From contig NZ_JAKLTN010000004.1 in NCBI RefSeq assembly GCF_022012295.1, forward strand, positions 1 to 64,000: a DNA stretch of 64,000 nt, read 5' to 3'. Every line of letters begins with the position of its first letter. The stretch's first letter is position 1. Made by a program: the position numbers and the translations under genes. This DNA comes from Dechloromonas hankyongensis. GTDB lineage: Bacteria > Pseudomonadota > Gammaproteobacteria > Burkholderiales > Rhodocyclaceae. Below, piece after piece: positions 1-64,000 of the stretch. Below the pieces are notes generated by a model. That model was not told where the DNA came from, did no database searches, and saw only the letters and a list, made by a program, of their open reading frames with translations.

Positions 1-1
1 C

Positions 2-304
2 AAGGAATTCCAGCAGCAGGCCACGCAGAGCCTCGAGGAGCTGAAGGAACTGTCGCGGCAGCAGGCGGATGAGATCTCCCGCGCCACCGAAATGCTCTCT
101 GAAGCCTCGACTACGTCGCTGCGTGAAAGCGGCGAGGAGTTCCGCAGCGCCGCCCGGCAGAGTCGCGAGGCGATGAGCCGGCAGGGCGAATCGATGGAGC
201 AGGAGATGCGCGGCGAGGAAGAGGAAGGCAGCGAGCGTGGCCGGCAAGGCCAGGAAAGCTCGGAGGAGGAAAGCGAGTCCGGAACCCGCCGGCGCGCGGC
301 CTGA
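2..304 (+). CDS. C-terminal fragment of a coiled-coil, possibly phasin-like protein
   Basis: The reading frame is open from the window edge to a TGA at 302-304, so only the last 100 residues are visible. They are rich in Glu, Gln, Arg and Ser, with the heptad-like spacing of an amphipathic helix or coiled coil in the first 60 residues. The tail is very acidic (EEEEG) followed by a basic end. Such composition fits phasins or other granule- or membrane-associated helical proteins, and a PHA synthase lies 7 kb away, but no family motif can be confirmed. The next gene converges on it with only about 30 bases between them. Confidence 0.45.
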   Translation, partial: KEFQQQATQSLEELKELSRQQADEISRATEMLSEASTTSLRESGEEFRSAARQSREAMSRQGESMEQEMRGEEEEGSERGRQGQESSEEESESGTRRRAA

Positions 305-335
305 ACGGTGGCCACCAAGCAGCTTGAAGCAGGGC

Positions 336-1694
336 TTAAAGCAAGTATTCCCAGCGTTGGGCCAGCCATTCGCGCAGACGGTCGGCCACACTGCGCCGGG
401 CCCAGGCGCCGGCCGTGATTTCCTGTGAAGCCGCCTGATCGGCGGCGAACAGGTCTTCCATCTCGTCCGCGAAATCGCTGTCGAGAACGAGCAGATCGGC
501 TTCGTAGTTATGCACGAAGCTGCGCCAGTCGAGGTTGGTCGACCCGACGCTCGACCACACGCCGTCCACGGTCGCTGTCTTGGCGTGGAGCAGTGCATTG
601 CGGTATTCGAAAATGCGCACGCCGCCGGCAAGCAGGTCGGCGTAGTGCGCCCGCCCGGCATGCAGGGGCGCCCAGAAATCGCTGAATCCCGGAAGCACGA
701 GGCGGACATCGACCCCGCGCCGGGCGGCGTCGGCCAGGGCGTCGACGATGCGCTGGTCGGGCACGAAGTAGCCGTAGGTCAGCCAGATGCGGTGGTGGGC
801 GTGGGCGATGGCGGCGAGCAGCGCGACGTAGAGTTCGCTGCGTTCGGCCAGCGGGTCGGCGGCCACCAGCTGCACCGCCATGCCGCCGCTGCGGGTGGCT
901 GGATGCGGAACCTCCGGCAAGCCGCCCGGCGGACAGTGCTGGTCCTGCCAGGTGGTATCGAACAGGGTCTGGAACTGGCCGACCACCGGCCCGCGCACGG
1001 CGACATGCGTGTCGCGCCAGCCGGTCTTCAGGTCGGGGGCAGCACTGGGCGCCTTGTAGCGCCGGCGGAAGGGCGACGAGGTGTAGGTCCCGCTGATGTT
1101 GATGCCGCCGGTGAAGGCGAGTTGCTGGTCGACGATGAGGATTTTGCGGTGGTCGCGGTTGTTGACGCTGAGCCGGGCATCGGCGCTCGGCTGGCTGACC
1201 GGATTGAAGGCGCAGACCGGGATGCCGGCGTCGCGCAGGCGCGCAAAAAAGGCTTCCGGCGTGGCGATCGAGCCGACGCCGTCGTACAGCACGCGGACCC
1301 GGACCTGCGCCGCGGCCTTGGCGACGAGCAGCGCCGCCAGTTCGTCGCCGATGCCGCCCGGTTCGAGCAGGTAGGTTTCCAGGTCGACCTGCCGGCGGGC
1401 ACCGGAAACGGCGCGCAGCATGGCCTGCTGGGTCTGCGGGCCGTCGACCAGCAGGTGCGCGTGGTTGCCCAGGGTCAGCGGCGCGGCGATCGCCTTGCGG
1501 GTTTCGGCCAGATGCAGGGCGAGCAGGCCCTGGCTGTCCTCACGGGCGAGATGACGGCGCACAGCCGCCTCGGGACTGCCGGACTGCCCCCCGGCCGGCG
1601 GAGCGGGCATGGGCACGCTGGCGGCCGGCGGCACGGCGCAGCCGTCGACGATCAGGCAGCAGGCCAGCAGCCCGGCGGCCACCTGCCGCCTCAT
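336..1694 (-). CDS. Phospholipase D / cardiolipin synthase-like lipoprotein
   Basis: The product is 452 residues with two phospholipase D domains, each with the HxKx4D signature: H182/K184/D189 and H370/K372/D377. Bacterial members of this family join phosphatidylglycerol molecules to make cardiolipin or hydrolyse phosphodiesters. The ATG at 1694 was chosen because it overlaps the ligD stop (ATGA) and gives a lipoprotein-type leader with Cys at residue 19 (VDGC), instead of the two N-terminal membrane helices of classical ClsA. It is the third gene of a ku-ligD operon and is translationally coupled to ligD. A nuclease-like role in DNA ends is conceivable from context, but the lipoprotein leader points to the envelope. 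Enzyme family is firm, substrate is not. Confidence 0.82.
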   Translation of the reverse strand: MRRQVAAGLLACCLIVDGCAVPPAASVPMPAPPAGGQSGSPEAAVRRHLAREDSQGLLALHLAETRKAIAAPLTLGNHAHLLVDGPQTQQAMLRAVSGARRQVDLETYLLEPGGIGDELAALLVAKAAAQVRVRVLYDGVGSIATPEAFFARLRDAGIPVCAFNPVSQPSADARLSVNNRDHRKILIVDQQLAFTGGINISGTYTSSPFRRRYKAPSAAPDLKTGWRDTHVAVRGPVVGQFQTLFDTTWQDQHCPPGGLPEVPHPATRSGGMAVQLVAADPLAERSELYVALLAAIAHAHHRIWLTYGYFVPDQRIVDALADAARRGVDVRLVLPGFSDFWAPLHAGRAHYADLLAGGVRIFEYRNALLHAKTATVDGVWSSVGSTNLDWRSFVHNYEADLLVLDSDFADEMEDLFAADQAASQEITAGAWARRSVADRLREWLAQRWEYLL

Positions 1695-4246
1695 GCCAGC
1701 CCCAGGGATTGGCGCATGGCGTCGGTCAGGCGCTGGCGGTGGGCGTAGCCCACCCACGGGTCGGTCGCCAGCCCGGCGAGGCGGGCGGCCAGCGTGTGCA
1801 CGTTCCAGGCGGCGGCACCGTCTATCGTTTCCAGTTCGTCGCGGCTGATCGGCACCGACACCGGCAGGCCGGGCCGCGCCCGCACCGAATAGGCGGCCAC
1901 CGTGCTGGCGCCCTGCTGGTTGCGCAGATAGTCGACAAAAATCTTCCCGACGCGGTTTTTCGGTCCCATGCTGGCCACGAACTGGCGCGGCAGATGGCGC
2001 GCCAGGTGTTGCGCGATGCCCTTGGCGAAAGCCTTGACCGGCTCCCACTCCTGGCGGGCAGCGAGCGGCACGACGATGTGCATGCCCTTGCCGCCGCTGG
2101 TTTTCAGGTAGGCGGCCAGGCCCAGTTCGTCGAGCAGGACGAGCACCAAGTGGGTCGCCTCGACCATGCGCGCCCAAGGCAGCGCAGGGTCCGGGTCGAG
2201 GTCAAGCACGATGCGGTCGGGCCGTTCGATGTGGCGGAAATCGGTATTCCAGCTGTGGAATTCGACGGTGCCCATCTGCACCGCGCCGATCAGCGCCCGT
2301 CGGCTGTCGATGCCGATCAGCGGCTCGTCGTCAGTCACCGTGGCGATACGGTGCAGGCCGGGAATGGCCAGGGTCTCGGCATGACGCTGGAAGAACTGCT
2401 CGCCGGCGATGCCCTCCGGTGCACGGAGCAGCGATAGCGGGCGGCCGGCAAGCTGCGCCAGCAGGTGTGGCGCGATGCTGTCGTAGAACTCGGCCAGCGC
2501 CCGCTTGGTGGTGCCGCTCTCCGCATCGATGACGCGCTCGCCGTGGCTGATGGCGATGCCCGCCACCTTGCCCTGGCCCGGCTTGCCGGCGGGTCCGGGA
2601 TTGGCGGCCGGGCGTTCGCGGACGATCTCCTGCGCCGGCTTGTCGGCGCGCAGGCCACGGAACACCGCCTGGCGGACCAGGCCCTCGCGCGTCCACGCCG
2701 CGAATTCGACTTCGCACAGCAGTTCCGGGGCCAGCCAGGTGGCGCCGGCCGACTCCTGCCGGCCGGGCGGCGGCGAAAAAGGCGGCGTCGGCTGCGCCAG
2801 GCGCTGCATTCGGGCGTGCAGGGCATGCAATTGGTCCTCCGAAAAGCCGGTTCCCACCCGGCCGGCGTAGCGCAGGGCGCCGCTTGCCTCGTGCACGCCG
2901 AGGAGCAGCGCGCCGAAACCGCTGCGCCCGCCTTGCGGCGCGCTGTAGCCGCCGATGACGAATTCCTGGCGCAGCTTGCACTTGAGCTTGATCCAGTCGG
3001 CGCTTCGCCGCGAGACGTAGGAACTGCCGGCGCGCTTGCCGATGATGCCTTCGAGGCCGAGCGCGCAGGCGCTGCGCAACAGGTCGCCGCCGCCGGCCGG
3101 CAGCTCCGTCGAAAAGCGCAGGCGGTCGTCCTTGCCGGCGAGCAGGCTTTCCAGGCGGGCGCGGCGCTGTTCGAGCGGCACGGCGCGCAGGTCGAGTCCG
3201 GCGTGGTAAGGCAGGTCGAACAGGCAATAGACGATGTCGGCGCTGCGGCCGCGCTCGAAGGCGTTCTGCAGGGCCTGGAAATCGGGCCGGCCGGCGGCGT
3301 CGGGCACGATGATCTCGCCATCCAGCCAGGACGGGGCCAGGTCGAGGGCGCGCAGCGCGGCGGCGATTTCCGGCAGTTTGGCAGTCCAGTCCAGGCCGTT
3401 GCGCGTGAACAGGCGCGCTTCGCCGTCCTCGACCCGCGCCAGCAGGCGGTAGCCGTCGAACTTGACCTCGTAGCGCCAGTCGCCGGCCGGCGGTGTGGCG
3501 ACCAGAGTGGCCAGGGTCGGCGCCAGGCGGGCAGGAAGCGCTGCCGCCACCGCCTTGTCGGGCTTGGCATCCGGTTCCGGCAGCGGGGCATGGCCGAGCA
3601 CGCTGTCCGGGCGGGCGGCGACGATGTCGTAGTCGGCCGCCTGGCGCGCCGCGGCGTCGTTTTCCTTGATCAGCAGCCATTGCTCCTTGCCGCCGCTGCC
3701 GGGCAGCCGGCTGCGCACCAGGGTCCAGCCGCCGGACAGCTTCTCGCCGAGCAGGTGGAATTTGAGCTTGCCGGCGCGGTAGGCGGCCGCAGGATCGGCA
3801 TCGGCCGCCTCCCAGACGCCGCGGTCCCAGACGATGACCTCGCCGGCGCCGTAATGGCCGGCCGGGATGCTGCCCTCGAAATCGGCGTAGGCCAGCGGAT
3901 GGTCCTCGACATGCACGGCGAGCCGGCGCACTGCCGGATCGAGGCTGGGCCCCTTGGGCACTGCCCAGCTTTTCAGGGTGCCGCCCAGTTCGAGGCGGAA
4001 ATCGTAGTGCAGGCGGCGGGCGGCATGCTTCTGCACGACGTAGAGCGGCGCCATGGCCTGGCCTCGCGCCCGGCCGGCTGCCGGCTCGCGGGTCGCCGTG
4101 AAATCGCGCTTGCGCCGGTATTCGGCCAGTGCCGGTTCGGTTTTGCTGCGGGAGGCTTTGTGCCCCGTTTCCGTCTGCAGACGGAAAGAGTCCTCGGCGG
4201 GCGCCGTTCCAGTTTTGTCGCGGACCTTGCCGCGTGCTGTAGCCAT
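1691..4246 (-). CDS. ligD: Multifunctional ATP-dependent DNA ligase LigD (end joining)
   Basis: The 851-residue protein has the three activities of bacterial LigD in the order phosphoesterase-ligase-polymerase. The 3'-phosphoesterase domain is at about 65-210 (QKHAARRLHYDFRLELGG). The ATP-dependent ligase domain has the nucleotidyl Lys in KFDG at 262-265. The primase-like polymerase domain runs from about 560 to the end, with the metal-binding pair D682/D684 in LDLDPD. With Ku it repairs double-strand breaks by non-homologous end joining. It starts 30 bases after the ku stop on the same strand and ends in an ATGA overlap with a phospholipase D gene. Length is normal for the proteobacterial three-domain form, and no key residue is missing. 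Confidence 0.96.
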   Translation of the reverse strand: MATARGKVRDKTGTAPAEDSFRLQTETGHKASRSKTEPALAEYRRKRDFTATREPAAGRARGQAMAPLYVVQKHAARRLHYDFRLELGGTLKSWAVPKGPSLDPAVRRLAVHVEDHPLAYADFEGSIPAGHYGAGEVIVWDRGVWEAADADPAAAYRAGKLKFHLLGEKLSGGWTLVRSRLPGSGGKEQWLLIKENDAAARQAADYDIVAARPDSVLGHAPLPEPDAKPDKAVAAALPARLAPTLATLVATPPAGDWRYEVKFDGYRLLARVEDGEARLFTRNGLDWTAKLPEIAAALRALDLAPSWLDGEIIVPDAAGRPDFQALQNAFERGRSADIVYCLFDLPYHAGLDLRAVPLEQRRARLESLLAGKDDRLRFSTELPAGGGDLLRSACALGLEGIIGKRAGSSYVSRRSADWIKLKCKLRQEFVIGGYSAPQGGRSGFGALLLGVHEASGALRYAGRVGTGFSEDQLHALHARMQRLAQPTPPFSPPPGRQESAGATWLAPELLCEVEFAAWTREGLVRQAVFRGLRADKPAQEIVRERPAANPGPAGKPGQGKVAGIAISHGERVIDAESGTTKRALAEFYDSIAPHLLAQLAGRPLSLLRAPEGIAGEQFFQRHAETLAIPGLHRIATVTDDEPLIGIDSRRALIGAVQMGTVEFHSWNTDFRHIERPDRIVLDLDPDPALPWARMVEATHLVLVLLDELGLAAYLKTSGGKGMHIVVPLAARQEWEPVKAFAKGIAQHLARHLPRQFVASMGPKNRVGKIFVDYLRNQQGASTVAAYSVRARPGLPVSVPISRDELETIDGAAAWNVHTLAARLAGLATDPWVGYAHRQRLTDAMRQSLGLA

Positions 4247-4276
4247 GCCGATTTTTCCGTGCGACCGGGGCCGGCC

Positions 4277-5143
4277 TCAGCCGGCCTTCTTCCGGCTGCG
4301 CCGCCCGCCGGAGCTGTCCTGGCCGGCCGGCGCGGCGGCCTTGCTCTCCTTGCCGCCCTTGCGACCCAGACTACGCCGCAGCAGGTCGGCGAGGTCGATG
4401 ATTTCGGCGCCCTCCTCGCCTTCTTCCGCCGCTTCGCCCACCGTCTCGAGCTTGCCCTGGCGCGCCTTGCGCTCGACCAGGGCCATGATCTGCGCGGCGA
4501 ACTCGTTTTTGTAATGGGACGGCTCCCAGTCCTCGCGCATGTCGGCGATCAGCCGGCGGGCCATGTCCAGTTCGCGCGGGTCGAGCTTGGCCTGGGTGAC
4601 GGCTTCGGGCAGGGCCAGTTCGGCGAGATCGCGGACTTCCTCGGGCCAGCGCAGGGTGTTGAGCAGCAGGCCGGGGCCAAGCGGCATCAGCACGGCGAGG
4701 TGCTGGGTGTTGCGCAGCACCACCTTGGCCAGCCCGGCCTGGCCGCTGTCGGCCAGCGCTTCCCTGAGCAGGGCGTAGACCTTTTCGCCGCGCGCTTCCG
4801 GGGCGAGGTAGTACGGGGTGTCGAAATGGATGGGCGGGATTTCATCGGCGTCGACGAAGGCGACGATATCGACGGTACGCGTCGCGGCCGGGTAGGCGGC
4901 GCGGATTTCGTCGTCGTCGAGCACGACGTAGCGGTGTTTTTCGTACTGCACGCCACGCACGATGTCTTCGCCCGCGATGTCGGCACCGGTCGTCTTGTTG
5001 ATCCGCTTGTAGCCGACGGGGTCCATGCTGCGCCGGTCGATCCAGTCGAAATCGATGCCGCGCTGCACGGTGGCCGGCACCAGGGCGACCGGGATATGTA
5101 CCAGTCCGAAGCTTACTGCGCCTTTCCAGATCACGCGTGCCAT
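4277..5143 (-). CDS. ku: Ku DNA-end-binding protein
   Basis: The 288-residue protein begins MARVIWKGAVSFGLVHIP, the typical start of bacterial Ku, and keeps the beta-barrel core that encircles double-stranded DNA ends. It recruits LigD for non-homologous end joining. The start at 5143 is preferred over upstream in-frame codons because it matches the family N-terminus and has a GGGAG ribosome site just upstream. The C-terminus is Lys/Arg-rich (GRRSRKKAG), as in many Ku proteins that use a basic tail to thread along DNA and contact LigD. It is the first gene of the ku-ligD-phospholipase D operon. Confidence 0.96.
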   Translation of the reverse strand: MARVIWKGAVSFGLVHIPVALVPATVQRGIDFDWIDRRSMDPVGYKRINKTTGADIAGEDIVRGVQYEKHRYVVLDDDEIRAAYPAATRTVDIVAFVDADEIPPIHFDTPYYLAPEARGEKVYALLREALADSGQAGLAKVVLRNTQHLAVLMPLGPGLLLNTLRWPEEVRDLAELALPEAVTQAKLDPRELDMARRLIADMREDWEPSHYKNEFAAQIMALVERKARQGKLETVGEAAEEGEEGAEIIDLADLLRRSLGRKGGKESKAAAPAGQDSSGGRRSRKKAG

Positions 5144-5273
5144 GAGGGCTCCCGGCTCGGTCGGCCGACCGCCGCAGGCCGGAAAGCGCCGGCGGCGCGG
5201 GTCGGCGCTCGTTCGCCGTTCAGGCGGGCAAGTTGCATTCCCGCCCGGCGGCGGGAGCGGGATCAAGAACCGG

Positions 5274-5600
5274 TCATTTCGACGGGCTGACCTTCAGGTC
5301 GCTCTGCACGGTGCGTACGCCCTCGGTTTCGCGGGCGACGGTGATGGCCCGCTCCGCCTCGCTCTGGCTGGCGACCGTGCCGCTCAGATAAACCACGCCG
5401 TCACGGTCGGTATCGACCTTGATCTTGGCCAGGCTGCTCATTTTGTCGCTGGCCAGCCGCGCCTTGACCTTGGCGGTGATGGCCGAGTCCTTGACATAGG
5501 TCCGGGCCGAACTGCGGTCGGTATCAGCGTCGGCCGCTCCGGCAACCATGGGGGCCAGCATGATGCCGAGGCCCAGGCAGATGGCGAGAGGTGATTTCAT
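5274..5600 (-). CDS. Periplasmic BON-domain protein
   Basis: The 108-residue protein has a signal peptide (residues 1-22, cleavage near AGA-AD) and one BON domain (about 35-105) with the conserved pattern DSAITAKVKARL...GVVYLSGTV. BON domains bind phospholipid surfaces and occur in OsmY-like envelope stress proteins. It lies 130 bases after the start of ku with a separate leader, and is divergent from the secreted Cys-repeat gene at 5734; the shared intergenic region carries a 9-bp inverted repeat. An osmotic or envelope-stress role is inferred from the family only. Confidence 0.85.
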   Translation of the reverse strand: MKSPLAICLGLGIMLAPMVAGAADADTDRSSARTYVKDSAITAKVKARLASDKMSSLAKIKVDTDRDGVVYLSGTVASQSEAERAITVARETEGVRTVQSDLKVSPSK

Positions 5601-5655
5601 GTCTTGTTCCTTGCGTGATATGGACGGTAGGTCGAATGCTAGGGACTCCCCCAGC

Positions 5656-5683
5656 GCTGTCTGTGCGCCAGCGGACAGACAGC
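5656..5683. promoter_or_regulatory. 9-bp perfect inverted repeat between divergent genes
   Basis: GCTGTCTGT (5656-5664) and ACAGACAGC (5675-5683) are perfect reverse complements separated by 10 bases. They sit in the 133-base region between the divergent BON-domain gene and the secreted Cys-repeat gene. The geometry suits a dimeric regulator acting on both promoters; an RNA hairpin in one leader is the alternative. Confidence 0.4.
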
Positions 5684-5733
5684 AGTTGGCGGACTCCTAG
5701 ACTGGGGCGGTCCATGTCCTGAAGGAGAGCGCA

Positions 5734-6231
5734 ATGAATTCGTTCGACCAAACCGCCAGCATGCTCTTCCTCGGGCTGCTGGTCAGCCTCGGCGCCACAG
5801 CCCAGGAGGGCATGTCGCGCAGCGACTACAAGGCCAGCAAGGAACGTATCGAGGCCAACTACAAGACGGCCAAGGCGAGCTGCGATTCGCTGGCCGGCAA
5901 CCAGAAGGACATCTGCGTCGCCGAGGCCAAGGGCGAGAAGAAGGTTTCCGAGGCCGAACTGGACGCCCGCTACAAACCCGGCGCCAAGGCCGAGTACAAC
6001 GTCGAGGCGGCGAAGGCCGAAGCGGCCTACGATGTGGCCAAGGAACGCTGCGACGACCAGTCCGGCAACGCCAAGGACGTCTGCGTGAAGAAGGCCAAGG
6101 CCGAGGAAACGGCAGCCAAGGCCGATGCCAAGGCGGGCATGAACAAGGGTCACTCGACGTCCGGTTCGCACAGCGACGCGACGGACATGCAGCCCGAGGC
6201 CAGCGCCCGTATCATCCGTGTCATTCGCTAG
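5734..6231 (+). CDS. Secreted protein with paired-cysteine repeats, function unknown
   Basis: The 165-residue protein starts with a hydrophobic segment (MLFLGLLVSLGATAQ) that reads as a signal peptide. It then carries two copies of a unit of the form CD..(A/S)GN.KD.CV..AK, about 65 residues apart, each with two Cys nine residues apart, separated by Lys/Ala/Glu-rich helix. The repeat and the even Cys count suggest disulfide-pinned helical hairpins in the periplasm. A GAAGGAGA ribosome site precedes the start. The neighbours (BON and CsbD proteins) suggest a stress-related set. The family is not recognised and no function is assigned. Confidence 0.75.
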   Translation: MNSFDQTASMLFLGLLVSLGATAQEGMSRSDYKASKERIEANYKTAKASCDSLAGNQKDICVAEAKGEKKVSEAELDARYKPGAKAEYNVEAAKAEAAYDVAKERCDDQSGNAKDVCVKKAKAEETAAKADAKAGMNKGHSTSGSHSDATDMQPEASARIIRVIR

Positions 6232-6291
6232 GGCGTTTTCACAGTCCGGCCCGGCGTCCGCCGGCCGGCAATCGCATGGAAGGAGTCGCAC

Positions 6292-6495
6292 ATGAACTGG
6301 GATATCGTCGAAGGCAACTGGAAGCAGTTCAAGGGCAAGGTCAAGGCGCAGTGGGGCAATCTCACCGACGACCAGCTCGATGTCATCGCCGGCCGCCGCA
6401 CCGAACTGGCCGGCAAGATCCAGGAAGCCTATGGAATCACGAAGGACGAGGCCGAGCGCCAGATCCGCGATTTCGAGGACCAGAACAAGCAGTAG
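6292..6495 (+). CDS. CsbD-family stress protein
   Basis: This is a 67-residue hydrophilic protein beginning MNWDIVEGNWKQFKGKVK, with the helical CsbD/YjbJ pattern over its full length (W3, W10, GxxKxxWG, then LxGKIQEAYG). CsbD-like proteins are abundant general-stress products with unknown biochemical role. A GGAAGGAG ribosome site lies 9 bases upstream. It follows the Cys-repeat gene by 60 bases and may be co-transcribed. A hairpin repeat lies just downstream. Confidence 0.9.
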   Translation: MNWDIVEGNWKQFKGKVKAQWGNLTDDQLDVIAGRRTELAGKIQEAYGITKDEAERQIRDFEDQNKQ

Positions 6496-6526
6496 TTGGT
6501 TATTAGTTGTTAGCTACTAGTTATTC

Positions 6527-6552
6527 GTCATTCCCGCCTCTGCGGGAATGAC
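6527..6552. repeat. Palindromic hairpin repeat between convergent genes
   Basis: The 11-bp arms GTCATTCCCGC and GCGGGAATGAC are perfect inverted copies around a 4-base loop. Imperfect outer arms containing GTTATTAG extend it on both sides. It lies between the convergent CsbD and phosphoribosyltransferase genes, so it can serve as a bidirectional terminator. The CATTCCCGC/GCGGGAATG core resembles dispersed intergenic palindromes common in proteobacterial genomes. Confidence 0.65.
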
Positions 6553-6588
6553 AGTTTCGAATAAATCAGCCAGCAGCTAATAACACAA

Positions 6589-7323
6589 CTAGCCTTCCCA
6601 GCGCAGGCCGCGGCCGGTAGCGGCTTGGCCGGCCGGGCTGCAGCCCTTGTAGAGCATTTCGAACAGGTTTTCATCGGGAATCGGCGCAAAGTCGGCATAG
6701 TAGAAATCCACCGACTGGAAGTCATTGGGCATCAGCAGGCAGACGCTGTCCTCGACCTCGCCGACCAGGGTCAGCAGCGTACGCAACGGGGCGACCGGTA
6801 CGGCGAGCACGCAATGCCGCGCCTCGCCCGCCCTGATCGCCTGGAGTCCGGCGCGCACCGTGTTGCCGGTGGCGATGCCGTCGTCGACGACGATGACGGT
6901 GTGTCCGGTCAGTTCCAGCGGCAGGCGTTGGCCGCGATAGCGGCGCTGCTGCTCCTCGATGATCTTGAGCTGGATGCGCGTCTCGCTGTCGAGGTAGTCC
7001 TGGTCGATATGCAGGCGCTCGACGACTGCCGGGTCGACAAAGCGCTGCGGCGTGGCGCCATCGGCGACGGCGCCCGGCGAGGCGTGGCTCGGGTCCGGCA
7101 CGGAAACGCCCGGCGCCCGCAGCTTGCGGACGAATAGCACATCGAGCGGCGCGCCCAGCGCGCGGGCGATCTCGTAGCCGGCCGGCACGCCGCCGCGGAA
7201 CAGGGCCACCACCACCGGCTTTTCGTCCCGGTAGCGCATCAGCGCGCCGGCCAGCCGGCGGCCGGCTTCCTGGCGGTCGGCGAAAATCCCCCGGTAAACG
7301 GTACTGCTGCTGTGCGATTCCAT
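6589..7323 (-). CDS. Phosphoribosyltransferase-family protein
   Basis: The 244-residue product has the type I phosphoribosyltransferase fold, with the PRPP-binding loop VVDDGIATGNT at 145-155 and the N-terminal LFRGGVPAGYEIARAL segment of the family. Its exact base substrate cannot be read from sequence; many such stand-alone proteins near PHA or stress genes are uncharacterised. The ATG at 7323 has AGGAG only one base upstream. A TTG at 7335 in the same frame is an alternative start. The gene is divergent from phaC, with about 100 bases between them. Confidence 0.85.
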   Translation of the reverse strand: MESHSSSTVYRGIFADRQEAGRRLAGALMRYRDEKPVVVALFRGGVPAGYEIARALGAPLDVLFVRKLRAPGVSVPDPSHASPGAVADGATPQRFVDPAVVERLHIDQDYLDSETRIQLKIIEEQQRRYRGQRLPLELTGHTVIVVDDGIATGNTVRAGLQAIRAGEARHCVLAVPVAPLRTLLTLVGEVEDSVCLLMPNDFQSVDFYYADFAPIPDENLFEMLYKGCSPAGQAATGRGLRWEG

Positions 7324-7426
7324 GCTCCTGCCCAAGCAAGGGGCGTTCCGACCGCCGGCGCCGCCGGCATGGGAATGGCCTTTGCTGCCTCCGGGATCGT
7401 GTATCCGTCCTAGAGGAGCATTGCCG

Positions 7427-9313
7427 ATGAATCGTCCATCCGATACCCGCCGGGCCAGCCCGGCGCCTTTCGCCGAATCCGGGGCCAGCGGCTATCTGGC
7501 GCTGGCCAGCGGCGAGGTGCCGGCCCACACCCTGCCCCTGAGCGGCGAGGGTACTGGCTACAGCGTCAAGCGCATTGCGCCCAAGATCGGCCCGGTGCTG
7601 CGCACCACCGATGTCGACCGCGTGATGCATTCCTGGGTCGGGCGGCTGACCGGCGGCGTCGCGCCGACCGCCCTGATGCTCGCCTGGATCGACTGGGTCG
7701 CCCACCTGGCGGCTCAGCCGGGCAAGCAGCGGGACCTGCTGCTCAATGCCGTGGAGAAAAGCGTCTATCTGCGTGATTTCATGAGCGAATGCGTCCTCTC
7801 CGCCAATCCCGAGAATTGCGCCGAGCGGCGCCACGGCGATGCCCGCTTCCGGGCCGACGGCTGGAACCGCTGGCCGTTCAACGTCTATGCCGAGGCCTTC
7901 CTGCTCGGCGAGGAATGGTGGCAGCTGACCACCTCGACCGTGCAGGGCGTCAGCCAGCACCATCGCGACCTGCTGGCCTTCCTCGCCCGCCAGTTGACCG
8001 ACACCTGCTCGCCGTCCAATTTCCCGTGGAGCAACCCGGAGGTTCTCCGGCTGACGCTGGAACAGGGCGGCGCCAATCTGGTCAAGGGCGCGGTCAATGC
8101 CATGGAGGATTTCTTCCGCCAGCGCAGCGGCGCCAAGCCGGTGGGAGCCGAGCGCTACCTGCCCGGCCAGGGCGTGGCCCTGACGCCGGGCAAGGTGATC
8201 TACCGCAACCGCCTGATGGAGCTGATCCAGTACACGCCGCAGACCGCCGAGGTCTATGCCGAACCGCTGCTCATCGTACCGGCCTGGATCATGAAGTACT
8301 ACATCCTCGACCTGTCGCCCGAGAATTCGCTGGTCCGTTACCTGATCGAGCACGGCCACACCGTGTTCATGATCTCCTGGATCAATCCGGGCAAGGACGA
8401 GCGCGATTTCGGCATGGACGACTACGCCCGCGAGGGCATCATGGCAGCACTCGACACCGTGAAGAAGTTGCTGCCCGGACGTCCGGTCCATGCCGTCGGC
8501 TATTGCCTGGGCGGCACCCTGCTCTCGCTGGTCGCCGCCACCCTGGCGCGCAGCGGCGACCGGCGCCTGGCCAGCGTCACGCTGCTCGCTGCCCAGGTGG
8601 ATTTCGAGGAGGCCGGCGAATTGCTGCTCTTCATCGACGAGGCGCAACTCACCTTCCTCGAGAACATGATGGCCGAGCAGGGCTACCTCGACAAAGGCCA
8701 GCTCTCCGCCGCCTTCAACCTGATCCGCTCGAAGGACCTGATCTGGTCGCGGGTGGTCGACGAGTACCTGGAAGGCGAGCGCCAGCCGATGTTCGACCTG
8801 ATGGCGTGGAGCGCCGATTCGACCCGCCTGCCCTTCCGTATGCACTCGGAGTACCTGCGCAGCCTGTTCCTCAACAACGACCTGGCCGAGGGGCGCTACA
8901 TGGTGGATGGCGAAGGCATCGCGCTGACCGACATCGACGTGCCGATCTTCGCGGTGGGCACCGAGAAGGACCACATCGCGCCGTGGCGCTCGGTGTACAA
9001 GGTGCATCTATACACCGACACCGACATCACCTTCCTGCTCACCAGCGGCGGCCACAACGCCGGCATCATCAGCGAGCCGGGGCGGACGCGGCGCAGCTAC
9101 CGGATGACCTTCCACGATGCCAACCACCCCTACATGCACCCGGCCCGCTGGTACGACACGGCGCCGCTGACCGAGGGGTCGTGGTGGCCGGCCTGGCAAC
9201 AGTGGCTGGTCGAGCACTCGACCGGCAAGAAGGCGGCCCCGCCGATCGGAGCAGCCGAATACGGCATCGTGCCGCTGTTCGACGCGCCGGGAACCTATGT
9301 GCATCTGGACTGA
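7427..9313 (+). CDS. phaC: Class I poly(3-hydroxyalkanoate) synthase
   Basis: The 628-residue enzyme polymerises hydroxyacyl-CoA into PHA on cytoplasmic granules. The alpha/beta-hydrolase core has the lipase-like box GYCLGG with nucleophile C360, the catalytic Asp in EKDHIAP (D515) and the His in GGHNAG (H543). The N-terminal half matches the synthase family (NFPWSNPEVL, WINPGKDERDF). A GAGGAG ribosome site lies 8 bases before the ATG at 7427; an earlier in-frame codon at 7322 would overlap the divergent gene and lacks family support. The class I assignment rests on length and on the absence of a phaE partner next to it. Confidence 0.95.
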   Translation: MNRPSDTRRASPAPFAESGASGYLALASGEVPAHTLPLSGEGTGYSVKRIAPKIGPVLRTTDVDRVMHSWVGRLTGGVAPTALMLAWIDWVAHLAAQPGKQRDLLLNAVEKSVYLRDFMSECVLSANPENCAERRHGDARFRADGWNRWPFNVYAEAFLLGEEWWQLTTSTVQGVSQHHRDLLAFLARQLTDTCSPSNFPWSNPEVLRLTLEQGGANLVKGAVNAMEDFFRQRSGAKPVGAERYLPGQGVALTPGKVIYRNRLMELIQYTPQTAEVYAEPLLIVPAWIMKYYILDLSPENSLVRYLIEHGHTVFMISWINPGKDERDFGMDDYAREGIMAALDTVKKLLPGRPVHAVGYCLGGTLLSLVAATLARSGDRRLASVTLLAAQVDFEEAGELLLFIDEAQLTFLENMMAEQGYLDKGQLSAAFNLIRSKDLIWSRVVDEYLEGERQPMFDLMAWSADSTRLPFRMHSEYLRSLFLNNDLAEGRYMVDGEGIALTDIDVPIFAVGTEKDHIAPWRSVYKVHLYTDTDITFLLTSGGHNAGIISEPGRTRRSYRMTFHDANHPYMHPARWYDTAPLTEGSWWPAWQQWLVEHSTGKKAAPPIGAAEYGIVPLFDAPGTYVHLD

Positions 9314-9334
9314 ACGGATAGCCATAGTCCGTTC
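9312..9334 (+). terminator. Possible phaC terminator hairpin
   Basis: The arms GAACGGA and TCCGTTC are perfect inverted copies around a 9-base loop and begin within the phaC stop codon. No T run follows, so if this terminates it is not a classical intrinsic terminator. Confidence 0.35.
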
Positions 9335-9388
9335 GGACCATGCCGGCTCGGTGCTGGATCACAAGGCATCCTGAAAATCGGCTCCTGG

Positions 9389-9410
9389 AAGCGCCGACAA
9401 AGCGGCGCTT
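9389..9410 (+). promoter_or_regulatory. Leader hairpin upstream of the nucleotide-sugar dehydrogenase
   Basis: AAGCGCCG and CGGCGCTT form a perfect 8-bp stem with a 6-base loop, about 12 bases before the ribosome site of the gene at 9434. It could affect mRNA stability or initiation at the head of the polysaccharide block. Confidence 0.35.
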
Positions 9411-9433
9411 CGCCCGCAGGCAAGGAGATCGGC

Positions 9434-10792
<1,359 letters not shown>

Positions 10793-10794
10793 TC

Positions 10795-11934
10795 ATGGCC
10801 CAGTCCCATTCCGACACCGAGCACCCTCCCGCCGTCCTCATCCTCGGCCCGGACCGGTCGGCGATCAGCGGTGTCAGCACCCATCTCAACCTGCTGTTTT
10901 CCTCCAGCCTGCGCAGCCGCTTCCAACTGCACCATTTCCAGGTGGGCAGCGAGGGGCGCACCGAGAACGCTCTCGCCCGCGTGCTGCGCCTGGCCGACAG
11001 CCCCTTCGCGCTAGCCGCGACGCTGCTCGCCGGCAAGATCGAGGTCATGCACGTCAATACCTCGCTCAATCGCCGCGCATATTGGCGCGACTTCGCCTAC
11101 ATGCTGGTGGCGCGCCTGTGCGGCGTGCCCGTCCTGTGCCAGGTGCATGGCGGCAACCTGCAGCGCTTTTCGGCCGCCGCCGGCATCTTCGCACCGCTGT
11201 TGCGCGCCGCACTGCGCCTGCCCGACCTCGTCGTCGTGCTGTCGCGCAGCGAACTGGAGAGCTGGCAGCGCCTGGTACCCGGCCAGCCTGTCATGCACCT
11301 CGCCAATGCCATCGATCCGCGGCCTTATCTCGGTCTCGAACGGCCGCCGCTCGCCGGGCGGCCGCTGAAGCTGCTCTACATCGGCCGTCTGTGCCGCGAA
11401 AAGGGCCTGTACGAGGCCCTGAGCGGCCTGCGCATGGCCCAGGTGCACGGGGTCGCCGCGCAGCTCACCATCGCCGGCGCCGGCCCGGATGCCGCTGCCT
11501 TGCGCAACAAGGCCTGCCAGCTCGGTCTGGAGCGTTATATCCACTTCGTCGGCCCGGTAGTCGGCGACGCCAAGCCGGCCCTGCTGGCGCAGAACGACGT
11601 GCTGCTACTGCCCAGCTATTCCGAGGGTCTGCCCTACGCTTTGCTCGAATGCATGGCAGCCGGCATGCCGGCCATCGTGACTCCGGTCGGCGCCATCCCC
11701 GATGTCGTGATCGAGCATCAGCACGGCTACTTCGTGCCGCCGCGCGACGTTCCTTCGATCGCCCGGGCCATCGCCAGCCTCGCCACCGATCCCGGCCTGG
11801 TCGCGCGGATGGGTGCCGCCAGCCGGCAGCGGGTGGCCAGTGCCTACTCCGTGCAGCGTCTGACCCAGGAATTCACGCGGCTCTACACCGAGTTCGCCAG
11901 CCCGCGCTGCAGCGGCGCAGCCAGCCGCCCATAA
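10795..11934 (+). CDS. Glycosyltransferase, GT4-like
   Basis: The 379-residue protein has the two-domain GT-B layout of glycosyltransferase family 4. An N-terminal acceptor domain has GPDRSAISGVSTHLN and HVNTSLNRRAYWRD. A C-terminal nucleotide-sugar domain has YIGRLCREKGLYEAL and the retaining-enzyme signature SYSEGLPYALLECMAAGMPAI with its E-x7-E spacing. It starts 3 bases after the dehydrogenase stop, so the two are co-transcribed. It probably adds a sugar to the lipid-linked repeat unit on the cytoplasmic face; donor and acceptor are unknown. Confidence 0.9.
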   Translation: MAQSHSDTEHPPAVLILGPDRSAISGVSTHLNLLFSSSLRSRFQLHHFQVGSEGRTENALARVLRLADSPFALAATLLAGKIEVMHVNTSLNRRAYWRDFAYMLVARLCGVPVLCQVHGGNLQRFSAAAGIFAPLLRAALRLPDLVVVLSRSELESWQRLVPGQPVMHLANAIDPRPYLGLERPPLAGRPLKLLYIGRLCREKGLYEALSGLRMAQVHGVAAQLTIAGAGPDAAALRNKACQLGLERYIHFVGPVVGDAKPALLAQNDVLLLPSYSEGLPYALLECMAAGMPAIVTPVGAIPDVVIEHQHGYFVPPRDVPSIARAIASLATDPGLVARMGAASRQRVASAYSVQRLTQEFTRLYTEFASPRCSGAASRP

Positions 11935-11959
11935 GAAGTCCGCGGGGAAGGAGGAAGCG

Positions 11960-14050
11960 ATGGATGGCAGCAGCGACCAGGGACCCGTGCCCTCGCCCTC
12001 CGGCAGCATCATCAAATACCCGCGCCTGCGGCAGGCCCGGCGGGCGCTGCCGTCTCTGCCAGGCTGGCTGCTGTGGCGCCTCAACCGCCTGCGTTGCATG
12101 TCGCCGGCTGAAGTCGGCCACCGCCTGCTGCGCCGGCTGGAAAGTGAAAGCGAGCGCCTCGGGTGGCGCGGCCAGGCCGTTGCACCGGCCCCCGACCTCG
12201 GACGGCGCGGCCGCCCCTGGCTAGACCTGCCGCCGGACACCGATCCGGCACCCTGCCTGGCGGCGGCCGACCGCCTGGTGGCCGGCCGTTTCGACATCTT
12301 CGCGCTGCACGACATTGATCTCGGCACGCCGCCGGCCTGGAACCGCGACCCGAAAAGCGGCGTCGAGGCGCCGGCCAGCTTCGGCAAGCTGCTCGACTAC
12401 CGCGACCCGCGCCGGGTCGGCGACATCAAGTACCTGTGGGAGCCCAACCGCCACCTGCACCTGGTGACCCTGGGCCAGGCCTGGGCGCTGAGCGGCGAGA
12501 CCGCTTATTTCGAAACCATCGTCTATCACCTGGAAAGCTGGTTCGCGGAATGCCCGCCCGGCCGCGGCCCGAACTGGACCAGCGCGCTGGAAGCCGCCCT
12601 GCGCCTGCTTAATTGGTCGGCCACCTGGCACCTGCTGGGCGGCGCTGCCTCGCCGCTGTTCGGGCCGGCGGCGGGTGCCGCCTTCCGCCGCCGCTGGCTG
12701 GATTCCGTTTATCACCACGCCGCCTTCATCCGCGGCTATTTCTCGCACGATTCGTCGGCCAACAACCACCTGATCGGCGAGGCGGCCGGCCTCTTCGTCG
12801 CGGCGCTGACCTGGCCGCACTGGCCGGCCGCCGCCGAGTGGCAAGGCACGGCGCGGGCCGTGCTGGAGCACGAGGCGGTGCGCCAGAACGCGCCGGACGG
12901 CGTGAACCGCGAGCAGAGCACGGCCTACCAGCTGTTCGTGCTCGATCTGTTGCTCGTGCCGCTGCTCGTCGGGCGGGCCGCGAACATCGAATTTTCATCG
13001 GGCTACCAGGACATCATCGAGAAAATGCTGGCCTTCCTCGCCTCGTTGATGGATGTCGGCGGCCATCTGCCCATGATCGGCGATGCCGACGACGGCGTGG
13101 TGCTCGGCCTGTCGCCGGGTGCCGATCCCGATGCCCGCTGCCGCTCGCTGCTCGCCACCGGCGCCGTGCTGTTCGGGCGCAGCGACTTGCGGACCAAGGC
13201 CGGCGTCCTCGACGAGCGGACGCGCTGGCTGCTCGGCCCCGGCGCCGAGGCCCGCTTCGCCGCCCTGCCGCCGCTTCCTCCCGGCCAGTCGAGCCTGCCC
13301 GTTCGCCAGGCTTTCCCGCAGGGCGGCTACTACATCCTGGGCTGCGCTTTCGAGTCACCCGACGAGATCCGCCTGGTCGCCGACGCCGGGCCGCTCGGTT
13401 TCGGCCGCCTGGCTGCCCACGGCCATGCCGACGCGCTGTCCTTCACGCTGTCCGTGGGCGGCCGGGAATTCCTGATTGACCCCGGCACTTACGCCTACCA
13501 TACCGAGGCCGAATGGCGGCACTATTTCCGCGGCACGGCGGCGCACAACACGGCACGGGTGGACGACGAGGACCAGTCGGTTCCCGGCGGCAACTTCATG
13601 TGGCTGCGCCACGCCAACGCCCAGTGCAGCGACTGGCAGAGCACGCCGGACAAGGACATCTGCGAGGGCTGGCACGACGGCTACCGGCGGCTGGCCGATC
13701 CGGTGGTGCATCAGCGCCGCATCACGCTCGACAAGGCGGCGCGCCGCATCGACATCGAAGACCGTTTCCACATGCGCGGCTGGCACCTGGTCGAGCTGTT
13801 CTTCCATTGCAGCGAACAGTGCCGGATCGAGGCGACGGCCGATGGCTACCGCCTGTCCATCGCCGACCGCAGTCTGCTGCTGCGGCTGCCCAGCCTGCCG
13901 GGCAGCCGCCTGACGCTGCACCGCGGCAGCCGGTCGCCCATCCTCGGCTGGGTGTCGCGCCGTTTCGACGAAAAGGAGCCGACCACGACTTTCCGCTGGT
14001 CGGCCATTCTCAACAGCAATACCTACCTGTGCACCCGCATCGAGTGCTGA
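11960..14050 (+). CDS. Heparinase II/III-like polysaccharide lyase family protein
   Basis: The 696-residue protein has an N-terminal alpha-helical toroid (WEPNRHLHLVTLGQAW, SANNHLIGEAAGLF) followed by the heparinase II/III-like beta domain at about 460-650, with HGHADALSF and GTAAHNT motifs. Such enzymes cleave uronic-acid-containing chains by beta-elimination, and homologues in exopolysaccharide loci are thought to edit the polymer. No clear signal peptide is seen at the N-terminus, so localisation is uncertain. An AAGGAGG ribosome site precedes the ATG. The neighbours make uronic-acid sugar nucleotides, which fits the substrate class. Catalysis is inferred from family only. Confidence 0.87.
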   Translation: MDGSSDQGPVPSPSGSIIKYPRLRQARRALPSLPGWLLWRLNRLRCMSPAEVGHRLLRRLESESERLGWRGQAVAPAPDLGRRGRPWLDLPPDTDPAPCLAAADRLVAGRFDIFALHDIDLGTPPAWNRDPKSGVEAPASFGKLLDYRDPRRVGDIKYLWEPNRHLHLVTLGQAWALSGETAYFETIVYHLESWFAECPPGRGPNWTSALEAALRLLNWSATWHLLGGAASPLFGPAAGAAFRRRWLDSVYHHAAFIRGYFSHDSSANNHLIGEAAGLFVAALTWPHWPAAAEWQGTARAVLEHEAVRQNAPDGVNREQSTAYQLFVLDLLLVPLLVGRAANIEFSSGYQDIIEKMLAFLASLMDVGGHLPMIGDADDGVVLGLSPGADPDARCRSLLATGAVLFGRSDLRTKAGVLDERTRWLLGPGAEARFAALPPLPPGQSSLPVRQAFPQGGYYILGCAFESPDEIRLVADAGPLGFGRLAAHGHADALSFTLSVGGREFLIDPGTYAYHTEAEWRHYFRGTAAHNTARVDDEDQSVPGGNFMWLRHANAQCSDWQSTPDKDICEGWHDGYRRLADPVVHQRRITLDKAARRIDIEDRFHMRGWHLVELFFHCSEQCRIEATADGYRLSIADRSLLLRLPSLPGSRLTLHRGSRSPILGWVSRRFDEKEPTTTFRWSAILNSNTYLCTRIEC

Positions 14051-14252
14051 GGGAAATGCCGGCTGCTTCGTCGTCCCCACGGGACGCGGGAATGCCCTGT
14101 CCGAATCAATCAGCGCCTCCCCCCTGGCAGCCATGCGCCGCTCGGACTAGCGGCCGGCCGCCGATGCCGGGCATGGCCTTCAAACAAGGCTCGCATCGTG
14201 AACCCATCGCGCGTCCGCCCGGGCCGCACACGCCGTCACAGGGAGGTTGGCC
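14051..14252. other. 202-base intergenic region, no gene seen
   Basis: This lies between the heparinase-like gene and the AlgD-like gene. It has a short GTCCC/GGGAC inverted repeat near 14075-14090 but no convincing promoter, terminator or small gene. The last bases hold the GGGAGG ribosome site of the next gene. Confidence 0.4.
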
Positions 14253-15566
14253 ATGAAAATCTGCGTTCTCGGTCTCGGTTATGTCGGTGCGGTGTCGGCC
14301 GCCTGCCTGGCCCAGGAGGGACACGAAGTGATCGGCATCGACCCCGAGCAGACCAAGGTCGACATCATCAACGCCGGGCGCAGCCCGATCATCGAGCAGG
14401 GCATAGGCGAGATCATCGAGGAGCAGGTGGCCAACGGCCGTCTGTGCGCCACGGTCAATGTCGCCGCCGCCATCCCCTATTCCGACATGCTGATCCTGTG
14501 CGTCGGCACGCCCAGCCTGCCCAACGGCGGCCTCGACACGCGCTACGTGCAGCGCGCCTGCGAGCAGATCGGCGAGGTGCTGCGCAACCAGGAGAATGCG
14601 CCCATCGTCGTCGTGCGCAGCACCATGCTGCCCGGCACCATGCGCGAGGTGGTGATCCCGACCCTGGAGGCGACTTCCGGCCGGCACGCCGGCGCCGATT
14701 TCGGGGTCTGCATCAACCCGGAGTTCATGCGCGAGGGGACCGCCGTCTACGACTACTACCATCCCCCCAAGACGGTGATCGGCGAACTCGGCAAGTCGAG
14801 CGGCGACATCCTGGCCAGCCTGTACGCGGACATGCCGGGGCCGGTGATCCGCACCGACATCGAGACCGCCGAGATGGTGAAATACGCCGACAACGCCTGG
14901 CACGCCCTGAAGATCGGCTTCGCCAACGAGATCGGCAACCTGTGCAAGGGCGTCGATATCGACGCCCACCGCCTGATGGACATCTTCTGCCAGGACACCA
15001 AGCTCAACATTTCGCCCAACTACCTGAAGCCCGGCTTCGCCTTCGGCGGCTCCTGCCTGCCCAAGGACCTGCGCGCCATGCTGCACAAGGCGCAGACCCT
15101 GGACATCGCGCTGCCCATCCTGGCCGCCATCCTGCCCAGCAATCAGGCGCAGATCGAGCGCGGCGTGCGGGCGGTGATGGACAAGGGACGCCGCAAGGTC
15201 GGCATCCTCGGCTTCAGCTTCAAGCCGGGGACCGACGACCTGCGCGAAAGCCCGGTCGTCGAGCTGACCGAACGCCTGATCGGCAAGGGCTACGACCTGC
15301 GCATCTACGACCGCAACGTCCGGCTGGCCAGCGTGCATGGCGCCAACCGCGACTACATCCTGAACCACATCCCCCACATCTCGCGCCTGATGGTGTCCGA
15401 CATCGACGAGATCCTCGCCCACGCCGAGACCATCGTGATCGGCAACGCCGAGGCGGAGTTCCGCGACATCGCCAGCCGCCTCGACGCGCACCAGAACATC
15501 GTCGACCTGGTGCGCATCAGCGATTCGCGCAGCGTGGCCGGGGTGTACGAAGGCATCTGCTGGTAG
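14253..15566 (+). CDS. AlgD-like GDP-mannose 6-dehydrogenase
   Basis: The 437-residue protein closely follows Pseudomonas AlgD (436 residues): the N-terminal MKICVLGLGYVGAVSAACLA, the NPEFMREGTAV segment, FGGSCLPKD with the catalytic Cys at residue 268 (the AlgD position), KPGTDDLRESPVVELTE and the terminal EGICW. AlgD oxidises GDP-mannose to GDP-mannuronate. ATG 14253 is preferred over an in-frame TTG at 14247 because GGGAGG lies 6 bases before it. It is co-directional with the following glycosyltransferase (12-base gap). It provides a second kind of uronic-acid donor besides the TviB-type enzyme. A UDP-glucose specificity cannot be fully excluded. Confidence 0.85.
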   Translation: MKICVLGLGYVGAVSAACLAQEGHEVIGIDPEQTKVDIINAGRSPIIEQGIGEIIEEQVANGRLCATVNVAAAIPYSDMLILCVGTPSLPNGGLDTRYVQRACEQIGEVLRNQENAPIVVVRSTMLPGTMREVVIPTLEATSGRHAGADFGVCINPEFMREGTAVYDYYHPPKTVIGELGKSSGDILASLYADMPGPVIRTDIETAEMVKYADNAWHALKIGFANEIGNLCKGVDIDAHRLMDIFCQDTKLNISPNYLKPGFAFGGSCLPKDLRAMLHKAQTLDIALPILAAILPSNQAQIERGVRAVMDKGRRKVGILGFSFKPGTDDLRESPVVELTERLIGKGYDLRIYDRNVRLASVHGANRDYILNHIPHISRLMVSDIDEILAHAETIVIGNAEAEFRDIASRLDAHQNIVDLVRISDSRSVAGVYEGICW

Positions 15567-15578
15567 GAGAGAACGAAT

Positions 15579-16922
15579 ATGGCCAACATCTACCTTCGCG
15601 GCGACCGCCAGCCGGCGCTTTCCGGCAATTCGTCCGGCCTCGGCGGCGGGCGGACCCAGGCGCGGCCCGAAACCAATACCGACAAGTTGCGGCCCAGCGC
15701 CGGCAAGCGCGTGCTGATCCTGGTCGAGAACCTGCCCAGCCCCTTCGACCGCCGCGTCTGGCAGGAAGCGACGACGCTGCGCGCCGCCGGCTACCAGGTC
15801 ACCATCATCTGCCCGACCGGGCGCGGCTATGAGAAGAAGTTCGAGATCGTCGAGCAGATCCACATCCACCGCTACCACCTGCCGGTCGAGGCCGAAGGGC
15901 CGCTCGGCTACGCGCTGGAATACACGACGGCGCTGCTGCAGACCTTCCTGCTCAGCTGGAAGGTCTTCGTCGGCCGCGGCTTCGACGTCATCCACGCCTG
16001 CAATCCGCCCGACCTGTTCTTCCTGATCGGTATTTTTTTCAAGGCCTTCGGCAAAAAGTTCCTGTTCGACCACCACGACATCAATCCAGAACTCTACGAG
16101 GCCAAGTTCGGCCGCCGCGACACCTTCTACCGCCTGCTGCTGCGCTTCGAGCGCTGGTCCTTCAAGACGGCCGACGTGTCAATCGCCACCAACCAGTCGT
16201 ATCGCTGCATCGCCATCGAACGCGGCGGCATGTCGCCCGACCGCGTTTTCGTGGTGCGCAGCGGGCCCAGCCTGGAGCGCCTGCGCATCGGCCCGCCGCA
16301 CGACGAACTGAAGCGCGGCCGCCGCTACCTGGTCGGCTACGTCGGCGTGATGGGCAAGCAGGAAGGCATCGACCATCTGCTGCACGCCGTGCACCACATC
16401 GTCTACGTGCACCGGCGCCAGGACATCCATTTTGGCCTGGTCGGCGGCGGCACCTCGCTCGAAGCCATGAAGAAACTGGCGGCCAGCCTCGGCGTCGCCG
16501 ACTACGTCACCTTCACCGGCCGGGTCAGCGACGAGGAGATGCTGGCCATGCTCAATACCGCCGATGTCTGCGTCAATCCCGACACCGCCAGCGCGATGAA
16601 CGACAAGTCGACGATGAACAAGATCATGGAATACATGGCGCTGGGCAAGCCCATTGTCCAGTTCGACCTGACCGAGGGGCGCTTCTCGGCGCAGGAGTCG
16701 TCGCTCTACGCCGAACCCGACGACAGCGTCGATCTCGCCGCCAAGCTTGTCTTCCTGCTCGACGACGAGGCCCTGCGCCAGCGCATGGGCACGGCCGGCC
16801 GGCAGCGCGTGCTGAACGAACTGGCCTGGCACCACGAGGTACCCAAACTGCTGGCGGCATACCAGACTCTCTGGCAGGGGCAGGAAGGCAGTTCCCCGGC
16901 CAGCCGCGTGGCGGCACCGTGA
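15579..16922 (+). CDS. Glycosyltransferase, GT4-like
   Basis: The 447-residue protein has GT-B architecture. A low-complexity N-terminal extension of about 40 residues is followed by RVLILVENLPSPFDRRVWQEA, FDVIHACNPPDLFF and FDHHDINPELYEAKF. The C-terminal donor domain has YVGVMGKQEGIDHLL and the region NDKSTMNKIMEYMALGKPIV with the retaining Glu. These motifs occur in glycosyltransferases of exopolysaccharide loci. It is 12 bases after the AlgD-like gene and probably uses or extends its uronic-acid product; the actual donor is unknown. Confidence 0.9.
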   Translation: MANIYLRGDRQPALSGNSSGLGGGRTQARPETNTDKLRPSAGKRVLILVENLPSPFDRRVWQEATTLRAAGYQVTIICPTGRGYEKKFEIVEQIHIHRYHLPVEAEGPLGYALEYTTALLQTFLLSWKVFVGRGFDVIHACNPPDLFFLIGIFFKAFGKKFLFDHHDINPELYEAKFGRRDTFYRLLLRFERWSFKTADVSIATNQSYRCIAIERGGMSPDRVFVVRSGPSLERLRIGPPHDELKRGRRYLVGYVGVMGKQEGIDHLLHAVHHIVYVHRRQDIHFGLVGGGTSLEAMKKLAASLGVADYVTFTGRVSDEEMLAMLNTADVCVNPDTASAMNDKSTMNKIMEYMALGKPIVQFDLTEGRFSAQESSLYAEPDDSVDLAAKLVFLLDDEALRQRMGTAGRQRVLNELAWHHEVPKLLAAYQTLWQGQEGSSPASRVAAP

Positions 16923-16994
16923 GACCCGGCGCGGATCGCCAATGTCCGCAGTCCGGTCGCGGGACGCCGCCGTTCTTTTCGAATGGAGCTTGCC

Positions 16995-17186
16995 ATGTCG
17001 ACATTTGATTCGCCCGTCGCCCGCTGCGAAGCGGTGCGCGAAATGGTCCTCACCGACCAGACCCAGGCCGAATGCGCCCACGAGCACGACTGCCCGCCCG
17101 GTTCCGTGTGCCCGTTGTGCGGCTGGTTCGCCGAGCCGGCCGAAGGCGATGAAGCGCCAACGCCGGGGCCGGAACGGACAGCCTGA
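16995..17186 (+). CDS. Small cysteine-rich protein, function unknown
   Basis: The 63-residue product has five Cys, four of them clustered as C-x5-C-x6-C-x2-C with nearby His residues (CAHEHDCPPGSVCPLCGW). This looks like a small zinc- or metal-binding knuckle. A GGAG site lies about 7 bases before the ATG at 16995. The C-terminus is acidic and Pro-rich. It follows a glycosyltransferase gene by 72 bases. No family is recognised. Confidence 0.6.
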   Translation: MSTFDSPVARCEAVREMVLTDQTQAECAHEHDCPPGSVCPLCGWFAEPAEGDEAPTPGPERTA

Positions 17187-17278
17187 AGCGCCTTGACGCA
17201 AGGTTTTTCGGCCACGGGTTTAGGCATTTCCCGGCCGGGTGGCCGCCCGGCTTCAACCGTCATGAAAGGAGTTTCATC

Positions 17279-17518
17279 ATGGACATCACCGAAACCGCCG
17301 GCGGCCTGACCGCCACCGCCCACCAGACCGTAGACCGCATCGCCGACGCCGCCAGCCGCACCGCGGAGGACCTGGCCCGGAGAAAGGAGCGGCTGAACGT
17401 CGGGCGCGCCGAATTGCTGACCAACTGCCGCAACTACATCAACGAAAACCCGGGCATGTCGCTCGGCGTGGCAGTCGCCGCCGGCTTCCTGCTCCGCCAC
17501 CTGATCCGGCCGCGCTGA
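17279..17518 (+). CDS. ElaB/YqjD (DUF883)-family membrane-anchored protein
   Basis: The 79-residue protein has a helical, charged N-terminal part followed by a single C-terminal membrane segment (MSLGVAVAAGFLLRHLI) preceded by the family pattern YINENPG. ElaB/YqjD proteins are inner-membrane anchored, stress-induced and reported to bind ribosomes in E. coli. An AAAGGAG site precedes the ATG. It is the last GC-rich gene before the lower-GC island. Confidence 0.87.
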   Translation: MDITETAGGLTATAHQTVDRIADAASRTAEDLARRKERLNVGRAELLTNCRNYINENPGMSLGVAVAAGFLLRHLIRPR

Positions 17519-17808
17519 AGGCAATGGGGCGGCTCCAGCCGCCCTGCCGGGTCGGAGGCAATTCACATTCGATCTGACCGGCTCAAATCGACCCGTTGCT
17601 GTCGTTCGACAGGCCCATTGTCAGCGTCTGCCGCCTGGCTAACAGCTGACTACAGCCGTTCACCTTTGTGCCAATTGCAACTATTTGTTGCAAAACCAAA
17701 GTTATCTGCAATAGCAGCTATAACTGAAGTGACGGGATGGAAAAATACCTCGTCATGTAGTTGGAGCTAATTATTAGCGTAGATGAATCAGCCTATAGGG
17801 AGAGCAAA
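17519..17808. promoter_or_regulatory. 290-base AT-richer regulatory region
   Basis: The base composition drops here compared with the genes on the left. Besides the TTGCAAC/GTTGCAA repeat listed separately, it holds a second imperfect inverted repeat at 17700-17725: AGTTATCTGC pairing with GCAG and ATAACT around a short loop, with a 2-base bulge. No small gene is evident. It probably contains the promoter of the secreted-protein gene at 17809. Confidence 0.45.
17675..17693. promoter_or_regulatory. Candidate operator, 7-5-7 inverted repeat
   Basis: TTGCAAC and GTTGCAA flank a 5-base spacer. The symmetrical 19-bp site lies about 115 bases before the start of the small secreted protein and has the size of a dimeric repressor or activator site. 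No regulator gene lies next to it. Confidence 0.45.
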
Positions 17809-18156
17809 ATGACCAAGAACACCTTGAAAATTGCCTTGTCTGCCATCGCATTGGGTTTGATGGCTTCATCAGCTTCCTTTGCCGCAGATGCTCCGATTTA
17901 TGGCAGCCAATTGATGACCAATCAGGAACGCATTGAACATCGTAACAAGTTGCGGGCAGCCAAAACAGCCGAAGAGCGTGAGCAAGTCCGACTGCAGCAT
18001 CATGAGCAGATGCAGTTGCGCGCCAAGGAACAAGGCGTGACCTTACCGGACGCACCGCCGGCCCAAGGTGCCGGGCAAGGTCGACGCATGGGTCCCGGAG
18101 GCGGCATGGGCGGAATGGGGCCTGGTGGCGGTATGGGGCCAGGACCGAACCGTTAA
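17809..18156 (+). CDS. Small secreted Gly/Met-tailed protein, function unknown
   Basis: The 115-residue protein has a clear signal peptide (about 1-25, ending SFAAD). A helical charged middle (NQERIEHRNKLRAAKTAEER) contains many Gln, Arg and His, and the tail is Gly- and Met-rich (MGPGGGMGGMGPGGG). Met-rich secreted proteins often bind copper or other soft metals, but that is only suggestive. An AGGGAGA site lies close upstream of the ATG at 17809. Codon use and base composition are less GC-rich than in flanking genes. It is followed by a long hairpin that probably ends the transcript. Confidence 0.75.
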   Translation: MTKNTLKIALSAIALGLMASSASFAADAPIYGSQLMTNQERIEHRNKLRAAKTAEEREQVRLQHHEQMQLRAKEQGVTLPDAPPAQGAGQGRRMGPGGGMGGMGPGGGMGPGPNR

Positions 18157-18206
18157 GCTTGAGATACGGGCATCGGCAACAACCGATGCCCGTGAAGCGT
18201 CAAGCT
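18155..18206 (+). terminator. Two-part hairpin terminator
   Basis: The inner arms ACGGGCATCGG (18166-18176) and CCGATGCCCGT (18183-18193) are perfect around a 6-base loop. The outer arms AAGCTTGA (18155-18162) and TCAAGCTT (18199-18206) are also perfect. The structure begins at the stop of the secreted-protein gene. No strong T run follows. Confidence 0.6.
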
Positions 18207-18314
18207 TGGAAAAATAAGCGCGATCGCGATTAGCTGGGGCGCAGCCATCGTACGTAGCATTTTCCAGTCAGTACTACGGCATGAAATTTCGCCGCAGCAG
18301 CGTGCAAAACGCCT

Positions 18315-18336
18315 AAGGCAATATGGACATTGCCTT
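18315..18336 (-). terminator. Terminator hairpin for the permease-thioredoxin operon
   Basis: AAGGCAAT and ATTGCCTT form a perfect 8-bp stem with a 6-base loop, 20 bases beyond the stop of the thioredoxin-like gene. On the minus strand a short T stretch (GTTTTG) follows a few bases later. Confidence 0.55.
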
Positions 18337-18356
18337 GAGCAATTGCTATCCGATTG

Positions 18357-18593
18357 TCAGTGCGCCTTCAGCCAGCCGAGTAGTTCATCCTTGCTCGGCA
18401 TCCGCCCTGAAACCAGGACCGATTCATCGACCACCAGCGCCGGCGTCGTCATGATGGGATAGGCCATGATCTTGTCCATGTCCTTCACATGCTCGAACGT
18501 CGCTTCAATAGCCAGTTCGGCCACGGCATCGCGGGTCAGTTGTTCCAGGCGATTGCATTTGGCGCAGCCACTACCCAATATCTTGATGAGCAT
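18357..18593 (-). CDS. Thioredoxin-like small redox protein
   Basis: The 78-residue protein begins MLIKILGSGCAKC, with the active-site CxxC at C10/C13, and continues with the cis-Pro region TTPALVVDE. This is the compact thioredoxin fold of the MTH895/TM0996 family, often encoded beside YraQ-type permeases. The ATG at 18593 has an AGGGA site upstream and overlaps the end of the permease gene by 23 bases, so the two are coupled. It may reduce or hand over the thiol-reactive substrate of the permease; that is an inference from pairing. Confidence 0.87.
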   Translation of the reverse strand: MLIKILGSGCAKCNRLEQLTRDAVAELAIEATFEHVKDMDKIMAYPIMTTPALVVDESVLVSGRMPSKDELLGWLKAH

Positions 18594-20037
18594 GATGTGC
18601 TCCCTGGTTATGCCTTGCGGCGGTTTCAATCAAATGCAGCGCGACGATGATGAGGGCGACGAAGCCGCCAATGACACCGACCAGCATCCATAGCGACATG
18701 CCGTTGACCCAGGCGCCGTAGGTCAATCCCGAGACGGTCGAGAACAGGGCGACCAGCCCAACGTAGGTCCACGCCCGCAATTTGCCGATGATGGCTGTGG
18801 TGATGAGGATGCTCTGCAGCGACAGTTCCGGGTCGGCCATCAGGTAAGCGATGAGCGGCCCCGGATGCATGCCGAGCGACAGGAACATCTTGGCAATGGG
18901 TACTTCGACCAGGGTTGGGAAATACATGAAGACCCCGAACACGACACCTGCCAGGTTGGCCAGCACGGTGTTTTCACCGGCTACCGTGCGAATCCACTCG
19001 GGCTGAATGAAAACCCGGATGACGCCAACCAGGAATACGCCAACGACCAACAGCGGAAATATCATCTTCACGAAGCGCCAGGTTTCCCACAGCCATTGCT
19101 GAACATCCCAGTCGTCGAAGCGGCGAGCCAACGGAATGAGCGCGAGACAGAACAGCGTCACTGCCAGGGTTCGTCCGGTCACGGTGAGCGCGATGCCGGC
19201 ATCGACTACCTTGACGCCCAGCGCGGCAAACACGAGGGTGAGCATGGTCAGGCCAAGTGCCACGGGCGTAAAGCGATTGAAGCCTTCGTCGACCTTGCCC
19301 AATCCGCGCCAGGCGAAAATGCCGATACCCGCCAGCAAGGCGATCAACAGGGCGCCTTGCAAACTCAGGCCTTCGGCCCCGATGGCCTCATTGACCGGCA
19401 CCCACCGGTCGAGGGATTGTTGCACGGCCACTCCCCCATGCCAGGGAAGCTCGGCGCTGAACAACACGGCCTTGAGGAAATCCAGCTTCAACGTGCCGGA
19501 AATCAATAAGGCGACCAGGGCACCGACAAAGAGCAGCGTCTTGCCTGGAATAGCCCCCCCTTCGGCGAAAGTTTGCGTATCAGCCATCCGGGCAACATCC
19601 GTCTCGCGGAAGACGATGGCCATAATCATCCCGATGCCGACCCCAAACGATAGCGCCAGGAGGATGCGGGCAATGGCGAAGTCGGCGCCCAGCGCGACGC
19701 CGGTGTAGGCCAAGGCCAGGATGTTGGCTGCGGGCGCAAAGAACAGGAAGGTAATGGCCGGGCCAAGGCCGGCACCTTTCTTGTAGATGCCGGCGAACAG
19801 CGGCTGGATGGTGCAGGAACAAACCGCCAGCAAGCTGCCGGCACCCGCGGCGGCGGAATAGGATTTCCACTTGGGCGCATCCGGCCCGAGAAAACGGATG
19901 ATGGACTGCTGCGGCACCAAGGCCGACAACGCCCCGGCAATGAAGAAAGCAGGCACCAGGCAGAGCAGCACATGAGCTGCCAGATAGGATGCCAGGCTAT
20001 CGAGGCCTCCTTGAAACGCGGTGATCATCCAGTTCAT
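18571..20037 (-). CDS. YraQ/ArsP-family membrane permease
   Basis: The 488-residue polytopic protein has at least ten hydrophobic segments. The family signature is in the first third (SLLAVCSCTIQPLFAG, with C73 and C75, then FFAPAANI) and repeats in the second half (FMYFPTLVEVPIAK). Members include ArsP, which exports trivalent organoarsenicals, and uncharacterised YraQ proteins; the CSC pair suggests a thiol-reactive or metal(loid) substrate. It is co-transcribed with a thioredoxin-like gene. A 5-6-5 inverted repeat upstream could be an ArsR-like operator, but no arsR is adjacent. Base composition is below that of the window. Confidence 0.87.
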   Translation of the reverse strand: MNWMITAFQGGLDSLASYLAAHVLLCLVPAFFIAGALSALVPQQSIIRFLGPDAPKWKSYSAAAGAGSLLAVCSCTIQPLFAGIYKKGAGLGPAITFLFFAPAANILALAYTGVALGADFAIARILLALSFGVGIGMIMAIVFRETDVARMADTQTFAEGGAIPGKTLLFVGALVALLISGTLKLDFLKAVLFSAELPWHGGVAVQQSLDRWVPVNEAIGAEGLSLQGALLIALLAGIGIFAWRGLGKVDEGFNRFTPVALGLTMLTLVFAALGVKVVDAGIALTVTGRTLAVTLFCLALIPLARRFDDWDVQQWLWETWRFVKMIFPLLVVGVFLVGVIRVFIQPEWIRTVAGENTVLANLAGVVFGVFMYFPTLVEVPIAKMFLSLGMHPGPLIAYLMADPELSLQSILITTAIIGKLRAWTYVGLVALFSTVSGLTYGAWVNGMSLWMLVGVIGGFVALIIVALHLIETAARHNQGAHHAHQDIG

Positions 20038-20472
20038 GTTTGACTCCCCGTTGCCTTGGTTTTTAAGTCGCTTCCATGATTCGAGTATTGTCGAAATATA
20101 TGACGAAGTCCAGCGACTCTTTTGTTGCGCATTGCGGGCATGGCATCGATGAGCAGGCCGTTACCGCTCCTGGCCGACTCCGGCCCGATGTCGCCTGGTT
20201 GCCGTAATGAACGATAGCTATCGACCCCAAACGGCCTGTTTGCTTGTGCCGAGCGGTCGTCCAGCCATACCCGGTTTGCCGCTTTCCGGAATGTCAGCGA
20301 TTGCCGATGGCAATGTCGCCTGATTTCCGACAACGATCACGTCAATCACCGACCGAAGTTACGGGTTTAGCTGATATTTAGTTCAGCAAAATACTTCGAA
20401 AATTCCCCTTAACGGCTCGAATGACCTTTGCATCTCACACTGCAGACGAACTACTTAAGGGGGGGTATTACC
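20038..20472. other. 435-base intergenic region between divergent genes
   Basis: This separates the permease gene (minus) from the small protein at 20473 (plus). It contains the TTCGA/TCGAA repeat near the permease and an ATTGCC-GAT-GGCAAT inverted repeat at 20300-20314. An open minus-strand frame across 20034-20333 has no ribosome site, motif or sensible composition and was not called. The last 40 bases include a TTGCAT element upstream of the plus-strand gene. Confidence 0.5.
20080..20095 (-). promoter_or_regulatory. Candidate operator of the permease operon
   Basis: TTCGA and TCGAA flank a 6-base spacer, 43 bases before the permease start. The extended site reads ATTCGA-N6-TCGAAAT with one mismatch. 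The position and an AT-rich surround suit an ArsR/SmtB-type repressor site, but this is unproven. Confidence 0.4.
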
Positions 20473-20733
20473 ATGGGGATCGTATCAAGGATCAAAGGGA
20501 TTTTCCGGAGCCCGGTGACCATACAGAGTGACTCGGTGTACTTCCAGGTGGTACGCGACCAGAACACTGGACAGTCGTCGCTGTCGGTCTCCGTTTCTGC
20601 ACCGAATGACCTGATCGAACAACTCGAAAGCTTGCTCAAGTCTCACTGTTACCGGTTGATGGCCGATTACGCGGCGTCCGGGGTATCGAAGATTCAAGGG
20701 GCCGTTGTTTTCAACCTGCCCAAGCAGCAATAG
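20473..20733 (+). CDS. Small cytoplasmic protein, function unknown
   Basis: The 86-residue protein has no signal peptide or membrane segment. It begins MGIVSRIKGIFRSP and has an alternating strand-helix composition (VYFQVVRDQNTGQSSLSVSVSAP, then IEQLESLLKSH). A run of seven G precedes the ATG as ribosome site. It converges with the GGDEF-EAL gene; between them lies a short GTCAC/GTGAC inverted repeat. The family is not recognised. Confidence 0.6.
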   Translation: MGIVSRIKGIFRSPVTIQSDSVYFQVVRDQNTGQSSLSVSVSAPNDLIEQLESLLKSHCYRLMADYAASGVSKIQGAVVFNLPKQQ

Positions 20734-20772
20734 GGTCACCGTTTTCCGTGACTGGATGGTGCAGGTACGCGC

Positions 20773-22842
20773 TCAGGCCGCCCGCTGCCGGCGCCATTGC
20801 TCGAATTCGTCCGCCGGCATGGGACGGCAAAAATGGAAGCCCTGGCCGTGCCGGCAGTGGTGGGCCTGCACGAATGCCAGATCGTCATCCGATTCGATGC
20901 CTTCGGCGACGACTTCGAGACCCAGCGACCGCCCCAGCGCGATGATGCCCTCGGCGATCGCCAGGTCGGCCGGTTTGTGCCCTATGTCGGTGACGAAGGA
21001 CTGATCCAGTTTCAGGATGTCGATCGGCATCCGGGCAAGATAGCTCAGGCTCGAATAGCCGGTGCCGAAATCGTCCAGCGCCACCTTGACGTGCATGTCC
21101 TTCAGTTCGCGCAAGACGGTCACGGCGTCCTCGGCGTTGCGCATGATCGTGCTCTCGGTCATCTCCACCCACAGGTCTTCGGCGCCGATGCCCTCGCGCT
21201 TCAGCGCATCGGCCACGCTGCGTGCGAAGCCGGTCTTGCGGAACTGGGCCGGCGAGACGTTCATCGATACCGGCACCATGCGCAGGCCCCGGTCGCGCCA
21301 TTCGCGCTGCTGGCGGCATACCTCCTGCAGCACCCATTCCCCGAGGGTCTGCATGAAGCCGGCCGTTTCGGCCACCGGTATGAACTGCTCCGGCTGCCAG
21401 TCCGTGCATGGCCAGCGCAGCAGCGCCTCGGCGCCCACCACGGTGCGCGTTGCGGTGTCGAACACCGGCTGGTAGAAGAGCACGAACTCGTGCTGCTCCA
21501 GGCCGTTGCGCAAGCGGCTTTCAATCTTCAGGGACTGCGACACGCGTTCGTTGAACGCCGCCTTGAAAAACTGGAAGTTGTTACGCCCGCTGTCCTTGGC
21601 GTGGTACATGGCCGTGTCGGCGTTCTTGATCAGGTCTTCCACGCTGTCGCCATCCTGCGGAAACAGGCTGATGCCGATACTGGGCAGCACCGTCAGCGCG
21701 AGCCCGTCCGTGTGGTAGGGCTGGCCCAGCCGGTCGAGGATGTGGCGCGTGGCCGTGGCGGCGTCTTCCACGCCGCCGATGTGCGACACCACCGCCAGGA
21801 ATTCGTCACCGCCGAGGCGCCCCACCGTATCCTCGGCGCGCACGCAACCAGACAGCCGCCGCGCGACTTCCCTGAGCACGGCGTCGCCCACATCGTGCCC
21901 ATAGGTGTCGTTGATCGGCTTGAAACGGTCGAGGTCGACGAACAGGAAGGCGCATGCCTTGCGGCTGCGCCGCGCGCTGGCCAACTCACGTTCGGCCAGT
22001 TCGTAGAGCAGCGACCGGTTGGGCAATTCGGTCAGCGGGTCGTGCTGCAATACCTGGCGGATCCGGTCTTCCACCGCCTTGCGCTCGTCGATGTCCTCGA
22101 CGACGCCGATCACGCGCAGCGGCTCGCCGCCCAGGTCCCGTTCCACGACCTCGCCCTGGGCAAGCACCCAGCGCCAGCGGCCCGGCTTGGCGAGCAGCCG
22201 GCACTCCGCCCGGAAGCCCGAAGTCTCGCCGCGCAAATGCCGCTCGAACGCCAGGCGCGTCGGCAACAAGTCGTCCGGATGAGTCAGATTTTCCCAGGCC
22301 TCGAGCCGCGGCGCGATGTCGCCCGGGCGGTAACCGAGCAATGCAAGCAGCCGGTCGTTGCAGGTCACGAAATCGGTACGCAGATCGATGTCCCAGAAGC
22401 CCAGCCCGGCGGCTTCCATCGCCAAGGTCAGGCGCTTTTCGCTTTCCTGCAGGGCGTGCAGGGCATGGCTGCGTTCGGTGATATCGCGCAGCAGGGCGAC
22501 ATGCGCCTGCTGGCCCGCCCAGTCGATGTCCATCACACGCATTTCCGATATCCGCTCCGTACCTTGCGGACTGACGATGTCGACCTCGGTGGTCTCGCCG
22601 GCCGTGAGCGGAAAGCCGAAGGGCTGGCCGAGCAGCCCGGACGGGTGCCCGGCGAACAGTTCCTCGGCGGCATGGTTGGCAAACTGTACCGTGCCCTGTT
22701 GATCGACAACGACGAAAGCATCCGGGCTGCGCTCGATGATGTTGCGCAGCCGTGCCTCGCTGGCCGCCAGCCGCGTGCGGAGATCGTGCAGCGTACTGTT
22801 GCGCGCGCCGCTCCGGCCGCGACCCGACCCGGCTTTACTCAT
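20773..22842 (-). CDS. PAS-PAS-GGDEF-EAL c-di-GMP signalling protein
   Basis: The 689-residue cytoplasmic protein has an initial PAS domain (about 25-125), a second PAS with PAC (135-258), a GGDEF domain with intact GGDEF at 344-348 and an RxxD inhibitory site at 335-338, and an EAL domain starting EALLRW at 472. Downstream EAL motifs are DDFGTGYSSL (590-599) and AEGIE (646-650). It can in principle both make and degrade cyclic di-GMP. No membrane segment is seen. The ATG at 22842 lies inside the kaiC stop region (ATGAGTAA), so it is translationally coupled to kaiC as third gene of the kaiB-kaiC operon. It is likely the output module of the Kai pair. Confidence 0.93.
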   Translation of the reverse strand: MSKAGSGRGRSGARNSTLHDLRTRLAASEARLRNIIERSPDAFVVVDQQGTVQFANHAAEELFAGHPSGLLGQPFGFPLTAGETTEVDIVSPQGTERISEMRVMDIDWAGQQAHVALLRDITERSHALHALQESEKRLTLAMEAAGLGFWDIDLRTDFVTCNDRLLALLGYRPGDIAPRLEAWENLTHPDDLLPTRLAFERHLRGETSGFRAECRLLAKPGRWRWVLAQGEVVERDLGGEPLRVIGVVEDIDERKAVEDRIRQVLQHDPLTELPNRSLLYELAERELASARRSRKACAFLFVDLDRFKPINDTYGHDVGDAVLREVARRLSGCVRAEDTVGRLGGDEFLAVVSHIGGVEDAATATRHILDRLGQPYHTDGLALTVLPSIGISLFPQDGDSVEDLIKNADTAMYHAKDSGRNNFQFFKAAFNERVSQSLKIESRLRNGLEQHEFVLFYQPVFDTATRTVVGAEALLRWPCTDWQPEQFIPVAETAGFMQTLGEWVLQEVCRQQREWRDRGLRMVPVSMNVSPAQFRKTGFARSVADALKREGIGAEDLWVEMTESTIMRNAEDAVTVLRELKDMHVKVALDDFGTGYSSLSYLARMPIDILKLDQSFVTDIGHKPADLAIAEGIIALGRSLGLEVVAEGIESDDDLAFVQAHHCRHGQGFHFCRPMPADEFEQWRRQRAA

Positions 22843-24370
22843 TGTGCTCACCAGCGGATTTCTCGATGCCGATCCCGTCCGCTGCCAATGTCCGGGAACT
22901 GAAGAGGGTCGAGTCGTACGGCTCGCGGAACTGCTCGCCGACGTGCAGGCCAGTGCTGTCGATGGTGAATTCCCGGATCGCCGTATCATGGCGCGAACCG
23001 CGCATTTTCAGCACCGTCACGCCATGGCGCATGACCCCGACGTATTCCATGTAGCGCAACAGGATGATCGAGTCGGTGAAGGTGGTGAGCTGGGTCTCGG
23101 TGATGCGCGAGGTCGCGCCGAAGATGGGCTCGCTGGTCGCGGTAAACAAGGCCGGCACCTGCAGTTGCTTGATGTACGCGGTCAAACCGAGAATGAAGTC
23201 GCGCAGGCTTTTTTCGGAAGCCAGCCGCCCCAGCGAGGTCAGGCTGTCGAGCACGATGCGGTGTGGACGAAAGCTGCCGATGAGACCCTTGATCATGATC
23301 AGCCGGTCTTCCAGATTCATCGATTCGGGATACTCGCAGACAATGTGCAGCAGCCCTTCGCTTTCCATTTTCGCGAAGTCGCGGCCCCAGCCGGCGGCGT
23401 TTCGCACCAACTGGTCACGGCTTTCCTCGAAGCCGAGAAACAGGCAGCGCTCGCCGTTGGTCACAGCGCCGCAGGCGAACTCGGTGGCCACCAGGGTCTT
23501 GCCGGCGCCGGTGGGGCCCGATACCAGGGTGGTCGAGTCGCGAAACGGCCCACCGTCGCACATGTCGTCCAGGCCGGCATTGCCGAATGTGGCGCGCACG
23601 TTCGAGGATTTGTGTTCGAGGTGGATGGCCGACAAGGGCATCACTTCGATTCCGCTGCCATCGGTGATGACGAAGGGAAACTCGCCGCGCCGATGCGCGA
23701 CGCCGCGCATTTTGAGGATCTCCAGTGTGCGCCGCCGCACTTCCGCTTCGAGCACGTTGCGCAGAATGACGACGTTGTCGACGACAAATTCCTCGCCCCA
23801 CCGGTAGCCGCCTTCTCCGTAATCCGCGGTTCGCTCGCTGCTGATCACCGAGGTCACGTCCATGGTCCTCAGCATGCGGCTGATGCGGAACAATTCGAAG
23901 CGGACGCGTGCCCGGTCGCTGAAACGCGTGAACAAGGCGCCAACCGCGTCGATCGCCAGGCGTTTGGCGCCTATCGTTCCCACGGCGGCGTTGATCTGCG
24001 CGACCAATCCGCCCAGGTCGTATTCCCCTACCGTCACGTCTTCCTCGTCGGCGGCCGTGCCATCGATGAACGCCCATTTTCCTTCGGCTTCCCAGCGGGC
24101 GACGTCCCAGCCCAGCGAAAGCATGGCACCGCGAACGTCTCCGGGCTGTTCCTCGAGCGTGACGAATACGCCGGGTTGATCGTACTGGAGGATGCCTTCG
24201 GCCAGGAATTGCGCGATGAAGATGGCCTTGCCGCTGCCCGGCGTGCCTTCGATCATGGTCATGCGATCTTTCGACAGGCCACCCATCGCGAGCAGGTCGA
24301 AACCGGGTATGCCGGTCGGCATCCGCGGGATGCTGCCGGAGGTTTCCTTGTGTTTTCGGCGTGTAGTCAT
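22835..24370 (-). CDS. kaiC: KaiC-family circadian clock-type ATPase/kinase
   Basis: The 511-residue protein has the double RecA-like KaiC layout. The CI domain (about 15-255) has Walker A GTPGSGKA at 42-49 and the catalytic pair E73/E74. The CII domain (260-500) has GPTGAGKT at 285-292 and E315/E316. Cyanobacterial KaiC autophosphorylates Ser431/Thr432 in CII; here the aligned pair is T429/T430 in TETQLTTFTDSI. The Walker A residue after Lys in CI is Ala49 where Thr is normal. It overlaps kaiB (ATGA) and the downstream GGDEF-EAL gene. No KaiA is encoded here, as usual outside cyanobacteria. True circadian function is not implied. Confidence 0.94.
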   Translation of the reverse strand: MTTRRKHKETSGSIPRMPTGIPGFDLLAMGGLSKDRMTMIEGTPGSGKAIFIAQFLAEGILQYDQPGVFVTLEEQPGDVRGAMLSLGWDVARWEAEGKWAFIDGTAADEEDVTVGEYDLGGLVAQINAAVGTIGAKRLAIDAVGALFTRFSDRARVRFELFRISRMLRTMDVTSVISSERTADYGEGGYRWGEEFVVDNVVILRNVLEAEVRRRTLEILKMRGVAHRRGEFPFVITDGSGIEVMPLSAIHLEHKSSNVRATFGNAGLDDMCDGGPFRDSTTLVSGPTGAGKTLVATEFACGAVTNGERCLFLGFEESRDQLVRNAAGWGRDFAKMESEGLLHIVCEYPESMNLEDRLIMIKGLIGSFRPHRIVLDSLTSLGRLASEKSLRDFILGLTAYIKQLQVPALFTATSEPIFGATSRITETQLTTFTDSIILLRYMEYVGVMRHGVTVLKMRGSRHDTAIREFTIDSTGLHVGEQFREPYDSTLFSSRTLAADGIGIEKSAGEHNE

Positions 24371-24696
24371 GTTGGCTCATCCTTTGACCGGGGAAAGCGC
24401 GGAAAGGGTTCGCCGAATTCTTCGACGCCAAGGGCTACCAGCACTTTGGCCGGATCCGACAGGTCGCCGATCACCCGGCTGAGAGGAAGCGGTGCAACAC
24501 GAAGCGTGGTGGGGGTGGCAAAGATGTGCTCGGCTGCTGCCAACTCGGGATGCTTCAGCACGTCGATCAGGTCAAGCGCATAGCCGATGCCGTCGGCGCC
24601 GAGATATTGCTCGCAAATCCGCCGCAGATTGTATGCGGCGCGCAGCGAGCGCGGCGTTTGGCCCGAGACATACAACTGGAACTGATATTTTGCCAT
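24367..24696 (-). CDS. kaiB: KaiB-family clock protein
   Basis: The 109-residue protein matches KaiB: LYVSGQTPRSLRAAYNLRRICE at the N-terminus, the VLKHPELAAAEHIFATPT segment of the fold-switching region, and PLPLSRVIGDLSD. KaiB docks on the CI ring of KaiC and resets its phosphorylation state. It is the first gene of a three-gene operon and shares ATGA with kaiC. A GAGG site lies 9 bases before the ATG. The C-terminal tail (PFPRFPRSKDEPT) is slightly longer than in the cyanobacterial protein. Confidence 0.93.
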   Translation of the reverse strand: MAKYQFQLYVSGQTPRSLRAAYNLRRICEQYLGADGIGYALDLIDVLKHPELAAAEHIFATPTTLRVAPLPLSRVIGDLSDPAKVLVALGVEEFGEPFPRFPRSKDEPT

Positions 24697-24865
24697 TCGC
24701 TACGTGCCTCAACGTTCATACCTCACAGGCTCCGGGGCTCGTTTTCAAAAGACCCGGCGCTGCAGGTTTAAGTTCGCCCGGTCTCGAAGTGGAGCAGTCG
24801 CTTGAATGTCAGCAGTCGAATGAGGCTGAAGTCCGGCGGCGGCCGATTCAGCCGAGATTTCGCGG

Positions 24866-25756
24866 TCAGAAGCTGTTGATGACGGTGCCGACGACGTGCG
24901 TGCCGGTTTCGGCGAGGCCCTTGAGCATGCCGTCGGTGGCCTCGATCCGGGTGTGATCGCGGCGTGCCAGGACCAGGGCGTTGCCGGCGCGGAAGGCGAC
25001 ACTGCGGGCGTCGGCACAGAATTGCGTAGCCGTGGTGTCGAGCAGGATGAGGTCGAATTTGACCGCCAGTTCGTCGAGCAGGCCGGCCAGCCGGGGCCGC
25101 GACAGCAGTTCCTGCGGGTTGGGCGGCACGGCGCCGGCCGGCAGCAGCGAGAGTTTCGGGCAGCCGGACACTGGCAGCAGCACGGTGTCGGTATCGGCCC
25201 GCCCGGCCAGCACGGCGGCCAGGCCGATGCGGTTGGGTGTGTTGAACAGCCGGTGCTGGCGCGGATTGCGCAGGTCGGCGTCGATCAGCAGCGTGCGCAT
25301 GCCGAGCTGCGAGAAGATGATGGCCAGGTTGGCCGCGATGCAGCTGCGCCCCTCGCCGCGCCCCGGGCTGACGATGGCCAGCGAGCGGCGGCCGGCGGCC
25401 GGATCGAGCCAGCGCAAGAGCAGCTGGGTGCGCAGGCCGCGCAATTCCTCGGTGCACCGGTGGCGCGGCTGGAAGGCGGCGATCAGTTCGGTGCTCGCCC
25501 CGGCGTCGCCGGGCAGCAGTTGCGGCAGGCCGTACTGGCGGTCCAGCGCCTGTTCGACATCCTCGTCGTCGAGCAGGCCGAGGCGGCGGGCGGCTTCGCC
25601 GAAAAGCAGGCCGCGCCGATGCTGCAGGTCGACGATGCGGTCGAGGTCGGCCACCTTGAGCTTGCCTTCGTCGACCAGGATGGCGCCGAGCTGGTGGTCG
25701 TCGTGCGCGATGACGCGGCTGCTACCTTCCAGGGGGAGAACGTTGTCGTGGGCCAT
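24866..25756 (-). CDS. epsG: EpsG-type BY-kinase for exopolysaccharide chain length
   Basis: The 296-residue protein is the cytoplasmic tyrosine-kinase half of a polysaccharide co-polymerase. Its P-loop is PGRGEGRS (131-138), with Arg where most P-loops have Lys; this is my recollection of the EpsG family too. Walker A' is LLIDADLR (156-163) and Walker B is LILLDTT. An N-terminal region (22-80) with LGAILVDEGKLKVADLDRIV and a second LFGEAARRLG...LDRQYGLPQL half resembles the MshEN c-di-GMP-binding fold. There is no Tyr-rich C-terminal tail. It follows epsF by 9 bases and is the last gene of epsDEFG. Confidence 0.9.
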   Translation of the reverse strand: MAHDNVLPLEGSSRVIAHDDHQLGAILVDEGKLKVADLDRIVDLQHRRGLLFGEAARRLGLLDDEDVEQALDRQYGLPQLLPGDAGASTELIAAFQPRHRCTEELRGLRTQLLLRWLDPAAGRRSLAIVSPGRGEGRSCIAANLAIIFSQLGMRTLLIDADLRNPRQHRLFNTPNRIGLAAVLAGRADTDTVLLPVSGCPKLSLLPAGAVPPNPQELLSRPRLAGLLDELAVKFDLILLDTTATQFCADARSVAFRAGNALVLARRDHTRIEATDGMLKGLAETGTHVVGTVINSF

Positions 25757-25765
25757 GGTTGTTCC

Positions 25766-27124
25766 TCAGCCGGGATTGGGTAAAGCGGGCAGGCCGTTGG
25801 CCGGGCCGGGCAGGCGGCCGGTTTCCGGCTGCCACGAGGACAGTTCGGCGAGGACGGGGACCGGCCATTCGTTGCGCAGGTCGCGCCGCGAACGGACCCG
25901 GTGGTCGCGCATCTCCATCAGGTAGACGATGCACAACCCGAGCAGGGTGCCGACCACCACGGCCAGGACGAGGTTGAGCAGCATGATCGGGCGCGTCGCC
26001 TTGAACGGCGGCACGGCGGGGTGCAGGACGCTGATGTTGGTCAGGTTGGCGCGGCTCTCGACGCGATTTTCCACCGAGTGCTGCATGGCCGTCTCATAGG
26101 CCTTCTGGGCGATATCGACGTCGCGCGTCAGGACGGCGAGCTGATCTCGGTATTCCTTGAGCTGCAGCACGCGCTCCCGCTGCGTTTCCAGCTCCTCGCG
26201 CAGTTCGGCGACGCGCCGCTTGTTCTGCGCCGTCGGCCCGGGTGCGTCGGGACCGCCTTCGGCCCGCAGCATGGCGCGCAGGCGCTGGGTTTCGGCCAGC
26301 TGCCGCAGGTACGAGGGGTGTCTGGTGCCGAGCCGGTCCGTGTATTCCTGCAGCTTGCTCTCGGCGCGCATCAGCTCGCTGCGGATGTTCTGGCTGGCCG
26401 AGCTTTCGCGCACGTCGGGGCCGGGCGCGCCGGCGCGCCGGGACTGTGCCTTGGCTACCTCGCCGGCGATGTCGGTGAGGGCCAGGCTTTCGACGTCGTA
26501 GCGCTCGTCGACCAGGCCCTTTTCCTTCTGGTAGGCGGTCAGGCGGCCCTGGGCCCGCTCCAGGTTGCCGCGCAGTTCGCGGATCTGCTCGTCGAACCAG
26601 GCCGCCGTCTGGCGCGTGGGCGCGACGCGCAGTTCGAGGGCGGTCGCGACGTAGGCCTTGGCGAAGGCATTGGCGACCAGCGCCGAGAACTGCGCGTCGG
26701 GCGACGGGAAGGCGATCTGGATGATGCTGCTCTGCGTGGTGTCGGTCTTCAGGTCGAGCAGCAGCGTCATGGCCAGCCAATCCTCGATCGAGCCGTCGCC
26801 GTCGGTGGCCTTGGCGAAGGCTTCGCGCGATTCCGGCAGCTTGGCCAGCTCGAGGCTGTCCACCACCTTGCGGGCCACTTTCTGGCTGTTGATGATGTCG
26901 ACCTGGGTCTGCAGGTAGGCGATGCGTTCGCGCAGATTCACCTCGGGAGTCGCCGTGTGCATCAGCTGGTCGTCCTTGCTGTCGACCAGCACGGCGGCCT
27001 TGGCGAGGTAGGTCTTGGGCATCACCAGGCTGACCACGAGGGTGACCAGCACGGTCGTGCCAAGCACGAAGAGCAGGATGCGGAAGCGGGCCCGGACGGC
27101 GGCGAGCAGGAGATAGGGATTCAT
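25766..27124 (-). CDS. epsF: EpsF-type chain-length determinant (Wzz-like)
   Basis: The 452-residue inner-membrane protein has a membrane helix at about 15-38, a long periplasmic part with coiled coil (about 180-350, many Glu/Arg/Gln), a second helix at about 390-412 and a short cytoplasmic Pro-rich tail. It has the Wzz/GNVR pattern including a conserved Pro before the second helix (HPAVPPFKATRP). Together with EpsG it controls polymer length and links the polymerase to the outer-membrane exporter. It sits between epsE and epsG with small gaps. Confidence 0.92.
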   Translation of the reverse strand: MNPYLLLAAVRARFRILLFVLGTTVLVTLVVSLVMPKTYLAKAAVLVDSKDDQLMHTATPEVNLRERIAYLQTQVDIINSQKVARKVVDSLELAKLPESREAFAKATDGDGSIEDWLAMTLLLDLKTDTTQSSIIQIAFPSPDAQFSALVANAFAKAYVATALELRVAPTRQTAAWFDEQIRELRGNLERAQGRLTAYQKEKGLVDERYDVESLALTDIAGEVAKAQSRRAGAPGPDVRESSASQNIRSELMRAESKLQEYTDRLGTRHPSYLRQLAETQRLRAMLRAEGGPDAPGPTAQNKRRVAELREELETQRERVLQLKEYRDQLAVLTRDVDIAQKAYETAMQHSVENRVESRANLTNISVLHPAVPPFKATRPIMLLNLVLAVVVGTLLGLCIVYLMEMRDHRVRSRRDLRNEWPVPVLAELSSWQPETGRLPGPANGLPALPNPG

Positions 27125-27156
27125 GGCGGCAGGGCTCGCTGGCAGTGGCGGGGAGC

Positions 27157-27969
27157 CTAGAACAGGCTTTCCCTGACCTGGATGATGTCATTGGGCTGGA
27201 CATGGTCGCCGAGCTGGACTTCGCTGCGCGCCAGCACGCCGTCGGCATTGCGGCGGGCGATGCGGATGCCGCGTTCGGTGCCGCGCACGGTGACGCCGCC
27301 GCCCAACGACAGGGCCTGCATGACGGTCATGTCGCTCTCCAGCCGGTAACTGCCGGCGCGTTGCACTTCGCCGTAGATGTAGAACATCGGCGCTCGGCGT
27401 ACGAAGACCGTATCGCCGTTCTCGACCTCGACGTTGGCTGCCATGTCACCGTTTCGGTACATCTGGACCAGGTCGATGTCGCGCCGCTCGGTGTTGCCGT
27501 TGCGCTGGCGGACCAGGGTCACCACGTCATCGCCGGTCGGCGCGATGCCACCGGCCAGGGCCAGCATGTCGGTGACCGTGGTGCTCGTCTCGTCGAGCGC
27601 GTAGCGGCCCGGCCGCGTCACCTGGCCGAGCACCGAGACCTGGCGGCTGCGGACCTGGACGAGGGCGACGTTGACCTGCGGATCGCGGATGAAATTGCCG
27701 TCCTTGAGCAGTTGGGCGATGCGTTCGCCGGCCGCCACCGAACTCAGGCCGTCGAGCTTGACATTGCCGAGCAGCGGAAAGCGGATGAAGCCGTTGGCCG
27801 AGATGCGTGCCTCGGTGGTCAGGTCGGGGTTCTCGAAGACGGTGACGCGGATGCTGTCGCCCGGCCCCAGGGTGTCGTCGGCGGCCAGCAACGGCCCGGA
27901 GAGTCCCAGGCAGGCAAGGCAGGCCAGGGTGGCCAGCCAGCGCGAGAATGTTCTCAGGTACGGTTTCAT
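27157..27969 (-). CDS. epsE: EpsE-type polysaccharide export protein (Wza-like)
   Basis: The 270-residue protein has a signal peptide (about 1-30, LACLGLSGPLLAAD), a poly-export domain beginning DTLGPGDSIRVTVFENPDL and two SLBB-type segments (VLGQVTRPGRYALDE and YIYGEVQRAGSYRLE). It forms the periplasmic and outer-membrane part of the export channel. There is no lipobox Cys, so unlike Wza it is probably not acylated. It is 32 bases upstream of epsF and 35 downstream of epsD on the same strand. Confidence 0.93.
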   Translation of the reverse strand: MKPYLRTFSRWLATLACLACLGLSGPLLAADDTLGPGDSIRVTVFENPDLTTEARISANGFIRFPLLGNVKLDGLSSVAAGERIAQLLKDGNFIRDPQVNVALVQVRSRQVSVLGQVTRPGRYALDETSTTVTDMLALAGGIAPTGDDVVTLVRQRNGNTERRDIDLVQMYRNGDMAANVEVENGDTVFVRRAPMFYIYGEVQRAGSYRLESDMTVMQALSLGGGVTVRGTERGIRIARRNADGVLARSEVQLGDHVQPNDIIQVRESLF

Positions 27970-28004
27970 GCTGTGTTTCCTTTCATCCGAGGTGACGTGC
28001 AGGA

Positions 28005-28943
28005 TCAGAGGACTCTCGACAGGCCCTTGTTGATATGGGTGACATCCTTGGCCGGCGGCTGCGGCGCCGTCGGGGCGGCCGAGGCCCCCGGCGGTGTCGC
28101 GCCGGTTTCACGGGCGAAGGGGCCGAGGTAGCGGATATCGGCTTTTTCGCGCAGCTGGCTGGCCTTTTCGCGCATGAAGGCCTGGCGTTTTTCGGCGAGC
28201 AGCATCTTTTCGATGGCCGGGGTCGCCTCGCTGAGGCTGAATGGCGCCGGCTGCGAGGTCATCAGCTGCACGATGTTCAGGCTGTCGCTGCCTTCGAAAA
28301 TGGTCATCTGGGCGTTCTGCATCATGGCCAGCCGGGGCAGCAGCCCGGTCGGCAACTGCTCGGCCGTCTTGATCGAGATGACGCGCTGGAAGGGCAGATC
28401 GTTCTCGCTCAGCCAATTGGCGATGTCGTCGAGCTTGCCGCTGATGGCCACCAGTTGCCGAAAAGCCTCGAGGTGCTCGTGGCCGACATGGGTGATCAGT
28501 TCCTGGAAATAATAGATGCGGCGCTGCTCGAAAAGGCCGGGATGGTCCTGGTAGAAGCGGTTGACCTCTTCGGAACTCGGCTCGACCACGCGCATGCCCC
28601 GATTGACGTAGGCTTGGGCGAGGATGTGATGGCGCACGGCCTCGAGTTCGACCATCACCGTCGGATCCTTGTCGAGGTTCATTTCCTGCGCCCGCTGGGC
28701 GAGCAGTTCCTGGTCGATCAGGCGGTCGAGGGTGTCTACGGCTTCCTGGCTGGGCGGCGCCGGCGGCTGCCCGCTATCGCTCGCATGGGGCGCATCGATG
28801 GTCTGGTGAAAGATGATGGCCTTGCCATTGACCGTGGCCGCTACCTGGCCGCCCGCGGCGGCGTCGATATCCTTGCCGCAGCCCGCCAGGACCACCATGG
28901 CGACGGCCAACGGCACCCATAAGGCACGGAGTTGTGGATTCAC
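28005..28943 (-). CDS. epsD: EpsD-family peptidyl-prolyl isomerase-like lipoprotein
   Basis: The 312-residue protein has a lipoprotein signal with lipobox LAGC (Cys22), a SurA-like N-terminal helical part (QEAVDTLDRLIDQELLAQRAQEMNL) and a parvulin-like remnant around 125-230. The EpsD family is encoded at the head of epsDEFG operons in bacteria with exosortase-type exopolysaccharide loci. It may assist folding of export or PEP-CTERM proteins. Whether the isomerase site is active is unclear. It is divergent from the giant lyase gene across a 351-base region with an 18-bp palindrome. Confidence 0.88.
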   Translation of the reverse strand: MNPQLRALWVPLAVAMVVLAGCGKDIDAAAGGQVAATVNGKAIIFHQTIDAPHASDSGQPPAPPSQEAVDTLDRLIDQELLAQRAQEMNLDKDPTVMVELEAVRHHILAQAYVNRGMRVVEPSSEEVNRFYQDHPGLFEQRRIYYFQELITHVGHEHLEAFRQLVAISGKLDDIANWLSENDLPFQRVISIKTAEQLPTGLLPRLAMMQNAQMTIFEGSDSLNIVQLMTSQPAPFSLSEATPAIEKMLLAEKRQAFMREKASQLREKADIRYLGPFARETGATPPGASAAPTAPQPPAKDVTHINKGLSRVL

Positions 28944-34238
<5,295 letters not shown>

Positions 34239-34296
34239 GGCATGGATGTGAACACACGCCGGTAGGCTGCGATCGTCTCCGGCAGAAGGAATCAAC

Positions 34297-34758
34297 ATGC
34301 CTGAGCCTCCGCCCTTCGTATCTAACCAGACCTCCCCGCCAGTCGGGGAGGCCCGGCGGCTGCGCGGCTTCACCCTGCTCGAACTGCTTGTCGTCGTCGC
34401 CATCATCGGCCTGCTCGCCGGCTACGTCGGCCCCAAGTATTTCGGCCAGCTCGGCAAGGCCGAGACCAAGGCGGCCCGCGCCCAGATCGACGCCATGGAA
34501 AAGGCGCTCGACCAGTACCGGCTCGACGTCGGGCGCTACCCGACCAGCGAGCAAGGACTCAACGCGCTGGTCGTCCAGCCCGCCGGCGTCGCCAAGTGGG
34601 CCGGCCCCTACCTGAAGAAGGGGCTGCCGGTCGATCCGTGGAACAAACCCTACCTCTACAAGTCCCCCGGCGAACACGGCGAGATCGACGTGTACTCCTA
34701 CGGCCGCGACGGTACGCCGGGCGGCAGCGGCGAGGACGCCGACATCACCAACTGGTAA
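34297..34758 (+). CDS. gspG: GspG-type major pseudopilin
   Basis: The 153-residue protein has a type IV prepilin leader ending at G^FTLLELLVVVAIIGLLAG, with Glu5, and a C-terminal domain with the GspG calcium-loop pattern (VDPWNKPYLYKSPGEHGEIDVYSYG...DADITNW). The leader is long (about 24 residues, VSNQTSPPVGEARRLRG). It is the first gene of an eleven-gene operon for a type II secretion/type IV pilus-like machine. AAGGA lies before the ATG. In the canonical system it forms the short periplasmic pseudopilus that pushes substrate through the secretin. Confidence 0.95.
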   Translation: MPEPPPFVSNQTSPPVGEARRLRGFTLLELLVVVAIIGLLAGYVGPKYFGQLGKAETKAARAQIDAMEKALDQYRLDVGRYPTSEQGLNALVVQPAGVAKWAGPYLKKGLPVDPWNKPYLYKSPGEHGEIDVYSYGRDGTPGGSGEDADITNW

Positions 34759-34771
34759 GCAGGCGGCCGAC

Positions 34772-35965
34772 ATGCGCTTCCGTATCGTCGCCTACCAGCA
34801 GCAACAGGTCGTCACCCTGGCACTCGACGCCGCCAGTTTCGACGACGCCCGTGCCCAGGCCCGCGAACGCGGCATCGACATCGTGTCGATCCGCCAGCAA
34901 TGGCACTGGTTCGCCCAGCGCCGGCGCAAGGAGCCGCCGCTCGACCTCGTCCTCTTCAGCCAGGAACTGCGCTCGCTGCTCGAAGCCGGGCTGTCGCTGA
35001 TCGAGGCGCTGACCACGCTGTCGCGCAAGGAACTGAACGGCACCCGGCGCCAGCTGATCGACGTGCTGATCCGCCAGCTGCGCGAAGGCAAGCCCTTCTC
35101 GACCGCGCTGCGCGCCTTCCCGGCCATCTTCCCGCCGCTCTACATCGCGCTCGCCGCGGCCAGCGAGCAGACCGGCGACCTGGCCGGCAGCCTCGGCCGC
35201 TTCATCGACTACCGCACGCAGATGGACCAGGCGCGCAAGCGCGTGGTTTCGGCCGCCATCTACCCGGCCCTGCTGCTCGGCGTCGGCGGACTGGTCGTGG
35301 TTTTCCTGATGACCTACGTCGTGCCGCGCTTTTCCCGCATCTACGAGGAATTCGGCAGCAACCTGCCGCTGATGTCGCGCCTGCTGATGGAATGGGGCGG
35401 CCTGCTCGACGCCTACGGCCTGGAAATCCTGCTCGGCCTGGTCTTTTTCGCCATGCTCGCCACCTACCTGGTGCGCCAGACCCGCCACCGCCAGGGCGTG
35501 CTGCACTGGCTGCTCGGCCTCAAGTGGCTGCACGGCCTGCGCAGCCGCTTCCGCATCTATGCCCTGGCCCGCTTCTTCCGCACCCTCGGCCTGCTGCAGC
35601 GCGAAGGCATCCCGATCACCACGGCGCTCGGCTTGGCGCGCGAACTGCTCGACGAGGACGGCCGGGTGGCGCTCGACCACGTCGTGCTCGACATCCGGGC
35701 CGGCATCGCGCTGTCCGGCGCGATGGAAAAATACGATCTGGCGCCGCCGGTCGCCGCCGAACTGCTCAAAGTCGGCGAAAAGGCCGGCAACGTCGGCGAA
35801 AAAATGATCCGCATCGCCGATTTCTACGACGAGGAGATCGCCCGCTGGAGCGAATGGTTCCTCAAGCTGTTTGAACCGCTGCTCATGCTGACCATCGGGC
35901 TGTTCATCGCCTTCGTCGTCGTCCTGCTCTACCTGCCCATTTTCGAACTGGCCGGGACCCTGTGA
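34772..35965 (+). CDS. gspF: GspF/PilC-type platform protein
   Basis: The 397-residue inner-membrane protein has two T2SSF domains (about 65-190 and 270-390), each with GExxG-like motifs (SLIEALTTLSRKEL, GIALSGAMEKYDLAPP). Three membrane helices are visible at about 165-190, 215-240 and 370-393. It couples the ATPase to pseudopilus assembly. It starts 13 bases after gspG, and its stop overlaps the ATPase start (TGATG). Confidence 0.94.
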   Translation: MRFRIVAYQQQQVVTLALDAASFDDARAQARERGIDIVSIRQQWHWFAQRRRKEPPLDLVLFSQELRSLLEAGLSLIEALTTLSRKELNGTRRQLIDVLIRQLREGKPFSTALRAFPAIFPPLYIALAAASEQTGDLAGSLGRFIDYRTQMDQARKRVVSAAIYPALLLGVGGLVVVFLMTYVVPRFSRIYEEFGSNLPLMSRLLMEWGGLLDAYGLEILLGLVFFAMLATYLVRQTRHRQGVLHWLLGLKWLHGLRSRFRIYALARFFRTLGLLQREGIPITTALGLARELLDEDGRVALDHVVLDIRAGIALSGAMEKYDLAPPVAAELLKVGEKAGNVGEKMIRIADFYDEEIARWSEWFLKLFEPLLMLTIGLFIAFVVVLLYLPIFELAGTL

Positions 35966-37518
35966 TGAACGACCGTGTAATAAACGACCGCGCCCACCTG
36001 CTCTCCCGCGACCACCTCGCGGCGCTGACCCCGGCCTTCGACATCCTTCCCTACGCCGAGGCGCAAATCCATCGCTGCCTCGCCGTGCAGGAAGAGGGAG
36101 GCCTGCTGCTGATTGCCGACCCGGAGTCTGCAGCGCATCTCATTCCGTGGGCCGATGCCTACCTGGGGCGTCCGTTCACGCTGGCCTTCGCCGCCGCCGC
36201 CGACATCGCCGCCGTGCTCGCCGACTACGGCGAGGGCATGCTGGCCATGGACGCCCTGGCTCCCGCCGCCGCGCCGGACGAAGCGGCCGGCGACGAGGGC
36301 ATCGAGTCGCTGAGCCTGGACAGCATCCACAGCCAGTCCAGCGCCATCGTCCGGCTGACCAATTCGACCCTCTACGATGCCTACAAGGCTGGCGCCAGCG
36401 ATATCCACCTCGAATCATCCGGCGAAGGGCTGCGCGTCAAGTACCGGCTCGACGGCGTGCTATCCCCCATCGCCGAGCCGGCCGGGGTGCAGACCGCCGA
36501 ACAGGTCATTTCGCGCATCAAGGTCATGGCCGAACTCGACATTTCCGAGCGCCGGGTGCCTCAGGACGGCCGCTTCAAGGTGCGCATCAACCAGCGCGAG
36601 GTCGATTTCCGCGTCTCGGTGATGCCCAGCATCCACGGCGAGGACGCCGTGCTGCGCATCCTCGACAAGAGCGCGCTGACCGACCAGATGAGCAGCCTGA
36701 CCCTCGACGCCCTCGGCTTCCGGCCGGAGATGATGCGCCAGGTGCGCCGCCTGGCCCGCGAGCCCTACGGCATGTTCCTGGTCACCGGGCCGACCGGAAG
36801 CGGCAAGACGACGACGCTCTACGCCGTGCTCAGCGAGGTCAATACCGGCCGCGACAAGATCATCACCATCGAGGACCCGGTCGAATACCAACTGCCCGAC
36901 GTGCTGCAGATCCCGGTCAACGAGAAGAAGGGCCTGACCTTCGCCAAGGGGCTGCGCTCCATCCTGCGCCACGACCCGGACAAGATCCTGGTCGGCGAGA
37001 TCCGCGATGCCGAGACGGCGCAGATCGCCATCCAGTCTGCACTGACCGGTCACCTGGTGTTCTCCACCGTGCACGCCAACAACGCCTTCGACGTGATCAG
37101 CCGCTTCCGCCACATGGCGGTGGCGCCGCAGAGCTTCGTCTCGGCGATCAACGGCATCCTCGCCCAGCGCCTGGTCCGCCTCAACTGTCCGCAATGCACG
37201 GTGCCGGCCCACCCCGATGCCGCACTGATTGCCGATTCGGGGCTGACGGAGAGCGATGTTGCAGGCTTCGACTTCCGCCAGGGCAGCGGTTGCCCCCATT
37301 GCCGGGGCAGCGGCTACAAGGGACGGCGGGCGGTGGTCGAGTTGCTGCGCCTGGACGACGACATGCGCGAGCTGATCGTCGCCGAGGCGCCGCTACGCCA
37401 ATTGCGCGAGGAAGCGGAACGCAGCGGCATGCGCGACATCCGGGCGGCGGCCCTCGACCTCGTCCGGGACGGCCTGTCCACGCTCGAGGAGATCAATCGT
37501 GTCACCTTTGTCGCGTGA
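35965..37518 (+). CDS. gspE: GspE/PilB-type assembly ATPase
   Basis: The 517-residue cytoplasmic ATPase has Walker A GPTGSGKT (275-282), Walker B ILVGEIRD with E345, the Asp and His boxes (VHANNAFD), and a four-Cys zinc element C408xxC411...C443xxC446. The N-terminal 120 residues are short and Ala-rich, so the usual MshEN-type N-domain is reduced or divergent. ATG at 35965 overlaps the gspF stop. It powers pseudopilin assembly. Confidence 0.95.
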   Translation: MNDRVINDRAHLLSRDHLAALTPAFDILPYAEAQIHRCLAVQEEGGLLLIADPESAAHLIPWADAYLGRPFTLAFAAAADIAAVLADYGEGMLAMDALAPAAAPDEAAGDEGIESLSLDSIHSQSSAIVRLTNSTLYDAYKAGASDIHLESSGEGLRVKYRLDGVLSPIAEPAGVQTAEQVISRIKVMAELDISERRVPQDGRFKVRINQREVDFRVSVMPSIHGEDAVLRILDKSALTDQMSSLTLDALGFRPEMMRQVRRLAREPYGMFLVTGPTGSGKTTTLYAVLSEVNTGRDKIITIEDPVEYQLPDVLQIPVNEKKGLTFAKGLRSILRHDPDKILVGEIRDAETAQIAIQSALTGHLVFSTVHANNAFDVISRFRHMAVAPQSFVSAINGILAQRLVRLNCPQCTVPAHPDAALIADSGLTESDVAGFDFRQGSGCPHCRGSGYKGRRAVVELLRLDDDMRELIVAEAPLRQLREEAERSGMRDIRAAALDLVRDGLSTLEEINRVTFVA

Positions 37519-38269
37519 ACGCCTCGTTGTCGGCCTCGCCCCGGACCGCCTGGACGCCGTGCGTCTCGGCTTCTGGCGCCGCCGCCGGCTGGCCGAACGG
37601 AGCGTGCCGCTCGCCCCGTCCGCGGCCGGCCCGCCGTGGCAGGCCGGCATCGAAGCCCTCGAACTGCTGCTCGACGAGCCGGACTGGCAGGCGCGCACGC
37701 TGAGCGTTGCGCTGTCCAGCCACTACGTGCGCTACGCCGTGCTGCCGCGCGGCAAGCAGCTGGCCCTCGGCGAGCAGGACGACCTGGCTCGCGTCATTTT
37801 CCGCAAGCTGTTCGGCGAGTTGGCCAGCGCCTGGGAATTCCGCATCAGCCCGGGCGACGGCGACCTCGCCCTGGCCAGCGCCGTGCCGACCGCCCTGCTC
37901 GCCGCGCTGCGCACCGCCTGCGAGGGGCGGGCCATGCTCGGCTCGGTGCAGCCCGGCCTGATGAGCATCTTCAACCGGGTCCGGCCGGCCATCGGCGGGC
38001 AAGACGGGACGCTGGCCCTGGTCGAGCCCGGTCGCATCACGCTGGCCACACTCGGCGACGGCGGCTGGCAGGCGGTGAGCAGCCGGGCCTGGGAACCCGC
38101 CGCCCTGCCCGGTCTGCTCGCCGAGGCCGAGGCACTGGCCGACGGCCCGGCGGGCGGCCGCCTGTGGCTGTGCGACCTGAGCGGCCAGGCGGTGGCGCCG
38201 GAACCGCCAGCCTGGCGGGTCGAACGCCTGCTGTCCGGCCCTGCCCTGCACGCCTGGGGGCTGAACTGA
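37499..38269 (+). CDS. GspL/PilM-like cytoplasmic assembly protein
   Basis: The 256-residue protein starts at GTG 37499, inside the end of the ATPase gene, with GAGGAG upstream. It has the actin-like alternating pattern of PilM/GspL N-domains (LVVGLAPDRLDAVRLG, TLSVALSSHYVRYAVLP, GTLALVEPGRITLATL) but no C-terminal membrane helix. It thus resembles MshI/PilM: a cytoplasmic partner that binds the next membrane protein. Assignment is by position and weak sequence pattern. Confidence 0.7.
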   Translation: MSPLSRERLVVGLAPDRLDAVRLGFWRRRRLAERSVPLAPSAAGPPWQAGIEALELLLDEPDWQARTLSVALSSHYVRYAVLPRGKQLALGEQDDLARVIFRKLFGELASAWEFRISPGDGDLALASAVPTALLAALRTACEGRAMLGSVQPGLMSIFNRVRPAIGGQDGTLALVEPGRITLATLGDGGWQAVSSRAWEPAALPGLLAEAEALADGPAGGRLWLCDLSGQAVAPEPPAWRVERLLSGPALHAWGLN

Positions 38270-38796
38270 TGGCCGCCCGGGCGCCGCTCTGGCTGGACTA
38301 CCAGCGCCCGCCACCCGGCCGCCAGCTGCCCGGCATCGCGCTGCTGGTCGGCAGCCTGCTGCTCAGCGGCGTGCTGCTCAGCATGTCGGCCGACCTCGGC
38401 CGGGACATCGAGGCCACCGATTCCCAGGTCGCCAAGCTGCGCCAGGCGGCCGAACGCCGGCGCCTGTTCGCCGAAGCGGCCAAGCCGGCCACCGAAAGCG
38501 CCGCCCCGGCACCGCCGGCTTCCGCTTCGGCGGCGCGCTGGGAGACGCTGTTCGCCTCGCTCGAAGGCGCCGCCGACGAGACGGTGACCCTGCTCGGCCT
38601 GACCCCGGGTCTGCGCGAAGTGACCGTCACCGGCGAAGCCCGCGACCTGCCGGCGGCACTCGACTACGCGCAGCGCCTGCAGACGGCGCCGGCCTTCAGC
38701 GAAGCCTACCTGGCCAAATACGAGGTGGTGCGCGAGCATCCCCGGCAACCGGTGCGCTTCACGGTGCTCGCCCGCCTGCGCGAGGCGCCGCCATGA
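38269..38796 (+). CDS. PilN-like inner-membrane assembly protein
   Basis: The 175-residue protein has a short cytoplasmic N-terminus, one membrane helix (about 21-42, LPGIALLVGSLLLSGVLLSM), a coiled-coil-like stretch (50-70) and a small periplasmic ferredoxin-like domain. This is the PilN/GspL C-half plan. Its start overlaps the previous stop (TGATG) and its stop overlaps the next start. Family membership is inferred from topology and order. Confidence 0.7.
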   Translation: MAARAPLWLDYQRPPPGRQLPGIALLVGSLLLSGVLLSMSADLGRDIEATDSQVAKLRQAAERRRLFAEAAKPATESAAPAPPASASAARWETLFASLEGAADETVTLLGLTPGLREVTVTGEARDLPAALDYAQRLQTAPAFSEAYLAKYEVVREHPRQPVRFTVLARLREAPP

Positions 38797-39290
38797 ACCG
38801 CGCGGCGCTCGACCGGCTGGGCCGCCCCGGCATCGCCGGCATCGGCCTGCTGCTCTTCTGCCTGTCGTACTACACCGGCAGCGTGGCCCCCGGCGCCGAC
38901 GAACTGGCCCGCCTGGAGAGCGAGAAGGCGCAGTTGTCGGCAGCCGAGAGGGCGGCGCCGGCCGCAGCGGAAGCGGCTCCCGGACAAACCCTGCCGGGCT
39001 TCACCTCGGCCACCGCCTCGCTCAAGGCGCTGGCCGCCATCGCCCAGCAGCACGGCCTGAGCATCGAGCAGGCCACCTACCAGCTCAGCGACAAGGAGGG
39101 CCAGCGCCGGCTCGAGGTCAGCCTGCCGCTCAAGGCCGCCTATCCCACGCTGCGCGGCTATCTGCGCGATGTCCTGGCGCTGCCCGCGGCGCCGGTGCTC
39201 GACGAGCTGACCCTGCAACGCCAGCAGGCCGGCGAGCCGCAGGTCGAGGCCAGCCTGCGCCTGTCCTTCTATTTCGCGCCGCTGGGATGA
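38793..39290 (+). CDS. PilO/GspM-like inner-membrane assembly protein
   Basis: The 165-residue protein has one N-terminal membrane helix (about 12-30), an Ala/Glu-rich helix and a periplasmic domain with the pattern LAAIAQQHGLSIEQATYQL...YPTLRGYLRDVL, typical of PilO/GspM-like proteins. ATGA overlaps at both ends indicate coupling. It would dimerise with the PilN-like product to carry force or signal across the inner membrane. Confidence 0.72.
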   Translation: MNRAALDRLGRPGIAGIGLLLFCLSYYTGSVAPGADELARLESEKAQLSAAERAAPAAAEAAPGQTLPGFTSATASLKALAAIAQQHGLSIEQATYQLSDKEGQRRLEVSLPLKAAYPTLRGYLRDVLALPAAPVLDELTLQRQQAGEPQVEASLRLSFYFAPLG

Positions 39291-39805
39291 AGATCACGTT
39301 GCCGCCCGGCCGGCGCCGCCGCTGGCTGTTGCTGATCCCGGTCCTCCTCGCCGTCATCGCCGCCGGCGTGGCCTGGTGGCTTGCCCAGCCGTCCGCCGGC
39401 CCCGACCGGCCGCCGCCGGCGGCGAACCGCCCGCCGCCAGCCGACACCGGGCCGGCCGCACCGGCCCCTCCCAAGGCGGCGACCGAAGCGCCCGACATCT
39501 TCGCCCAGCGCACCTGGGAACCGCCGCCGGAAGCCACTCCCGCAGCCCCGGCCGCCGCCGAAACGCCGGCACCCCCGCCGCCGCCGGAAGCGCCGCCGCT
39601 GCCCTTCCGCTACCTGGGCAAGGTCGACGAACCGGGTAAGGCCACAGTCGTCTTCCTGCTGCGCGACAACGAGGTATTGGCAGTACGGCCGGGCGACACC
39701 ATTGACCGCGTCTACCGGGTCGTCCGGCTCAAGAACGATGAGGTATTTTTTCTCTATCGGCCCCTGAAAATCGAGCAGGCACTTCCCATGGGGGCCGCTA
39801 CATGA
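39287..39805 (+). CDS. PilP/GspC-like periplasmic linker protein
   Basis: The 172-residue protein has a basic N-terminus, a membrane helix (about 13-33), a Pro/Ala-rich linker (34-105) and a C-terminal domain (LPFRYLGKVDEPGKATVVFLL...VRPGDTIDRVYRVV) that looks like the homology region of GspC/PilP, which docks on the secretin. ATGA overlap with both neighbours. Confidence 0.75.
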   Translation: MKITLPPGRRRRWLLLIPVLLAVIAAGVAWWLAQPSAGPDRPPPAANRPPPADTGPAAPAPPKAATEAPDIFAQRTWEPPPEATPAAPAAAETPAPPPPPEAPPLPFRYLGKVDEPGKATVVFLLRDNEVLAVRPGDTIDRVYRVVRLKNDEVFFLYRPLKIEQALPMGAAT

Positions 39806-42042
39806 TGACCACGGAAATTTCGCCCGTCAGCTGGCGCTGGCGGGCCTTGCCCGCTTTGCTGCTGGTCGCCGGCTGCGCCGGCCAGAGCACGCACCAGGAG
39901 GGCGTCACGCTGCTCGAACAGGGGCGGCTGGAAGAGGCCCTCGCCTACTTCGAGGCCGCCACCCGGGAAGCGCCGGGCAATCGCGAATACCGCATCCACT
40001 ATTTCAACGCCCAGACCCGCCTGATCGGCCGCCTGCTTGCCGACGCCCAGTACGCGCGGCAGAACGGCCGCTTCGACGAGGCCGTCGGACTCTACCGCCG
40101 CGTCCTCGCCCTGGACCGCAACAATACCCAGGCCATGAGCGGCCTCGCCGCCGTCGTCCAGGAACGCAGCCTGGCCGAGCAACTGGCCGAGGCGCAGACG
40201 CTGTTCGCCGCCGGCGACCTGGCCGGCGCCGGGGAGAAGACCGATCTGGTGCTGCGCGAAAAGCCGCGCCATGCCGAAGCCCTGGCCCTGCGCCGGCAGA
40301 TCGACGAGCGCAGCCAGCGCTACGACCCGGTCAATCCGGCCCTGCGCCGCAGCTTCGCCAAGCAGGTGTCGCTGGAATTCCGCGGCGCCGAACTGAAGCA
40401 GGTGCTGGAGGCGATCTCGCGCTATGCCGGGCTCAATTTCGTCCTCGACAAGGACATGCCGCCCAGCCTGCCGGTCACCGTCTTCCTGCACCAGGTCTCG
40501 ATCGAGGAGGCGCTCGACGTGATGCTGAGCACCAACCAGCTGCGCCGGCGCATCCTCAACGACACCACCCTGCTCATCTACCCGGACACCACGGCCAAGC
40601 AGGGCGACCACCAGGACCTGATCGTCAAGAACATCTTCCTCGCCAACACCGAGGCCAAGCAGATGGTGACCATGCTGAAGACCGTGCTCAAGGCGCGCAA
40701 CGTCTTCGCCGACGACAAGCTGAACCTGCTCATCGTGCGCGACACGCCGGAAATGATCCGCCTGGTCGAGCGCATGGTCAGCATCCAGGATGTCGGCGAA
40801 CCGGAAGTGATGCTCGAACTCGAGGTGCTGGAAATCCAGCGGTCGCGCCTGCTCAACCTCGGCGTCAAGTTCCCCGAGCAGCTCGTGCTGTCGCCGCTGC
40901 CCCGTTCCGGCACGGTGCTCACGCTGGCCGACCTGCAGCATCTCGGCCCGGGCAACACCGGGGCGACCATCTCGGACACCGTGCTCAACCTGCAGCGCGT
41001 GGTCAGTGATACCAACCTGCTGGCCAATCCGCGCATCCGCACCCATAACCGGGAGAAGGCGCTGATCCGCATCGGCGACCGGGTGCCGGTGATCACCACC
41101 ACCGCCACCGCCACCGGCTTCGTCTCCGAAAACGTCCAGTACATCGACGTCGGCCTCAAGCTCGAAGTCGAACCCGTCATTTTCCCCAACGACGAAATCT
41201 CGATCAAGCTGGCCCTGGAAGTCAGTTCGGTAACCAAGGAAGTGGTCAGCCGCTCGGGCACCTCGGCCTACCAGATCGGCGGCCGCAACGCCTCGACCGT
41301 GCTCCGCCTCAAGGATGGCGAGACGCAGGTGCTGGGCGGCCTGATCAACGCCCAGGATGTCACCGCCGCCAACCGCTTCCCCGGCCTCGGCGACCTGCCC
41401 GTGCTCGGCCGCATCTTCTCCAGCCAGCGCGACAGCAACGACAAGACCGAGCTGCTGCTGGTCATCACCCCGCGCCTGGTGCGCGGCCTGGCGCCGCCGC
41501 CGCAGGTGCCGGCCGAATTCTGGTCGGGCACCGAGAACGACCCGCGCCTGAAATCGCCGGCCCTGACCCTGACGGCGGCCGAGCTGGCAGCGCCGGCGGA
41601 AAAAAGCGTCGCCCCGCCGACCGCTGCGCCGGCGCCGCCCGGGCCGCCCGTGCTGCACTGGAGCGGGCCGCCGGCGGCCAAGGCCGGCAGCCGCTTCCGG
41701 ATGACGCTCAAGGTGGCCAGCGCCCAGCCCGTGAACCGGCTGCCGGTGCAGGTTGTCTACAACACCGACGTCTTCGAGCTGCTCAGCGCCCGGCCCGGCC
41801 GTTTCATGGCCCAGGGCAATGCCGTGGTCGAAAGCGGGCAGCGCGTCGAGGCCGAATCGGGCAGCCTGTTCGTGACCCAGACCCGGGCGGGCAAAGGCGG
41901 CGCCAAGGGTTCGGGCGACGTGCTCGAACTGGAATTCCGCGCCCTCGGCCCGGCCCAGGACAGCCCGATCACCGCCCTGCCCGGCGAGGCGCCGGGGCCG
42001 GACTTTGCGCCGGCCACCGCCGGCGTCACCGTAACGCCTTGA
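39802..42042 (+). CDS. gspD: GspD/PilQ-type secretin with TPR and cohesin-like ends
   Basis: The 746-residue protein has a lipoprotein signal with Cys25 (LLVAGC), TPR-like helices (about 30-160), an N0/STN domain (about 185-255), an N1-type domain and the secretin beta-barrel domain (about 400-580, VPVITTTATATGF and GLGDLPVLGRIFSSQ). The last 120 residues after a Pro/Ala linker match a cohesin-like beta-sandwich (AGSRFRMTLKVASAQPVNRLP...LELEFRALGP). It forms the outer-membrane pore. It ends the core part of the operon and precedes three pseudopilin genes. The cohesin-like tail is unusual relative to textbook GspD. Confidence 0.92.
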   Translation: MMTTEISPVSWRWRALPALLLVAGCAGQSTHQEGVTLLEQGRLEEALAYFEAATREAPGNREYRIHYFNAQTRLIGRLLADAQYARQNGRFDEAVGLYRRVLALDRNNTQAMSGLAAVVQERSLAEQLAEAQTLFAAGDLAGAGEKTDLVLREKPRHAEALALRRQIDERSQRYDPVNPALRRSFAKQVSLEFRGAELKQVLEAISRYAGLNFVLDKDMPPSLPVTVFLHQVSIEEALDVMLSTNQLRRRILNDTTLLIYPDTTAKQGDHQDLIVKNIFLANTEAKQMVTMLKTVLKARNVFADDKLNLLIVRDTPEMIRLVERMVSIQDVGEPEVMLELEVLEIQRSRLLNLGVKFPEQLVLSPLPRSGTVLTLADLQHLGPGNTGATISDTVLNLQRVVSDTNLLANPRIRTHNREKALIRIGDRVPVITTTATATGFVSENVQYIDVGLKLEVEPVIFPNDEISIKLALEVSSVTKEVVSRSGTSAYQIGGRNASTVLRLKDGETQVLGGLINAQDVTAANRFPGLGDLPVLGRIFSSQRDSNDKTELLLVITPRLVRGLAPPPQVPAEFWSGTENDPRLKSPALTLTAAELAAPAEKSVAPPTAAPAPPGPPVLHWSGPPAAKAGSRFRMTLKVASAQPVNRLPVQVVYNTDVFELLSARPGRFMAQGNAVVESGQRVEAESGSLFVTQTRAGKGGAKGSGDVLELEFRALGPAQDSPITALPGEAPGPDFAPATAGVTVTP

Positions 42043-42049
42043 GTGAAGT

Positions 42050-42520
42050 ATGGAACGCAGGCAAGGTTTTTCGCTGATCGAACTGATGGTGGTCCTCGCC
42101 CTGGTCGGCCTGTTCGCCACCATGGCCCTGCCGCTGGCCGAACTGGCGGTCAAGCGCAACCAGGAGATCGAGTTGCGCACCGCCCTGCGCCAGATCCGCG
42201 AGGCACTCGACGCCTACAAACAGGCCGCCGACGACGGCCGGGTCACGGTGCGCCCCGGCGACGCAGGTTATCCGCGCACGCTCGGCCTGCTGGTCGACGG
42301 CGCCATCGACAACAAGAGCCCGGAGCGGCGGACCATCCATTTCCTGCGCCGCCTGCCGCGCGATCCCTTCGCCGCGCCCGGCGTACGCGCCGAGGACAGC
42401 TGGGGCAAGCGCAGCTACAAGAGCCCCTACGATCGGCCGCAACCCGGCGACGATGTCTACGACGTCTATTCGCTGAGCCCCGACACCGGCATCAACGGCA
42501 TTCCGTACCATGACTGGTAA
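42050..42520 (+). CDS. Pseudopilin
   Basis: The 156-residue protein has a very short leader and prepilin motif G^FSLIELMVVLALVGLFATMALP with Glu5, then a helix and a globular domain ending in SLSPDTGINGIPYHDW. Its length and C-terminus resemble GspG-like minor pseudopilins. It overlaps the next pseudopilin gene by 11 bases. Confidence 0.88.
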   Translation: MERRQGFSLIELMVVLALVGLFATMALPLAELAVKRNQEIELRTALRQIREALDAYKQAADDGRVTVRPGDAGYPRTLGLLVDGAIDNKSPERRTIHFLRRLPRDPFAAPGVRAEDSWGKRSYKSPYDRPQPGDDVYDVYSLSPDTGINGIPYHDW

Positions 42521-42905
42521 CCTTCGCGCCGGCCGGCGGCGCGCCGGCTTCACGCTGATCGAGTTGCTGGTCAGCATGGCCATCGTCGCCCTGCTGCTGG
42601 CGCTGGCCGTGCCGCGCTACTTCGGCCGCGTCGAGCAGGCCAAGGAAACCGTGCTCCGTGAAAACCTGCACCAGATGCGCGACGCCATCGACAAGTTCTA
42701 CGGCGACAACGGCCGCTACCCGGCGTCGCTGCAGGAACTGGTCGCCCGCAAATACCTGCGGCGCATTCCGCCCGATCCGCTCACCGACAGCAACACCGGC
42801 TGGGTGATCGTGGCGCCCACCGGCACCCAGCAGGGCGGCGTCTTCGACATACGGAGCGGCGCGCCGGGCAAGGCCAGGGATGGCACGCTCTACAACAGCT
42901 GGTAG
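42510..42905 (+). CDS. Pseudopilin
   Basis: The 131-residue protein has leader MTGNLRAGRRRAG^ and FTLIELLVSMAIVALLLALAVP with Glu5, followed by a GspG-like domain (RYPASLQELVARKYLRRIPPDPLT) ending in YNSW. The start overlaps the previous gene and the end overlaps the next. Confidence 0.9.
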   Translation: MTGNLRAGRRRAGFTLIELLVSMAIVALLLALAVPRYFGRVEQAKETVLRENLHQMRDAIDKFYGDNGRYPASLQELVARKYLRRIPPDPLTDSNTGWVIVAPTGTQQGGVFDIRSGAPGKARDGTLYNSW

Positions 42906-43383
42906 CCTTGCCGGCGGCCAGGGCGGCGTCGTCCTGCTCGCCCTGCTCATCGCCATCGCCGCGCTCGGGGCCGGGCTGGCCGCGGCAGGGACTTTCTGGC
43001 ACCAGAGCCGGCAGCGCAGCCTCGAAGCCGAACTGCTCTTCGTCGGCCTGCAGTACCGCAACGCCATTCGCCAGTATTACGAAGCACCGCCCGGCGGCGT
43101 CTACCCACCGAGCCTGGAGGCGCTGCTGGTCGACCCGCGCTCGCCCGCCATCCGCCGCTACCTGCGCCGCCCCTACCGCGACCCGCTGACCGGCTCGGCG
43201 CAATGGGGCCTGGTCCAGGCGCCGCAGGGCGGCATCATGGGCGTCTATAGCCTGTCGCCGGGAAAACCGATCAAGCAGGCCAATTTCCCCGCCGTTCTCG
43301 AGTGGGCACCCAACCTCGCCAGCTTTGCCGACTGGAAATTCGTGTACCTGCCGGCGCCGGCCGGCACCATCACGCCGCGCTGA
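42880..43383 (+). CDS. Divergent pseudopilin-like protein
   Basis: The 167-residue protein starts with a short polar segment and GGQGGVVLLALLIAIAALGAGLAAAG, which resembles a prepilin N-terminus but lacks the FTLIE sequence and Glu5. The remainder follows the pseudopilin plan (helix, then YPPSLEALLVDPRSPAIRRYLRRPYRDPLTG). It could be a GspK/GspH-like tip subunit, since tip subunits may lack Glu5. It is the last gene of the secretion-like operon. Confidence 0.75.
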   Translation: MARSTTAGSLAGGQGGVVLLALLIAIAALGAGLAAAGTFWHQSRQRSLEAELLFVGLQYRNAIRQYYEAPPGGVYPPSLEALLVDPRSPAIRRYLRRPYRDPLTGSAQWGLVQAPQGGIMGVYSLSPGKPIKQANFPAVLEWAPNLASFADWKFVYLPAPAGTITPR

Positions 43384-43416
43384 GCCGCCAATTTCCATTC
43401 GCAGCTAATCGGTACG

Positions 43417-43446
43417 CATTTCAGCACCGCTCGCAATGGTGAAATG
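43417..43446. terminator. Hairpin between convergent genes
   Basis: CATTTCA (43417-43423) and TGAAATG (43440-43446) pair perfectly and can be extended by CACC/GGTG with a small bulge. It lies in the 135-base gap between the pseudopilin operon and the convergent PEP-CTERM gene. Confidence 0.45.
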
Positions 43447-43518
43447 AAGAAGGCTGGAATGCCCGCAACAAGAAATTGAAACGATGTGCGGTCATTCCGG
43501 CCCTTAGCCGCTACCCCG

Positions 43519-44373
43519 TTAAATGCCCCGGCGGCGCCGGACGGCAACGAAACTCATCAATCCAAGACCAAGCAAGGCCAGGCTACCCGGCTCCGGTACT
43601 TGTGAGACCGGCACGCAGAACGGTGGATCGCCGGTCGTTCCCGGCGGGCAAGTATCCGGGACGCTGCCAGCCCGGTACCACCATTCCTCGTAGCCATCCC
43701 CGCTCGCTGCACTCCCCCCGAAGGCGGTGGCAAATACCAATCGCCCCGCGCCTTGAAAGAGGCTGGCGTTGATCAGTACGTCCATGTCAATTCCGGCGCC
43801 ACTGCCTTTGCCGAATACGTCGTAGTTGAGCAATACGTTGTCGGAGCCAAGGCTATACAGCGCAGGTCCGTAGAGGTTTTCCAGAGTAGTAAATGTGGTG
43901 CCCGTTCCAAGGTTGATCGAACCGACATTCCCAGCGTTATAGATTTTCAGCAAATCCAGGGAGAGCAGGCTCGAGGCCCCGCCGGACGGCTCGTTAATGT
44001 CGAGAAAGAATTGGTAATAGGTGATGCCGTTCCGGACAACGGTACCCAGATCCGACGTGGAGAAGGTTCGCGTGAACTGGCCATTACCTTCTGCCCGCTT
44101 GACGTTGAGGGGCAGGTTATTCGTGAGGGCGTCGGTACTGAATCCCGACTCCGTGCCGTTTTGCTGCACGGTCAGGAAAGGATTGACGACTCCGGAGCCG
44201 ACGATGACCGAATTATCCGGATTTTCATAAATGGCTGCCCCCAGCGCACACGGGGTAGCCCCTATCTGGCTGGTCAAATTGCAAGTCTCGGCGAAGACCG
44301 CCGGTGCCGCAAGGCTAAGGGTTGCCGCGCCCAGCAATGCGACAACGGGTTTCACTTTCAAGCATGAAGTCAT
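43519..44373 (-). CDS. PEP-CTERM sorting-signal protein
   Basis: The 284-residue exported protein has a signal peptide (about 1-28, APAVFAE) and ends with the PEP-CTERM signal: VPEPGSLALLGLG at residue 259, a hydrophobic helix and RRRR. Such tails are recognised by exosortases and occur on extracellular matrix proteins of exopolysaccharide-producing bacteria. The middle is beta-rich with many Gly, Asn, Ser and Thr and two Cys pairs; no enzyme motif is seen. The ATG at 44373 has CAGGAG upstream. No exosortase gene lies in the window. It is next to a secreted protease on the same strand. Confidence 0.95.
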   Translation of the reverse strand: MTSCLKVKPVVALLGAATLSLAAPAVFAETCNLTSQIGATPCALGAAIYENPDNSVIVGSGVVNPFLTVQQNGTESGFSTDALTNNLPLNVKRAEGNGQFTRTFSTSDLGTVVRNGITYYQFFLDINEPSGGASSLLSLDLLKIYNAGNVGSINLGTGTTFTTLENLYGPALYSLGSDNVLLNYDVFGKGSGAGIDMDVLINASLFQGAGRLVFATAFGGSAASGDGYEEWWYRAGSVPDTCPPGTTGDPPFCVPVSQVPEPGSLALLGLGLMSFVAVRRRRGI

Positions 44374-44492
44374 GGTGCTGCTCCTGATAGGAAAATTGGA
44401 TAGACGCAACCTCCCTGATGCTCCGTTTTGGAGCCCCTTGAATTGCGTAACGGGGGAATGAACTATTTTTTATTTAAATTCTTGGGGGTCAT

Positions 44493-46292
44493 CTACTTCA
44501 CGACCTGAATGATCCGGCTACCGGTGTTGCCGCTGGGGTCTGTTGCGTCGACCCTGATGGTGTGCGTGCCCATCGAGTCTCTACGTGTCTTCCAGTTGTA
44601 GGACAGACTGGCGCCGCTGGCGGTGACCCTGCTCTCGCCATCGATGTAGAGCGTCATGCGGGCCACTGCGACGTTGTCACTGGCGGTGGCGACGATATTG
44701 ACGTTGCCGCTCACCTTCGCGCCATCGCCAGGCTGGCTGATAACGACGACGGGGGGTACCGCATCGGCGGTATTGGCTACCTTGACGGTGATCGAGCTCG
44801 ATGCCCGGTTGCCGGCCGCATCGTAGGCATCCGCCGTCAATGTGACATTGCCATCGGGGACCTTGCTGCTGTCCCATGTGAACCCGTAGGGCGAAGCCGA
44901 ATCGCTGGCCAGCTTGGTGCCATTGACGAGCAGATCGACACCGCTCACGCCGACGTTGTCGCTGGCACTGACATTGACGGACACCAGCCCCGCAACAGTC
45001 GCGCCGGAAGCGGGCGCAGTCAGGCTGACCGTCGGGGCGACGGTATCGCTGATGGAGGTGTTCCTGGCGGCGAGCACAGCGGCTCCGGCATTTACCCGAC
45101 CATAGCCGAAATAGATGTCCTTTCCGGCGCTACCGAGGTCAAGGGCCGTGGAATAGAGCAGGCTCTGAATTTTGGCGGCAGGAAGCGTCGGATTGGCAGC
45201 CATCATCAGTGCGACCACTCCGGCTGTAATCGGCGCCGAAAATGACGTACCGCTCACTGCGCCGTAACCGGCGCCGGGAGCGGTGGTATAGATGGACACT
45301 CCGGGCGCAGCCAGGCTGATGAAATCGCCGTAGTTGGACCAACTGGCCCGGTTGTCGACGCCGTCGGTGGCTGCGACAACAATGTTGGTGTCGCTGTAGG
45401 CAAAAGTCTGTTGCGTGCCGCCATTGCCTGCAGCCGTGGTCACCAGCCCGCCCTTGTTCTTCATGTACTGGGCTGCGCTTTGCGTGGTGGAGTAACCACC
45501 AACGGCCTCGAAGCTGAGGTTGGCAACCCGGGCGCCGCGGTCGGCGGCCCAGACGATGCCGGAGGCCATGTAACTGAGGGAGCCCAGGCCGGACGTGTTG
45601 GTGACGCGGATCGGCATGATCTTGGCGCCACCCGCCACGCCCGCGACCCCGATACCATTGTTGGTGATAGCGGCTGCTGTGCCGGCCACCTTGGTGCCAT
45701 GACCGAACACGTCGCTGGTGTCTGAATTGTTGTCGGCATAGTTCCAGCCCGCTACCAGCTTGCCGGCCAGATCGGGATGGCTGGCCTCGACGCCGGTGTC
45801 CACAATGGCAATGGTGATGCTGTTGCCGTTGCTGATATCCCAGGCACTCGGAGCCCCGATCGTGGTGAGATGCCATTCGCTGAAGTAATAAGTGTCGTTG
45901 GCGGTCAACTCGGGCTTAAGAAGCATGTCCCGCTCGGCGAACTTGATATGGGGGTTATGGGCCAGCTGTGCCGCAACGGCCTTTTCCGAAGCATTGGGCG
46001 GCAGTTGCACGATATGCACGTTGATCCCGGGGATACGGCCAACCGATTTGGCGCCATGGACTTTCAGTATCTTGGCGAATTCCTCGTCCGAGAGGCCGGG
46101 GCGGGGTTGCACCAGGAGCCTGCCGGGCACCCATCGTTCCGCCGTATCGGTCATTTGCGCACTGGCTGGGCTAGCAACGGCCAGTGCCAACATGAAAGCC
46201 CCGATACAAGCGGCTGCCGCAAATCGCTTTGTTCCCGTGGCGGGAGCATACAGCCTCGGAAACACATCAATAATTGAATGAAGAACGGGCAT
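44493..46292 (-). CDS. Secreted subtilisin-like serine protease (S8) with Ig-like tail
   Basis: The 599-residue protein has a signal peptide (about 1-46, SPASAQ), an inhibitor-I9-like propeptide (50-125), and a subtilisin domain with catalytic D165 (AIVDTGV), H198 (GHGTKVAGT), oxyanion N290 and S350 (GTSFSAP). Two Ig-like repeats follow (about 420-505 and 510-598), each with ASDNV(G/A)V and an ATDPSGN/AYDAAGN ending, typical of cell-surface Big domains. It likely acts outside the cell on matrix proteins, perhaps maturing the PEP-CTERM neighbour; that link is inferred from position. Confidence 0.95.
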   Translation of the reverse strand: MPVLHSIIDVFPRLYAPATGTKRFAAAACIGAFMLALAVASPASAQMTDTAERWVPGRLLVQPRPGLSDEEFAKILKVHGAKSVGRIPGINVHIVQLPPNASEKAVAAQLAHNPHIKFAERDMLLKPELTANDTYYFSEWHLTTIGAPSAWDISNGNSITIAIVDTGVEASHPDLAGKLVAGWNYADNNSDTSDVFGHGTKVAGTAAAITNNGIGVAGVAGGAKIMPIRVTNTSGLGSLSYMASGIVWAADRGARVANLSFEAVGGYSTTQSAAQYMKNKGGLVTTAAGNGGTQQTFAYSDTNIVVAATDGVDNRASWSNYGDFISLAAPGVSIYTTAPGAGYGAVSGTSFSAPITAGVVALMMAANPTLPAAKIQSLLYSTALDLGSAGKDIYFGYGRVNAGAAVLAARNTSISDTVAPTVSLTAPASGATVAGLVSVNVSASDNVGVSGVDLLVNGTKLASDSASPYGFTWDSSKVPDGNVTLTADAYDAAGNRASSSITVKVANTADAVPPVVVISQPGDGAKVSGNVNIVATASDNVAVARMTLYIDGESRVTASGASLSYNWKTRRDSMGTHTIRVDATDPSGNTGSRIIQVVK

Positions 46293-46364
46293 TTTGCGAC
46301 TCCCTCAGACGCCCCGGAACACTGTGACATGTGCATTGGATCCCGGCGGATTGGCTCCTTCATG

Positions 46365-46379
46365 GCATTAACCATGCCA
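46365..46379 (-). promoter_or_regulatory. Possible sigma-54 promoter of the protease gene
   Basis: On the minus strand TGGCATGGTTAATGC has the GG-N10-GC spacing of sigma-54 promoters with two deviations from TGGCAC-N5-TTGC. It would start transcription about 60 bases before the protease ATG. It is also an inverted repeat (GGCAT/ATGCC), so an operator is an alternative. Confidence 0.3.
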
Positions 46380-46441
46380 CGTCGAAGAAGGCCTTGTTCT
46401 GCGTGAAAGACTCCGCCGAGCGCTGGTTTACTGCGCAGACT

Positions 46442-46530
46442 CTGCAAACATTGTCGACATGGGAAAAGAGGAAATCGTCTGCTGACGATGTCTTGACCGA
46501 TGTAAGAAAAAACGTACTGCATCAAGGACA
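46442..46530. repeat. Diverged direct repeat, copy 1
   Basis: This 89-base copy aligns over its whole length with 46783-46870; about 70 positions match by eye with a single one-base gap. Shared blocks include TGTCGACATGGG, GAAATCGTC and AAAACGTA. Copy 1 contains an ATCGTC/GACGAT hairpin. Confidence 0.7.
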
Positions 46531-46782
46531 TCCGAACGTTCACCTGCCGGATGATCAGCGACAAATACACGCTCGACCGACAGTCGACGACACCGGTTCA
46601 GTTGCCAAAACACGGTCGCCCGATTTCACCGAGATGCACGGCCACCAAGCTATCCGGCACTTTCGCGTGGAGTATGGATAGCGGGCGCATCGATGGTCCG
46701 CCATACCCTCTGCTACCAGGATGGCGGAAGACGTTCGAGACGGTGCCGAAAGATGCGATGCCCTGCCGCATGACCAAAAACC

Positions 46783-46870
46783 CTGCAAAAAATGTCGACA
46801 TGGGCAAAAGGGAAATCGTCGGGTGTCGATCTCCCGATCAATGTAGGAAAAACGTATTTCACCAATGACA
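46783..46870. repeat. Diverged direct repeat, copy 2
   Basis: This is the 88-base second copy, 341 bases after copy 1 in the same orientation. The sequences flanking the two copies are much less alike, so the unit is limited to about 90 bases. Confidence 0.7.
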
Positions 46871-47006
46871 GTCAGCGCATCGGCGCCGCGCTGAACCCAC
46901 CGGCTTCCGTGCGCGGCTGTGTGGGACAGCATACGGAAAGCGCAGCCCGCCCGGATCATGCTCTGCAATTGGTCCGATCTCTGCGACTTATCCGAGGAGA
47001 AACAGC

Positions 47007-47531
47007 ATGGCAAGCGAAACCCGCAACGACATCGCCATCGCCCAGACTCCGTCGCCTGTAGCCGGCGAAGGAGCAGGCCCCGCCAGGGTGCCGATGTTCA
47101 ACCCACTGGAAGAGATGGAACGCCTTTTCGAACGTTTCGTGGCGAACGGCTGGATGCGCCCGATGAACTGGCCGTTCTGGGGCACCCTCGCGGGGCACGA
47201 CGAAATCACCCGGACGCCGCAGCTCGACATCATCGACCGCGACAAGGAAATCCTGGTGCGCACCGAATTGCCGGGAGTCGAGAAAAAGGACATCCGCGTC
47301 TCGGCCAGCGAACAGACGCTCAACATCCACGGCACGGTGAACCGGGAGCAGGTCGAGCGGCGCAAGGACTTCGTGCGCTGCGAAATCACCTCCGGCAATT
47401 TCTCGCGCAGCCTGCCCATGCCGGCCGGCATCGACACCAGCGCGATCAGCGCCACGTTGCATGACGGCATCCTGGAAATCATCCTGCCCAAGCGTCCCGG
47501 CCAGCAACGCCGCGCCGTTGAAGTGAAATAA
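47007..47531 (+). CDS. Hsp20/alpha-crystallin small heat-shock protein
   Basis: The 174-residue protein has a variable N-terminus (with FNPLEEMERLFERF) and an alpha-crystallin domain from about 75 to 170 (PQLDIIDRDKEILVRTELPGVEKKDIRV...LHDGILEIILPK). It is an ATP-independent holdase that binds unfolding proteins. The C-terminal IxI-type anchor is short (RRAVEVK). A GAGGAGA site precedes the ATG at 47007. Confidence 0.94.
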   Translation: MASETRNDIAIAQTPSPVAGEGAGPARVPMFNPLEEMERLFERFVANGWMRPMNWPFWGTLAGHDEITRTPQLDIIDRDKEILVRTELPGVEKKDIRVSASEQTLNIHGTVNREQVERRKDFVRCEITSGNFSRSLPMPAGIDTSAISATLHDGILEIILPKRPGQQRRAVEVK

Positions 47532-47649
47532 ACAGCGCTAGGCCGGATGGCTCACCCGGGGCACCGTCGTCGCCGGGCATCCGGTACGCGAAACTTCCCC
47601 TTCGGAACGGGCCAGGAGGCAGCCCGTCTGCAGGCAACAGGAGAACGAC

Positions 47650-48381
47650 ATGGCGCAAGGCGAAACGAGCGGTTCGCGGAGCATGCTGCGGCCAGCGGCG
47701 GTCGAACTGGTCACCCGGCAGCTAGACATCGACGGCGCGGCACTGGCGGCGGCCGTCGCCACACTCAATACGGCAGAACGGCAGAAGGCGGCACGCCTGG
47801 CCACGGCCGGCCTGCGCCGGCGCTACGTCGCCACCCACGCCACCCTGCGCTGCCTGCTCGGCAGCCGTCTCGGCCTGCCGCCGCAGGCGGTCGAACTGGC
47901 CTGCGGCCGCTACGGCAAGCCGGCCCTGGCCGGCGCGTGTGCCGCCGCCGACCTGCATTTCAACCTGTCCCATTGTGACGGCCTGGCCGTCTTCGCTTTC
48001 GCCGAAGGAGCCGAGGTCGGCGTCGACATCGAACGCCTGCGGCCGATGCCGATGGCCGACCACCTTGTCGCCAGCTTCTTCTCGCGCCGCGAGCAGGCCG
48101 CTTACCGCGCCCTGCCGGCGCGCCACAAGCTGCTCGGTTTCTTCAACGCCTGGACGCGCAAGGAAGCCTTCGTCAAGGCCACAGGCGACGGCTTGCGCCA
48201 TCCGCTCGACGCCTTCGACGTCAGTCTGGCACCCGGCACGCCGGCCCGCCTGCAGCGCGTCGGCCGGCTCGGCGGCGAAGTCTGCGGCTGGGCCTTGCAC
48301 AGCTTCCAGCCCGGTCCCGGTTTCGTCGGCGCGCTGGTCGTCGGCGGCCAGGCGACGCCACCGGCGGCATGGGTCCATTGA
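47650..48381 (+). CDS. 4'-phosphopantetheinyl transferase, Sfp type
   Basis: The 243-residue enzyme moves the phosphopantetheine arm from CoA to carrier-protein serines. Motifs are HFNLSHCDGLAVFAF, GVDIERLRPM (metal-binding Asp/Glu) and FFNAWTRKEAFVKATGDGL. It lies directly ahead of an acyl-CoA dehydrogenase and a two-module NRPS, whose two carrier domains are its obvious clients. It has its own AGGAGA site. Confidence 0.95.
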   Translation: MAQGETSGSRSMLRPAAVELVTRQLDIDGAALAAAVATLNTAERQKAARLATAGLRRRYVATHATLRCLLGSRLGLPPQAVELACGRYGKPALAGACAAADLHFNLSHCDGLAVFAFAEGAEVGVDIERLRPMPMADHLVASFFSRREQAAYRALPARHKLLGFFNAWTRKEAFVKATGDGLRHPLDAFDVSLAPGTPARLQRVGRLGGEVCGWALHSFQPGPGFVGALVVGGQATPPAAWVH

Positions 48382-48383
48382 CG

Positions 48384-49532
48384 ATGGGTGCCCCCTACCA
48401 ATCGGCCTGGATGCGCGAGGACCAGCGTATCTTCCGGGACAGCGTCCGCCGCTTCGTCGAGAACGAGTTCGTCCCGCGCCAGGCGCGCTGGCAACGGCAG
48501 AACGGGCCCGATCCCGAGGCCTGGCCGGCGGCCGGGCGGGCCGGCCTGCTGCTGCCGGACATCCCGGCCGAATACGGCGGCGGCGGCGGCGACTTCACCC
48601 ACCAGGCGGTGGTCCGCGAGGAACTGCTCGGCGCCGGCGTGCAGTTCGGTTGCGGCGTACACGGCATCGTCGCCCACTACCTGCTGGCCTACGGCAGCGA
48701 GGCGCAGAAACGGCACTGGCTACCGGCCATGGCCCGCGGCGACCTGGTCGGCGCCATCGCCATGAGCGAACCGGCAGCCGGCTCCGACCTGCAGGGCATC
48801 GCCACCACCGCCCGTCGCGTCGGTGACGAATACGTCATCAACGGCAGCAAGGCCTTCGTCACCAACGGCCGCCACGCCGGCCTGGTCTGTGTGGCGGTGA
48901 AGACCGATACGGCCGCGCCGGGCAGCCGCGGCATGGCGCTGATCGTCGCCGAGACCACCGGCCTGACCGGCTACCGGCGCGGCCGGCCGCTCGAAAAGAT
49001 CGGCATGCACGGCCAGGACACCTGCCCGCTGTACTTCGACGACGTGCGGGTGCCGGCCGCCAACCTGCTCGGCGGCGAGGAAGGCCACGGCTTCGCGCAG
49101 ATGCTGGCGCAATTGCCCTACGAGCGGCTGGGCATCGCCGTCGACGCGGTCGCCACCGCCGAGCGGGCGGTCGCCATCACCACCCATTACGTGCTGGAGC
49201 GGATGGCCTTCGGCAAGGCGCTGATCGAATTCCAGAACACCCGCTTCGAACTCGCCGAATGCCGCACCGAGGCCATGATCGGCCGCGTCTTCCTCGATTA
49301 CTGCATCGGCCGCTTCCTGGCCGGCCGGCTCGACGACGTGACGGCAGCGATGGCCAAGCTGTGGCTTACCGACTGCCAGTGCCGCGTCGTCGACAAGTGC
49401 CTTCAACTGCATGGCGGCTACGGCTACATGACCGAATACCCGATCGCCCGGATGTGGGCCGACAGCCGCGTCCAGCGCATCTATGCCGGCAGCAACGAAA
49501 TCATGAAGGAGATCATCGGATGGTCGCTGTGA
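48384..49532 (+). CDS. Acyl-CoA dehydrogenase-like flavoprotein in NRPS locus
   Basis: The 382-residue protein has the three-domain acyl-CoA dehydrogenase fold: an N-terminal helical part (EYGGGGGDFTHQAVVREEL), a middle beta domain with MSEPAAGSDLQGIATTA and the FAD-contact region, and C-terminal helices with RMAFGKALIEFQNTRFELAE and QLHGGYGYMTEYPIARMWADSRVQRIYAGSNEI. The residue aligned with the MCAD-type base near the end is Ala, so the base may be the Glu in PYERLGIA, as in other subgroups. In NRPS loci such enzymes often oxidise carrier-bound aminoacyl or acyl groups. It overlaps the NRPS start by 13 bases. ATG 48369 is an alternative start. Confidence 0.9.
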   Translation: MGAPYQSAWMREDQRIFRDSVRRFVENEFVPRQARWQRQNGPDPEAWPAAGRAGLLLPDIPAEYGGGGGDFTHQAVVREELLGAGVQFGCGVHGIVAHYLLAYGSEAQKRHWLPAMARGDLVGAIAMSEPAAGSDLQGIATTARRVGDEYVINGSKAFVTNGRHAGLVCVAVKTDTAAPGSRGMALIVAETTGLTGYRRGRPLEKIGMHGQDTCPLYFDDVRVPAANLLGGEEGHGFAQMLAQLPYERLGIAVDAVATAERAVAITTHYVLERMAFGKALIEFQNTRFELAECRTEAMIGRVFLDYCIGRFLAGRLDDVTAAMAKLWLTDCQCRVVDKCLQLHGGYGYMTEYPIARMWADSRVQRIYAGSNEIMKEIIGWSL

Positions 49533-52500
49533 TAACGGAAAGAGAGGGCGGCGACACCGCCGCCCACGACTGGCCCGCCACGCCGACGGAATTCCCCAAT
49601 CGCTGCGTGCATGAGCTGTTCGAACAGCAGGCGGCGCGCACGCCCGACGCCATCGCGGTCGTCCATGCCGGACAGGCGACGACCTACCGCGAACTCAACG
49701 CCCGCGCCAACCAGCTGGCACACAGCCTGTGGCGGCGCGGCATCGGGCCGGAAAACCTGGTCGGCGTCTGCCTGGGCCGCTCGCCGGACCTGCTGATCGC
49801 CCTGCTCGCCGTATGGAAGGCCGGCGCCGCCTACGTCCCGCTCGACCCCGCCTACCCGGCAGAGCGCCTGGCCTTCATGGTGCGCGACGCCGAGTTGCGC
49901 CTGCTGCTCACCGAGCGCCGCTGTCGGCCGCTGTTCGCCGCCACTGCGGTGGAAGCGGTCTGCCTCGACGCCGACTGGGCAAGCATCGCCCAGGAAAAGA
50001 TCGGCAACCTGCCGGCCACGGCGACCCCGGCCAACCTGGCCTACGTGATGTACACCTCGGGTTCCACCGGCCAGCCCAAAGGCGCCATGATCGTCCATGC
50101 CGGCCTGGTCAATTACCTGTGCTGGGCGATCGGCGCCTACAGCCTGGAAGCCGGCGCCTCGGCCATCGTCCATTCGTCGATCGCCTTCGACCTGACGGTG
50201 ACCAGTCTCTATCCGCCGCTGCTCGTCGGCGGCCAAGTCGAGCTGCTCCCCGAAGGCGACGGCACCCGCCATCTGGTCGCCGCCCTGCGCCAGGGCAAGG
50301 GGCGCAGCCTGCTCAAGATCACCCCGGCCCACCTCGACCTGCTCGCCCACCAGCTCGGCCCGGCCGAAATGGCGCAGGTGGCGCACACCGTGGTCATCGG
50401 CGGCGAGCAACTGTTCGCCGAGCACCTGCGGCCGTGGCGCCGTCACGCCCCGCATGCCCGCCTGATCAACGAATACGGCCCGACCGAAACCGTCGTCGGC
50501 TGCTGCACCTACGAACTGCGCCCCGACGATCCCGACAGCGGCCCGGTCCCCATCGGCCGGCCGATCGCCAACACCCGTCTCTACGTCCTCGACGCCGCCT
50601 TCCATCCGCTGCCGCCGGGCATCACCGGCGAGCTGTACATCGGCGGCGTCGGCGTGGCGCGCGGCTACCTGAACCAGCCGGAACTGAGCCGCGAACGCTT
50701 CATCGCCGACCTCTTTTCCGGCCAGCCCGAAGCCCGCCTCTACCGTACCGGCGACCTCGCCCGCTACCGTGCCGACGGCGTTCTCGAGTACGTCGGGCGC
50801 TGCGACGACCAGATCAAGCTGCTCGGCTTCCGCATCGAACCCGGCGAAGTCGAGGCCCATCTCGTCGCCCATCCCGACATCGCCGCCGGCGCCGTGGCGG
50901 TGCGCGAAACCGGGGCCGGCGAGTACTGCCTGGTCGCCTGGTTCGTGCCCCATCCGACGGCCGAACCGGCGGCCGAGGCGCTGCGTGAATTCCTCGCCCA
51001 GCGGCTGCCCGAGCACATGCTGCCGGCCCGTTTCGTGCGCCTCGACCAACTGCCGCTGACCCGCAACGGCAAGCTCGACCGCAGCGCCCTGCCCGCCCCA
51101 CCCGTTACCGTCCCGGCCGACGACACGCGGCGCACCCCGCGCGACGCCGTCGAACGGACCCTGGCCAGCATCTGGAGCGAGCTGCTCGGCGTCGCCACTA
51201 TCGGCATCGACGACGATTTCTTCGACCTGGGCGGCCATTCGCTGCTCGCCCTGAAGGCTGTCTCACGGCTGCGCGACGCCTTCGGGGTCGATCTGCGCAT
51301 CGAGATGCTGTTCGACCACCCGACCATCGCCCAACTCGCCACGTTGCTCGCAGCCAACCCCGAGGCGTCCGGCCCGCCGCCCATCCCGCGGCGGCAGGGC
51401 GACGGGCCGCTGCCGCTGTCCTACGCCCAGGAACACCTGTGGTTCATGGAGCAGCTGGCACCGGGCAACCCGGCCTACAACATCGTCGACATGATCCGCC
51501 TGCGCGGCCCCTACGACGGCCGGGCGCTGGCCGCCGCGCTGCACGACGTGGTGCATCGCCACGAAATCCTGCGCACGGCGTTTTCCGAACGCGCCGGCCA
51601 TGCCGTCCAGATCGCGCTGCCCAAGGTCGGCATCGCACTGGCCGAGCGCGACCTGTCGGCGCTGCCGCCGGACGAACGCGAAGCCGAATGGCGCCGCATC
51701 GCCGAGCTGGCCGGCCATCATGTCTTCACCCTGGCCCGACCGCCGCTGCTACGGTGGACGGTGGTCCATATGGGCGACCTCGAACACCGCCTGCTGCTGG
51801 TCATGCACCATATCCTGGCCGACGAATGGGGCCTCGAGCGCCTGCAACAGGAAGTCCGCCAGCTCTACGCCGCCCATGCCGCCGGCCGGCAGCCGGCGCT
51901 CGACGCGCTGCCCATCCAGTACGGCGATTTCGCCTGCTGGCAGCGCGAGCGCCTGCAAGGCGATTTCCTGCGCAGCCAGCTCGCCTACTGGAAGATCGCC
52001 CTGGCCGGCGCGCCGACCCGGCTGGCCCTGCCCACCGACCATCCACACCCGGCCGTGCAGAGTTTCCGCGGCGCCACCGAACACTTCGTCGTCCCCGGCG
52101 AGCTGGCCGAGCGCCTGAGAGCCCTCGGCCGCCAGGAGCAGGCGACGCTGTTCATGGTCCTCGACACCGCCTTCATGGCCCTGCTGCGCCGCTACACCGG
52201 GCAGGACGACATCCTGGTCGGCACACCTTTCTCCGGCCGGGCGCGCAGCGAAACCGAAGCGCTGATCGGCTACTTCCTGAACATCCTCGTCCTGCGCGGC
52301 CGCTTCGTGCCGGGCATGAGCTTTCGCCGGCTGCTCCGCCAGCAGCGGCAGACGGCGCTCGACGCCTACGCCCATGGCGAACTGCCCTTCCAGCACCTGG
52401 TCGCCGAATTCGCGCCGCAACGCGATCCGGCCTGCAGCCCGCTGTTCCAGGTCATGTGCGTGTTGCGCGAATTCGCCGGCGAAGTGCTGCCGGCCGTCTA

Positions 52501-54601
52501 TTCCGGCCACCAGGAGCTGACCGGCGATACCGCCAAGTTCGACCTGACGCTGCTCTTCTCCGAAAACGAAGATAGTCTGGAATGTGCGGTCGAATACAGC
52601 ACCGACCTGTTCGAACGCGACACCATCCGGCGCCTGATCGGCCACTGGCTGATCATGGTCGATGCAGCGGTCACCGACCCCGACCGGGCCATCGACGCGC
52701 TGCCGCTGCTCACCGCCGACGAACGCCGGCGCCTGCTCGGCGACTGGAATGCGACGACCGTTCCCTACCCGAGCGGCGCCCTGCTGCACCGGCTGTTCGA
52801 GGCCCAGGCCGAACAGCGCCCCGAGGCCGTGGCGGTGGTCGCCGACGAGCAGCGCCTGAGCTACCGCGAACTCGATATGCGCAGCAACCGCCTGGCCCGC
52901 CACCTGCAGCAGCACGGCGTCGGCCCCGACCGCCTGGTCGCCGTGCACGCCGAGCGTTCGCTCGACATGGTGGTCGCCCTGCTCGGCATCCTCAAGGCCG
53001 GCGGCGCCTGGCTGCCCATCGACCCGGACTGCCCGCCGCCACGCATCGCCGACATCCTCGACCAGGCGCAGCCGGTCGTCCTGCTCGGCCAGGCCGACCT
53101 GCGCCAGCGCCTGCCCGACACGCTCCCGGCTACCTTCTGGCTCGACGAAGACTGGCCGGACATCGCCACCCAGCCGGCAACGGCGGTGAGCAGCCCGGTG
53201 GCAGCCCACCATCTGGCCTACGTCATCCATACCTCAGGATCAACCGGCCACCCCAAGGGCGTGCTGATCCCGCACTCGGCGCTGGCCAACCACATGTTCT
53301 GGCTGCAGCGCACGCACCCCCTGCTGCCGTCCGACGCCGTATTGCAGAAAACCCCCTTCGTCTTCGATGCCGCGGTCTGGGAGTTCTTCGCCCCGCTGCT
53401 GGTCGGCGCCCGGCTGGTCATGGCCCGGCCCGGCGGCCATCGCGATCCCACCTACCTGACGGCGACCGTCCGGCGCGAACGCATCTCCGTCCTGCAGCTG
53501 GTGCCCACCCAGTTGCGCATGCTGCTCGCCGAGCCGTCCTTCGTGCACGGCGTGTCACCGCTGCGCCACGTCTTCTGCGGCGGCGAGCCGCTGACGCCGG
53601 AACTGGCCGGCGCCTTCCGCCGCAGCCTGCCGCAGGTCGGCCTCAGCAACCTCTACGGGCCGAGCGAGGCGACCATCGACGCCACCTGCTGGGATTGCCC
53701 GGACGACGGCGTACCGGCCACCATCCCCATCGGCCGGCCGATCGATAACGTGCGCATCCATATCGTCAACCCGCAGCTGCAATTGCAGCCGCCGGGCGTC
53801 CCCGGCGAGCTGGTCATCGGCGGCAGCGGCCTGGCGCGCGGCTACCTTGGGCCGCCCGGGCCGGACGCCGGGCGCTTCATCGACGATCCCTTCTCCAGCG
53901 AGCCCGGCGCCCGCCTCTACCGCAGCGGCGACCTCGCCCGCTGGCTGCCCGACGGCAATCTCGAATTCCTCGGCCGCCTCGACGAACAGGTCAAGCTGCA
54001 CGGCCACCGCATCGAACCCGGCGAAATCGAGCGTTGCATCGCCAGCCATCCGGCGGTCAGCGCCGCCTGCGTCGTCGCCCGCGAGGACACGCCGGGCCGC
54101 CGGCAACTGGTCGCCTATGTGGTCGCCGACCAGGCCCCGGACGACCTCGCCGACCAGCTGCGGGCGACCATCCGCGCCGTGCTGCCGGAATACATGCTGC
54201 CGGCCGAATTCGTGCAGCTTGCCGAGCTGCCGCTCACCGTCGCCGGCAAGATCGACCGCCAGGCCCTGCCCGCCCCGGCCGCCGACACGGCCCGCCAGGC
54301 GCGCGCCATGGCGCCGCGCACCGCCACCGAGGAGCTGATCCTGGAAAACTTCCATGCGGTGCTCGAGCGCAGCGATTTCGGCGTGCTCGACAGCTTCTTC
54401 GATCTCGGCGGCCATTCGATCATGGCGGCGCAACTGGTCAACCGCCTGCAGCAGGCGACCGGCCTCGACCTGCTGTTGCGCCACCTGTTCGAGCGGCCGA
54501 CCGTGGCCGGACTGGCCGAGACGGTGGATGGCCTGGTCTGGCTGGCGCGCCGGGACAACCCGGCCGACACCACCCGTGATCGCGATGAAATCGAACTGTG
54601 A
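49520..54601 (+). CDS. Two-module nonribosomal peptide synthetase A-PCP-C-A-PCP
   Basis: The 1693-residue enzyme has A1 (about 25-530, YTSGSTGQPKG, NEYGPTET), PCP1 with Ser574 (DLGGHS), a condensation domain (about 630-1070) with HHILADE at 763-769, A2 (about 1085-1590, HTSGSTGHPKG) and PCP2 with Ser1633. By eye alignment with the GrsA Phe pocket, A1 reads D-L-T-K-V-G-E-V-G (Asn/Asp-like) and A2 reads D-A-W-Q-F-G-L-I-D (Gln-like). There is no initial condensation, epimerase or terminal release domain; release probably uses the next gene. The condensation motif ends DE instead of the usual DG. ATG 49520 has AAGGAG upstream. Product: probably a short Asn/Asp-Gln-based peptide unit (inference). 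Confidence 0.92.
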   Translation: MVAVITEREGGDTAAHDWPATPTEFPNRCVHELFEQQAARTPDAIAVVHAGQATTYRELNARANQLAHSLWRRGIGPENLVGVCLGRSPDLLIALLAVWKAGAAYVPLDPAYPAERLAFMVRDAELRLLLTERRCRPLFAATAVEAVCLDADWASIAQEKIGNLPATATPANLAYVMYTSGSTGQPKGAMIVHAGLVNYLCWAIGAYSLEAGASAIVHSSIAFDLTVTSLYPPLLVGGQVELLPEGDGTRHLVAALRQGKGRSLLKITPAHLDLLAHQLGPAEMAQVAHTVVIGGEQLFAEHLRPWRRHAPHARLINEYGPTETVVGCCTYELRPDDPDSGPVPIGRPIANTRLYVLDAAFHPLPPGITGELYIGGVGVARGYLNQPELSRERFIADLFSGQPEARLYRTGDLARYRADGVLEYVGRCDDQIKLLGFRIEPGEVEAHLVAHPDIAAGAVAVRETGAGEYCLVAWFVPHPTAEPAAEALREFLAQRLPEHMLPARFVRLDQLPLTRNGKLDRSALPAPPVTVPADDTRRTPRDAVERTLASIWSELLGVATIGIDDDFFDLGGHSLLALKAVSRLRDAFGVDLRIEMLFDHPTIAQLATLLAANPEASGPPPIPRRQGDGPLPLSYAQEHLWFMEQLAPGNPAYNIVDMIRLRGPYDGRALAAALHDVVHRHEILRTAFSERAGHAVQIALPKVGIALAERDLSALPPDEREAEWRRIAELAGHHVFTLARPPLLRWTVVHMGDLEHRLLLVMHHILADEWGLERLQQEVRQLYAAHAAGRQPALDALPIQYGDFACWQRERLQGDFLRSQLAYWKIALAGAPTRLALPTDHPHPAVQSFRGATEHFVVPGELAERLRALGRQEQATLFMVLDTAFMALLRRYTGQDDILVGTPFSGRARSETEALIGYFLNILVLRGRFVPGMSFRRLLRQQRQTALDAYAHGELPFQHLVAEFAPQRDPACSPLFQVMCVLREFAGEVLPAVYSGHQELTGDTAKFDLTLLFSENEDSLECAVEYSTDLFERDTIRRLIGHWLIMVDAAVTDPDRAIDALPLLTADERRRLLGDWNATTVPYPSGALLHRLFEAQAEQRPEAVAVVADEQRLSYRELDMRSNRLARHLQQHGVGPDRLVAVHAERSLDMVVALLGILKAGGAWLPIDPDCPPPRIADILDQAQPVVLLGQADLRQRLPDTLPATFWLDEDWPDIATQPATAVSSPVAAHHLAYVIHTSGSTGHPKGVLIPHSALANHMFWLQRTHPLLPSDAVLQKTPFVFDAAVWEFFAPLLVGARLVMARPGGHRDPTYLTATVRRERISVLQLVPTQLRMLLAEPSFVHGVSPLRHVFCGGEPLTPELAGAFRRSLPQVGLSNLYGPSEATIDATCWDCPDDGVPATIPIGRPIDNVRIHIVNPQLQLQPPGVPGELVIGGSGLARGYLGPPGPDAGRFIDDPFSSEPGARLYRSGDLARWLPDGNLEFLGRLDEQVKLHGHRIEPGEIERCIASHPAVSAACVVAREDTPGRRQLVAYVVADQAPDDLADQLRATIRAVLPEYMLPAEFVQLAELPLTVAGKIDRQALPAPAADTARQARAMAPRTATEELILENFHAVLERSDFGVLDSFFDLGGHSIMAAQLVNRLQQATGLDLLLRHLFERPTVAGLAETVDGLVWLARRDNPADTTRDRDEIEL

Positions 54602-54628
54602 ACGCCCTGCGCCAAAGGGGAGTCTTGC

Positions 54629-55621
54629 ATGAACGGCGTCGCCGCACTGCTCGAGGAGCTGCACCGCCGCGACATCGAACTGCGCGTCAGCGGCACGCGC
54701 CTGTTCTGCTCGGCCCCGCCCGGCGCCCTCGGGCCTGAGCTGCAGGCCCTGCTGCGCGACCGCAAGCAGGACATCCTCGCTTTCCTCACCGCCGCACAAA
54801 GCCAGGCCGCCCATCCGCCGGCTATTGTTCCCTTGCAGGCGAACGGCTGGCGGCCGCCGATCTTCGGGGCGGCCGGCCATAACGGCGACGTGTTCTGCTA
54901 CCGAGCCCTGGTCGGGCACCTGGACGGCGACCAACCGTTTTTCGGCCTGCAACCGCCGGGCCTCAGCGGGCACTCGACCCCGCTCACTTCGATCGACGAA
55001 CTGGCCACTTATTTCGCCGAACAGATCCGCGCCTTCCAGCCCACCGGCCCGTGCGTCATCGCCGGCTACTGCGCCGGCGGCGCCATCGCCTTCGAACTCG
55101 CCCGCCAGTTGATCGCCCAGAACGTCGAAGTGCTCCGCACCGTGCTCTTCGGCAGCCCCAGCCCAACGTGGTATCACCCGCTGCCGCAGCTGCGCCTGCA
55201 AGCCATCGAGCAATCGACGCGGCTCGCCCGCCATGCCCGGGCGCTGCTCGCCCTGCCCTGGCCGGAACTGCGGGCCTATATCGACGACGGGCGGCAACGC
55301 CGGGAAGCACGGCGCAGCGAGGCCCGCCAGCGCGCTGCCGATCCGGTCATGGTCCGGCGCGCCGCCGTCGAAACAGCCACCCTGCAGGCCGTACGGCGCT
55401 ACCGGCCGGGCTACCTGGCCGGCCGGCTGTGCCTGATCCTGCCCAACCACCGCTGGCGCCACGCCCACGACCGCTGGCTGGGCTGGCCGCCCGATCTAGC
55501 AGCGCACACCGAGGAATACTGCGGCACGGGCGACTGCGAGAACGACGAGATGCTGCTCGCGCCACAGGTGGCGCCATTTGCCGGATTCCTCCGCCGCTGC
55601 CTGGATATCGATACGCGCTGA
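54629..55621 (+). CDS. Free-standing thioesterase with docking domain and Cys nucleophile
   Basis: The 330-residue protein starts with a TubC-type N-terminal docking domain (about 1-53: LLEELHRRDIELRVSGTRL...LLRDRKQDILAFL). An alpha/beta-hydrolase thioesterase follows (75-325). The nucleophile elbow is GYCAGG with Cys148 in place of the common Ser. In the position where EntF-type thioesterases have the catalytic His, the sequence reads GDCENDEML without His. It follows the NRPS by 27 bases with its own GGGGAG site. It probably releases or transfers the peptide from PCP2. The docking domain suggests it binds the synthetase directly. Confidence 0.88.
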   Translation: MNGVAALLEELHRRDIELRVSGTRLFCSAPPGALGPELQALLRDRKQDILAFLTAAQSQAAHPPAIVPLQANGWRPPIFGAAGHNGDVFCYRALVGHLDGDQPFFGLQPPGLSGHSTPLTSIDELATYFAEQIRAFQPTGPCVIAGYCAGGAIAFELARQLIAQNVEVLRTVLFGSPSPTWYHPLPQLRLQAIEQSTRLARHARALLALPWPELRAYIDDGRQRREARRSEARQRAADPVMVRRAAVETATLQAVRRYRPGYLAGRLCLILPNHRWRHAHDRWLGWPPDLAAHTEEYCGTGDCENDEMLLAPQVAPFAGFLRRCLDIDTR

Positions 55622-55746
55622 GGACTTGAGTGCCGGGGACTGCGCCAAGCGGTCCATGCAGCGTGCCGAATGCACCATGGGGAAGGGCGGGATACTGCCT
55701 GCGGAAGCATCTTCCCTGTTCGCCGCATCCCGCCAGGAGAAGCCTC

Positions 55747-56664
55747 GTGAATACCGGAAACCTCAGCACGGAAGCGCTGCATTTCGCCAGGCAGGTCCTG
55801 TCGAATCAGGTCGCCCACTTCGCGCCGGGAATCTATACCCGCCTGACCCGCCGGACGGGCCGCGGCGACGCCGTCACCGAGCCGCTGCAGGTGGTCTACT
55901 ACTTCCTGGAGTGCTTCCGCGATTACCAGGAACAGCTCGATCTGCCCGGCGACGCGGTGGCCGATTACCTGCAGGGCAAAAAGATCCTCGAATACGGGCC
56001 GGGCGACACGCTGTGCATGGCGTTGCTGTTCTATGCCCACGGCGCCGGCCAGGTCGATTGCGTGGACCGCTTCCCGCTCTCCCGGCTGACGGCCAACAAC
56101 ATCGGCGCCTACTACCATCTGCTCAACACGCTGCCGGCCGGGCCGCGCGAGCGGGCGCAGTCGGCCTTCAAGCACAAGAACCTGGTGAGCAGCGGCTTCG
56201 ATCCGGCGGCCATCGCCTATCGCGTCACCCCGGACGGACTGGCCGGCAATGGCGGCAGCTACGACCTGATCCTGTCCCGCGCCGTGCTCGAACACGTCAA
56301 CGACCTCGAGGAAACGATGCGCGACATCAAACGCAACCTGAAGCCGGGCGGCCTCTCCATCCACAAGGTTGATCTGAAGAGCCACGGCCTGGACCGCCAC
56401 GCCGACTTCGACTTCCTGACCCGCCGGCCGCTGGTGTACCGGTTGATGTACAGCCACAAGGGCTGCCCCAACCGCTGGCGGGTCAACAAGTACCGCGAAC
56501 TGGCCGAGAAGGTCGGCTTGCGCCTCAAGACGCTGACCCCGACCGGCCGCCTGGCCGCCGACAAGGTCGAGCACATCTACCCCGAAGCGGCGCGCCATTT
56601 CGGCAATATCTCGCCGGAAGAGTTTTCCTGGCTGGGTTTCTGGATGACGCTGGAACATGCCTGA
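55747..56664 (+). CDS. Class I SAM-dependent methyltransferase
   Basis: The 305-residue protein has a Rossmann-type methyltransferase core with a modified motif I (ILEYGPGDT at about 80-88), LILSRAVLEHVNDLEETM and LKPGGLSIHKVDL. The start is GTG 55747 with CCAGGAGA upstream. The target is unknown. It follows the thioesterase after 125 bases with no clear terminator, so it is likely part of the same locus. Confidence 0.85.
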   Translation: MNTGNLSTEALHFARQVLSNQVAHFAPGIYTRLTRRTGRGDAVTEPLQVVYYFLECFRDYQEQLDLPGDAVADYLQGKKILEYGPGDTLCMALLFYAHGAGQVDCVDRFPLSRLTANNIGAYYHLLNTLPAGPRERAQSAFKHKNLVSSGFDPAAIAYRVTPDGLAGNGGSYDLILSRAVLEHVNDLEETMRDIKRNLKPGGLSIHKVDLKSHGLDRHADFDFLTRRPLVYRLMYSHKGCPNRWRVNKYRELAEKVGLRLKTLTPTGRLAADKVEHIYPEAARHFGNISPEEFSWLGFWMTLEHA

Positions 56665-56841
56665 AGCATCGACAGACGGGCCGCTGGCCCATTCGGATCA
56701 ACGGCCATCCCAACTGTAATGCATGCGCCGAGGCAGACTGAACCCCTCCGTTCCGGGCGAACGCCCGGGCCGAACCGCCTGCGGGAGCGCCATGATCGTC
56801 GCCATGCCATTGTCAACCAACGTACCGGGAGCCGGACGGTG

Positions 56842-57675
56842 ATGCCGGATAGCGATCTCGCCATGGCCCCGGTTCGCCGGCGTTTTTCGCGTGCCGACGC
56901 GGCCGACCGCTGGAATGCGATGTACGCGACCGAAACCGAATGCCTGGAGGACGAGAATTTCCGCACCCGCCGCGACTTCGCCGTCGCCTACGTGCTGATC
57001 AACTCCCGCCCCGGCGACCGCATTCTCGACCTCGGCTGCGGCACGGCGCCGGTGCTCTGCGAATTGCGCCGCAGCGGCCTCGACGCGGTCGGCCTCGACT
57101 ATTCGCAGGACATGCTGGCGCACGCCCGGACCCGGCTGCGCTCGCAGGGCCTCGACGCCTCCGGCCTGGAGCAGGGCGATTGCCGCAATACGCCGTGGCC
57201 GGCAGCGAGTTTCGATACCGTGGTCTGCCTCGGCGTGATCAGCTATCTCGAAGACTACGACCCGGTGCTGGCCGAGATCGACCGCCTGCTCAAGCCCGGC
57301 GGCACGCTGCTGATCAGCTTCCGCAACGCCTGGAACCCGGTCTTTTCCGACCCCGTGGCGCTTGCCCGGCGCGCCCTGCGCAGCCTGCTCACGCCGCTGC
57401 TCGGCCCGCGCCGCGAAAGCTTCGCCATCGGCCGCTTTCTCGATTTCCGTACCGTCACCGCCAAACTCGAGGCGCGCGGCTTCCGCTACCGCGACTTTTT
57501 CGGCATCGGCTTCGGCCCCTTCCGCATCGCCGGCCACAAGCTGTTCGGGGAACGGCGGGCCATCCGCCTCAGCCAGCGCCTGATGGCACTGTGCACCCGA
57601 TTCTCGCTGCGCCGCCCGCTGCGCTGGCTGACCGATGTCAGCCTGTGGGTCTATCGCAAGCCCGGTGGCGCATGA
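56842..57675 (+). CDS. Class I SAM-dependent methyltransferase
   Basis: The 277-residue protein has motif I ILDLGCGTAPV (61-71), VGLDYSQDMLAHAR, FDTVVCLGVISYLEDY and LLKPGGTLLISFRNAWNP, a standard class I methyltransferase. The C-terminal third is basic and partly hydrophobic (LMALCTRFSLRRPLRWLTDVSLWVY). ATG 56842 and GTG 56839 are both possible starts behind GGGAG. It overlaps the PrpF-like gene (ATGA). The substrate may be the peptide or a sugar. Confidence 0.86.
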   Translation: MPDSDLAMAPVRRRFSRADAADRWNAMYATETECLEDENFRTRRDFAVAYVLINSRPGDRILDLGCGTAPVLCELRRSGLDAVGLDYSQDMLAHARTRLRSQGLDASGLEQGDCRNTPWPAASFDTVVCLGVISYLEDYDPVLAEIDRLLKPGGTLLISFRNAWNPVFSDPVALARRALRSLLTPLLGPRRESFAIGRFLDFRTVTAKLEARGFRYRDFFGIGFGPFRIAGHKLFGERRAIRLSQRLMALCTRFSLRRPLRWLTDVSLWVYRKPGGA

Positions 57676-58814
57676 ACGGCATACCCTGCGCCATCGTCCG
57701 CGGCGGGACCAGCAAGGGGGTCTTCCTGCTCGAGGAACACCTGCCGGCCGACCCGGGCGAGCGCGACCGCCTGCTGCTCGCCCTGATGGGCAGCCCCGAT
57801 CCGCGGCAGATCGACGGCCTGGGCGGCGCCGACCCGCTGACCAGCAAGGTCGCCATCGTCTCCCGCTCGACCCGCGAGGGCATCGACGTCGAATACGAAT
57901 CGCTGGAAATCGGCATCGGCGAGGCCCAGGTCAACCACGGCCTGATGTGCGGCAACCTGATCGCCGGCGTCGGCTATTTCGCCATCGCCGAGGGCTTGAT
58001 CGCGCCGCAGTCACCGGTGACGACCATCCGCATCTTCTGCCGCAGCAACCACAAGGTGATCGCCGCCCGCATCCCGCTCGCCACCATCCCGGGCGATGCC
58101 GGGGCGGGGCGCAGCGAGCCGCCGCCGGTCAGCCTGCGTTTCGAGCGCCCCGGCGGCGCCATCACCGGTCAGCTATTGCCCGCCGGCGAGCCGGTGTCGC
58201 TGCTGCCGCTCGCCGCCGGCCGCTTGCTTGCCGTTTCCATCGTCGATGCCGGCACGCTCTACGCCTTCGTACTGGCTTCCGCCCTGGGCCTGAGCGGCGA
58301 CGAGAGCGTCGCCGCGCTCGATGCCGACGCCGGCCTGCGTGCCAACATCGAAGCCCTGCGCGAGCAGGCCGCGGCGCACATCAACCGGCGGCATGCCTCG
58401 CCGCTGGCGGCCATCGGGCCGCGCCTGGTCAAGGTCGCCATCGTCGGCCCGCCGCCGCCCGGCCGGCGCGACGTGGACATCGTGGCGCGCATCATCAACC
58501 GCGCCAAGACGCACAAGGCCTATGCCGTATCCGGCGGCATCTGCCTGGCGGCGGCCGCCGCCGTGCCGGACAGCGTGGTCAATACCCTCTTCGCCCCGCA
58601 CCAATCGCCCTTCGCACTGCGCATCGGCCATCCGTCGGGCGTCCTGACCCTGACCACGCGCTGGGCGGCCGGCCGCGACGGGGTGCTGATCGAGGCCGCA
58701 GAAATCGCCCGCGACGCCCGCATCATCCTGCGCGGCACCGCCTATCCGCCGCCGGCCGGCGCCGCCATGCCGCTCCGGGCGGTAGCCTCCCGGCTCGAAC
58801 CGTTCGCCTTGTAG
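57672..58814 (+). CDS. PrpF-like isomerase/tautomerase
   Basis: The 380-residue protein has the PrpF signature RGGTSKGVFL at 10-19 with Lys15, the segment LGGADPLTSKVAIV and NHGLMCGNLIAGVG with Cys93. It has the two-fold diaminopimelate-epimerase-like layout. Characterised relatives isomerise 2-methylaconitate or tautomerise oxalomesaconate by proton transfer. In this NRPS/ATP-grasp context it may act on a dicarboxylic or amino-acid building block. It is coupled to the upstream methyltransferase. Confidence 0.9.
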   Translation: MNGIPCAIVRGGTSKGVFLLEEHLPADPGERDRLLLALMGSPDPRQIDGLGGADPLTSKVAIVSRSTREGIDVEYESLEIGIGEAQVNHGLMCGNLIAGVGYFAIAEGLIAPQSPVTTIRIFCRSNHKVIAARIPLATIPGDAGAGRSEPPPVSLRFERPGGAITGQLLPAGEPVSLLPLAAGRLLAVSIVDAGTLYAFVLASALGLSGDESVAALDADAGLRANIEALREQAAAHINRRHASPLAAIGPRLVKVAIVGPPPPGRRDVDIVARIINRAKTHKAYAVSGGICLAAAAAVPDSVVNTLFAPHQSPFALRIGHPSGVLTLTTRWAAGRDGVLIEAAEIARDARIILRGTAYPPPAGAAMPLRAVASRLEPFAL

Positions 58815-58842
58815 GCCTCGCCACGCTGACCGGGAGACTCCC

Positions 58843-60132
58843 GTGCCCAACCAGACCGCCTTTGTCCTGACCCACGAGTCGGACCCCCAGCGCACCGCCA
58901 AGGCGACCAGCCTGATCGCCCTCGCCCTGACCCGCTCCCTCGGGCGGCAGGGCATCCCGGTGGTCCGCATCCATCCCAACCGTCTCGACCGCAGCCTGGC
59001 CTCGCGCTATTGCAGCGCCGTCGAGGTGTCTCCGGATTTCTACGCCTCGGAAGCGGCGCTGCTCGACTTCCTGCTCGCCCTGGCCCGGCGCTACGAAGGC
59101 CTGCGCGTGCTGATCCCGGGCAGCGACGACTGCGCCTGGTTCGTCGCCCGCTACCATGCCGAACTGAGCGCCGCCTACGCCGTCGTCGCGCCGCCCGGCA
59201 CGGTCATGGAAACCATCATCGACAAGCAGCGCCAGTACGAGAAGGCGCAGACGCTGGGCATCCCCATCCCGGAAACCTACTTCCCGGACAGCCTGGAAGA
59301 GGTGGTGGAACTGGCCCCGCGCCTGGCCAACTACCCCTACGTGATCAAGCCGCTGGTCGCCCATACCTGGCGGCGGGCCACCATGAAGGGGGTGTCGCAG
59401 GGCAAGAAGGGCTTCGCCGTGCGCAATGCCGACGAACTGCTCGGCCGCTACGAGGAAATCGCCCGCGGCGACCGGCGGATCATGATCCAGGAAGTGATCG
59501 GCGGCGCCGACGACCGGCTGTACACCTTCCTCTCCTGTTTCGATGCCCAGTCACGGCCGCTCGGCTACTGCATCCGCAAGAAGCTGCGCCAGCTGCCGCT
59601 TGATTTCGGCTACTGCACGCTGACCGAGTCCTGCCACGACGAAACGGTGCGCGAGCAGTCGCTGCGCCTGCTCGCCGGCCTCGGCTACCAGGGCATTTCC
59701 GGCGTCGAATGGAAATGCGACCCACACAGCGGCATCTACAAGCTGATCGAGGTCAATCCGCGGGCGGTGAACACCACCGCCATCGCCGCCGCCTGCGGTG
59801 TGGACCTGCCGGCCATCGCCTTCCGCGACAAGGCGGGAACGGCCGGGGAAGCGGCCACCGAATGGGTGGACGGCGTCAAATGGATCAATTTCGAGCAGGA
59901 CATCTGGGCCGCGCGCGCCCTCAACGGGGCGGGCAAGCTGGGCTGGCGGGCCTGGTGGCGCTCGCTGTCCGGCCGCAAGGTGGACGCCGTGTTCGCCCTC
60001 GACGACCTGAAGCCCAGCGTCGGCCATTGCCTGGGGTTGCTCCGGGCCCGCCTGCGCCGGCTGTGCGGAAGGCTGGCCAGCGCCACGGGACTGCCCGGCG
60101 GCCGGCCGGTAGCCGGCAGCGGCACGCCCTGA
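58843..60132 (+). CDS. ATP-grasp carboxylate ligase-like protein
   Basis: The 429-residue protein has an N-terminal pre-ATP-grasp domain and the ATP-grasp core with Lys169 (YPYVIKPL), a central flexible loop, and the metal-binding E303/N305 in IEVNPRAVN. Such enzymes activate a carboxylate as acyl phosphate and join it to an amine or thiol. The C-terminal 110 residues are basic, with a probable amphipathic or membrane-proximal helix. The start is GTG 58843 behind GGGAG. Substrate unknown; a peptide-to-amine coupling would suit the locus. Confidence 0.86.
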   Translation: MPNQTAFVLTHESDPQRTAKATSLIALALTRSLGRQGIPVVRIHPNRLDRSLASRYCSAVEVSPDFYASEAALLDFLLALARRYEGLRVLIPGSDDCAWFVARYHAELSAAYAVVAPPGTVMETIIDKQRQYEKAQTLGIPIPETYFPDSLEEVVELAPRLANYPYVIKPLVAHTWRRATMKGVSQGKKGFAVRNADELLGRYEEIARGDRRIMIQEVIGGADDRLYTFLSCFDAQSRPLGYCIRKKLRQLPLDFGYCTLTESCHDETVREQSLRLLAGLGYQGISGVEWKCDPHSGIYKLIEVNPRAVNTTAIAAACGVDLPAIAFRDKAGTAGEAATEWVDGVKWINFEQDIWAARALNGAGKLGWRAWWRSLSGRKVDAVFALDDLKPSVGHCLGLLRARLRRLCGRLASATGLPGGRPVAGSGTP

Positions 60133-60213
60133 GCCATCCGGACCGGCCGTCCGGCGCATGGCTTAACAACCCGCAGGACTAGTCTGGTTCCACTCCAATC
60201 CGGGAGAAATCCG

Positions 60214-60942
60214 ATGATCGTCGCGACCCACCAGCCGCACTACCTGCCTTGGCTCGGCTACCTGGACCGCATGGAAAAGGCGGATCTTTTCGTCATCCTC
60301 GATCACGTCCAGTTCGAGCGCCGCAACTACCAGAACCGCACGCACATCCTGCTCGACGGCGTGCCGCGCTGGCTGACCGTGCCCGTCGTCCAGGCCTCGC
60401 AACAGGAGCGGGTGATCGACAAGCGGATCGAGAATCCGCCCGGCGACAAGAAATCCTGGGGCCTCAAGCATTACCAGACGCTGCGCCACGCCTATCGCGA
60501 CGCGCCCTTTTTCGATCTCTACGGGCCGAAACTGTTCAAGATCCTCAGCACCTGCCCGGAGCGTCTGGTCGACATCGACCAGATGACGCTCGATTTCCTG
60601 CGCGAGGCGCTCGATATCCATACCCCGCTGATCAACAGCTCCGATCTCAAGCTCAGCGGCGCGCGCTCGGAACTGATCCTCAACCTCTGCCTGGCGGTGG
60701 GTGCCGACACCTACCTGGCCGGCATGGGCGGGTCGCGTACCTATCTCGACCGGGCGATGTTCGACAAGGCCGGGGTGCAGATCGTCTGGCAGGAATTCCA
60801 GCACCCCATCTACTTCCAGTGCGGCGGCGCGCCCTTCATGCCGGGGCTGTCGGCGGTCGACCTGCTGTTCAACCACGGCCCGCAGAGCGTCGACATCCTG
60901 CACCGCCAGACCCGGCAGCGGCGCGTCGCCGAAGTGGCCTGA
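60214..60942 (+). CDS. WbqC-family protein
   Basis: The 242-residue protein has the WbqC family pattern throughout: MIVATHQPHYLPWLGYLDRM, DHVQFERRNYQNRT, YLAGMGGSRTYLD and a C-terminal LSAVDLLFNHGP. WbqC-like genes occur in surface-polysaccharide and aminotransferase loci and the biochemical role is not settled. A GGGAGA site precedes the ATG. It ends the presumed NRPS locus and links it with envelope sugar modification. Confidence 0.92.
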   Translation: MIVATHQPHYLPWLGYLDRMEKADLFVILDHVQFERRNYQNRTHILLDGVPRWLTVPVVQASQQERVIDKRIENPPGDKKSWGLKHYQTLRHAYRDAPFFDLYGPKLFKILSTCPERLVDIDQMTLDFLREALDIHTPLINSSDLKLSGARSELILNLCLAVGADTYLAGMGGSRTYLDRAMFDKAGVQIVWQEFQHPIYFQCGGAPFMPGLSAVDLLFNHGPQSVDILHRQTRQRRVAEVA

Positions 60943-60960
60943 GGGCTTGAAACCCGCCGG

Positions 60961-60978
60961 CTACGGGAAACACCGTAG
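60961..60978 (+). terminator. Hairpin after the WbqC gene
   Basis: CTACGG and CCGTAG pair around a GAAACA loop, with extra G/C pairing outside. It lies 18 bases after the WbqC stop, in the 189 bases before the histidine-kinase gene. No T run follows, so terminator or leader structure are both possible. Confidence 0.4.
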
Positions 60979-61131
60979 GCGGAATACAGCCTGCGCCGTA
61001 TGTCCATGATGCGCCCGAACCCCGAAAATCTGCGCACGGCTCATCCATTGTGAAGATCCGTCGCGTTCTCCGGCGGGCCGGAAGAACCAGCCCGGCCGCT
61101 TGAGCCGCCATCGTTTTCGCGAGGTCAAGGA

Positions 61132-62790
61132 ATGTACGGCATATCGACAACACCCAACCGGAGTACCGCCGGACGCCTGCCCAGGGCCACCGCGCCGCCG
61201 CCCACCGACCCCCGGCACAGTGCAGCGGCCAGCCACGATGCCCTGGCCGCCATGAGCCACGAATTGCGCACCCCGCTCAACATCGTGGTCAATCTGATCG
61301 ATCTGCTGCAGCAGACCCGGCCGACACCGGAGCAGCACGAATACCTGGAACTGCTGAAAATCGCCGGCAGTTCGCTGCTCGCGGCGGTCAACGGCGTCCT
61401 CGAATTCGCGCGGATCGACGCCGGGCAGTACGAAATCGAAGTCCACCCCTTCCCGCTGCGCGCCTTGCTGCGCGATACCCTGCGCCTGCTCGCCGTCAAG
61501 GCCAGCGCCAAGGGGCTGGCGCTGCGCGGCGAGATCGCGCCGGAAGTGCCCGACACCCTGCTCGGCGACCCGCTGCGCCTGCGCCAGATCCTGGTCAACC
61601 TGATCGGCAACGCCATCAAGTTCACGGAACACGGCGAAATCACCGTCCGCGTCGCCCTGCAGGCCGGCACCGGCGACGACGTGAGCTGCCGGTTCAGCGT
61701 CAGCGACCAGGGCATCGGCATCGCGCCCGAGCAGCAGGCCGCCATCTTCGCCCCGTACCGCCGGATCGAGGGGGGCAGCGCCCGCCCCGTCGACGGCTGC
61801 GGCCTCGGCCTGGCCATTTCGGCACGCCTGGTCGAGATGATGAACGGCAATATCTGGGTGGACAGCGCGCCCGGGCAGGGCAGCACCTTTCACTTCACAG
61901 CCTGCTTTGGCTATGACGCGGCTGCAGCCGACACCCCGCCGGAACCGGCCCCCCTTTCAGCGCCTGCCCCCCATTTCGCGCCGGCACCCGGTGCGGCGCG
62001 GCGGCCGACCATCCTGCTCGTCGAGGACAACCCGACCAACCGCCGGCTGACCGGGATCGTCCTCGAAAAGGCCGGCTATCGCGTCCTGCTCGCCGCCAGC
62101 GCCGCTGCCGCCTGCGCCTGCCTGGAGCGCGAAAGGCTGGATGCCGTCCTGATGGACGTGCAGCTGCCGGACGGCGACGGCTTCCAGGCCACGGCGGCGA
62201 TCCGCCGCCGCGAGGCGGCGCACGGCGGCCATGTCCCCATCATCGCCCTGACCGCCCGCACCCTGTCCGGCGACAGCGCGCGCTGCCTGCATGCCGGCAT
62301 GGATGCCTACCTCGCCAAGCCGGTCGAGCCGGCCTCGCTGCTCGCCATCCTGCATCACATCACCAGCCAGCAGACTGCCACCGGCCGGCCGCGGCGCCCG
62401 GCCGTGGTCGATCGGCGCACCCTGCTCGGCCGGGTCGACGGCGACCGGCGCCTGCTGCGCGAGGTACGCGATCTCTTCCTGCGCGACTGTGCCCGCCTGC
62501 TTGCCCGGGTGCGCAGCCTGGCCGGCCGCGATGACGAACGCCTGGCGGCGGCGCTGCATACCCTGCGCGGCATGTGCCAGAGCCTGGCGGCACCGGCTGC
62601 AATAGCTGCCGTGTGCGCCCTCGAGGACAGCCCGCCCGGCAGCCGGCAGTTTGCCGGCCGCCTGGCACGGCTCGAATTCGAGATTCGCCGCCTGCGCCTC
62701 GATCTGCTCGTACTGGCCGGCGCCGGCCGCCGGCTGCGCTACCACCTGGCGCGGCGCGGCACGGCCGATGGCGAAGGAGCTCCGGGATGA
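61132..62790 (+). CDS. Soluble hybrid histidine kinase with receiver and Hpt domains
   Basis: The 552-residue protein has no membrane segment and no recognisable sensor domain. It has HisKA with H43 (AMSHELRTPLN), HATPase with N box (LVNLIGNAIKFTEHG), DQGIGIAP and GCGLGLAIS, a receiver domain (about 285-405) with D342 (LMDVQLPDGDG) and a C-terminal Hpt-like helix bundle with H476 (ALHTLRGMCQ). It can run a full phosphorelay His-Asp-His to the response regulator encoded next. ATGA overlap with that gene. Signal input must come through a partner protein. Confidence 0.93.
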   Translation: MYGISTTPNRSTAGRLPRATAPPPTDPRHSAAASHDALAAMSHELRTPLNIVVNLIDLLQQTRPTPEQHEYLELLKIAGSSLLAAVNGVLEFARIDAGQYEIEVHPFPLRALLRDTLRLLAVKASAKGLALRGEIAPEVPDTLLGDPLRLRQILVNLIGNAIKFTEHGEITVRVALQAGTGDDVSCRFSVSDQGIGIAPEQQAAIFAPYRRIEGGSARPVDGCGLGLAISARLVEMMNGNIWVDSAPGQGSTFHFTACFGYDAAAADTPPEPAPLSAPAPHFAPAPGAARRPTILLVEDNPTNRRLTGIVLEKAGYRVLLAASAAAACACLERERLDAVLMDVQLPDGDGFQATAAIRRREAAHGGHVPIIALTARTLSGDSARCLHAGMDAYLAKPVEPASLLAILHHITSQQTATGRPRRPAVVDRRTLLGRVDGDRRLLREVRDLFLRDCARLLARVRSLAGRDDERLAAALHTLRGMCQSLAAPAAIAAVCALEDSPPGSRQFAGRLARLEFEIRRLRLDLLVLAGAGRRLRYHLARRGTADGEGAPG

Positions 62791-63527
62791 TCAGTTCGAT
62801 ACTCGTGGTCGAGGACGAGGCCGTCACCCAGCGCCTGATCCAGGCCAATCTCGAACGGGCCGGCCACCAGGTGCGCTGCGCCACCACGGTGCTCGCCGCC
62901 GAGGCCGAAATCTGCAAGCTGCTGCCCGACCTCATCCTGCTCGACTGGGTGCTGCCCGACATTTCCGGCCTGACGCTGGTGCGCCGGCTGCGCGCCGACC
63001 CGCGCACGCGCGAAGTGCCGATCATCATGCTCACGTCGCGCGGGCGGGAATGCGACAAGCTGACCGGCCTCGAAGTCGGCGCCGACGACTACATCAGCAA
63101 ACCCTTTTCGCCGCTCGAGCTGCTCGCCCGAGTCAAGGCCGTACTGCGCCGGCGGGCGCCGCAGCTGACCGACGACGTGGTCGAGTTCGAAGGCATCACC
63201 ATCGATCCCGGCGCCAACCGGATCACCGCCGGCGGCCGCGACATCGAGCTGGGCGCCATCGAATTCCGCATGCTGCATTTCTTCGCCACCCATCCCAACC
63301 GGGTGTACAGCCGCACCCAGCTGCTCAACGAGGTGTGGGGCGACCACATCTTCGTCGAGGAACGCACCGTCGACGTGCATATCCGCGGCCTGCGCCGGGC
63401 GCTGGCCCCGTCCGGCCACGACTCCCTGCTCGAAACCGTGCGCGGCACCGGCTACAGCTTCCGCAACAACAGCGCCGTCCGCATCGCCGCGCCGGCAGTG
63501 CCGACGCCGCCGCCCGGGGTGCCCTGA
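62787..63527 (+). CDS. PhoB/OmpR-type response regulator
   Basis: The 246-residue protein has a receiver domain with phospho-acceptor D53 (LILLDWVLPDISG), T83 and K105, and a winged-helix DNA-binding domain (about 130-225, RVYSRTQLLNEVWGDH...ERTVDVHIRGLRRAL). A Pro-rich tail follows. It is translationally coupled to the hybrid kinase and should receive its phosphate from the Hpt His. Target promoters are unknown; the adjacent NRPS locus is one possibility. Confidence 0.95.
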   Translation: MISSILVVEDEAVTQRLIQANLERAGHQVRCATTVLAAEAEICKLLPDLILLDWVLPDISGLTLVRRLRADPRTREVPIIMLTSRGRECDKLTGLEVGADDYISKPFSPLELLARVKAVLRRRAPQLTDDVVEFEGITIDPGANRITAGGRDIELGAIEFRMLHFFATHPNRVYSRTQLLNEVWGDHIFVEERTVDVHIRGLRRALAPSGHDSLLETVRGTGYSFRNNSAVRIAAPAVPTPPPGVP

Positions 63528-63528
63528 G

Positions 63529-63546
63529 GCGGCGCTTCAGCGCCGC
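63529..63546. terminator. Hairpin between convergent genes
   Basis: GCGGCGC and GCGCCGC form a perfect 7-bp stem around TTCA. It lies just after the response-regulator stop and includes the stop of the convergent VanZ-like gene, so it may end both transcripts. Confidence 0.55.
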
Positions 63547-63914
63547 AGGCGAGGGAGCACGACGACAGCCAGCACGGCGGCCGTCAGGTCGGTGAGAAAG
63601 TCGGTGTAGTCGGCCGAACGCCCGGGCAGGCTGATCTGATGCCACTCGTCGGCGGCGCCGATGCTGGCGGTCAGGATGACGACGACGAGCGGCAGATGGC
63701 CGTCGAGGGCGACCCACAGCAAGGTCGCGATGGTGAAGAAGGCGGTGAGATGGGCCAGCTTGTCGAGCGGTTCGGGAAACAGCCCGACCGCCACCGGCTT
63801 GGCCCCCAGGTAGAAAAGCAGGAAGACGAAAAGGATGGCCCCGCACAGGCAGAACCAGCGTTGGCTGAGGGCAAAGGCGCGAACGGACAAGGCGATCTCG
63901 ATCAATGGATTCAA
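63537..63914 (-). CDS. VanZ-like small membrane protein
   Basis: The 125-residue protein has four hydrophobic segments and the VanZ-like pattern DKLAHLTAFFTIATLLW followed by ADEWHQISLPGRSADYTDFLTDLTAAVL. Members accompany surface-polysaccharide and exosortase loci, but their role is not established. The ATG at 63914 lacks a strong ribosome site. Confidence 0.85.
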   Translation of the reverse strand: MNPLIEIALSVRAFALSQRWFCLCGAILFVFLLFYLGAKPVAVGLFPEPLDKLAHLTAFFTIATLLWVALDGHLPLVVVILTASIGAADEWHQISLPGRSADYTDFLTDLTAAVLAVVVLPRLRR

Positions 63915-64000
63915 ACTGGCAACCTCGGTTGGACACGACCGCCGCCACCCGGCGGGCGAATCGCCGTGCGGGCGTCAAAGCCGGCATGGGTGCAGCCGGC
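63915..64000. other. Window end, nothing identified
   Basis: The last 86 bases are GC-rich with no recognisable coding start or signal. They probably hold the leader of the VanZ-like gene or the edge of a neighbouring gene. Confidence 0.4.

Follow-up and report, generated by a model that had tools for sequence, protein, structure and literature searches.

The first PAS domain of a PAS-PAS-GGDEF-EAL protein encoded beside kaiB and kaiC in Dechloromonas hankyongensis is tied to kai clusters. This association is the new point of our analysis, the coupling of kaiBC to c-di-GMP genes being itself already known. We named the domain KAP, for Kai-associated PAS. The genes lie in a 64,000-nt stretch of DNA (hereafter the window), and we propose that they form a KaiB-KaiC signalling operon in which KAP couples the Kai proteins to exchangeable outputs, here a c-di-GMP enzyme, a reading to which we give even chances of being right. 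We know of few cases in which the mechanism of Kai signal transmission outside cyanobacteria has been described, and a PAS subtype retained beside kaiBC across six phyla despite changing outputs is a concrete candidate for the contact domain. KAP may also serve as a handle for spotting Kai outputs in genomes.

A kaiB-kaiC operon with a GGDEF-EAL gene

The first-pass annotation had described three overlapping genes, and all of them were confirmed, on the minus strand: kaiB (24367..24696; 109 aa; Pfam KaiB 65.4 bits, cut-off 27), kaiC (22835..24370; 511 aa, two KaiC domains) and the gene of the PAS-PAS-GGDEF-EAL protein (20773..22842; 689 aa). The kaiB stop is overlapped by the kaiC ATG in an ATGA at 24367-24370, and the enzyme and kaiC genes share 8 bases (22835-22842), given an enzyme start at 22842. 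The mechanical open reading frame of the enzyme gene extends up to 22989; the inner start is favoured because, in Pseudoduganella namucuonensis (locus L025), the nearest relative that we identified, the first start codon of the frame falls at the kaiC stop. In that genome, the sole close relative checked, both junctions are 4-base ATGA overlaps, so that the overlaps are conserved there as well. Short gene overlaps are frequent in bacterial operons and alone are weak evidence.

KaiC matched Pfam PF06745 in two stretches (341 bits) and NCBIfam PRK09302 (575 bits, cut-off 408), which places it in the KaiC family, and its best solved relative was KaiC 8zn5 (551 bits). Because it scored below the cut-off of the circadian equivalog TIGR02655 (484.8 versus 546.25 bits), it was classed as KaiC family only. 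KaiB belongs to its family by its Pfam domain and likewise fell below the circadian cut-offs, with 77.2 versus 145.3 bits for TIGR02654 and 78.8 versus 110 bits for PRK09301. The CII Walker A motif of KaiC (GPTGAGKT) and both EE pairs are intact. The CI Walker A (GTPGSGKA; 24224..24247, minus strand) ends in GKA and thus departs from the GxxxxGK[T/S] pattern that cyanobacterial-type clock ATPases carry in CI and CII; its Ala occupies the position of S. elongatus T53, which is Thr in 63 of the 64 other aligned KaiC rows, the remaining row being cut off there. In an alignment to 1u9i, the positions of S431/T432 are Thr-Thr (23081..23086, minus strand), both predicted to be phosphorylatable. Taken together, the GKA motif and the Thr-Thr pair make a cyanobacterial-type phosphorylation clock doubtful for this KaiC. 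A defence-system reading was considered and dropped, since KaiC matched mad8 only weakly and over part of its length.

The third gene encodes KAP (residues 25-135; 22438..22770), an ordinary PAS domain assigned by Pfam that served as internal control (PAS2; 22057..22449), a GGDEF domain (residues 266-422; 21577..22047) and an EAL domain (residues 443-674; 20821..21516), all on the minus strand. Pfam scores were 166 bits for GGDEF, 227 for EAL, 71 for PAS_3 and 52 for PAS_4. As stated in the first-pass annotation, the GGDEF motif (residues 344-348; 21799-21813), the RAED I-site (335-338; 21829-21840) and the EAL motif (472-474) are intact; so are NVS, TES, DDFGTGYSS, LKLD, AEGIE and GQGF, and the motifs line up with those of PaMorA 4rnh. 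With a GGDEF active site, an RxxD I-site and the EAL metal and catalytic residues in place, the protein is predicted to be a GGDEF-EAL enzyme. A KaiB-like N-terminal docking domain of the SasA/Nt_HK type was considered and rejected, since the enzyme gave no Pfam KaiB match at 0.001.

Association of KAP with kai clusters

The KAP of the window scored 135.8 bits against a profile that contains its own sequence, well above ordinary PAS domains. KAP scores of 50-70 bits are an empty range among loci that include the seeds of the profile, and the search of 66 genomes of the class is a cleaner test; it returned one other match at 108 bits and the rest at 59 bits or less. In 38 kaiC-bearing genomes we detected 63 non-self KAP matches of at least 50 bits, 59 of them in a kai cluster (56 at most 10 kb from kaiC and 3 next to the kaiC or kaiB of another cluster). 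Around the other four we saw no kai gene: the first lies at the edge of its contig, the second sits on a contig of 3.9 kb, the third is 48 kb away from kaiC and the fourth is a plain case. Two weaker matches of 43-46 bits were likewise without a visible kai gene. Of the 35 genomes with a match, the window's own included, 33 had a best match linked to kai genes; three of the 38 genomes had no match (G018, G1220, G1331), and in two no match exceeded 31 bits (G056, G1330). PAS2 matches in the same 38 genomes were, unlike those of KAP, scattered all over the genomes: none of the best 40 non-self matches was near kaiC, and lower among the matches listed at least three were within 10 kb of it (G771:C178, G875:C194, G929:C11).

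The association was also seen in other searches. In a set of 19 kai genomes, all 22 KAP matches of at least 40 bits were located by coordinates inside the kai locus. Among 72,556 plasmid records, a single one matched KAP at 1e-8, in a gene whose start is 47 bases downstream of kaiC. KaiC was carried by 16 plasmid records; the eight examined showed KAP at 124 bits in one, at 61-63 bits in two (one of them a broken frame) and at 17 bits or less in five. Of 219 genomes of the phylum, 29 had a KAP match at 1e-8 in a search that scored at most 21 candidates per genome, so that weak matches may be missed. They comprised 22 among 23 known kaiC carriers, called at 1e-100 only and with other KaiC types uncounted, four more genomes with kaiC or kaiB at the match and three without. 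The 23rd carrier, G1106, was taken as outside the 219-genome draw and had a KAP match of 3e-14 in the 38-genome search. No kai gene was present in the stretch around the KAP match of G748, G801 and G802, nor in the 19 kb surrounding a 108-bit KAP within a 1747-aa kinase of G1140. Strict exclusiveness of KAP to kai clusters was therefore rejected.

We then considered the proteins that carry KAP. With a profile built partly from the same loci, KAP was found within 6 kb of kaiC in 51 of 60 kai loci and was missing from that range in 9. Its outputs were histidine kinases (32 loci), GGDEF (17), GGDEF-EAL (13) and others (11), a locus being counted more than once where needed, and kai-linked KAP spans six phyla; in two Streptomyces it is fused to a SpoIIE-type phosphatase. 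Label changes on the KAP tree (11 for histidine kinase, 7 for GGDEF and 7 for GGDEF-EAL, with respective minima of 3, 4 and 2 required by the branches with good support) indicate that outputs were swapped repeatedly. KAP lies upstream of kaiBC in L019, L080 and L081 and downstream in most other loci, and several clusters (e.g. L093, L065, L084) contain tandem KAP proteins with differing outputs. Two congeners pair kaiC-kaiB with a PAS-GAF-GGDEF-EAL-REC protein that has no KAP, which shows that KAP is not needed for a pairing of kai genes with c-di-GMP genes.

In the predicted models, KAP has no helix between the C-alpha helix and the next strand, where PAS2 has two, and none was predicted between residues 40 and 97. 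The domain has no Cys, and no His is conserved among 98 KAPs. Judged from model and sequence, KAP thus appears to lack what marks a heme PAS domain of the FixL/DosP kind (pocket helices and a ligand His) or a LOV domain (its Cys). In FixL and LOV domains, the pocket helices help to hold heme or flavin. The A3 profile weakly matches the PAS domains of FixL, WalK and DosP. A short PAS is not unique to KAP, as FlrB (7yrt) has a PAS-like domain that is no longer than KAP in residue span.

Candidate roles of KAP

According to the mechanism that we propose, KAP would contact KaiC, KaiB or the KaiB/KaiC complex, and the nucleotide or assembly state of the Kai proteins would be passed via PAS2 and helical linkers to the GGDEF-EAL pair, which would set the c-di-GMP level. 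The signal would run as output rather than as input, with a net activity that may be cyclase or esterase and with a possible role in timing. That KAP also occurs next to kaiBC in histidine kinases, in diguanylate cyclases and in SpoIIE phosphatases of other bacteria points to a modular system of one Kai reader and exchangeable outputs. Taken further, KAP would be a PAS domain free of ligand and dedicated to reading the state of KaiB-KaiC. Outside cyanobacteria it would then act as a general adapter for Kai output, to which kinases, diguanylate cyclases, cyclase/esterases or PP2C phosphatases could be joined interchangeably. Its role would resemble that of SasA, whose KaiB-like domain is the Kai-reading part inside cyanobacteria; we advance this wider reading tentatively, at clearly less than an even chance. 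If it is true, c-di-GMP, one of the chief switches between a motile and a surface lifestyle, would here be under direct Kai control.

Linkage by descent would also place KAP beside kaiBC: an ancestral kaiBC cluster would have happened to carry a kinase with a PAS of this type, the various outputs would have arisen by local duplication and domain swaps, and KAP would mark ancestry and make no contact with Kai. The tandem KAP proteins with different outputs fit local duplication, and KaiC distances showed no correlation with those of the neighbouring KAP (r = 0.11 over 28 pairs; 313 of 2000 permutations gave a value at least this high). This absence of a co-evolution signal also counts against the contact that we propose, in a test that is weak either way because the domain is short. 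However, KAP was kept through repeated output exchange, in six phyla and on either side of kaiBC, and PAS2-type domains show no such retention; we regard descent alone as rather unlikely. PAS domains are usually sensors, and KAP could instead be an input sensor for redox, light, oxygen or a metabolite, feeding KaiBC or acting in parallel to it, with an enzyme that tunes Kai or merely shares its regulation. In line with this, the nearest folds of KAP include the FixL heme PAS and LOV domains, and a Rhodospirillum rubrum paper raises the idea that oxygen is sensed for the clock by the PAS kinases next to kaiBC (PMC10931921). The apparent lack of FixL/LOV-type pocket helices, of Cys and of a conserved His speaks against such a sensor, as do the effector outputs in which the KAP partner enzymes end, and we consider it improbable.

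The first-pass annotation had further suggested a Kai-driven timer or stress sensor whose c-di-GMP output acts on matrix production; in this view, a Kai timer would schedule matrix export through the adjacent epsDEFG genes. The genes epsG, epsF, epsE and epsD (24866..28943, minus strand; Pfam Wzz/GNVR, Poly_export/SLBB and Rotamase_2, epsG matching weakly) lie on the same strand upstream of kaiB, and epsG ends at 24866. A consensus scan gave no site resembling a terminator or promoter in the 169-base gap (24697..24865), with low power, since its yield over the 11.5 kb scanned was below that of shuffled sequence. Read-through from eps into kai is possible, in an eps context that belongs to this genome only, and polysaccharide genes flank the kai operon on both sides. 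The gap was also considered as an RNA element and rejected, as it folds like shuffled sequences. No eps genes were found in the available stretches of 59 other kai loci, where the only match to the polysaccharide genes of the window was a 30% identical glycosyltransferase in L021. Within the genus, 22 other genomes hold 24 epsG-like places and just two of these genomes gave a KaiC match, which in G018 is on a different contig and in G056 lies at a distance of about 800 kb; KaiC of the window's kind occurs in 1 of 76 genus genomes. As a conserved or general feature the matrix link was consequently abandoned, and since c-di-GMP usually acts cell-wide, a timer dedicated to the neighbouring eps genes seems very improbable to us.

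Comparison with known systems

DosP of E. coli, in which two PAS domains precede GGDEF-EAL, and MorA and PA0575 of Pseudomonas share the GGDEF-EAL pair with the enzyme of the window; we know of no Kai link for any of them, and the PAS of DosP binds heme according to PDB titles, in apparent contrast to KAP. Rhodobacter-type kaiC-kaiB-histidine kinase loci also combine KaiB and KaiC with a kinase gene, but they differ in gene order, their KaiC is 34-37% identical, and the KAP profile reached 17 bits or less at five plasmid loci. In titles and abstract openings of open-licence PMC papers, a scope outside which most subscription papers fall, we found no Kai-specific PAS domain.

The first-pass annotation had known of no description of a fixed joining of kaiBC to a dual c-di-GMP enzyme. 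The coupling is real and recurs, as KAP-GGDEF-EAL at 13 and as KAP-GGDEF at 17 of 60 kai loci, but passages of two papers already describe it (PMC3164672, PMC5944118). According to the first, the 2011 genome paper of Ramlibacter tataouinensis, nearly every kaiBC cluster outside cyanobacteria has a gene for a histidine kinase or a GGDEF/EAL protein after it. Its kaiC context group 1 resembles the window in a non-cyanobacterial kaiB-kaiC with such a gene directly downstream, and one legend names a PAS_2PAC_GGDEF_EAL protein (PMC3164672). The passages concerned single out no PAS domain common to the output types, and they propose contact with Kai through the KaiB/SasA-like Nt_HK, whereas the enzyme of the window has no KaiB match (PMC3164672). 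For Thiodictyon syntrophicum kaiCBB, the second paper places a diguanylate cyclase gene beside the kai genes and says that they act jointly, with the gene upstream rather than downstream as in the window (PMC5944118). In L019, another Thiodictyon record, a KAP-GGDEF-EAL gene is likewise upstream of kaiB. The P. namucuonensis locus has the identical gene order, kaiB-kaiC-PAS-PAS-GGDEF-EAL, with overlapping junctions and identities of 64% for KaiC, 64% for PAS1, 72% for GGDEF and 64% for EAL; it differs in a Walker A ending in GKT, in Thr-Glu at 431/432 and in having no eps genes in the 13 kb covered.

Organization and distribution of the kai operon

The first-pass annotation had described a succession of kaiB, kaiC and a PAS-PAS-GGDEF-EAL gene on the minus strand, and our analysis bore out this order with both overlaps and with domain calls above the Pfam cut-offs for all three genes. 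kaiB (24367-24696) overlaps kaiC (22835-24370) by ATGA, and kaiC overlaps the gene of the 689-aa enzyme (20773-22842) by 8 bases; the GGDEF, I-site and EAL motifs of the enzyme are intact. The epsDEFG genes lie immediately upstream of kaiB on the same strand, 169 bases away, and no terminator-like site is listed in the epsG-kaiB gap. The operon is enclosed by a polysaccharide gene region, with genes for heparinase II/III-like proteins on both sides (11960-16922 and 29034-34238); on the side away from eps these are accompanied by genes for a UDP-sugar dehydrogenase and a glycosyltransferase. The eps link, from which an output on matrix production had been proposed, is local to the window, since a search of 59 other kai loci, over 6-20 kb at each, detected no eps genes. 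Past the 3′ end of the enzyme gene, an 87-aa plus-strand ORF (20470-20733) gave no Pfam match, and the segment 18357-20037 holds a gene for an ArsP_1-type permease of 488 aa (218 bits in Pfam) that overlaps a small minus-strand gene, the latter thioredoxin-like by eye.

KaiC of the window's kind was present in one of 76 genus genomes; the KaiC found in three congeners is of another kind, with 30-35% identity. KaiC matches were found in 7/297 family genomes at 1e-100 and in 1/399, 7/369 and 23/398 sampled genomes of the order, class and phylum, in draws that overlap and each include the window's own genome. The operon is thus an accessory and patchily spread element. In the nearest relative found, Pseudoduganella namucuonensis, gene order is identical and both junctions are conserved as overlaps, of 4 bases each.

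A Kai-associated PAS domain

Comparison of the enzyme N-terminus with other kai loci showed that the part in common is the first PAS domain (PAS1, residues 25-135; hereafter KAP, Kai-associated PAS) and not the second (PAS2). It is this domain that merits following up. PAS1 was searched in all 38 genomes where KaiC searches had found kaiC. With the window excluded, 56 of 63 matches of at least 50 bits lay within 10 kb of kaiC, three were next to a kaiC or kaiB belonging to another cluster and four lay in neither place; three genomes gave no match at 1e-5 and two only matches of 31 bits or less. Matches of PAS2, used as a control in the same genomes, were scattered genome-wide: none of the best 40 non-self matches was near kaiC, and at least three further down were, among the matches listed.

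In 19 genomes from the KaiC relative search, all 22 PAS1 matches of at least 40 bits fell inside the kai locus by coordinates, and two genomes had no match. At 1e-8, one of 72,556 plasmid records matched, and its match lies in the gene that follows kaiC. Plasmid pTomTYG65a of Sphingobium sp. TomTYG65 (1.28 Mb) carries kaiB-kaiC-KAP kinase, the kinase being annotated as a hypothetical protein. At the same threshold, 29 of 219 genomes of the phylum sample matched; 22 of them belong to the 23 with kaiC in the phylum KaiC search, four more have kaiC or kaiB at the match (G841, G925, G934, G936) and three have neither there (G748, G801, G802). In G934 and G936, kaiB is directly 5′ of a KAP kinase gene and kaiC is absent from the 16-17 kb examined. 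A profile of 32 KAPs run on 66 class genomes scored 135.8 bits for the window, 108 for genome G1140 and at most 59 for all others; no kai gene was present within the 19 kb examined at the G1140 match. A KaiC-KAP distance test was negative.

Outputs and fold of KAP

We compared 60 kai loci (the window, the 19 from the KaiC relative search, 39 further loci and one plasmid). A KAP of at least 70 bits lay within 6 kb of kaiC in 51 of them, a set that was picked by KaiC similarity, is not independent and includes some loci that seeded the profile. Outputs fused to KAP were histidine kinase at 32 loci, GGDEF at 17, GGDEF-EAL at 13 and others at 11, with loci able to count repeatedly; the others include a SpoIIE phosphatase in two Streptomyces and Chloroflexus proteins with an unnamed output part. 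By record titles, named loci bearing KAP belong to Chloroflexota, Bacteroidota, Planctomycetota, Tectomicrobia, Actinomycetota and Pseudomonadota. On a poorly resolved KAP tree (98 domains, 95 columns), output labels change 11 times for histidine kinase and 7 times each for GGDEF and GGDEF-EAL, at least three, four and two changes respectively being forced by well-supported branches. KAP was thus retained while its output was swapped repeatedly. Large kai clusters were also seen, with two kaiC and three kaiB (L085), two of each (L084) or three tandem KAP proteins with two output types (L093).

The KAP consensus shows an Asn that hardly varies, includes an FGxP motif and ends in EMRV...W...LRDxTER. 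Its AlphaFold model (mean pLDDT 84.6, 14 sequences) is ordered helix-strand-strand-helix-loop-three strands-helix, and in structure comparison it matched PAS folds, among them LOV, FixL and DosP, with Z values reaching 12.6. From the C-alpha helix (33-39) the model passes to the following strand without a helix, where modelled PAS2 has two (enzyme residues 180-186 and 189-203). LOV and FixL chains are ∼20 residues longer over this stretch, residues taken to be the helices missing from KAP, whereas the FlrB PAS-like domain has no such extra length. Neither a Cys in KAP nor a His conserved among KAPs was found. With Cys and conserved His absent and no pocket helices in the predicted model, a role in protein contact would suit KAP better than heme or flavin sensing.

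KaiC type and comparison with known systems

A Kai-driven timer had also been proposed. The Walker A of the KaiC CI domain reads GTPGSGKA in the window, where 63 of 64 other KaiC rows end in Thr and one is cut off. Positions 431/432 (S. elongatus numbering) are Thr-Thr in the window and mostly Ser-Thr or Ser-Ser elsewhere; P. namucuonensis KaiC has Thr-Glu, and its Glu at the T432 position may mimic phosphorylation. KaiC scored above one curated circadian cut-off and below the other, and KaiB below both of its own. Given the GKA, the Thr-Thr pair and the missed cut-offs, a phosphorylation oscillator should not be assumed, and a switch or hourglass driven by ATP/ADP would be as likely.

Coupling of kaiBC to a c-di-GMP gene had been put forward as undescribed, which is wrong: the Ramlibacter genome paper (PMC3164672) already states that almost all non-cyanobacterial kaiB-kaiC clusters are directly followed by a gene for a histidine kinase or a GGDEF/EAL protein, and a diguanylate cyclase adjoins kaiCBB in Thiodictyon (PMC5944118). 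In two congeners (G018, G056) the gene after kaiC-kaiB encodes PAS-GAF-GGDEF-EAL-REC and lacks KAP; another (G064) has a KAP-GGDEF-EAL gene upstream of kaiC-kaiB. Within this one genus, the pairing of Kai with c-di-GMP seems to have arisen repeatedly, an argument in favour of a functional link. PAS kinases stand beside the kai genes of R. rubrum (PMC10931921) and R. palustris (PMC4794148). In S. elongatus, as a 2026 paper reports (PMC13001216), altered c-di-GMP levels shifted the rhythm, and in vitro the Kai proteins were not consistently affected by c-di-GMP in a direct way.
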